Made by a program: the position numbers and the translations under genes
NCBI GenBank assembly: GCA_947455255.1
Contig: CANGOA010000013.1
Location: 1-35,037 of the forward strand
Length of the DNA stretch: 35,037 bases
Direction: 5' to 3'
Origin: Flavobacteriia bacterium
GTDB taxonomy: Bacteria > Bacteroidota > Bacteroidia > Flavobacteriales_D > Crocinitomicaceae
Notes under the pieces: model-generated
The model's input: the letters and a program-made list of their open reading frames with translations, nothing else
What the model was told of the DNA's origin: nothing
Database searches by the model: none
Shown here: positions 1 to 35,037 of the stretch, one piece after another
How positions within the stretch are numbered: the stretch's first letter is position 1
Layout of the letters: each line of letters starts with the position of its first letter

Positions 1-1899
1 ATTGTAAATAGAGAACATATTGATTTTACAATTACAAAAAAAGGGAAGGAATTTATTGCTACTGCAACAAATATAAATTTGAGAAAGATGCATCAAGCAT
101 TGTCTCGACCAGGAAATGGGTTTTCGTCAGAACGTAAGCAAACCTTTTCTTTTCCAATTTCAGATGCTGGAGTATTTGAACAGCAATTGATTAATAACAA
201 TAAAGATCTACAAGCTAATCATAAAACACCAATAAACTATCAGTCAGTAACAGAAACAGATTACTTCGGAAGTATCGTTGGTTTTTTATTACCGATTATA
301 GTTTTAATAGCAATTTGGATGTTCGTTATGCGTCGTATGGGCGGTGGTGCTGGCGGTGGCGGTCAAATTTTCAACATTGGTAAATCTCGAGCGCAGTTGT
401 ACGATAAAGGTAAGTCTACAAATATTACGTTTGAAGATGTTGCAGGATTGACTGGAGCAAAAGAAGAGATTCAAGAAATTGTTGAGTTCTTAAAAAATCC
501 AAAACGATATACAGATTTAGGTGCAAAAATTCCAAAAGGTGCTTTATTAGTAGGACCTCCAGGAACTGGTAAGACTTTGTTAGCTAAAGCAGTAGCTGGA
601 GAAGCGAAAGTTCCTTTCTTCTCTTTGTCCGGGTCTGATTTCGTGGAAATGTTTGTTGGAGTAGGAGCTTCTCGTGTTCGTGATTTGTTTAAACAAGCAA
701 AAGAAAAAGCGCCAGCAATAATTTTTATTGATGAGATTGATGCGATTGGTCGTGCTAGAGGAAAAAGTAATGGCTTTAGTTCTAATGACGAACGTGAAAA
801 CACACTTAACCAATTATTGACAGAAATGGATGGTTTTGGCACCAATTCTGGGGTAATTATTTTGGCTGCAACCAACCGTGCAGATGTATTGGATAGTGCA
901 TTGATGCGTGCAGGTCGTTTTGATCGTCAGATTTATGTGGATATGCCAGATATTAATGAGCGTAAAGCGATTTTTAATGTTCATTTAAAACCGTTGAAAT
1001 TACACGAAGCTTTGGATATCGAATTTTTGGCAAAACAAACACCTGGATTCTCAGGAGCTGACATAGCTAATTTGTGTAACGAAGCAGCGTTGATTGCTGC
1101 TCGTCATGGAAAAACGAGTGTGGAGAAACAAGATTTCTTAGACGCTGTGGATCGTATCGTTGGAGGTTTAGAGAAGAAAAATAAAATCATTACTAAATCG
1201 GAGAAAAAATCGATTGCTTATCACGAGGCTGGACATGCTACAACTTCTTGGTTGTTAGAATATGCTTCGCCATTAGTAAAAGTTACCATCGTTCCTCGTG
1301 GACGTTCTCTAGGTGCTGCTTGGTATTTGCCAGAAGAAAGAAGTATTACTACTACAGAGCAAATTACAGATGAAATTTGTACTGCCTTGGGAGGTAGAGC
1401 TGCTGAAGAATTAATATTTGGTAAAATATCAACAGGTGCATTAAGCGATTTAGAAAAAGTAACCAAACAAGCTTATGCAATGGTTACTATTTATGGTTTA
1501 AATAAAAAAGTAGGTAATATTTCTTATTACGATTCACAAGGACGAGATTCATTTACTAAGCCATATTCTGAAGAAACAGCCAAAACAATCGATGAAGAAG
1601 TAAGTATCATCATTGAAACTCAATACCAACGTGCGCTACAAATTCTTAGAGATAATCAAGACAAATTAACTGCATTAGCGGATAAATTACTTGAATTTGA
1701 AGTGATTTTCAAAGAAGATTTGGAAGAAATTTTTGGTAAACGTCAATGGGAGAAAGAAGAAGAGGTAGAAATTAAAACGGATGATGTTGTTTTACAGGCA
1801 GGTAATGAAGTTACAGAAGTAGATGAAACTTCCAATGAACAAGAAGTTGTTTCTATAGATTCTATTTCAGAAGAAAAGGAAACTCCTACTGCAGAATAA
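1..1899 (+). CDS. ftsH: ATP-dependent zinc metalloprotease FtsH (5' truncated by window edge)
   Basis: Membrane-bound AAA+ protease that extracts and degrades misfolded or regulatory membrane proteins. The frame is open from base 1, so the first Met at 79 is internal; 632 residues are present and roughly the first transmembrane helix is missing. In order: end of the periplasmic domain, second TM helix (about 265-335), a Gly-rich linker, Walker A GPPGTGKT at about 553-576, Walker B IIFIDEID at about 718-740, SRH region with RAGRFDR, then the zinc motif HEAGH at 1222-1236 and the downstream acidic ligand in GALSDLEK. The C-terminal tail is Glu-rich. It is followed by a clear terminator, so cdsA is probably transcribed separately. 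Identification is very secure. Confidence 0.97.
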
Positions 1900-1916
1900 T
1901 TTATATTTTTTAAATT

Positions 1917-1948
1917 AAACCATACTCTTTATCAGTATGGTTTTTTTA
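1917..1948 (+). terminator. Rho-independent terminator after ftsH
   Basis: Perfect 9-bp stem AAACCATAC (1917-1925) / GTATGGTTT (1935-1943) with a 9-nt loop and a T run reaching 1947. It lies 18 nt after the ftsH stop and just before cdsA. Confidence 0.85.
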
Positions 1949-1956
1949 TTTTATCT

Positions 1957-2781
1957 ATGAGTAATATTTTACAAAGAACTATAACAGGAGCTTTTTTTGT
2001 GGCTTTAATCATTGGTTCAATTTTAGTCGGTAATTACACTACAATTGCTGTTTTTTCTATCTTTTTAGTACTTGGTTTAATAGAATATTTTAAATTATTT
2101 AAAGAAAATAAAATTGTTCAGCTAAAATGGGTGATGCCTGTTATAGTTTCACTAATCATTTATATGCTATTATTATGTAGCCTACTAGGGGATTTAAATA
2201 ATAAACTTGTTGTTGCTTTAATTATTCCTATTTTGCTATTGTTAATGATGACCGAATTATGGCGAAAGAAAACAAATCCACTGGTTAATTTAGGAATTCA
2301 ATTATTTGGTTTTTTCTATTTGGTGATTCCTTTTTTCCTAACAGTTTATATACGTTCTAATGATAATGAATTTGGTGGATATACTTTAGTAGGTATGTAT
2401 ATTTTGATTTGGTCAAATGACACATTTGCATACTTGTCTGGAAGATTTTTCGGAAAAACAAAATTGTTTGAACGTATTTCACCTAAAAAAACATGGGAAG
2501 GAACAATTGGCGGTGTAATTTTGACATTGGCGATAGGGTTATTATTAGGTTATTTAGATAAAGAAAGAGGTGTGTATTTTTGGTTACCAGCTGCAATGAT
2601 TGTTGTTCCTGGAGCAATATTTGGAGATTTATTGGAGTCTTTATTTAAAAGAAGTTTAAACATAAAAGATTCTGGGAATATACTGCCAGGTCATGGTGGT
2701 ATACTCGATCGTTTTGACGCTGCATTGTTTACAATTCCATTTTTCTTTTGTTGGTGGACCATTTGGAGCTTGATTGCATAG
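1957..2781 (+). CDS. cdsA: Phosphatidate cytidylyltransferase
   Basis: Makes CDP-diacylglycerol from phosphatidate and CTP, the branch point of bacterial phospholipid synthesis, in the inner membrane. The protein (274 aa, normal length) is built of hydrophobic helices throughout and ends with the family signature at residues about 228-254: SLFKR, then KDSG, then LPGHGGILDRFD, carrying the metal-binding Asp residues. The ATG follows the ftsH terminator by only about 9 nt. Psd follows after 64 nt, so two consecutive enzymes of phosphatidylethanolamine synthesis are adjacent; only the serine transferase step is missing here. Confidence 0.95.
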   Translation: MSNILQRTITGAFFVALIIGSILVGNYTTIAVFSIFLVLGLIEYFKLFKENKIVQLKWVMPVIVSLIIYMLLLCSLLGDLNNKLVVALIIPILLLLMMTELWRKKTNPLVNLGIQLFGFFYLVIPFFLTVYIRSNDNEFGGYTLVGMYILIWSNDTFAYLSGRFFGKTKLFERISPKKTWEGTIGGVILTLAIGLLLGYLDKERGVYFWLPAAMIVVPGAIFGDLLESLFKRSLNIKDSGNILPGHGGILDRFDAALFTIPFFFCWWTIWSLIA

Positions 2782-2822
2782 AACTAAAATGCGTAGTAGG
2801 TCGCTAATTCCTTAATTCTTAT

Positions 2823-2830
2823 TATTTTTG
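2823..2830 (+). promoter_or_regulatory. Candidate Bacteroidota -7 promoter element (psd)
   Basis: TATTTTTG matches the Bacteroidota sigma-A -7 consensus TAnnTTTG and lies 15 nt before the chosen psd ATG, giving a leader of about 10 nt. No clear -33 TTG is seen at the usual spacing. Confidence 0.45.
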
Positions 2831-2845
2831 CTCAAAATTTATAAA

Positions 2846-3517
2846 ATGAAATTACACAGAGAAGGTTATTTGATTATGGCAATTGCATTCGTGTTGTTGT
2901 CAGGAGTTCATGTAGGAAACTATTTTTTATACCAGTCATTAGGATGGACTTGGTTGTATGCTTTATTAACGATTGCAGAAATCGTTATGATGTATTTAGT
3001 AGTTCAATTTTTTAGAGTTCCTAATATTACTCCTGTTTTTGGAGAGTACGATATTCTTTGTCCTGCAGATGGAAAAGTAGTTGTTATTGAAGAGACCGAA
3101 GAAAATGAGTATTTTAAAGATCGTCGTATACAAGTTTCTATTTTTATGTCGCCTTTAAATGTACATGCGAATTTTAACCCAATCTCAGGGATTATAAAAT
3201 ATGTAAAGTACCACAAAGGTTTGTTTTTAGTTGCGTGGCACCCTAAGAGTTCTACAGATAATGAACGTTCTACGGTTGTAACACAACACGCTTCTGGAAA
3301 AGAAGTCTTGTTTCGTCAAATTGCGGGTGCTGTTGCTCGTCGTATTTGTTATTATGTGGAAGAAGGTCAGCAAGTAACAACAGGTTCTGAATATGGTTTT
3401 ATCAAGTTTGGATCTCGTATCGATTTGTTTTTACCTTTAGGAACTACAATAAATGTTAAAATTGGTGATGTTGTCAAAGGACGTATCACAAAAGTTGGTG
3501 AATTATCGAAAGATTAA
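2846..3517 (+). CDS. psd: Phosphatidylserine decarboxylase family protein
   Basis: Converts phosphatidylserine to phosphatidylethanolamine, acting at the inner membrane. The 223-aa length and the short form without the long N-terminal part of E. coli Psd match the compact Psd class found in Bacteroidota. Two hydrophobic segments lie near the N-terminus (about residues 9-50), followed by the domain with CPADGKV, MSPLNVHAN and a C-terminal FGSRID. G189-S190 is the expected self-cleavage site, the Ser becoming the pyruvoyl cofactor. The frame extends 18 nt further to a TTG at 2828, but this TTG is the end of a TATTTTTG promoter element, so the ATG at 2846 is preferred. Confidence 0.93.
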   Translation: MKLHREGYLIMAIAFVLLSGVHVGNYFLYQSLGWTWLYALLTIAEIVMMYLVVQFFRVPNITPVFGEYDILCPADGKVVVIEETEENEYFKDRRIQVSIFMSPLNVHANFNPISGIIKYVKYHKGLFLVAWHPKSSTDNERSTVVTQHASGKEVLFRQIAGAVARRICYYVEEGQQVTTGSEYGFIKFGSRIDLFLPLGTTINVKIGDVVKGRITKVGELSKD

Positions 3518-3548
3518 TTATCTTTAATATAACCTAAAACCTATACCT

Positions 3549-3788
3549 ATGAAAAAAATAATTTTAAGTTTGTCAGTTGTTGCTATGTTAGGAGCAGTTT
3601 CTTTACCAGTATTCGCTTCTACTTCTGTTGATCAACAACAAGAGCAAAAGAAAGATGACGATAAGAAAAAATGTTGTAAAGACGATAAAAAATGTGACAA
3701 GGACGCAAAGAAATGCGATAAAGACGATAAAAAATGTGACAAGAAAGATAAAAAATCTTGTTGTGCTAAAGGAAAAAAAGCAGAATAA
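3549..3788 (+). CDS. Small secreted Lys/Asp/Cys-rich repeat protein
   Basis: Unrecognised 79-aa protein. Residues 1-23 form a typical Sec signal peptide (KK start, hydrophobic core, cleavage after VFA). The mature part of about 55 residues consists almost only of Lys, Asp and Cys, with a heptad of the form DKKCDKD repeated about three times, flanked by CC pairs, seven cysteines in all. This could be a periplasmic metal-binding or redox-sensitive peptide, or a disordered polyampholyte; nothing in the sequence decides. The repeat is also visible in DNA as a perfect 25-bp direct repeat. It has its own terminator and is monocistronic or follows psd at 31 nt. The secretion signal favours this frame over the overlapping +1 frame. 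Confidence 0.8.
   Translation: MKKIILSLSVVAMLGAVSLPVFASTSVDQQQEQKKDDDKKKCCKDDKKCDKDAKKCDKDDKKCDKKDKKSCCAKGKKAE
3677..3743 (+). repeat. 25-bp direct repeat inside the Lys/Asp/Cys gene
   Basis: An identical 25-bp string beginning TAAAGACGAT occurs at 3677-3701 and 3719-3743, offset by 42 bp, that is two 21-bp (seven-codon) units; the intervening unit is a diverged copy. It encodes the DKKCDK heptads and points to growth by in-frame tandem duplication. Confidence 0.9.
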
Positions 3789-3791
3789 TTC

Positions 3792-3816
3792 AAAGCCACC
3801 GCAAGGTGGCTTTTTT
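3792..3816 (+). terminator. Rho-independent terminator after the Lys/Asp/Cys gene
   Basis: Stem AAAGCCACC (3792-3800) / GGTGGCTTT (3805-3813) closed by a GCAA tetraloop of the GNRA type, followed by T residues. One of the strongest hairpins in the window. Confidence 0.92.
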
Positions 3817-3874
3817 GTTGTTATATACTGAATAGATCTTTACGAAAGAAAGGCCTTAATTTCTTAATGGTGAA

Positions 3875-4330
3875 TCACATCTCGCTATACTTAGGCAATC
3901 CTTCTAGTTCAATTATCTTTTGTTGGACTCGGTCTACAAAATAAAATTTATGGTGTATTCCATTACTCAACCATAAATAATTTGCTTGTATTTTGGAATT
4001 GTATTGTGCAATTTGATGTAGAACTTTTTCGTTTATTGAAATTTCAGGAGCTTTACATTCTACCAATACTTTCACTTTTTTATCGTTACCATATACCAAG
4101 ATATCACAACGTCGATCTAATGTGTTTACCTTAATACCTGCTTCGGAAGAGATGAGTCCTACTGGTGTCGCTAGTTGATGGATGAGGTAATGGATGATGT
4201 GTTGACGCACCCATTCCTCAGGGGTCAATACCAAATTCTTTTTACGAACCACACAAAATACCGAAATCACTTCGTTTTTACGCGAAAGTCGTAAAGGAGC
4301 GCGAGGAAGGTTTAAGGCGGTGAGGTTCAT
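3875..4330 (-). CDS. HsdR N-terminal-like PD-(D/E)XK fold protein
   Basis: A 151-aa protein resembling the N-terminal nuclease domain of type I restriction subunit HsdR (HSDR_N family), without helicase domains. Visible features: LTPEEWVRQH (residues 35-44), the nuclease-like core E63, D76 in RRCDILVYG, E91-x-K93 in VECKAP, and Q106 in HQIAQY. Bacteroidota genomes commonly carry such a short protein next to holA, as here where it is divergent from holA by 89 nt. No hsdM or hsdS is nearby, so it is not a restriction system in this window. Whether it cuts DNA is unknown; a repair or replication-linked role is inference from position only. Confidence 0.82.
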   Translation of the reverse strand: MNLTALNLPRAPLRLSRKNEVISVFCVVRKKNLVLTPEEWVRQHIIHYLIHQLATPVGLISSEAGIKVNTLDRRCDILVYGNDKKVKVLVECKAPEISINEKVLHQIAQYNSKIQANYLWLSNGIHHKFYFVDRVQQKIIELEGLPKYSEM

Positions 4331-4407
4331 AGGTTAAAATTAATAATTTTTAATAACTCATAATCCATAACCTAAAATCCTTAATTCCTTATTCCACATT
4401 CTTTTCT

Positions 4408-4415
4408 TATCTTTG
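4408..4415 (+). promoter_or_regulatory. Candidate -7 promoter element (holA operon)
   Basis: TATCTTTG fits TAnnTTTG exactly and ends only 4 nt before the holA ATG, so the transcript would begin at or next to the start codon. No -33 TTG is evident in the AT-rich sequence upstream. Confidence 0.4.
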
Positions 4416-4419
4416 ATTC

Positions 4420-5418
4420 ATGGATTTCAAGTCGCTTTTACAAGCCATCAAGAATAAGGATTTTAAGCCAGTGTATTTATTGCATGGGGAAGAACCGTAT
4501 TATATTGATGTCTTAACCAAAGAGATTCAATTACAGGTGTTAGAAGATCACGAACGTGACTTTAATGAAACGGTAGTGTATGGAAAAGATGCGGATGTAT
4601 TAGCAATTATTTCGGAGGCTAAAGGCTATCCCATGATGGCGGAACGTCGCTTGGTGATTGTCCGTGAAGCGCAAGACTTGAAAGACATCGATAAGTTAGA
4701 GAGTTACCTCGAAAACCCAAATCCTACGACGGTATTAGTGTTGGCGCACAAATACAAAAAGGTGGATGCCCGCAAAAAGTTTGTAAAAAACTTACCTAAA
4801 GTAGGGGAGGTATTCGTTTCGGATAAGGTCCGCGACTATCAATTGGTCGATTGGATTACGAAATACTTAGCTACGACCGATTACAAGATTACTTCCAAAG
4901 CAAGTATGTTACTTGCTGATTTTTTAGGAAATGACCTTGCGAGAATTACCAATGAATTAGATAAGTTGGCCATTCTGTTAGAGAAAGGAACGACGATCAA
5001 TGAGGTTCACATCGAAGAGAATATTGGAATTTCTAAAGATTACAATGTTTTTGAGTTGACCAAGGCACTTGGCGATAAAGATTTTTATAAAGCAATGCAA
5101 ATCATTCATTACTTTAAAAATAATCCAAAATCGGGACCTTTGGTGGTTGTTATTTCATCGTGTTACACCTTTTTTAGTCAATTGATGCGTGTGCATTTCG
5201 CAACAGATAAATCACAGAATGGAATTGCGCAATCCGTGAAAGTACATCCTTTTGTGGCAGGCGAATTGCTGAAAAATGCGCGAATGTATAATCCGAAAAA
5301 AGTCGCAGCGAATATTTCCGTGTTGTACGAATACGATTTAAAGTCGAAAGGAATTAATAATTCGAATTTTACAGAAGCACAATTAATGGAAGAAATGATG
5401 TTTAAATTAATTCATTAA
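4420..5418 (+). CDS. holA: DNA polymerase III subunit delta
   Basis: Clamp-loader subunit that opens the beta sliding clamp. The 332-aa length is standard. N-terminal YLLHGEEPYYID (about residues 19-30) is the family's degenerate AAA+ start, followed by conserved segments such as MMAERRLVIVREAQ and, in the lid/collar region, FLGNDLARITNELDKLAIL; the C-terminal part is helical. First gene of a compact plus-strand run: rsmE starts 1 nt after its stop, then an overlapping DUF4159 gene and rluA, so these four are probably one operon. Confidence 0.93.
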   Translation: MDFKSLLQAIKNKDFKPVYLLHGEEPYYIDVLTKEIQLQVLEDHERDFNETVVYGKDADVLAIISEAKGYPMMAERRLVIVREAQDLKDIDKLESYLENPNPTTVLVLAHKYKKVDARKKFVKNLPKVGEVFVSDKVRDYQLVDWITKYLATTDYKITSKASMLLADFLGNDLARITNELDKLAILLEKGTTINEVHIEENIGISKDYNVFELTKALGDKDFYKAMQIIHYFKNNPKSGPLVVVISSCYTFFSQLMRVHFATDKSQNGIAQSVKVHPFVAGELLKNARMYNPKKVAANISVLYEYDLKSKGINNSNFTEAQLMEEMMFKLIH

Positions 5419-5419
5419 G

Positions 5420-6118
5420 ATGCATTTATTCTACGTTCCAAAACTAACTCCAACGACAAAATCGATCTATTTATCAGAAGATGAATCCAAACATGCGTGC
5501 CGTGTCTTGCGTTTGAAAATGAACGATGAGGTAAGTTTGTTGGATGGGGTAGGCGGTGTGTATCATGCACGTATCGAAGAAGATAATCCGAAAAAATGCT
5601 TGTTGCAGATTATGGCTGTAACACAAGAAATAAAACCAACCCACGAAGTACATATTGCGATTGCTCCAACCAAAAACATGGACCGCATAGAATGGTTTGT
5701 AGAGAAGGCAACGGAAATAGGAATGACGGAGTTAACCTTGCTAATTTGCGACCATTCCGAACGAAAAATCGTGAAAACGGAACGTTTGGAGAAAATTTTG
5801 ATTTCAGCAATGAAACAATCGAAACGAACGTTTATTCCTAAATTAAATGCTGTAGTTACGTTTTCTGAATTTATGAAACAACATACGCAAGGTGCTTTGG
5901 CGCATTGTGAAGAGGGAGAAAAAAAGTCCTTGCCAACGGTATATAAAGCAAGTAATTATCCCATTCTCATAGGACCCGAAGGCGATTTTTCCACCAAAGA
6001 AATAGCTGCAGCGAAAACAAATGGGTTTGATTTTGTTGTTTTGGGAAATACACGTTTACGTACGGAAACAGCAGGACTATACGCATGTGTACAAGCTAAA
6101 ATGATAGCCGATGCGTAA
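5420..6118 (+). CDS. rsmE: 16S rRNA (uracil-1498-N3)-methyltransferase
   Basis: SPOUT-class methyltransferase that makes m3U1498 in 16S rRNA. The 232-aa protein has an N-terminal PUA-like part (SEDESKHACRVLRLKMNDEV, about residues 19-38) and the C-terminal knotted SAM-binding domain with KNMDRIEWFVEKATEIG, LIGPEGDF and LGNTRLRTETAGL, all characteristic of RsmE. It lies 1 nt after holA and its last codons overlap the start of the DUF4159 gene by 8 nt, which suggests translational coupling. Confidence 0.95.
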   Translation: MHLFYVPKLTPTTKSIYLSEDESKHACRVLRLKMNDEVSLLDGVGGVYHARIEEDNPKKCLLQIMAVTQEIKPTHEVHIAIAPTKNMDRIEWFVEKATEIGMTELTLLICDHSERKIVKTERLEKILISAMKQSKRTFIPKLNAVVTFSEFMKQHTQGALAHCEEGEKKSLPTVYKASNYPILIGPEGDFSTKEIAAAKTNGFDFVVLGNTRLRTETAGLYACVQAKMIADA

Positions 6119-6758
6119 GTTTTTTTTCGTATTCATGTTACTATGTACTTCGTTTGTCGGAGCACAATACACCTATCAATTGGCGGTATTGAAATACCAT
6201 GGTGGAGGAGATTATTATGCGAACCCGACTTCGTTACCTAACTTGATTTCTTTTTGTAATACGAATTTGAAAATGAAAATCAATCCCGAAGTTCCATACG
6301 TGGATGTGGGAAGTAAAGATTTGTTTCAATATCCTTTTATCCACATGACTGGCCATGGCAACGTTGTCTTTTCTAATGCTGAATTAGAAAATTTACGAAC
6401 CTATTTACAAGGAGGAGGATTTCTACATATCGATGATAATTATGGAATGGATGCATACATTCGTTCGCAATTAAAGAAATTATTTCCAGAAAATGAATTA
6501 GTAGAGTTACCACCTACGCATCCTATATTTCATCAGAAGTACGATTTCAATGGTTTGCCTAAGATACATGAGCACGATGATAAAGCACCAAAGGCGTATG
6601 CTATTATTTTTAATGGAAAAGTAGTTTGTTTATACACCTATGAAACCGATTTAGGGGATGGTTGGGAAAATCAATCGGTACACAACGATTCACCAGAAAA
6701 AAGAACACAAGCATTGCAAATGGGAGCAAATATTCTCCAGTATGCATTTTCAAGATAA
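6111..6758 (+). CDS. Exported DUF4159 domain protein
   Basis: A 215-aa protein with a Sec signal peptide (residues 1-18, cleavage near VGAQ). The mature part matches DUF4159 as I know it: LAVLKYHGGGDYYANP near the N-terminus, then HMTGHGNVVFS and GGGFLHIDDNYGMD, and a C-terminal segment with DLGDGWEN. The fold is thought to resemble a glutamine-amidotransferase-like Rossmann domain, but function is not established. It overlaps rsmE by 8 nt and precedes rluA by 12 nt; an exported protein inside an RNA-modification operon is a curious arrangement, although the coupling may be only transcriptional. Confidence 0.85.
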   Translation: MRKFFFVFMLLCTSFVGAQYTYQLAVLKYHGGGDYYANPTSLPNLISFCNTNLKMKINPEVPYVDVGSKDLFQYPFIHMTGHGNVVFSNAELENLRTYLQGGGFLHIDDNYGMDAYIRSQLKKLFPENELVELPPTHPIFHQKYDFNGLPKIHEHDDKAPKAYAIIFNGKVVCLYTYETDLGDGWENQSVHNDSPEKRTQALQMGANILQYAFSR

Positions 6759-6770
6759 GAAATAGAAATT

Positions 6771-7676
6771 ATGGCAATACGTAAAAAGATTACTCCAAAA
6801 GGAGCAGCACCAAGCATACAAAATTTTAAAGTTTCGAAAGATCACACCTTGTTTGCTTTTTTGAGTGAAGCGATGCCACACAAAGCACGTACTGCGTTAA
6901 AACTTATCTTGAAAAATCAGTTAATATCGGTAAATGGGATTGGTCAGACACACGTGAATTTTGCGTTGAAGGCAGGCGACACCGTTACTTTTGGTAAGAA
7001 AGCAGAAAAAGCGATTGAAATTCCAATTAAACTGGATATTCTTTTTGAGGATGCTTCTATTCTTGTGGTAAATAAACCAGAAGGTTTGTTGACCATGGGT
7101 ACAGACAAAGAGAAGCGTAAAACCATGTATGCTTACTTGAGTACCTATGTGAAAACGAAAGATCCAAATGCAAAAATATTTATTGTTCACCGTTTAGATC
7201 GTGAAACTTCCGGATTGTTAGTGTTTGCAAAATCCATGGATATCAAAAAAGTGTTGCAAAATGCGTGGAATGACGATACCAAACACCGTAAATACCTTGC
7301 GTTGGTTGAAGGATTGGTAAAAACACCTGCAGGAACCATTACTTCGTATTTGCGTGAAAGCAAAGCGTTGAAAGTGCATTCAAGTAAAAACGCTACATAC
7401 GGAAAAGAATCCATTACGCATTATAAAGTGATAGGAACGAAGAAAAACACTTCCTTATTAGAAGTTGTTTTAGAGACAGGTCGTAAAAACCAAATCCGCG
7501 TACACATGGAAGAAATTGGTCATCCTGTGGTGGGAGATAAGAAATATGGCGCTAAAACGAATCCGATTGGTCGTTTAGGTTTACATGCGTTGGAACTTGG
7601 ATTTAAACACCCTGTATCTGGAAAGGTGATTTCTTTTAAATCCAATGTACCAAGTAAATTTGTGATAAAGAATTAA
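6771..7676 (+). CDS. RluA-family RNA pseudouridine synthase
   Basis: Isomerises specific uridines in rRNA or tRNA. Residues 25-75 form an S4-like RNA-binding domain (TLFAFLSEAM ... ISVNG ... GDTVTF). The catalytic domain carries VVNKPEGLL (about 99-107) and the RluA signature HRLDRETSGLLVF with catalytic Asp143, then GRKNQIRVHM and GDKKYG. Length (301 aa) is normal. Which RluA subfamily (RluA, C or D target) cannot be told from the sequence. It is the last gene of the holA operon and shares a bidirectional terminator with fabD. Confidence 0.92.
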   Translation: MAIRKKITPKGAAPSIQNFKVSKDHTLFAFLSEAMPHKARTALKLILKNQLISVNGIGQTHVNFALKAGDTVTFGKKAEKAIEIPIKLDILFEDASILVVNKPEGLLTMGTDKEKRKTMYAYLSTYVKTKDPNAKIFIVHRLDRETSGLLVFAKSMDIKKVLQNAWNDDTKHRKYLALVEGLVKTPAGTITSYLRESKALKVHSSKNATYGKESITHYKVIGTKKNTSLLEVVLETGRKNQIRVHMEEIGHPVVGDKKYGAKTNPIGRLGLHALELGFKHPVSGKVISFKSNVPSKFVIKN

Positions 7677-7702
7677 GCTTCATTTGAATTTAAAATTTAT
7701 TC

Positions 7703-7741
7703 AAAAAAAAGGTCCGAAAATACTACTTTCGAACCTTTTTA
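7703..7741. terminator. Bidirectional terminator between rluA and fabD
   Basis: Convergent genes are separated by a hairpin GGTCCGAAA (7711-7719) / TTTCGAACC (7727-7735), flanked by an A run on the left (7703-7710) and a T run on the right, so it can serve both strands. On the minus strand the single mismatch becomes a U-G wobble, making it better for fabD. Confidence 0.85.
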
Positions 7742-7758
7742 TAAAGATAAAATTTAGA

Positions 7759-8652
7759 CTATTCTACTGTTCCTAAACTTGCAGAAGAAGTTGGGAAAGC
7801 ACGATCTACTTTTTTGAATAAACCTTGTAGTACTTTACCTGGACCAACCTCAACAACTTCTGTTGCACCATCAGCAATCATTTGTTGCATGGTTTGTGTC
7901 CAACGAACAGGAGCTGTTAATTGTTCAATTAAATTCTTTTTAATTTCATTTGGGTCAGACACAGCTGAAGCAGTTACATTTTGATAGACTGGACAAATGG
8001 GGGTAGCAAATTCTGTAGCTTCAATTGCCTTAGCTAATTCTTCACGTGCTGATTCCATTAAAGGTGAATGGAAAGCGCCACCAACTTGTAATAATACCGC
8101 CATTTTAGCTCCTGCTTCTTTCAATTTCGCACAAGCTTCTTCTACAGAAGTTGTTTCACCTGAAATAACTAATTGTCCTGGACAATTATAGTTAGCAGCT
8201 ACTACAATTCCATTAATACTAGCACAAATATCTTCAATTATTTTGTCTTCTAAACCGATTATAGCAGCCATCGTGGAAGGAACAGATTCACATGCCTTTT
8301 GCATCGCTAATGCACGTTTATGAACTAAGTTTAAACCATCTTCAAAACGCAACGTTTTATTAGCTACAAGCGCAGATATTTCACCTAACGAATGACCAGC
8401 AACCATGTCTGGTTTAAAAGAATCTCCTAAACAAGCTGCTAAAATAGTAGAATGTATAAAGATTGCTGGTTGTGTAATTTTGGTTTGTTTTAATTCTTCA
8501 TCTGTTCCGTAAAACATGATTTTATGAATTTCAAACCCAAGAATTTCATCCGCTTTTAAGAATAATTCTTTTGCTATTTCAGATGAATCAAATAAGTCTT
8601 TACCCATTCCTGAGAATTGAGCACCTTGACCTGGAAAAACGTATGCTTTCAT
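7759..8652 (-). CDS. fabD: Malonyl-CoA:ACP transacylase
   Basis: Loads malonate on acyl carrier protein for fatty acid synthesis in the cytoplasm. The 297-aa protein starts MKAYVFPGQGAQ, with Ser88 in the nucleophile elbow GHSLGE, Arg113 and Gln118 in the KRALAMQ segment, and His195 in GGAFHSPLM completing the catalytic pair. Length is usual. It stands apart from the other fab genes here and has its own promoter at 8681-8710. Confidence 0.96.
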   Translation of the reverse strand: MKAYVFPGQGAQFSGMGKDLFDSSEIAKELFLKADEILGFEIHKIMFYGTDEELKQTKITQPAIFIHSTILAACLGDSFKPDMVAGHSLGEISALVANKTLRFEDGLNLVHKRALAMQKACESVPSTMAAIIGLEDKIIEDICASINGIVVAANYNCPGQLVISGETTSVEEACAKLKEAGAKMAVLLQVGGAFHSPLMESAREELAKAIEATEFATPICPVYQNVTASAVSDPNEIKKNLIEQLTAPVRWTQTMQQMIADGATEVVEVGPGKVLQGLFKKVDRAFPTSSASLGTVE

Positions 8653-8680
8653 GTAAAGTAATTTTCAAATTTAATGTGAG

Positions 8681-8711
8681 CAAATATACAGTTTGCGAAA
8701 TTGATATCAAA
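8681..8711 (-). promoter_or_regulatory. Bacteroidota-type promoter of fabD
   Basis: Reading the minus strand, TTTG (8711-8708) is followed after 19 nt by TATATTTG (8688-8681), a full match to the Bacteroidota -33/-7 promoter. The leader to the fabD ATG would be about 22-24 nt. The -33 box lies within the U tract of the terminator of the preceding minus-strand gene. Confidence 0.7.
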
Positions 8712-8742
8712 AAAAAACTCCTCGACATTAGTGCCGAGGAGT
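8708..8742 (-). terminator. Rho-independent terminator of the T9SS cargo gene
   Basis: Perfect 8-bp stem ACTCCTCG (8717-8724) / CGAGGAGT (8735-8742) with a 10-nt loop; on the minus strand it is followed by a run of T residues (8716-8709). It lies 20 nt after the stop of the minus-strand gene that ends at 8763. Confidence 0.9.
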
Positions 8743-8762
8743 ATCTCAAATTTATATTTTTA

Positions 8763-10652
8763 TTATTGCATTACGTTAAATTTCTTAGAAACAACTGAGT
8801 TGTTAGAAATAACGTTTAATACATACATTCCATTATTGAATGCTTTAGTATCAATATTCATATTGTTAACACCTACATTAGCTTTAACTGATTTACTGTT
8901 GTAAACTACTTTTCCAGATAAATCTGTTACAGTAATATTTACATCTGAAGCAGTTTGCAATTCAAATGATACGTTTAATGAAGTTGTTGCTGGGTTAGGG
9001 TAAACTTTCATTGTACGATCTAATTCATCTAACTCATTAACTGAAGCCTTGTTGTTTTTTACTAAATCTAAAGTCATTGCAAATGGATAGTTAGTTCCTA
9101 AAATAGAACCGTATACTTTAGAGTCTACAAAAGCTAAAGTGTATGGAGTGTTGTACAATAAAGAATTGTAATACACTGAATTTGGCTCAGAATAACCAAA
9201 GTTAATTTTATCATTTAAACTTGTAAAACATACTGCATATTTTTTATTATCCTCCAATGTGATAACATCATCAAATTTTACATTTTGATAAATAATAGAT
9301 AAAGAATCTTTAAATGTGAAATTTTGATTATCAATTAAAGCTACGTTTTTAGCTTTGTTGAACATGAATGTATCTTTAATGTTAAATTCATCATTCCATT
9401 CCCAGAATGAAATACTCACGTTTTGTCCTTTAAGTACCGCATTTTTATTTAATGAATCTGCTGCTTGTGCCCAAAAAGACATACCTGTTGCTTGCACTCG
9501 GTTTGCATTAGGATCTTTTAACACCATACATGCTGTCCAAGTTGTGAAATTTAAAGTTGATGATTTTGTTAATTTTTCAAAATTATATAAATCAGCAGCA
9601 TTGTTATACACTTTAACAACTTTGGTAACAGGGTCATTAATTGTAACGTTGTCTAATGGAACTGTAGAAAACAATGTATCAGACACAAAGAAATCGGAAA
9701 CAAGTTTGTTGTCGATTGGAAAATCTTCATCGCTAGTTATTAATGAATCATTTTTGAAATTTAAAACTTCATACGTTAATTTGTAATGACCAGCTTTCAA
9801 GTCAAATTTTGGAGCAAAACCTTTATTGAAAAACAATAAACTTGTAGTGTCTCCTTTGTTTATAATTACTGGTTTTACTACATTATTACTATCTTTTGTT
9901 GAATAAACAAAATAATCAGAAAATAAAGTGTCATTTTTTTCATTTGTGATTCTAGCTGTACAAACGATGTTGTCTTGGGGTAAATTTCCTTTGTTAAAGA
10001 TTTTAATAGCAAATGTATCACTTACCTCTCCTTCTAATGTTAATTTAGAATTTCGAGTGTAATATTTTGGTTGTAAAGAATACTTCCAACTTAATGCTAA
10101 ATCGTTATCGTAGATTAGTTTTTTACCAATGTAACCTGTTACTGTTTCTTTATTTCTTAAAACTTTACTAATTGCTGACCCATCTTTTAAACTAACAAGG
10201 ATAATAGGAATAGTTACTTTTTTTCCAGTAGCATTAGCAGTAGTTTCACCATTTAACATACCTGATAAATTAAATATTTCTAATGAATCGACAGCTTTTG
10301 TTGTTGAGTTAATACCATGATTGATAACAATAACAGCAATTGCTCCAGCGTTTTGAGCATTCAATGCTTTTACTGAATAACCATAAGTTCCACGGTAAAT
10401 AACAGCAATCTTGCCAGTATAGTTACCTGTTAGCGCTGAGCCAGCAAGTGAATCTGCTCCAGTAGCTAAAACTAAATCTCCAGTAATAGATTTTTTAGAT
10501 AAAACACCATTGTTCCAAGTTAAACTTGTTGAATCTCCATAACCAAAGCTATAAAAACCTTTGATACTTGCTGGTGATTTAATTTCAAACACTGCTTGAG
10601 CGTTTGCTGCTAGCCCGAAAACTAACATCGTAAATAGTAAAATAATTTTCAT
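8763..10652 (-). CDS. T9SS-exported protein with PA domain and C-terminal sorting domain
   Basis: A 629-aa surface or secreted protein of unknown function. Residues 1-19 are a signal peptide ending ANAQ. About residues 60-175 look like a protease-associated (PA) domain (YTGKIAVIYRGTYGYS, NAGAIAVIVIN, IPIILVSLKDGSAI). A central stretch resembles beta-sandwich repeats, and the last 80 residues are a type A T9SS sorting domain (VYPNPATTSLNV, VTDLSGKVVY, NGMYVLNV). No protease motif is seen, although PA domains usually accompany proteases, so it may be a binding or adhesion protein. It is monocistronic, with its own terminator and a candidate -7 element upstream. Confidence 0.85.
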   Translation of the reverse strand: MKIILLFTMLVFGLAANAQAVFEIKSPASIKGFYSFGYGDSTSLTWNNGVLSKKSITGDLVLATGADSLAGSALTGNYTGKIAVIYRGTYGYSVKALNAQNAGAIAVIVINHGINSTTKAVDSLEIFNLSGMLNGETTANATGKKVTIPIILVSLKDGSAISKVLRNKETVTGYIGKKLIYDNDLALSWKYSLQPKYYTRNSKLTLEGEVSDTFAIKIFNKGNLPQDNIVCTARITNEKNDTLFSDYFVYSTKDSNNVVKPVIINKGDTTSLLFFNKGFAPKFDLKAGHYKLTYEVLNFKNDSLITSDEDFPIDNKLVSDFFVSDTLFSTVPLDNVTINDPVTKVVKVYNNAADLYNFEKLTKSSTLNFTTWTACMVLKDPNANRVQATGMSFWAQAADSLNKNAVLKGQNVSISFWEWNDEFNIKDTFMFNKAKNVALIDNQNFTFKDSLSIIYQNVKFDDVITLEDNKKYAVCFTSLNDKINFGYSEPNSVYYNSLLYNTPYTLAFVDSKVYGSILGTNYPFAMTLDLVKNNKASVNELDELDRTMKVYPNPATTSLNVSFELQTASDVNITVTDLSGKVVYNSKSVKANVGVNNMNIDTKAFNNGMYVLNVISNNSVVSKKFNVMQ

Positions 10653-10676
10653 AATTTAAATTTTTAAATGAACGAT

Positions 10677-10684
10677 CAAAAATA
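10677..10684 (-). promoter_or_regulatory. Candidate -7 promoter element of the T9SS cargo gene
   Basis: Minus strand TATTTTTG (10684-10677) fits TAnnTTTG and is 24 nt upstream of the ATG. A -33 TTG is not clear. The remaining sequence to 10834 is AT-rich and shows no other gene. Confidence 0.4.
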
Positions 10685-10834
10685 TAAATAAATGTTAAGA
10701 AATCATAAAATTATTTAATAAAGAAATTAACATAAAATTATTAATTCAAAACAATCTTAAATTGTAAGAGTTTATTTATATACTATCATTTATAAGATGC
10801 GTAAATTAAAGTAAGGTTGCTTAATTATATAAAT

Positions 10835-10862
10835 AAAAAAGGGATCCTAAGATCCCTTTTTT
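10835..10862. terminator. Terminator of metK (symmetric)
   Basis: Perfect 12-bp stem AAAAAAGGGATC (10835-10846) / GATCCCTTTTTT (10851-10862) with loop CTAA. It is U-tailed on both strands and lies 17 nt after the metK stop. Confidence 0.92.
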
Positions 10863-10879
10863 ATCCAAATTATAAAATT

Positions 10880-12136
10880 TTACAATCCAAATGCTGACTT
10901 TACTTTTTCAACGAAATCTAATTTCTCCCAAGTAAATAATTCAACTTCTTTTTCAATAACTTCTCCTGTTGGTCCAACAAATTTTTTCGTAACGACTTCA
11001 TTTTTTCTCCCCATGTGTCCATAAGCAGCAGTTTCGCTATAGATTGGGTTACGTAATTTTAATCGTTGTTCAATAAAGTATGGACGCATGTCAAATATAC
11101 CAGCAGCTATTTTTGCAATTTCACCATCTGTCTTGTTTATTTTACTTGTTCCGTAAGTGTTAATGTATAAACCACATGGTTCTGCAACGCCAATAGCATA
11201 GGAAACTTGTACTAATACCTCATCACAAAGTCCAGCAGCAACTAGGTTTTTAGCTATATGTCTTGTCGCATAAGCAGCGGATCTATCTACTTTACTTGGG
11301 TCTTTTCCCGAAAAAGCTCCTCCACCGTGAGCACCTTTCCCTCCATATGTATCAACGATAATCTTACGACCAGTCAAGCCTGTATCTCCGTGAGGACCAC
11401 CAATAACAAATTTCCCAGTAGGGTTGATATGGTATGTGATTTTATCTGTAAACAACCCTTGTAAATCTCCTTTTACTTTTGCTTTTACGCGAGGGATTAC
11501 AATATTTATAATATCTTCTTTGATTTTAGCTAACATTTTTGGTTCGTCGTCAAAATCATCATGCTGTGTAGAAACAACAATAGAATCAATACGTTGAGGA
11601 ATATTGTCGTCTGAATATTCAATAGTAACCTGTGATTTTGCGTCTGGACGTAAATAACCGATCAAATTTGGTTCGTTGTTACGGATATAGGATAATTCTT
11701 GTAATATTTTATGTGCTAAATCCAATGCCAAAGGCATGTAGTTTTCTGTTTCTTTTGTAGCATAACCAAACATCATTCCTTGATCACCAGCACCTTGTTC
11801 TTCTGGATTTGAGCGGTCAACACCTTGGTTGATATCGTCCGATTGGTCATGAATTGCAGAAAGAATACCACAAGAGTTAGCTTCAAACATGTATTCAGAT
11901 TTTGTATATCCAATTTTTGAAATTACTTCACGTGCAATTTTTTGAACATCTAAATATGTTTTTGTTTTAACCTCACCTGCTAAAACCACTTGACCTGTTG
12001 TTACTAATGTTTCGCATGCAACTTTAGACGATGGGTCGAAAGCCATAAAATTATCAATCAATGCGTCTGAAATTTGATCCGCGATTTTATCTGGATGCCC
12101 TTCAGATACTGATTCTGATGTAAACAAATAAGACAT
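10880..12136 (-). CDS. metK: S-adenosylmethionine synthetase
   Basis: Makes S-adenosylmethionine from methionine and ATP. The 418-aa protein begins [21 protein letters not shown], the usual N-terminal metal and methionine site, and contains the two family signatures [12 protein letters not shown] (about residues 115-126) and [16 protein letters not shown]. Length is slightly longer than E. coli MetK (384 aa), as is common in Bacteroidota. It supplies the methyl donor for RsmE and many others. Divergent from nfu; no SAM riboswitch is visible in the 199-nt gap. Confidence 0.97.
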
Positions 12137-12163
12137 ATTTTTGCTTTTTAAATTAATTTGTCA

Positions 12164-12171
12164 CGAAAGTA
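12164..12171 (-). promoter_or_regulatory. Weak candidate -7 element of metK
   Basis: Minus strand TACTTTCG differs from TAnnTTTG by one base and lies 27 nt before the metK ATG. No -33 TTG at normal spacing. Confidence 0.28.
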
Positions 12172-12313
12172 ATAAAAATGTATGGAATTTATTCATCTCA
12201 ATTTAATTAGATGAAAAATACTTTGAATGTAGACTCTGGAATTATTAGAAGTGTAATATGTATTAAACTTATAAAACATCATCGTGTTACCTCATCAATT
12301 ACTGATATTGTTG

Positions 12314-12321
12314 TATTTTTG
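12314..12321 (+). promoter_or_regulatory. Candidate -7 promoter element (nfu)
   Basis: TATTTTTG, an exact TAnnTTTG match, 14 nt before the ATG at 12336. The same element and nearly the same spacing occur upstream of psd and gmhA. Confidence 0.45.
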
Positions 12322-12335
12322 TTTTAAAAAAAAAT

Positions 12336-12935
12336 ATGCAAGTACCAGTAAATATATATTCGGAAATGACTCCGAATCCTTCAACAATGAAGTTTGTTGC
12401 AAATAAATATTTGTTATTAACAGGAGAATCTGTTGAATTTACCTCTAGTGAAGATTCAAAGGGTTTTTCACCTTTAGCGGAAGAGTTATTTAAATTTCCT
12501 TTTGTTAGAGGTGTGTTTATGGCTAGTAATTTTGTTACAATTACAAAAAGCGATAATATACCTTGGGATTTTATTACAATGGAACTTCGTGAGTTTATTA
12601 AATCATGGATAGCTGAGGGGAAAGACGTATTGATTCAGATGCCAGTATTAAAACCTGTAACCGAAACTACAGATGATGTTATAAAAAAAGTGTATTCACC
12701 TTCTGAGTATGATGATGCGATCCGCAACTTATTAGATGAATATGTTAAACCTGCTGTCGAAACGGATGGTGGAGCTATCGAATTTAGAGGTTTTGAACAA
12801 GGAGTTGTTACAGTTTTACTTAAAGGCTCATGTGCTGGCTGTCCATCTTCTACTGCAACACTAAAAGGAGGGATAGAGAATTTATTAAAACAACATTTGC
12901 CTGAGGTGACTGAAGTTGTTGCAGAAAACATTTAA
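12336..12935 (+). CDS. NifU/Nfu-type Fe-S cluster carrier protein
   Basis: Cytoplasmic scaffold or carrier that holds and delivers Fe-S clusters. The 199-aa protein has an N-terminal Nfu_N-type domain (TPNPSTMKFVANK at residues 12-24, FPFVRGVFMA at 54-63) and a C-terminal NifU domain with VETDGGAIEFRGF and the cluster-binding C166-x-x-C169 in GSCAGCPSS. This two-domain layout is that of eukaryotic Nfu1 and Bacteroidota homologs rather than E. coli NfuA. It is first in a plus-strand run with a glycosyltransferase gene 35 nt downstream. Confidence 0.92.
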   Translation: MQVPVNIYSEMTPNPSTMKFVANKYLLLTGESVEFTSSEDSKGFSPLAEELFKFPFVRGVFMASNFVTITKSDNIPWDFITMELREFIKSWIAEGKDVLIQMPVLKPVTETTDDVIKKVYSPSEYDDAIRNLLDEYVKPAVETDGGAIEFRGFEQGVVTVLLKGSCAGCPSSTATLKGGIENLLKQHLPEVTEVVAENI

Positions 12936-12970
12936 CATTTTTTCGTGATAATATAGTTAACAGTTTGTGC

Positions 12971-14263
12971 ATGGTTTTTAGAGATAAAAAAGTATTAATT
13001 CTGTCCTATTATTGGCCTCCAAGCGGTGGATCAGGAGTACAACGTTGGATGTATTTTGCTAAAAATTTTTCTGAATTTGAAATAACACCTGTTGTAATAA
13101 CTGTTGATGAAAAATACGCTTCTTATCCAAGTAAAGATTTGACGTTTAATGATTTGGTCTCTAAGATAGAGGTCCACAAAACAAAAACACTTGAACCATT
13201 AAGGTTTTACTCATTTCTTAAAAGTGGCAAGTCAAATAAAGTGGTTCCTCAAGGAAATGTCGGAGGAAGTAAAAAAGGAGTACTAGATAAGATTGCAACA
13301 TATATAAGAGCAAATTATTTTATGCCAGATGCACGTGTTGGGTGGAATAAGTATGCATATTCTAAAGCGAAATCATTAATTCAAAAAGAACATTTTGATT
13401 TTGTTATTACAACAGGTCCGCCTCACTCTACTCATTTGGTAGGGTTACAACTAAAGAAAGAATTTGGGATATCTTGGTTAGCTGATTTTAGAGATCCATG
13501 GACAGAAGTGTATTATAATAATTTATTTAAGAGAACAGCTCGTAATGAAAAGAAGGATGTTGCGATGGAGCTTTCAGTATTAGAAAATGCTGATTTAGTT
13601 CTAACTGTCGGACCATCAATGAAAGAATTACTTTTGAATAAAGTACCGTCTCAGGCATCAAAATTTCATTTTATTTATAATGGTTTTGATGAATCAAAAT
13701 TTAATTCATTGGTAAAAGTAGTAAACCAAGTTTTTACTATTCGATACGTTGGAACTTTGACTGAAAATTATCCTTATAAAACGTTTGTTGAAGCGCTAAA
13801 CTTACTTGATATTGAAGCTAATTTAATACAATTAGAATTTATAGGTAATATTGAAGAATCTGTTTATAATTATATTAAAAACAGTGTAAAATATAAAGTG
13901 ATTAATGTACCGTCTGTATCTCATAATGATGCAATACAGTATATGAAAAATGCTGACTTATTACTTCTATTACTTCCTTTTATGGAGAATTCTCAAATAA
14001 TGTTGACAGGGAAATTATTTGAATATTTAGCAACAAGAAATCCAATTTTATGTATTGGAGATTATAAGGCTGATGCAGCAAAAATTATTGAGAAAATAGA
14101 AAACTCTATAGTATTAAGTCAATTTCAAGAAAAAGAAATTTCTCAGTTTATTCAGTTAACTATGAAATCAGATGTAATACAAGTTCAATCTTTGTTAGAT
14201 GTAGCTAAATTTAGTCGTTTTGAAACAGCAAAAGAATTAAGTGAACTTATCCAAAGTTATTAA
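12971..14263 (+). CDS. Glycosyltransferase, GT4-like
   Basis: Probable nucleotide-sugar-dependent glycosyltransferase of the GT-B fold acting at the inner face of the membrane on surface glycans. The N-terminus VLILSYYWPPSGGSGVQR holds the Gly-rich acceptor-side motif, with FVITTGPPHSTH and WLADFRDPW further on; the C-terminal half has FRYVGT-like IRYVGTLTENYP and GKLFEYLATRNPIL, the donor-binding helix region seen in GT4 enzymes. About 430 aa from the ATG at 12971; the frame extends two codons upstream to TTG, which seems less likely as a start. The acceptor and sugar cannot be read from the sequence. Confidence 0.85.
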   Translation: MVFRDKKVLILSYYWPPSGGSGVQRWMYFAKNFSEFEITPVVITVDEKYASYPSKDLTFNDLVSKIEVHKTKTLEPLRFYSFLKSGKSNKVVPQGNVGGSKKGVLDKIATYIRANYFMPDARVGWNKYAYSKAKSLIQKEHFDFVITTGPPHSTHLVGLQLKKEFGISWLADFRDPWTEVYYNNLFKRTARNEKKDVAMELSVLENADLVLTVGPSMKELLLNKVPSQASKFHFIYNGFDESKFNSLVKVVNQVFTIRYVGTLTENYPYKTFVEALNLLDIEANLIQLEFIGNIEESVYNYIKNSVKYKVINVPSVSHNDAIQYMKNADLLLLLLPFMENSQIMLTGKLFEYLATRNPILCIGDYKADAAKIIEKIENSIVLSQFQEKEISQFIQLTMKSDVIQVQSLLDVAKFSRFETAKELSELIQSY

Positions 14264-14275
14264 ATCCATAGTCAG

Positions 14276-15892
14276 ATGAAGTCTATTATATGTTCCTGCT
14301 TTTTAATCTTGATACAATTTAAAACCTATGCACAATTATTTAAAAGTAATCAGGATTCGCTTCGAGGAACTATTACTTCTGAGCGAATTTGGTGGGATGT
14401 AAAAAAATACGAATTAGAGATTGAACCTACTATTTCTAAACAAAAAATCATAGGGAAAAACATAATTACTTTTTTTACATTAAGTCATGGAAAAAGTATG
14501 CAAATTGATTTGCAAGAACCTATGGAAATTGACTCAATAAATTTTTCTGAAGAAAAAACGGAACTAACACGTAATGGTAATCTCTATTATGTTTCTTTTG
14601 AAAATGAACTTATAGCGGATAAAATTTATAGTATTACAATATATTTTTCAGGTAAACCACGAAAAGCAGTTAACGCACCATGGGACGGAGGTTGGATTTG
14701 GACTAAGGATTCAAAAGGAAATCCATGGGTTACCGTTGCTTGCCAAGGTTTAGGTGCAAGTTCTTGGTATCCTTGTAAAGATCATCAAAGTGATGAGCCA
14801 GATCAAGGGGCTACAATAGCAGTAAAAGTTCCAAATAATCTAGTAGCTGTTTCTAATGGAAGGTTTATTGGTAAAAAAGAGAATTCCAAAAATAAAACGA
14901 CATTTTATTGGGAAGTTAAAAATCCGATAAACTCTTACAATATTGTTCCATACATTGGGAAATACGTTCATTGGTCAGATTTATATTATGGAGAAAAGGG
15001 AACTTTGTCTTTAGATTATTGGGTGTTAGAAAAGAATCTAGATAAATCAAAGAATCAATTTTTACAAGTGAAATCGATGCTCGCTTGCTTTGAAAATTGG
15101 TTTGGTGCTTACCCATTTTATGAAGATGGTTATAAATTAGTAGAATCACCACACCTTGGTATGGAACATCAAAGTGCAATTGCATACGGAAATAAGTTTA
15201 AAAATGGATATGAAGGAAATGATATTTCACGTACAGGTAATGGTGATAAATGGGATTTTATAATTGTTCACGAAAGTGGTCATGAATGGTTTGGAAATAG
15301 CATTACCTCTTATGATATTGCAGATATGTGGATTCATGAAGCTTTCACAAGTTATTCAGAAGTATTATATACAGAATACCTTTTCGGAAAGGAAGCTGGA
15401 GATAAATACGTTCAAGGAATTCGCGCTCGAATAAATAACGATATTCCAATTATAGGAAAGTACGGCTTAAATAAAGAGGGTAGTGGCGATATGTATTTTA
15501 AAGGATCGAATTTGATACATATGATACGTCAACTAATCAATAATGACGAAAAGTTTAAATCTTTACTATTAAGTATTAATAAAAAGTATTTTCATAAAAC
15601 ACTTACTTCTCAGCAATTGGAAAAGTATATTATTGATTTAACTGGTTTACCATTACAAAAAGTATTTGATCAATATCTAAGAACTACACAAATACCAATA
15701 TTAGAATATAAAAAAGTGAATAATGAAATAGAATATCGATGGGTAAATTGTGTTGATGGGTTTGAATTAAAGTTTAAGCTTCAAAATGGAAAATGGTTTG
15801 AGTGTAGTACAGATTGGAAAAAGACAGATGCTTTATTTTCAGATTTTATTATTGACTCAAATTTTTATGTAAGAATAAATAAAGTTGAATAA
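14276..15892 (+). CDS. M1-family metallopeptidase, exported
   Basis: Zinc aminopeptidase of the gluzincin class. Residues 1-19 are a signal peptide (ending TYAQ), so it works in the periplasm or outside. GMEHQSAIAY stands for the GAMEN-type substrate motif; the zinc site is H332-E333-x-x-H336 with E355 exactly 18 residues later. At 538 aa it is shorter than full M1 aminopeptidases and resembles the leukotriene A4 hydrolase-like, compact Bacteroidota forms with an N-terminal beta domain and no long C-terminal helical domain. It starts 12 nt after the glycosyltransferase, probably cotranscribed. Confidence 0.9.
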   Translation: MKSIICSCFLILIQFKTYAQLFKSNQDSLRGTITSERIWWDVKKYELEIEPTISKQKIIGKNIITFFTLSHGKSMQIDLQEPMEIDSINFSEEKTELTRNGNLYYVSFENELIADKIYSITIYFSGKPRKAVNAPWDGGWIWTKDSKGNPWVTVACQGLGASSWYPCKDHQSDEPDQGATIAVKVPNNLVAVSNGRFIGKKENSKNKTTFYWEVKNPINSYNIVPYIGKYVHWSDLYYGEKGTLSLDYWVLEKNLDKSKNQFLQVKSMLACFENWFGAYPFYEDGYKLVESPHLGMEHQSAIAYGNKFKNGYEGNDISRTGNGDKWDFIIVHESGHEWFGNSITSYDIADMWIHEAFTSYSEVLYTEYLFGKEAGDKYVQGIRARINNDIPIIGKYGLNKEGSGDMYFKGSNLIHMIRQLINNDEKFKSLLLSINKKYFHKTLTSQQLEKYIIDLTGLPLQKVFDQYLRTTQIPILEYKKVNNEIEYRWVNCVDGFELKFKLQNGKWFECSTDWKKTDALFSDFIIDSNFYVRINKVE

Positions 15893-15956
15893 AAAAAACC
15901 TTGACCAAATTAAGTAAACAAAATATTTCTATTTTTATAATCATAAATAAACTAAA

Positions 15957-16670
15957 ATGTCAGACAGCATCGTAATTATACCTACGTACAACGAAATTGA
16001 AAACATTGAAAAAATGATTCGTAAGGTAATGAGTTACGAAAAAGCATTTCATATTTTAATTATTGAGGATGGTTCACCAGACGGGACATCTATTAAAGTG
16101 AAAGAATTACAAAAAGAATTTCCCGAGCGTCTATATATGGAGGAACGCTCAGGAAAGTTAGGTCTAGGAACTGCGTATATTCATGGATTTAAATGGAGTT
16201 TAGCACATGGGTATACTTATGTTTTTGAAATGGATTGTGATTTTTCACATAATCCTGACGACTTAATTAGATTACTCGAACCATTAGAAGCTGGAACACA
16301 CAAGCTAAGTATAGGGTCTAGATATACGAAAGGTGGTAAAACAATTAATTGGCCTTTAGGAAGAATATTAATGTCTTATTTTGCATCTGTATATGTTCGA
16401 ATGGTTCTTTTTATTAGCATTAAGGATACAACGGCAGGATTCAAATGTTATCATAAGGATGTTCTAGAAAAAATTAAATTTGATAACATTCCATTCAAAG
16501 GATATGCTTTTCAGATTTGCATGAAATATGCAGCAATACGACACGGGTTTAAATTAATTGAAGTTCCTATAACTTTTATTGATCGTGAATTCGGTACATC
16601 TAAAATGAATGCTAGTATTTTCAAAGAAGCGCTTTATGGTGTTTGGAAAATGCGAGGGATGAAATTATAA
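15957..16670 (+). CDS. Polyprenol monophosphomannose synthase-like GT2 glycosyltransferase
   Basis: Likely transfers a sugar (mannose in the archetype DPM1) from a nucleotide donor to polyprenyl phosphate. The 237-aa soluble GT-A domain shows IIPTYNEIENIE (residues 6-17), IIEDGSPDGT, EMDCDFSHNPDD with the metal-binding DxD-like site, IGSRYTKGG and TTAGFKCY. No C-terminal transmembrane domain is present, as in the short DPM1 class. It precedes the dihydroorotase-like gene by 20 nt and DUF4296 after it, an order I recall as common in Flavobacteriia. Confidence 0.88.
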   Translation: MSDSIVIIPTYNEIENIEKMIRKVMSYEKAFHILIIEDGSPDGTSIKVKELQKEFPERLYMEERSGKLGLGTAYIHGFKWSLAHGYTYVFEMDCDFSHNPDDLIRLLEPLEAGTHKLSIGSRYTKGGKTINWPLGRILMSYFASVYVRMVLFISIKDTTAGFKCYHKDVLEKIKFDNIPFKGYAFQICMKYAAIRHGFKLIEVPITFIDREFGTSKMNASIFKEALYGVWKMRGMKL

Positions 16671-16690
16671 GTTTCTATTAAAAAAAAACA

Positions 16691-18025
16691 ATGAAAAAAC
16701 TACTGAAAGGAGCAACCATCGTTAACGAAGGAAAATCGTTCGTAGGTGATATTTTGATTGAAAATCATCGAATTCTTAAAATTGATAATGATATTACTTC
16801 TACCCAAGAAATGGAGGTGGTAAATCTCGATGGGAAAATTATTTTACCTGGATGTATTGATGATCAAGTGCATTTTAGAGAGCCTGGATTGACACATAAA
16901 GGAACAATACTTTCTGAATCACGTGCAGCAGTTGCAGGTGGAATTACTTCCTTTATGGAAATGCCAAACACTGTTCCAAACGCATTAACACAACAATTAC
17001 TGGAGGATAAATATACCATTGCACAACATAATTCGCCTGCAAATTATTCTTTTTTTATGGGAGCTTCTAACGATAATTTGGAGGAAGTATTAAAAACAAA
17101 TGAAAAAAATGTTTGTGGCGTAAAAATTTTTATGGGGTCATCAACAGGTAATATGTTGGTCGATAATGAGACAACATTAACTAATTTATTTTCTCAAGTT
17201 CCAATGTTGATAGCTACACACTGTGAAGACGAGGCAACAATTAGAAGGAATACTGAGATTTATAAAGAAAAATTTGGGGAGAATATTCCAATAACAGCTC
17301 ATTCATTAATTCGTTCTGAGGAAGCTTGTTATTTATCTTCCTCAATGGCAATTGAATTAGCAAAAAAACACAATACGAGACTTCATATTCTCCACATTTC
17401 TACCTCAAAAGAAGTTGGATTATTTGATAATATTACACCTTTGGCTAAAAAACGAATAACTTCAGAAGCTTGTGTACATCATTTATGGTTTTCTGATAAA
17501 GATTATGTTGAAAAAGGAAATTTTATTAAATGGAATCCTGCCGTAAAAACGGAGCAAGATCGTGCAGGAATATGGAAAGGTGTTTTGGATAATCATATAG
17601 ATATTATTGCAACAGATCATGCACCTCATACTTTAGATGAGAAATCAAAACCATATTCACAAGCACCTTCTGGAGGACCGCTAGTTCAACATGCATTACT
17701 TGCTATGCTTGAAAAAGTAAAACAAGGTATGTTAACAATAGAAAAGGTAGTAGAGAAAATGTCTCATGCTCCAGCGGAATGTTTCCAATTGTCTGAGCGA
17801 GGATTTATACGAGAAGGATACTATGCAGATTTAGTTGTTATTGATCCGAATAAAACAATTATGGTTAATAGGTCTAATATTTTATATGCTTGTGGTTGGT
17901 CTCCTTTCGAAGGTATTACATTCTCAAATAAAGTAGTTGGAACTTATGTTAATGGTAATTTGGTTTGGAACGGCGAAGAAATATGTTCAGAAGAAAAAGG
18001 TATGCGTTTATTATTTAATCGTTAA
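16691..18025 (+). CDS. Dihydroorotase-family amidohydrolase
   Basis: Expected to convert carbamoyl-aspartate to dihydroorotate in pyrimidine synthesis. Features of the 444-aa protein: VNLDGKIILPGCIDDQVHFREPGL near residues 48-65, VKIFMGSSTGNM with the lysine that is normally carbamylated, ATHCEDE, LHILHIST, ATDHAPHT with the catalytic Asp, and APSGGPLVQ. In the usual metal motif HxH the first His is Gln here (DQVHF). I recall the same Gln in other Bacteroidota homologs, so it is probably a lineage trait rather than a mutation, but activity is not proven. Cotranscribed with the glycosyltransferase upstream and DUF4296 gene 3 nt downstream. Confidence 0.85.
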   Translation: MKKLLKGATIVNEGKSFVGDILIENHRILKIDNDITSTQEMEVVNLDGKIILPGCIDDQVHFREPGLTHKGTILSESRAAVAGGITSFMEMPNTVPNALTQQLLEDKYTIAQHNSPANYSFFMGASNDNLEEVLKTNEKNVCGVKIFMGSSTGNMLVDNETTLTNLFSQVPMLIATHCEDEATIRRNTEIYKEKFGENIPITAHSLIRSEEACYLSSSMAIELAKKHNTRLHILHISTSKEVGLFDNITPLAKKRITSEACVHHLWFSDKDYVEKGNFIKWNPAVKTEQDRAGIWKGVLDNHIDIIATDHAPHTLDEKSKPYSQAPSGGPLVQHALLAMLEKVKQGMLTIEKVVEKMSHAPAECFQLSERGFIREGYYADLVVIDPNKTIMVNRSNILYACGWSPFEGITFSNKVVGTYVNGNLVWNGEEICSEEKGMRLLFNR

Positions 18026-18028
18026 TTA

Positions 18029-18388
18029 ATGAATTACATCAAAGTATTTATTTCGTTTGTTATATTCCTGTTTTTAGTATCTTGTAATTCTAAAAAAGAG
18101 TTTTTTTACAAAGAAAAACCAGAACAATTACTTTCAGAAGAAAAATTTACAGCTGTATTTAGTGATTTGATTTTATTGGAATCAACAGTAGTTCTTCAAT
18201 CTTCAAATAATACACATACACATAAAGTAATGAGTGTTTCTGAGATAAAGATTTTAAAGAATCATCATGTTTCTAAAAATCAATATATTCAATCCTTTGA
18301 TTTTTACGCTCAAGATAAAGATAAAATGATGGAAATATATACTAAAATACTTGATGATTATAACATCAAATTAAGTAAACTGAAGTAA
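18029..18388 (+). CDS. DUF4296 lipoprotein
   Basis: A 119-aa protein with a lipoprotein signal peptide: hydrophobic residues 5-17 followed by the lipobox LVSC, with Cys19 as the lipidated residue. The rest is helical (FTAVFSDLILLEST, YIQSFDFYAQDKDKMMEIY) and matches DUF4296, a Bacteroidota family of unknown function. It starts 3 nt after the dihydroorotase gene. Its stop codon faces the end of a minus-strand gene with only 4 nt between. Confidence 0.85.
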   Translation: MNYIKVFISFVIFLFLVSCNSKKEFFYKEKPEQLLSEEKFTAVFSDLILLESTVVLQSSNNTHTHKVMSVSEIKILKNHHVSKNQYIQSFDFYAQDKDKMMEIYTKILDDYNIKLSKLK

Positions 18389-18392
18389 TATA

Positions 18393-18824
18393 TCAGATGT
18401 CTTCTGGTAGTTCAGCTTCTTTGTATGCTTTAGCTTTAGGTTTTAATTTATCAACAAAAATAACATGAATTTTTGTTCCAGTTTCTGTTACAATTAATTC
18501 TGAAATTCCATTTTCAATTTTGGGTGCTTCGTTCTTGGTATTTGAAAATTTTTTGGTTAATTCTTCAAATGTTCCATCTTCGAGTTCCGTAAAAATTTTG
18601 GTAATAGTCCCATTTTCAACAATAACTTTTCCGTTATAACAAACATTTCCTGAAGGTTTAGAATATGAAATGATTACATGGTAATGAATTCCGTTTTCGA
18701 TTGGATTGCTTCCTCTTTTGTTAAACAAATATTCCATTTTTTTGAGACAGTCATTAGTTTGTGCAAAGGACTGAGAAAATGACGTAAGAATAATACTAAG
18801 TAAAATGTATTTGGTAGTTTTCAT
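18393..18824 (-). CDS. Small exported protein of unknown function
   Basis: 143-aa protein, not recognised. The start is set at the ATG at 18824 because it gives a clean signal peptide (KTTKYILLSIILTSFSQSFAQ, cut near residue 21); the frame runs ten codons further upstream without improving it. The mature part has two cysteines (NDCLKK and NVCYNG), which could form a disulfide, and alternating polar/hydrophobic strands (YHVIISYSK, GKVIVENG, KIHVIFVDK), so a small beta-rich periplasmic protein is likely. It lies alone on the minus strand between two plus-strand genes. Confidence 0.7.
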   Translation of the reverse strand: MKTTKYILLSIILTSFSQSFAQTNDCLKKMEYLFNKRGSNPIENGIHYHVIISYSKPSGNVCYNGKVIVENGTITKIFTELEDGTFEELTKKFSNTKNEAPKIENGISELIVTETGTKIHVIFVDKLKPKAKAYKEAELPEDI

Positions 18825-18899
18825 ATATGTTTTAAGTATAGATATACATATCAAATATACTAAGTTTGTAGTAAATGTGATTATTCAATTTGAAATAAT

Positions 18900-18907
18900 T
18901 ATTTTTG
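18900..18907 (+). promoter_or_regulatory. Candidate -7 promoter element (gmhA)
   Basis: TATTTTTG, exact TAnnTTTG match, 15 nt upstream of the gmhA ATG. Its last three bases are a TTG in frame with gmhA that could be mistaken for a start codon. Confidence 0.5.
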
Positions 18908-18922
18908 ATAAAAATCAACCGT

Positions 18923-19492
18923 ATGAAGTTTAATTCGATCGCATCTCATTTTACTGAAGCAGCACATATTCTTGCTCAATTTTCAAGTGAAGAAAATTTT
19001 TTAAAAATTCAGCTAGCAGGAGAAATATTAGTTGATAGTTTAAGTTCAGGGGGGAAAGTTATTTCGTGTGGAAATGGTGGGTCTATGTGTGATGCAATGC
19101 ATTTTGCTGAAGAATTGACAGGTCGTTACCGTGGAGATCGAAAAGCAATACCAGCAATGGCAATCTCTGATGTGAGTCATATATCTTGTGTGTCTAATGA
19201 TTATGGTTATGATTTTGTTTTTTCACGTTACATAGAGGCTTTTGGAAAAGAGGGGGATGTATTAGTGGGGATTTCCACATCAGGAAATTCGAAAAATGTT
19301 TTGAATGCAATTCAAGTAGCTAAAGAAAAGGGGATAAAAGTGATAGGGTTAACAGGTAAAACTGGAGGATTTATGTCAGAAATGTGTGATGTTGAGATTC
19401 GTGCACCTCATTCAGAATTTGCTGATCGTGCACAAGAAATTCACATTAAAGTGATTCATTCGTTGATTGATTTCGTTGAAAAAAATCTATAA
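18923..19492 (+). CDS. gmhA: Sedoheptulose 7-phosphate isomerase
   Basis: Converts sedoheptulose 7-phosphate to D-glycero-D-manno-heptose 7-phosphate, the first step to LPS heptose or related surface heptoses. The 189-aa SIS-domain protein has [37 protein letters not shown] for phosphate binding, and [13 protein letters not shown] with the catalytic His; these blocks are very close to the E. coli GmhA sequence as I remember it. Start at ATG 18923 rather than the upstream TTG that belongs to the promoter. No other heptose gene is in the window. Confidence 0.95.
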
Positions 19493-19496
19493 TTAA

Positions 19497-21110
19497 TTAT
19501 TTACGTTTTACTTTCTTATTTTTTGGAATTGATTTGTTCTTATTTTTTGATTTTTCTTGAATAACTGGAAATATATCGTTTTTATTTTTTGGACGTAACA
19601 AAGGATTCCAACTGTAGCCTACAATAAATTGCTCTTCTTTATTAATTTTTTCCATGGGGTAGAACATTCCATCGGCTTGGTCTAGGTATACTACTTTTGA
19701 AAATTCATTACTGTCTACGTATATTTTTATATCGCTTGAGTACAATCGAGACATTCCTTTTCTTTGAATTTCGATGATAGAATCTTTTTTAATTGTTTCT
19801 TCTGGAAAATAAATTGTTTGTGCATTTCCATTAACATCAATTTTCTTTAATTCATTGTTACAATTGAAGTAAGCAATGATGTTTTTACCGCCCACCTGAT
19901 TGTATAATTTTGCGGAATCTACTTCGGTGATTACAGTTGCTTTTGTTTCAATTTCAGCACGATCTAAAATACTGTCTTTTAAATATATATGTATTTTTTC
20001 ACCTTTTAATTCTGCGTTATTACTCCAGACGATTGGTTGAGTATACATTTCAAGTATTCCTTGTTGACGCTTATACGTTAAGCTATCACAAACACCTTGT
20101 GTTTTATGGCTATAAAAACGTGCTTTATGGTAGCCTTTTATAAGTGTCAATTGTCTTGTACTATCAGTGAAAGTGAAAAGTGTGTCAGCATGAATAAAAA
20201 GCGTGTCTTCTTTCAGTTTATATTCAAGGACAGCTTTTCCTGTTAGGTAACTTTTGTTTTTATTCTTAGATGAATAAAAATTATTCCCTCTAAATCCCAT
20301 TCCTTTTTGATTGTCAGAAAAATACACATTACCTTTTCCTATAGAAATTCCTTTTAATTCGTTGATGTATAAACTATCTCCTGACACAAATTGATGCTCT
20401 TTTGATATAGATGCATTATGTTGTAAAACGCCTTCCTCAGTATCTGTTTTATACCAACCTTTTTTACAGAAAATTTTTGTTTTGTCGGTGCGTAATATTT
20501 TTGTTGCACCAAAAAAGTATACTTTTTTTGTTGTGTAATTGTATCTTAAACTATCTGAATACATTGTAGATGTTTCATTTTTAAACAGAACATTTCCGCT
20601 GACAGTGATGTTTTTGGATTTTGGATAAAAATAACCTGATTTACTATGAAGAGTTTCTTTTTTTAATTTGCTTTCAATTCGACCACCATTTCTATAGGTA
20701 GCCACTTCATTTTTTGTATCAAAATCAAGTGAATCAGTCGTTATTTTGAAGTCTCTATCTCGAATTCTTACATTTCCCCAAAGTTTTGCTTTACGTGATT
20801 TACTGTCATAATGCAATGAATCACAATATAGATTTAGTGTATCTCTTTTATTTAAATGTACGTTTCCATACATTTTTAATAAAGAAGATTTTTCAAAATA
20901 GGAAGCAGAATCACAATAGATTACATTTGATTGATAGGTGATATGAATATTTCCAATTAAGCGATGTTCCCCAGTTTCTTTATTGTAAATTAATTTTTCT
21001 GCTCCTGGAGCTAACTCCATTAAATTGTCCTGTGAAAATGAAACATGATACAATACAAAAAAAGCACTTATAAAAAGCGCTTTTAATATGATATGGAGTG
21101 AAAAATTCAC
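19497..21110 (-). CDS. OstA/LptA-like LPS-transport family protein
   Basis: A 537-aa periplasmic protein with an N-terminal signal segment (residues 5-26). It consists of many short OstA-type beta units (IYCDSASYFE, LNLYCDSLHYD, MYSDSLRYNY, LFIHADTLF), as in the LptA/LptD beta-jellyroll that binds lipopolysaccharide; this suggests an LPS bridge role between membranes, larger than E. coli LptA. The C-terminus is a Lys-rich tail. It follows purA by 2 nt in the fur-STAS-purA operon and converges on gmhA with a 4-nt gap. Confidence 0.85.
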   Translation of the reverse strand: MNFSLHIILKALFISAFFVLYHVSFSQDNLMELAPGAEKLIYNKETGEHRLIGNIHITYQSNVIYCDSASYFEKSSLLKMYGNVHLNKRDTLNLYCDSLHYDSKSRKAKLWGNVRIRDRDFKITTDSLDFDTKNEVATYRNGGRIESKLKKETLHSKSGYFYPKSKNITVSGNVLFKNETSTMYSDSLRYNYTTKKVYFFGATKILRTDKTKIFCKKGWYKTDTEEGVLQHNASISKEHQFVSGDSLYINELKGISIGKGNVYFSDNQKGMGFRGNNFYSSKNKNKSYLTGKAVLEYKLKEDTLFIHADTLFTFTDSTRQLTLIKGYHKARFYSHKTQGVCDSLTYKRQQGILEMYTQPIVWSNNAELKGEKIHIYLKDSILDRAEIETKATVITEVDSAKLYNQVGGKNIIAYFNCNNELKKIDVNGNAQTIYFPEETIKKDSIIEIQRKGMSRLYSSDIKIYVDSNEFSKVVYLDQADGMFYPMEKINKEEQFIVGYSWNPLLRPKNKNDIFPVIQEKSKNKNKSIPKNKKVKRK

Positions 21111-21112
21111 GC

Positions 21113-22387
21113 TTAGTTTTTGTTTTCTAACGTTTGTTTTCTGTCGGGTCCAACTGAAACTACGGTGATTGGTACTTCTAATTCTTTTTCCAAATATGTT
21201 ACGTAGTCTTTCAAAGCTTGAGGGCTTGAAGCATAGTCGTTTAAACCAGTTAAATCACAATTCCATCCAGCTAATTCTTTGTAGATTGGAGTAATTTCAA
21301 CTCCATCAATATCAAAAGGAAGATAATCCACAATTTCATCATTGATTTTGTAGTGTGTACACACTTTGATTGTGTCGAAAATACTTAGAACGTCAGCTTT
21401 CATCATAGAAAGTTCAGTTACACCATTGATCATAATTGCGTATTTCAATGCAGGAAGATCAATCCATCCACATCGTCTTGGTCGACCGGTTGTAGATCCA
21501 AATTCGTTTCCTTCTTTTCTTATTTTTTCACCATCTTCATCTAAAAGTTCAGTAGGGAAAGGACCGCTTCCAACACGTGTACAATATGCTTTGAAGATAC
21601 CAATCACAGATCCAATGGTTGTTGGAGCAACACCTAGTCCAGTGCAGGTGCCGGCAGTAACTGTATTTGAAGAAGTTACAAATGGGTAAGTACCAAAGTC
21701 AATATCTAACATGGTACCTTGTGCTCCTTCTGCTAATATCTTTTTCCCTGCTTTTAATTCTTTGTTTAAGAATTGTTCACTGTCGATACATGTAAATGAA
21801 CGAAGTAATTCAATACCTTCAAAGAATGGAGCTTCTAATTCAGTTAGATTATATTCAAAACCTTCGTGGTGTTTTAAAATCCCTACGTGTTTTTCAACCA
21901 ATGCATCGTATTTTTCTTTGAATTTAGGAGAAAGAATATCTCCTACACGTAATCCATTTCTACCTGTTTTATCCATGTATGTTGGACCAATTCCTTTTAA
22001 TGTAGAACCAATTTTATTAATTCCTTTCGCAGCTTCAGAAGCTTGATCTAACAAACGGTGAGTCGGTAAGATTAGGTGAGCTTTTTTAGAGATTAACAAA
22101 TTCTTTTTGATGTCCATATTGAAGGGTGCTAATTTTTCAATTTCTTTTTGAAAAATCACTGGGTCAATCACCACTCCATTTCCAATCACGTTTAATACAT
22201 CTTTACGGAAAATTCCAGAAGGAATAGTATGTAGAACATGTTTGATACCTTCGAATTCAAGTGTGTGTCCTGCATTTGGTCCACCTTGAAAACGAGCGAT
22301 AATTGAATAATTAGGAGTAAGTACGTCAACAATTTTACCTTTTCCTTCGTCTCCCCATTGAAGACCTAATAGTACATCTACTTTCAT
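21113..22387 (-). CDS. purA: Adenylosuccinate synthetase
   Basis: Joins IMP and aspartate with GTP to form adenylosuccinate, first committed step to AMP. The protein begins MKVDVLLGLQWGDEGKGK, the P-loop-like GTP motif with catalytic Asp and the following Lys/His set, then GGPNAGHT, GIGPTYMDK and GRPRRCGWID. About 424 aa from the ATG at 22387. A second ATG four codons upstream (22399) would overlap the STAS gene; the inner start gives the usual family N-terminus and sits 1 nt after the STAS stop. Confidence 0.96.
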   Translation of the reverse strand: MKVDVLLGLQWGDEGKGKIVDVLTPNYSIIARFQGGPNAGHTLEFEGIKHVLHTIPSGIFRKDVLNVIGNGVVIDPVIFQKEIEKLAPFNMDIKKNLLISKKAHLILPTHRLLDQASEAAKGINKIGSTLKGIGPTYMDKTGRNGLRVGDILSPKFKEKYDALVEKHVGILKHHEGFEYNLTELEAPFFEGIELLRSFTCIDSEQFLNKELKAGKKILAEGAQGTMLDIDFGTYPFVTSSNTVTAGTCTGLGVAPTTIGSVIGIFKAYCTRVGSGPFPTELLDEDGEKIRKEGNEFGSTTGRPRRCGWIDLPALKYAIMINGVTELSMMKADVLSIFDTIKVCTHYKINDEIVDYLPFDIDGVEITPIYKELAGWNCDLTGLNDYASSPQALKDYVTYLEKELEVPITVVSVGPDRKQTLENKN

Positions 22388-22388
22388 G

Positions 22389-22739
22389 CTATTGTGCATT
22401 AACGTTGTTTAGTGCTTCCGATAAAGAAGGACTAAATGTGAATATTTCATTTAATTTTGAAATTGCAAAGAGTTTTTCAACGTTTCCTTGAATCCCACAT
22501 AGGGTAACTTCTGCGCCTACATTTCTAGTTCGAGTTAATATTCTAACAAAGAAATTTAATCCCGAACTTGTTATATATTCTAATTGACTTAAATCGAAAA
22601 AGAACATTTTTTTGTTCTCGTCGATATTCAGTTGAATTTCTTTTAATAAATCTGCGGTGTCATTGTCTGTCACTATTCTTCCTTGGATAGTAATAATGAT
22701 AACTTCCGCTTCGTTTCGTAATGTGTGTTTTATGCTCAC
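22389..22739 (-). CDS. STAS-domain protein (anti-anti-sigma factor-like)
   Basis: A 116-aa single STAS domain like SpoIIAA/RsbV, which in other bacteria bind anti-sigma kinases and are controlled by Ser phosphorylation. Visible: FFFDLSQLEYITSSGLNFF (residues 46-64), where Ser59, before Gly60, aligns with the phosphorylated Ser of SpoIIAA, and a typical C-terminal helix. No partner kinase, phosphatase or sigma factor is in the window, so the partner is unknown. It sits between fur (6 nt) and purA (1 nt) in an operon, and could tie envelope or nucleotide supply to stress, which is inference. Confidence 0.85.
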   Translation of the reverse strand: MSIKHTLRNEAEVIIITIQGRIVTDNDTADLLKEIQLNIDENKKMFFFDLSQLEYITSSGLNFFVRILTRTRNVGAEVTLCGIQGNVEKLFAISKLNEIFTFSPSLSEALNNVNAQ

Positions 22740-22745
22740 GATTAA

Positions 22746-23189
22746 TTAATTGTTAGATTTTTTTATACCGTAAAAATAAAGCGAATGATGTTGAATTTCA
22801 ATATTAAATACTTCTTCAATCGTTGCTTTTATTTGTTGAATACGAGGGTCGCAAAATTCTATAACTTCACCCGTGTCCGTTAATACCACATGATCATGTT
22901 GTTTAGATCCGTGAGATTTCTCAAATTGCGCAATGTTTTTACCGAATTGATGTTTACGAACCAAGTTACAAGCTAACAATAATTCTATTGTATTGTACAA
23001 AGTAGCTCTAGAAACACGGTAGTTTTGCATTTTCATTTTGTTGTATAATGTTTCTACATCAAAATGCCCAGGATAAGCATATATTTCTGCAAGAATAGCA
23101 AAACGTTCAGGCGTTTTTCTATGGCTGTGTTGTTCTAAATATGCTGAAAAAATATTTTTGACAATATTTTGTAACTCTTCTACTTGCAT
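22746..23189 (-). CDS. Fur-family transcriptional regulator
   Basis: Metal- or peroxide-responsive DNA-binding protein. The 147-aa chain has the winged-helix part (TPERFAILAEIYAYPGHFDVETLY, then VSRATLYNTIELLLACNLVRK at residues 59-79) and the dimer/metal part with H98-D99-H100 and E111 (EVIEFCDPRI). The structural zinc CxxC pair of E. coli Fur is absent (TDTGEVIEF in place of CxxCGKVIEF). Whether it is Fur, PerR or Zur cannot be said. First gene of a run fur-STAS-purA-ostA. Confidence 0.9.
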   Translation of the reverse strand: MQVEELQNIVKNIFSAYLEQHSHRKTPERFAILAEIYAYPGHFDVETLYNKMKMQNYRVSRATLYNTIELLLACNLVRKHQFGKNIAQFEKSHGSKQHDHVVLTDTGEVIEFCDPRIQQIKATIEEVFNIEIQHHSLYFYGIKKSNN

Positions 23190-23205
23190 TCCATCTATTA
23201 AAAAG

Positions 23206-23238
23206 CGAAAATAACTATTATTATTTGGTGTTATTCAA
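23206..23238 (-). promoter_or_regulatory. Candidate promoter of the fur operon
   Basis: Minus strand TTG (23238-23236), 22-nt spacer, TATTTTCG (23213-23206), one base off the -7 consensus; the ATG is 16 nt downstream. Confidence 0.4.
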
Positions 23239-23271
23239 TAAGAGAGAAAGATTTATCAACGAGTTTTTAAC

Positions 23272-23298
23272 GAAAAAAGGAGTCTCTATTGAAACTCC
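23272..23298 (-). terminator. Terminator of the rel/spoT gene
   Basis: Minus strand stem GGAGTTTC (23298-23291) / GAGACTCC (23286-23279), loop AATA, one U-G wobble, then a T run (23278-23273). It lies 7 nt after the stop codon of rel/spoT and before the fur promoter. Confidence 0.82.
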
Positions 23299-23305
23299 CT
23301 ATTTA

Positions 23306-25528
23306 CTATTTTGCGTGTATTATTTCGCTGTCCTCAAAGTCCCAACGTTCGATACGTTCCACACCTTCGATTTGTTCGAATTGTCTATTAAGTGCGTCTA
23401 AATGTTCAGTATCGTAAACCATTACTTTAATCAATCCTTCAAATATTCCATCATTTGCTTCAAAGGAAATAGATTTCATGTCTACATTTAATTGATTAGA
23501 AATAATTTCAGTGATACGATTAACAATACCAACATTATCAATACCTATTAATCGTAGGGAAGCTAAATGTTCTATTAATTCAGTATTGATCCAATGTGCT
23601 TTTAAACAGCGGAATGCCATTTTAGAATGCATGTGTTCTGCATTTGGACAGTTATTACGGTGAACTTTAATTTCTTCATGTCCACCCAAGTATCCAAAAA
23701 TGGAATCACCCGGTATAGGATTACAACATTTTGCAAGTTTGTATTCGAAACCATTATATTCTGTGTCGAATTCAATATTTCGTCCTTCTTCAGAGTCTTG
23801 TTTTTTTCTTGTTTCATTTTGTAAAAAGGCTTTGTCAATAAGTAGATTTCCTTTTACATCTTCTAATTCTCTGAGTTTGTTTAAATCAATTTTTGCTTTC
23901 GCAATTCGTATGAACAAATCTGTTTGATTGTTTGCTCCAAAGTAACGCTCTATCGCAACTATGTTTTCTTTGGTATTATTTAAATTAAATTGCTTTAATT
24001 TTCTTTCCAAAATTTCTTTTCCATCCTGAACAATGATTTTTCTTTGTTCGTTTAGTGTCCCTCTGATTTTTTGTTTCGCACGTGCAGAAAAAACATAATT
24101 CAACCACTCCTCGGTTGGTTTTTGTTTTTCGGAAGTTATTATCTCAATTTGATCACCATTTAATAGTTTGTAACTAAGGGGAACCAGTTGTGTATTTACT
24201 TTTGCGCCAATACATTTGTTACCAATGCTTGTGTGGATGTCATACGCAAAATCAAGAATCGTCGCTCCGTTTGGCAGTACACGTAATTGACCTTTTGGTG
24301 TAAATACATAAATTTCATCAGAGAATAAGTTCATCTTAAACTCATTGACAAAATCCATTGCACTTAAATTGTGATTCTCCATCAAATCACGTATCTCCGC
24401 TATCCAACGATCGAATTTAGAATCCTCTGAATCGTTTTCTTTGTATTTGTAATGTGCTGCAAGACCTTTTTCCGCAATCTCGTCCATTCTTTTTGAACGG
24501 ATTTGTACTTCTACCCATTTACCTTGGTCTGACATGACTGTGGTATGTAACGACTCGTATCCATTCGCTCTAGGTGTTGATATCCAATCGCGAAGTCTTT
24601 CAGGACTTGGTTGGTAAAAGTCTGTAACCATGGAGTATATTCTCCAACAGTCAGGTTTTTCTAGTTCGACAGGTGTGTCAACAATAACTCGAATAGCAAA
24701 TAAGTCGTATACCTCTTCGAATGGAAGGTTTTTTGTTTGCATTTTTCTCCAAATAGAAGAAATGGATTTGGTGCGTGCTTTTATTTCGTATACATAACCT
24801 TCGAAATCTAAAGATTCTTTGATTGGTTTAACAAACGATTTGATAAATCGATCACGTGATTCTTTCGTTGATTTTAGTTTACTTTCTACTAAATGGAAAT
24901 TATCAGGATCTGTATGTAAGAATCCTAAGTCTTCCAATTCACTTTTGATGGAATGTAAACCTAAACGGTGTGCTAATGGTGCATATAAGAATTTTGTTTC
25001 AGAAGCAATTTTTAAACGTTTATCAGCACGCATACTTCCAAGTGTACGCATGTTATGTAAACGATCGGCTAATTTAATAAGTACAACACGGATATCGTCT
25101 GAAATTGTCAGGATCATCTTACGGAAATTTTCCGCTTGGATAGATGAATTCTCGTCAAAAATTTCAGGGATTTTTGTAAGACCATCAATGATTCGTTTAC
25201 ATTTATCGCCGAATAATTCCTCGATGTCTTCTAAAGTAATATATGTATCTTCTACTGTGTCATGCAATAGAGCACAAGCAATGCTTGTAGCGCCTAGTCC
25301 CATTTCTTCAGATACGATACGGGCAACAGCAATCGGGTGGTAGATATATGGTTCGCCTGACTTACGACGCATATCCTTGTGTGCCTCCACAGCTATGTCA
25401 AAGGCCTTACGAACCATTTTTAAATCTTCTTTTGAAAGATTTTTAGCGGTTTTTAATAATCCTTTAAAAGCTTGTAGAATTTCTTTTCTTTCCTTCTCTA
25501 AATCAATTCCTTCTGGTAATGTTGACAT
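23306..25528 (-). CDS. Bifunctional (p)ppGpp synthetase/hydrolase (Rel/SpoT)
   Basis: Makes and degrades the stringent-response alarmone (p)ppGpp. The 740-aa protein has all five expected parts: HD hydrolase (H64 in YHPIAV, H89-D90 in LLHDTVEDT), synthetase (SISSIWRKMQ, EEVYDLFAIRVIV, GYESLHTTVM), TGS (VFTPKGQLRVLPNGATILDFAYDIHT around residues 400-425), a zinc-finger-like segment with KCCNPIPGD, and a C-terminal ACT domain. An intact hydrolase motif marks it as a Rel/SpoT type rather than a synthetase-only RelA. It is transcribed toward the fur operon but ended by its own terminator. Confidence 0.96.
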   Translation of the reverse strand: MSTLPEGIDLEKERKEILQAFKGLLKTAKNLSKEDLKMVRKAFDIAVEAHKDMRRKSGEPYIYHPIAVARIVSEEMGLGATSIACALLHDTVEDTYITLEDIEELFGDKCKRIIDGLTKIPEIFDENSSIQAENFRKMILTISDDIRVVLIKLADRLHNMRTLGSMRADKRLKIASETKFLYAPLAHRLGLHSIKSELEDLGFLHTDPDNFHLVESKLKSTKESRDRFIKSFVKPIKESLDFEGYVYEIKARTKSISSIWRKMQTKNLPFEEVYDLFAIRVIVDTPVELEKPDCWRIYSMVTDFYQPSPERLRDWISTPRANGYESLHTTVMSDQGKWVEVQIRSKRMDEIAEKGLAAHYKYKENDSEDSKFDRWIAEIRDLMENHNLSAMDFVNEFKMNLFSDEIYVFTPKGQLRVLPNGATILDFAYDIHTSIGNKCIGAKVNTQLVPLSYKLLNGDQIEIITSEKQKPTEEWLNYVFSARAKQKIRGTLNEQRKIIVQDGKEILERKLKQFNLNNTKENIVAIERYFGANNQTDLFIRIAKAKIDLNKLRELEDVKGNLLIDKAFLQNETRKKQDSEEGRNIEFDTEYNGFEYKLAKCCNPIPGDSIFGYLGGHEEIKVHRNNCPNAEHMHSKMAFRCLKAHWINTELIEHLASLRLIGIDNVGIVNRITEIISNQLNVDMKSISFEANDGIFEGLIKVMVYDTEHLDALNRQFEQIEGVERIERWDFEDSEIIHAK

Positions 25529-25614
25529 TTATTCTAAATTAAATTTCAGTTTAATATACGAATTTTAATGCAGTTTCATGCATTTTTGGTTTATTTTCTT
25601 TTGTTATTGAATAA

Positions 25615-25652
25615 AAAAGAGTCTTCCAAAATGTATTTAGAAGACTCTTTTA
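25615..25652 (-). terminator. Terminator of fahA
   Basis: Long stem AAAAGAGTCTTC (25615-25626) / GAAGACTCTTTT (25640-25651), 13-nt loop, with A and T runs on the two sides, so U-tailed on the minus strand. It lies 18 nt after the fahA stop. Confidence 0.88.
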
Positions 25653-25669
25653 GTGTTACAACTTTTTAA

Positions 25670-26953
25670 TTATTTTGCAGGTAAAATTTTTGCAGCAACT
25701 TCTCCAAAACCAATGCGAATACCATTACTCTCACAATGTCCACGCATTATAACGGTGTCGTTATCTTGGATAAACTTACGTTCAGTACCATCGTTCATTT
25801 GTAATGGTTTTGTTCCTTTCCATGCAAGTTCCAACATGGAACCGTAAGAATTTGGTGTTGGTCCCGATATTGTTCCAGAGCCCATCAAATCTCCACAACG
25901 TACATTACATCCGTTCACGGTGTGGTGTGCTAATTGTTGCGCCATGTTCCAGTACATATACTTAAAGTTTGATTCACAAATTAAGTTTTCTGTTCCGTTT
26001 TCTGGTTGTATCAAAACTTCTAAATTAATGTCATAACTTTTTTCTCCTTCGAATTCTAAGTAAGATAGAACTTCAGGATGTTGCTCAGGTCCAACTACTT
26101 TGTAAGCTTGAAGAGCATCTAACGTAACTACCCAAGCAGAGATACTTGACGCAAAGTTTTTAGATAAGAATGGTCCTAGTGGAACATACTCCCAAGTTTG
26201 GATGTCACGAGCCGACCAATCGTTAAATAATACCATACCAAAGATGAAGTCCTCAGCCTCGTTTGGTGTGATTGAATCTCCTAATGGTTTTCCTTCGTAT
26301 GTGATGAAAGCAGTCTCTAATTCGAAATCTAAATTACGACAAGGTGCATAAATTGGATCTTTTTCAGGATCTGGTTTGATTTGTCCTTTTGGTCTATGGA
26401 TATTTTGTCCTGAAAGAATTACGGAACTAGCTCTTCCGTGGTATCCAACAGGGATCCATAACCAGTTAGGTAATAATGCATTATTTGGATCACGGAACAT
26501 AGTACCAACGTTTGTAGCATGTTCGCGGCTAGAGTAGAAATCAGTATAGTCACCGATTTTTACTGGCATTAGCATGAGTACACTTTTGTTTGGTATCAAT
26601 ACCTGTTCAGCATGATGTGTGTTTTGTTGCAATTCATCATTGGCTGCATCCAATAAGTAAGAAATACGATTTCTTAATTCTCTTGTAGCTTGTTTTCCCT
26701 TTGCCATCAAGTGATTTAATGCGTCTGTATCAAAGTCAGTAGCATCAAATGCTAAGTTGTCTAAATAACCAAGTACGTGTAGTGTTTTTAAATCCAATAC
26801 ATGGTCACCAATGCGTACACCAACACGTGTGCTTAGTGATGAGGTTTTAAAAACTCCAAAAGGTAAATTTTGAATTGGGAAGTCAGAACCTGCTGGTACA
26901 TTTACCCAAGATTTCAAAGCTGGATTATTTGCTGCAATTGTTGAATTTGCCAT
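25670..26953 (-). CDS. fahA: Fumarylacetoacetase
   Basis: Cleaves fumarylacetoacetate to fumarate and acetoacetate, the final step of tyrosine degradation. The 427-aa protein matches the two-domain FAH family: N-terminal LPFGVFKTSS and RVGVRIGDHVLDL, then DYTDFYSSREHATNVGTMFR with the catalytic Asp/His, DFELETAFITYEGKPLG with metal-binding Glu residues, DWSARDIQTWEYVPLGPFL and MGSGTISGP. Length is that of the eukaryotic enzyme. No other tyrosine-catabolism gene is in the window, so regulation is likely separate. Confidence 0.96.
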   Translation of the reverse strand: MANSTIAANNPALKSWVNVPAGSDFPIQNLPFGVFKTSSLSTRVGVRIGDHVLDLKTLHVLGYLDNLAFDATDFDTDALNHLMAKGKQATRELRNRISYLLDAANDELQQNTHHAEQVLIPNKSVLMLMPVKIGDYTDFYSSREHATNVGTMFRDPNNALLPNWLWIPVGYHGRASSVILSGQNIHRPKGQIKPDPEKDPIYAPCRNLDFELETAFITYEGKPLGDSITPNEAEDFIFGMVLFNDWSARDIQTWEYVPLGPFLSKNFASSISAWVVTLDALQAYKVVGPEQHPEVLSYLEFEGEKSYDINLEVLIQPENGTENLICESNFKYMYWNMAQQLAHHTVNGCNVRCGDLMGSGTISGPTPNSYGSMLELAWKGTKPLQMNDGTERKFIQDNDTVIMRGHCESNGIRIGFGEVAAKILPAK

Positions 26954-26991
26954 ATTTTTTTAAGATTAATTTCTGTGTTCTTTACTTATTA

Positions 26992-26999
26992 CAAATATA
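26992..26999 (-). promoter_or_regulatory. Candidate -7 promoter element of fahA
   Basis: Minus strand TATATTTG (26999-26992), an exact TAnnTTTG match, 38 nt before the fahA ATG. The -33 box is not clear. Confidence 0.45.
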
Positions 27000-27079
27000 G
27001 AAATATTATTTTTTTAGTTTGACTTTTTTGCTTTCTAATGAAGCTTTAAATATTGTTCATAATTTTTCATTTTTCAATA

Positions 27080-27111
27080 TTGAATTTGATTATTTATTTA
27101 TCTTATATTTG
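27080..27111 (+). promoter_or_regulatory. Promoter of umuDC with overlapping palindrome
   Basis: TTG (27080-27082), 21-nt spacer, TATATTTG (27104-27111); the umuD ATG is 17 nt downstream. The -33 box lies in the palindrome CAATATTG (27075-27082), a possible operator site. Confidence 0.55.
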
Positions 27112-27128
27112 TTTAAATATTAATCAAA

Positions 27129-27578
27129 ATGAAATTATTATCGAAAATTACTACAAGAACGTTGGATATTTTCCCTGTTTCTGTAGATACAGTGCTGGAG
27201 ATTCCCGTGGTTTCAACAGCTATTTCTGCAGGATTTCCTTCTCCTGCGTTGGATTTTATTGATTTATCCATTGATATGAATAAACATTTGATTAAGAGAC
27301 CTTCTTCAACTTTTTATGGTCGTGTTAAAGGTCAGTCTATGAAGGATGTTGGTATTACGGATGGAGACTTATTAGTCATCGACAAAAGTATCACACCTAA
27401 AAATGATCAAATTGCAGTTTGTTATGTTGATGGTGAATTCACGATTAAAAAGATTAAGTTCGAACAAGATGTTTGTTGGTTAATTCCGGCGAACGATGCC
27501 TATCAACCGATTCGTGTGACGAGTCAAAATGATTTTTTAATCTGGGGAATTGTTACGCATGTAATTAAAGCATTTTAA
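27129..27578 (+). CDS. umuD: UmuD-like self-cleaving protease subunit of translesion polymerase
   Basis: S24/LexA-type protein that is cut in a RecA-dependent way to activate UmuC polymerase. 149 aa, no DNA-binding N-terminus. The cleavage dipeptide A34-G35 lies in [10 protein letters not shown], the nucleophile Ser70 in [10 protein letters not shown], and the general-base Lys107 in [10 protein letters not shown]. The stop codon overlaps the umuC start by one base (TAATG), giving translational coupling. A promoter with a palindrome is seen upstream; SOS control is likely from the family but no known LexA box is recognised. Confidence 0.93.
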
Positions 27579-28837
27579 TGTTTGCTCTGATTGATTGTAA
27601 CAATTTTTATGCTTCGTGTGAGCGTGTCTTCCGACCCGAACTCGTTGGAAAACCTATTGTTGTTCTGTCGAATAACGACGGAGCAGTTATCGCGCGAAGT
27701 AATGAAGCGAAAACCTTAGGGGTTCCTATGGGGGCGATTGCTTTCGAATACGAATCTTTTTTTCTGAAAAATCACATTCATGTTTTTTCAGCCAATTTTG
27801 CCTTGTATGGAGATATGAGTGCTCGTGTGATGAACTTGTTACAAGAATACAGTCCCGAAATAGAAGTATATAGTATCGATGAGGCTTTCCTCAAGCTTAA
27901 AGGGTTTGATTATGTAGATTTAGATGCGTATGGTAAGGATATGCAACGACGCGTTACGAAATGGACGGGCATTCCGATTAGTGTAGGGATTGCGCCGACA
28001 AAAGCGCTTTCAAAAGTAGCGAATCGAATCGCTAAAAAATATCCAGATAGGACGGGTAGTTCGTATGTGATAGATTCGGAAGAAAAACGATTGAAAGCCT
28101 TGAAGTGGTTACACGTAGAAGATGTGTGGGGGATAGGTAGGCAGCATGCTGCTCGACTTAAATCTTATGGTATACGGACAGCTTATGATTTTACTCAGTT
28201 GAATGATGCTTGGGTACGTCGTAACATGAGTGTCGTAGAATTACGTTTAAAACATGACTTATCAGGTATTCCAACCTTGGATTTAGAAAAAGTGAAACCT
28301 CGAAAAAATATCGCGACAACACGCTCGTTTGAACGAAACCTAGTGCATTTTAGTGATATTCAAGAACGAATTACCACGTTTGCAGTTGCGTGTGCAGAGA
28401 AACTACGTAGACAAAATGATTGTTGCACAGCGTTATTAGTGTTTTTGAGAACAAATGCTCATCGACAAGAATTAGAACAGTACAATAATAGCACGGTTGT
28501 AAAACTTCCTTTTGCGACGAACTCGAGTATTGAATTGGTGAAGTTTGCGACAGAGGGACTTCAACGCATTTTTCGACAAGGATATCAGTATAAAAAAGCA
28601 GGTGTAGTTATCATGGATTTTAAGCCTGAAAATGAGATTCAGCTGAATTTGTTTGAAAATAGCAATCCTAAACATGTTGAATTAATGAAAACAATGGATG
28701 TGATTAATCATTGTTATGGTCAACAAAAAATTAGATTAGCTAGTCAGGATCAAAAAAGGGTGTGGAAAATGAAGCAAGAACGACTTTCTCCAAGGTACAC
28801 GACGCGTTTACAGGATATTATTGTAGTAAAGGCGTGA
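27578..28837 (+). CDS. umuC: Y-family DNA polymerase UmuC
   Basis: Translesion synthesis polymerase (Pol V type). The 419-aa protein begins [22 protein letters not shown] with the first catalytic Asp, has [17 protein letters not shown], and the second catalytic pair in [31 protein letters not shown] and [12 protein letters not shown] (helix-hairpin-helix) follow. The C-terminal UmuC extension with the clamp-binding region is present, for example QLNLFENSN. Coupled to umuD. Converges with lnt, 38 nt away, with only a weak hairpin between them. Confidence 0.95.
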
Positions 28838-28875
28838 GTTAAGTTCTGTGATATTATTTCAAACAGAGAAATAAA

Positions 28876-30492
28876 TTACTCTTCCCTTGATTTATACATG
28901 TATTTTCTAAATACTTTACCAAGCGTAACAACCAATAGTACTAAGGCACCAGCACCAAATGTTCTTCCGATAAGGTCCCCGTTATTTGCATAAAATGTTT
29001 TTTCTTGATTTCGCTTTAAAGTTCCTCGTAAACTTGTTTCTTTCCACCAAGATGTTTCTGATAGAATATCCCCGCGTTGGTTAATAAAACATGAAATTCC
29101 TGTGTTTGCAGAACGGGCAACAGATTTTCTATTTTCTATTGCTCTTAACTGTGAAAATGCACGATGTTGTTTGTACCCAGGAGTATTTCCCCACCAGCCA
29201 TCATTTGTAATTACAAATAATAATTCTGCACCTTTATGAGCTTGTTCGGCAACAAAACTTCCATATACAGATTCATAACAGACAACAGGAGCAATTTTAA
29301 TCCCTTTGGTGTTAAATACTTGAGCATAATCTTCAATACCTAAAGTACCACTCGCACCACCATTATCAATAGAAAGTTGTTCTAAGGAAGGGAAAATATT
29401 TGAAAATGGAACCTTTTCAACACCTAGTACTAATTTAGATTTGTGTAAGAAACGTGGTTTGTCGTGTTGGTCAATTAGCATCGATGAGTTGTAATGTTCT
29501 TCATAGCCAGGTCCCCCTTCAATTTTTCGAGAGGCACGCGAATGTTTGTTTTTGAAAAACTTACTGGTAGAAGCACCAATGAGTAACGATGAATTATTCC
29601 ATTTTGCTTTACGTTCAACCAAATAATGATAGTGAATGATGCGTTCAACCTCGTCTTCGTAGAAATTAAAAGGTAGAGCTGTTTCAGGAGCTAGTACAAA
29701 TTCTGTTTTAGGAGTGATTAATGCATCAGCAAGGTCACACACTTTGTCCAATTGACTTTCAACACTGCCGGTAAATTTTTCGTTGTAAGGGTCTACATTC
29801 GGTTGTGTTACAATAATTTCTGTATTCTTACCGATTTCTTCGTAGCTATAATACTGAACTAAGGAGTAGACGATGGGGAAAATTAAAATCGTTGCTAAAA
29901 AAATCAATAAATTTCGTTGAGTTTTGATTGATTTTTTCTGAAAATACAGGTGTTTAACTAAAAAGAAAATGACAAGATTCACTAGTAATATCCAAAAAGT
30001 ACCACCTAAAACACCAGATACAGAATACCATTGAACAAGTTTAGGGCTTGAAGCAAATACATTTCCGAAATTTAGCCAAGGCCAAGATAATTCCCATTCA
30101 TAATGGATATATTCAAATCCTACCCAAAAAAGGAGGAAAGCAATATAACCCTCACGAATTCCAACACGTTTTTTTGTGATGTGAAAAAGTTGAAAGACTA
30201 ACGCCATAATGAAAGAGTTGAGGACAAATGCAAAAATAGCCCCGCCAGGACTAGCATTCCAAATCCACCAAGTGGTACCTAGATTATAAAGAAAAAATGT
30301 AATGTAGGTGTGAATTAGAAGTTTTGAAGATTTGTAATTATTACTAAAAATTGAATCTTCAATTAGTAAAAGAGGTACTAAACCAAGAAAGGATAAAAAT
30401 GGTATACTTCCAGTAAAAGGGAAGGATAGTATCAGTAGTAATCCTGCTGAAATACTAAATGTAAAACGTTGTTTTTTAGATAGCTGTATCAT
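28876..30492 (-). CDS. lnt: Apolipoprotein N-acyltransferase
   Basis: Adds the third acyl chain to the N-terminal cysteine of lipoproteins in the inner membrane. The 538-aa protein has several hydrophobic helices in residues 10-215, then a nitrilase-fold periplasmic domain with the expected catalytic triad: E270 in LAPETALPF, K351 in HKSKLVLG and C405 in VVCYESVYG. A last hydrophobic helix lies near the C-terminus. Its ATG follows the stop codon of the upstream 730-residue gene with no gap (TAA then ATG), so the two are surely cotranscribed and likely coupled. Confidence 0.94.
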   Translation of the reverse strand: MIQLSKKQRFTFSISAGLLLILSFPFTGSIPFLSFLGLVPLLLIEDSIFSNNYKSSKLLIHTYITFFLYNLGTTWWIWNASPGGAIFAFVLNSFIMALVFQLFHITKKRVGIREGYIAFLLFWVGFEYIHYEWELSWPWLNFGNVFASSPKLVQWYSVSGVLGGTFWILLVNLVIFFLVKHLYFQKKSIKTQRNLLIFLATILIFPIVYSLVQYYSYEEIGKNTEIIVTQPNVDPYNEKFTGSVESQLDKVCDLADALITPKTEFVLAPETALPFNFYEDEVERIIHYHYLVERKAKWNNSSLLIGASTSKFFKNKHSRASRKIEGGPGYEEHYNSSMLIDQHDKPRFLHKSKLVLGVEKVPFSNIFPSLEQLSIDNGGASGTLGIEDYAQVFNTKGIKIAPVVCYESVYGSFVAEQAHKGAELLFVITNDGWWGNTPGYKQHRAFSQLRAIENRKSVARSANTGISCFINQRGDILSETSWWKETSLRGTLKRNQEKTFYANNGDLIGRTFGAGALVLLVVTLGKVFRKYMYKSREE

Positions 30493-32685
30493 TTATCGTT
30501 CAATTTTGTATTGAATAATTAAGTTATTTCCTTTGGTGGAAATTAAAATTCCATCAGAGGTTTCTGAAAGACAAATTAATTCTTGGCCTTCCAAAGCATT
30601 CGGTGTAATTTTTTTTCCTTTTGTAGTATACAAGAAAATTGAGTTTTCAATGGAGTCTAAAAATACAACAACTGAACTACCATCTTCAAGTGTTAGAACT
30701 TGGTAATCGGAAACGTTAGAACTTGGTAGATCGATTGTTCTAATTATTTTTCCAGAACCATCACAAATTTGGAATTTTTTATCAGAGATAAAAGTAACAT
30801 ACTGGCGAGTGCTACCATTTAAATTACGAAGTAAATCAATTTTAGCATACGAGCCTACAGTAGTTGTTTTGCCCGTAAAATCGTTTCTAATTAATTTTCC
30901 TTTTTCAGGGTAAAAGAAAGCTGGTATATTATCTGTTGCACAAAATACAGTTTGTTCATTCAATGTTGCAAAAGAATTCTTTTTAGATAGATTGTCAAGC
31001 TGAATGAGTTGACCACCATTTTTACCAGTTATAACAGCTAAATTTTTCTTCCCATCTTTGAAAATAAAAGGAGTGGTATTGGAGGGAGAAATCGACAGTT
31101 TTAATGTTTTTAATTTTTTTCCTTGACCATTGTATTTAACAATCACATTTTTAGTATTTAAATAAATTAATTGTTTACCTTTTTTACTATCAAAGAAAAT
31201 AGCTTCTGAGCTAGGAGAATGATTTAGTGTAATAGGAAAGCCTTTATATGTATTACCTTCAAGATTGATAAGGTATATTTTACGATTCGTAGTAAATAAA
31301 ACTTGTTGATCTCCATTGTTCAGTAAATCTTGGCAAACAGGTTTTCCAATAATTGTACCATCAAAGGATTTACTCCAAAGTTTTTTTCCGTTTTTTATAC
31401 CGAAAAACTGACCTTCAGCGAAACATACCTGAATATCATTCGATCCAATGATATGAGAAATGGTTAAATCTGTATTAAAAGTGATTGTTTTATCTTTTTC
31501 TTCATTTTTATCAATATTATAATTCGCTAAAGTATTGTTTTCAATTTTGCTTACGGTTATAAGTTTGTTGTGTGCAATTGTTGTTGTGAATTTTTTTTCA
31601 TCACTAATGGATCGTTCACATATAGTTGAAGGTAAGTTTTCGTAAATCGTTTTTTTAGCTTTAGGAGTTAAAGCAAGTGTTCTTCCTGTTTCATAAAAGG
31701 CTAAAACCTGATTTACAGCATCTTGATTTTCAGAAAAAACTACTTTATCTTCAATATATTTAATGTAAAATGAACCATTTTCATTTGTAGGAAAACTCGA
31801 AAAAAGTTTAATACCTGAATATTCACTTTTACTTCCAGAAACTAGTTCTTCTTCTTCAGTTTCATCATTTAGTAGATTGAATGGATCAATATTTGGATTG
31901 AAATCAGAAACATAAACCTTAATTCCATCAATTTCAAAAGAAACAAATCCTTGGTCACACCATTGATACAATAAATCTTGTTTAGTCAGTTTACCAATTT
32001 TTAACGCGTAATTTTTAGAAATAAAATGATAATTAGTAATACCTTTAGGTAAAACAGCTGCAAAAAGCTCAAAATCATTTACTTGTTTAACTTTTTCAGT
32101 ATGATGAGTACTACTTTGGAATTTTGTTAATGTTAATGATTGGAAATAGTAATCTTCACAGGTTGTTTCATTGTTGAAATTAAGTAAGTTACAACTTGCT
32201 AATTTGTCCCAAATAGGCCATGAAATTTTATCCCAGTTTTCTTCTTCAATAATTTGTTTGCCAATAATTAAATATTTTCCAGAAAAATAGGCGTTAAATC
32301 CATCTGCAATAATAAATGTATTTTCTTTTTGTCTCGTGTAGATGTTTTTAATTTTAAAATATTTCTTTACTAATTCAGAGTTCCAAGGAGTTTTTAATTC
32401 AATCATTATTCGATTACGAAAAGCTGATATGTAAATACGTTCTGAATAACATTGTTTTGAAACAAGGTTATTGATAAGTTTAGTTTCATTAATTGGATAT
32501 TTAAAATTAATTTCAGTCAGATTCGTTTCACTAACGTTGTTTATAATCAGTATTTCTGAGTCTTTTTTATTAAAAATTGATTCAGGAGATAAAGTGTGTT
32601 GATTGTGAATAAGTTGGTAACCAAAAAAAAGTATAACACAAAAGCTTATAATCCCTGCAAAAGTAAAAAATACGCGACCAAACAT
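30493..32685 (-). CDS. Membrane-anchored protein of unknown function, WD/PQQ-like C-terminal repeats
   Basis: 730-aa protein that I do not recognise. It has a single N-terminal hydrophobic segment (residues about 5-25) as signal anchor, then a mixed region to about residue 390 with DEEEE-like acidic stretch (NDETEEEELVSG). From about residue 410 onward repeated short strands of the form GKKLWSKSFDGTIIGKPVCQDLLNNGDQQVLFTT, IYLINLEGNTYKGFP, VKYNGQGKKLKTL suggest a beta-propeller of the VCBS/PQQ kind. The position immediately before lnt, stop to start with no gap, hints at a lipoprotein or envelope role; this is inference. Confidence 0.75.
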   Translation of the reverse strand: MFGRVFFTFAGIISFCVILFFGYQLIHNQHTLSPESIFNKKDSEILIINNVSETNLTEINFKYPINETKLINNLVSKQCYSERIYISAFRNRIMIELKTPWNSELVKKYFKIKNIYTRQKENTFIIADGFNAYFSGKYLIIGKQIIEEENWDKISWPIWDKLASCNLLNFNNETTCEDYYFQSLTLTKFQSSTHHTEKVKQVNDFELFAAVLPKGITNYHFISKNYALKIGKLTKQDLLYQWCDQGFVSFEIDGIKVYVSDFNPNIDPFNLLNDETEEEELVSGSKSEYSGIKLFSSFPTNENGSFYIKYIEDKVVFSENQDAVNQVLAFYETGRTLALTPKAKKTIYENLPSTICERSISDEKKFTTTIAHNKLITVSKIENNTLANYNIDKNEEKDKTITFNTDLTISHIIGSNDIQVCFAEGQFFGIKNGKKLWSKSFDGTIIGKPVCQDLLNNGDQQVLFTTNRKIYLINLEGNTYKGFPITLNHSPSSEAIFFDSKKGKQLIYLNTKNVIVKYNGQGKKLKTLKLSISPSNTTPFIFKDGKKNLAVITGKNGGQLIQLDNLSKKNSFATLNEQTVFCATDNIPAFFYPEKGKLIRNDFTGKTTTVGSYAKIDLLRNLNGSTRQYVTFISDKKFQICDGSGKIIRTIDLPSSNVSDYQVLTLEDGSSVVVFLDSIENSIFLYTTKGKKITPNALEGQELICLSETSDGILISTKGNNLIIQYKIER

Positions 32686-32744
32686 AAAATCAAATTAATG
32701 TTTAAAAATAAAGAAAATCTACCTATTTAGGAAGAAAAATCTAC

Positions 32745-33344
32745 TTACAAATCTAATTTTGTTTGTAAAGATGCTTTGACATTGAATGTCTTACGATGAA
32801 ATGGGGTTGAGCCATTGTTTTCTATAGCTTTTCTGTGATCATTTGTAGGGTAACCTTTGTTTTTTTTCCAATGATATTCTGGGTATTTTAAATCTAATTC
32901 TTCCATAAAGTCATCACGATATGTTTTTGCTAAAATTGAAGCAGCAGCAATAGATAGGTATTTCGCATCGCCTTTAATAATACATACGTTTGGTATTGTG
33001 TGCTTTTTAAATCTATTTCCATCAATTAGTAATAACTCGGGAATTATCTTTAGTTGATCAACAGCTTGATGCATTGCCAGGAAACTCGCATTTAATATAT
33101 TTATCTCATCAATTTTTTGATGATCTACATAAGAAACAGCATATGCTATTGCTTCTTTTTCAATGATTACACGTAATTCCTTGCGTTTTTTTTCTGAAAG
33201 TTGTTTTGAATCATTTAACCATTCATGCGTGAAATCGAATGGTAATATAACAGCTGCAGCAACAACTGGACCGGCAAGACATCCTCGTCCGGCTTCATCA
33301 CAACCAGCTTCAATGGTGTTTTCTTGATAGTAGGGTAGGAGCAT
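32745..33344 (-). CDS. rnhB: Ribonuclease HII
   Basis: Cuts the RNA strand of RNA-DNA hybrids, including single ribonucleotides in DNA. The 199-aa protein starts near [22 protein letters not shown] (residues 11-32), holding the first Asp and Glu of the active site; [10 protein letters not shown] and the [16 protein letters not shown] segment supply the other acidic residues. N-terminal ATG is at 33344, a few bases after a hairpin that ends the tRNA-Val remnant. Original neighbour of the tRNA locus. Confidence 0.95.
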
Positions 33345-33356
33345 AGGTATTAAATC

Positions 33357-33385
33357 AAAAAAGCCTTAGATTTCTCTAAGGCTTT
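33357..33385 (-). terminator. Terminator downstream of the tRNA-Val remnant
   Basis: Minus strand stem AAAGCCTTAGA (33385-33375) / TCTAAGGCTTT (33370-33360), GAAA tetraloop, then a T run (33360-33357). It directly follows the tRNA 3' end and looks like the original tRNA terminator. Confidence 0.88.
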
Positions 33386-33393
33386 CGTTTCTG

Positions 33394-33440
33394 TGGGAGA
33401 TGAGGGGCTCGAACCCCCGACCCCCTGCTTGTAAGGCAGG
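33394..33440 (-). tRNA. Truncated tRNA-Val (anticodon UAC), 3' half only; likely integration-site remnant
   Basis: On the minus strand this is positions 27 to 73 of a tRNA: anticodon stem CCTGC/GCAGG with loop CTTACAA (anticodon TAC, Val), a 5-nt variable loop GGGTC, T arm GGGGG TTCGAGC CCCTC, 3' acceptor strand ATCTCCC and discriminator A; CCA is not encoded. The 5' acceptor strand GGGAGAT and a D arm are missing: the adjoining sequence has GGGAATA and only about 14 nt before the anticodon stem. So the gene is not functional, and its 3' end plus terminator remained as the junction of an inserted element. Confidence 0.82.
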
Positions 33441-33496
33441 GAATCTTATCCTTGTATTCCCAATAAATAAAAGCCTTTCTCTTATTTATATGTACA

Positions 33497-33517
33497 AATT
33501 TACATAGAATTTACATA
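33497..33517. repeat. Tandem 10-bp direct repeats near the island junction
   Basis: AATTTACATA occurs at 33497-33506 and 33508-33517, separated by one base (11-bp period, about one helical turn), 57 bp from the tRNA fragment. This resembles arm-type binding sites of a tyrosine integrase, or could be a chance AT-rich repeat. The stretch 33441-33615 holds no gene. Confidence 0.7.
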
Positions 33518-33615
33518 TGGTAAGCGTGGTTAATAATACGTGTTCGTTTTTTACTTGATTCAAATCCAGAATAAGTGAGTGTTTTATTATGGTTTTTCCT
33601 GTGGAAGGAGTGATA

Positions 33616-33837
33616 TTACTTTTTGTTCTCTTTTTTTTGTTTTGAGTCTAATAAATAGAAAACAAACCAAATTACACCGATTACAAGCACACCTTTGATT
33701 ACTAAAGATACGAGGTCTCCGATTGCATCAATACTATTTGTTATACCTCCAAAAAAACCATCTCCTTTAAATAGCCCAGTTACTCCCCATATTAAAAGTA
33801 GACCTACTACAATTGCTATTATTTCAGATTTTTTCAT
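33616..33837 (-). CDS. Small two-TM membrane protein of unknown function
   Basis: 73-aa protein, not recognised. Two hydrophobic helices (about residues 5-22, IIAIVVGLLLIWGVTGL, and 43-62, LVSLVIKGVLVIGVIWFVFY) joined by a Gly-rich loop with GDGFFGG; Lys-rich C-terminal tail (KQKKENKK). It starts 14 nt after the J-domain gene and is likely cotranscribed, so it may be its membrane partner. Part of the putative island. Confidence 0.65.
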   Translation of the reverse strand: MKKSEIIAIVVGLLLIWGVTGLFKGDGFFGGITNSIDAIGDLVSLVIKGVLVIGVIWFVFYLLDSKQKKENKK

Positions 33838-33851
33838 GATTTTAAATATTA

Positions 33852-34997
33852 CTATGAGAATTTGTACCCTATAAGGAGTTCAAGAGCCTTGAAGAAAAAT
33901 TGTCTATTTGACAATCGCATCAATTCAACACCATTTTTATTACCACTTTCAAAAAACAAGAACTTTTTCTCGTAGTTAGAATGTTCGATAAATAAATTGG
34001 TTCCTTTAGTATATAATCGTTTTATCTCATTGAAATTATAGGTAACATCTCCTTTTTTATCTAAGAAAGTAATGAATCCAACTCCCAACTTAATATAAGG
34101 TTTGTATTTTTCATCATCAATTATTCTAAATTCAATATAGCCTTTTTCTTCAAGTTCTTTTTCCATATTATCTAAAAGATATATGGTCCAATATTTTTCT
34201 GCCCACCTATTAGTCCAATATTCGATTGCTACATCTCTATTTGGGTTGTCATTTTTGTCGTAATATGTTCCACTAAAGTCTTTTATTATTCTGCCATTGT
34301 AACTCCATTCAAAACCGTATTGAGTGTCTTGGTAATTAAAATTAAAATTACGTCTCCTTGACACACTTAATAGGTCGGTAATTTGATTGAAATTGATTTC
34401 TACGTCCTCAGTTAAAATATCTCTGTTGCCTGAGATTTTAAAAAATGCAAATCCGTTAACACCTATAAAAGAAGCATTATGTTTGAAGCTTTTAAATAGA
34501 GAACCGAAAAATCCTTTTGGAGGATTCATGGATTTTTTTAGTGTTGTATATCCTGAGATTAATTTTCCAATTTTCAGAGGAAGAGTAAAGAAATCTGTAT
34601 CGTCGGTCAATTCTTCTCCCCAATGGTTGATTTTTGGTGCAAACTGTGGCGTTTCGTTTGTTTTTCTATCTTGTTCTGAGTAAAAAGGTTTAAAAGGATC
34701 GTAGAAATATTGTTCTTCTTGTTCCTTTTCTTTAGTTTTTTGTTCCTTTATAGTGGTTTTTTGCTGGTCTGATTCATTCTTAAAATAGGCATTATACATT
34801 AAGTCGTATTCCGATTTTTTATTTGAATCAGAGAGTATATCATAAGCTTCTTTGATACTCAGAAATTTTTCAACAAAATAATTATCTCCAAAATGTTTAT
34901 CTGGATGGTATTTGATTGCTTTTTGTCTATATGCCTTTTTTATTTCTTCAATTGTAGCAGAAAAAGAAATTTCTAATATCTCATAATAATTTTTCAT
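33852..34997 (-). CDS. J-domain protein with repeated PH-like C-terminal domains
   Basis: A 381-aa protein. Residues 1-65 are a complete J domain (YYEILEISFSATIEEIKKAY; H31-P32-D33; IKEAYDILSDSNKKSEYD), which stimulates a DnaK-type chaperone. A Lys/Glu/Gln-rich linker (about 75-100) follows. No Gly/Phe region, zinc finger or DnaJ C-terminal domain is present, so it is not DnaJ or CbpA. The rest looks like two similar beta-rich modules: GVNGFAFFKI with EINFNQITDLL (about 180-215) and GVGFITFLDK with YNFNEIKRLY (about 305-330), reminiscent of bacterial PH domains; this is pattern reading only. Upstream 34998-35037 shows no recognisable promoter. Confidence 0.75.
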   Translation of the reverse strand: MKNYYEILEISFSATIEEIKKAYRQKAIKYHPDKHFGDNYFVEKFLSIKEAYDILSDSNKKSEYDLMYNAYFKNESDQQKTTIKEQKTKEKEQEEQYFYDPFKPFYSEQDRKTNETPQFAPKINHWGEELTDDTDFFTLPLKIGKLISGYTTLKKSMNPPKGFFGSLFKSFKHNASFIGVNGFAFFKISGNRDILTEDVEINFNQITDLLSVSRRRNFNFNYQDTQYGFEWSYNGRIIKDFSGTYYDKNDNPNRDVAIEYWTNRWAEKYWTIYLLDNMEKELEEKGYIEFRIIDDEKYKPYIKLGVGFITFLDKKGDVTYNFNEIKRLYTKGTNLFIEHSNYEKKFLFFESGNKNGVELMRLSNRQFFFKALELLIGYKFS

Positions 34998-35037
34998 TTT
35001 ATTAACCTCAGTTCGATTAAAAAAGTGCTATCTGATC

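Follow-up and report, generated by a model that had tools for sequence, protein, structure and literature searches.

A displaced tRNA-Val(UAC) 3' half almost certainly marks the far end of a small integrated genomic island in a Flavobacteriia draft genome

The window (i.e., the whole 35,037-nt stretch of DNA analysed here) is an entire contig, C13, ending at 35037, of a draft genome that comprises 212 contigs, is 76.85% complete and has an estimated contamination of 2.3%. Towards its right end, the following features lie side by side:

32745-33344, minus strand: rnhB (ribonuclease HII), native chromosome flank; an open reading frame with 87-91% identity to its counterparts in six congeners, all of which have tRNA-Val immediately before it
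33351-33440, minus strand: direct repeat of 90 bp forming the attachment site and made up of tRNA 3' half, spacer and terminator; C55:5334-5423 matches it at 89/90 positions
33357-33385, minus strand: native intrinsic terminator of tRNA-Val, conserved in six congeners, where it separates the tRNA from rnhB
33394-33440, minus strand: displaced tRNA-Val(UAC) 3' half, the distal attachment-site remnant and native chromosomal copy; intact tRNA at C55:5377-5451
33441-35002, no strand: what C13 contains of the integrated element's distal end, up to the point where the insertion-sequence end begins; no folC or tRNA sequence, presumably continuous with C55:147-5333
33496-33518, plus strand: putative arm-type site for the integrase, AAATTTACATAGAATTTACATAT, with a second copy next to the other end at C55:5183-5206
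33616-33837, minus strand: element gene for a 73-aa hydrophobic small protein; open reading frame without a Pfam match
33852-34997, minus strand: element gene for a 381-aa protein with an N-terminal DnaJ domain (Pfam PF00226, E 4e-21)
35003-35037, minus strand: one end of a multi-copy insertion sequence, with its terminal inverted repeat, at which the assembly breaks; the 17-bp end is found 13 times in the genome

Further to the left, at 27129-28837, neighbouring genes resemble umuD and umuC (error-prone polymerase V), judging from their translations only.

Read from the sequence, positions 33440-33394 of the minus strand form the 3' half of a tRNA-Val(UAC), with an anticodon arm bearing UAC, a variable loop, a T arm, a 3' acceptor strand and a discriminator A (CCTGC CTTACAA GCAGG ... 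GGGGG TTCGAGC CCCTC ATCTCCC A), followed on the 3' side by the terminator AGCCTTAGAGAAATCTAAGGCTTTTTT (minus strand, ~33385-33357). ARAGORN called no tRNA anywhere in the window and Rfam none at its gathering score; with relaxed thresholds, RF00005 aligned to 33461-33394 at 26.2 bits versus a cut-off of 29, the 5' acceptor/D-arm portion being the misfit. The sequence on the fragment's 5' side, CTTTTATTTATTGGGAATACAAGGATAAGATT, is missing both from the intact copy of the gene (described below) and from all six close relatives, and apart from a GGGA able to pair with the acceptor UCCC it has no features of a tRNA 5' half. That pairing, together with the full-length alignment to the covariance model, would favour a functional tRNA whose D arm is reduced or absent, with the upstream GGGAAUA serving as its 5' acceptor strand; but acceptor positions 5-7 would then be unpaired, no D arm forms, the score stays below the cut-off, and the supposed 5' part is element DNA that occurs in no relative, all of which makes a functional tRNA exceedingly improbable. 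The original prediction of a tRNA 3' half followed by its own terminator is thus borne out, and the 5' acceptor strand and D arm have, as it also claimed, been replaced by foreign DNA.

Since the contig supplies no sequence beyond the window, the search for the element's second end was extended to the rest of the genome. A genome-wide search with the 43-nt 3' segment, permitting up to three mismatches, returned two places, both perfect: the window itself and contig C55, where the second copy is contained in an intact tRNA-Val(UAC) (C55:5377-5451, 71.2 bits). Chance can be excluded as the source of the fragment because its 3'-most 43 nt recur only once, and within an intact tRNA-Val. When C13 and C55 were aligned, there was a single strong match, between window 33351-33440 and C55:5334-5423 (89 of 90 positions identical), and the duplicated segment, as a refinement of the original prediction, takes in the tRNA terminator as well.

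On C55, folC adjoins the intact tRNA-Val on its outer side, and a tyrosine integrase gene lies on the inner side, past the terminator. In all six of the closest congeners, folC, an intact tRNA-Val(UAC), the terminator and rnhB follow one another without interruption, representing the empty site, whereas here folC and rnhB sit on separate contigs, with the repeat closing off the native stretch of each. It follows that the rnhB side is native and that the element extends rightward from 33441, where, in contrast to the congeners, no folC or tRNA sequence is present up to 35002. The proposed linkage of the C13 and C55 ends rests on this synteny among relatives. A decayed tRNA-Val pseudogene, produced without a mobile element by duplicating part of the gene or by a local deletion, would likewise consist of a 3' half with an unrecognisable 5' half, but it sits badly with a second copy that is 89/90 identical and has an integrase beside it, with the split of folC and rnhB over two contigs that both carry the repeat, and with the empty site in six relatives; we give it hardly any credence. 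Similarly, an assembly or binning chimera, with a foreign contig end fused to rnhB, might be entertained for a draft genome with an estimated contamination of 2.3%, yet the fragment and its terminator are native and continuous with rnhB, the complementary junction is present on C55, and a sister element in another genus (genome G070) has both of its ends on one 61-kb contig (C19), leaving a chimera only the slightest chance.

Almost certainly, the fragment is what was once the 3' end of the chromosomal tRNA-Val(UAC) gene, displaced to the far end of a small genomic island that had integrated there. This reading draws on observed features: the two junctions and the 90-bp repeat, the presence of an integrase gene, an empty site in relatives and a complete sister element. 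From the window alone, it had been proposed that the fragment is the integration remnant of a tyrosine-recombinase element, that the rnhB side is native with the element running rightward to an intact tRNA-Val, and that a second copy, an integrase and, in relatives, an intact tRNA-Val upstream of rnhB should be found. All of this proved correct, the intact tRNA-Val and its adjoining integrase being located on C55 and not by walking downstream, as the contig stops at 35037.

As to mechanism, the element's tyrosine integrase would carry out recombination between the tRNA gene and the element's attachment site, itself a duplicate of the tRNA 3' half and its terminator. Fusion of the native 5' half to the 3' half brought by the element would restore a working tRNA and terminator beside folC, and the native 3' half and terminator would end up at the element's opposite end, next to rnhB. 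We infer both the recombination event itself and the non-expression of the fragment. The sole mismatch within the 90-bp repeat falls at window position 33391, where the base on the rnhB side is that found in five of six element-free congeners and the C55 base differs; the crossover therefore lies inside 33392-33440, i.e., in the tRNA part. On the terminator side, the window copy is thus native and the C55 copy element-derived, which suggests that the element carried in a tRNA 3' half plus a nearly identical terminator. Because the repeat runs past the tRNA and over the terminator, both here and in G070, the tRNA and its terminator would be restored together.

The integrase (399 aa, C55:3959-5155) contains the Pfam domains Phage_int_SAM_5 and Arm-DNA-bind_5, and K269, R345, H368 and Y378 are invariant across nine relatives; at E 0.001 there was no hit to the Pfam model for the catalytic domain itself, nor did NCBIfam or, by sequence, solved structures provide a match. 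Eight genomes from this bacterial family contain relatives with 44-53% identity, and at seven of the eight loci there is a tRNA gene nearby: tRNA-Val(UAC) for the two nearest relatives (53% and 50%) and tRNA-Asn or tRNA-Arg for the rest. A scan of genome_contigs and viral_contigs with short exact patterns, which has only close relatives in reach, returned none. Inside both ends of the element there is an arm-like repeat, AAATTTACATAG(A)AATTTACATAT, with an alignment score of 20; among 2000 dinucleotide shuffles of the two flanks, the highest score was 18. Comparable pairs of short repeats precede the integrase gene in several relatives (by eye), and, judging by analogy to known tyrosine integrases, the repeats are plausible, if putative, arm-type binding sites.

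The known parts of the element, window 33441-35002 and C55:147-5333, together amount to ~6.7 kb, such that the element measures at least 6.7 kb here; the size of the sister element supports its being small. Its C55 portion encodes the integrase, a 192-aa protein, a RadC-like protein, an XRE regulator and several small proteins. Among nine element proteins, Pfam identified no conjugation, relaxase, or capsid or other structural phage genes, the scan covering the sequence on either side of the contig gap, and PADLOC found no match for the cargo. Across 119 related genomes, matches to the 381-aa DnaJ-domain protein barely exceed the J domain, and its long C-terminal part is without a clear relative there. 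By eye only, a J-domain-like HPD stretch is discernible in a second element protein (C55:1089-1511).

Both C13 and C55 stop in insertion-sequence ends and are not joined by the assembly. The 17-bp inverted terminal repeat, TAACCTCAGTTCGATTA, occurs 13 times in the genome, mostly less than 150 bp from a contig end, and the same insertion-sequence ends are found at 35003-35037, at C55:1-146 and at eleven other contig ends; this multi-copy insertion sequence accounts for many of the contig breaks in the draft. The start of its coding part presumably resembles IS982-type transposases. The C13 and C55 ends are of opposite type and both flanked by TTAT, a pairing that is consistent with, but does not prove, one insertion-sequence copy spanning the gap, the end on contig C81 fitting C55 equally well. 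The gap between C13 and C55 is probably a single insertion sequence.

With direct-repeat ends, a tyrosine recombinase near the intact tRNA and an empty site in relatives, the locus is an ordinary, well-proven example of a common event and a known kind of element. The Islander database catalogues tRNA-integrated genomic islands with tyrosine integrases (PMC4383910), and the present element resembles such islands in that the tRNA target is split, the gene is restored by the island, the displaced fragment lies at the other end and the integrase adjoins the restored tRNA. Unlike them, it is small, its cargo is unnamed and its repeat also spans the tRNA terminator and spacer; a narrow literature search on elements that also carry the tRNA terminator yielded nothing to the point. 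A half tRNA gene read by eye can thus locate an island boundary overlooked by standard tRNA finders, and the partner of that boundary is recoverable even from a fragmented draft genome.

The complete sister element in G070 measures ~5.7 kb between its ends, which are copies of a 107-bp repeat (106/107 identical), and reads in the order folC, intact tRNA-Val, integrase, small proteins, XRE-like and RadC-like open reading frames, and truncated tRNA-Val with terminator. In a further genome, G060, a truncated tRNA-Val lies beside a RadC-like gene (C33) and the intact tRNA and integrase are on C94; there, the terminators of the truncated and intact copies differ. The terminator is thus inside the repeat in two of three cases, and its inclusion is therefore not required. 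The sister elements share with the present one the tRNA-Val(UAC) target, the integrase (50-53% identical) and the RadC-like gene (38%), the integrase and RadC-like protein being the only proteins in common by BLASTP; an XRE-type regulator is present in both the genome analysed here (G000; Pfam) and G070 (by eye). They differ in carrying other cargo, with no DnaJ-domain gene of this kind, and in a repeat that begins in the D arm and not, as here, at the anticodon stem. Tentatively, and with the odds somewhat against it, these elements may belong to an unnamed family of ~6-7 kb tRNA-Val islands in several genera of one family, characterized by a tRNA 3' half plus terminator, an integrase, a RadC-like protein, an XRE regulator and no transfer genes. 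If such a family exists, its movement must depend on help from another element. The present element and its sisters make up a clean small family with a shared target, allowing members to be compared as to how far the attachment repeat reaches (tRNA only versus tRNA plus terminator). The truncated tRNA-Val of G060 (L124, 3270-3354 on C33) lies beside eda/edd-like genes, a similar island end in a different chromosomal neighbourhood.
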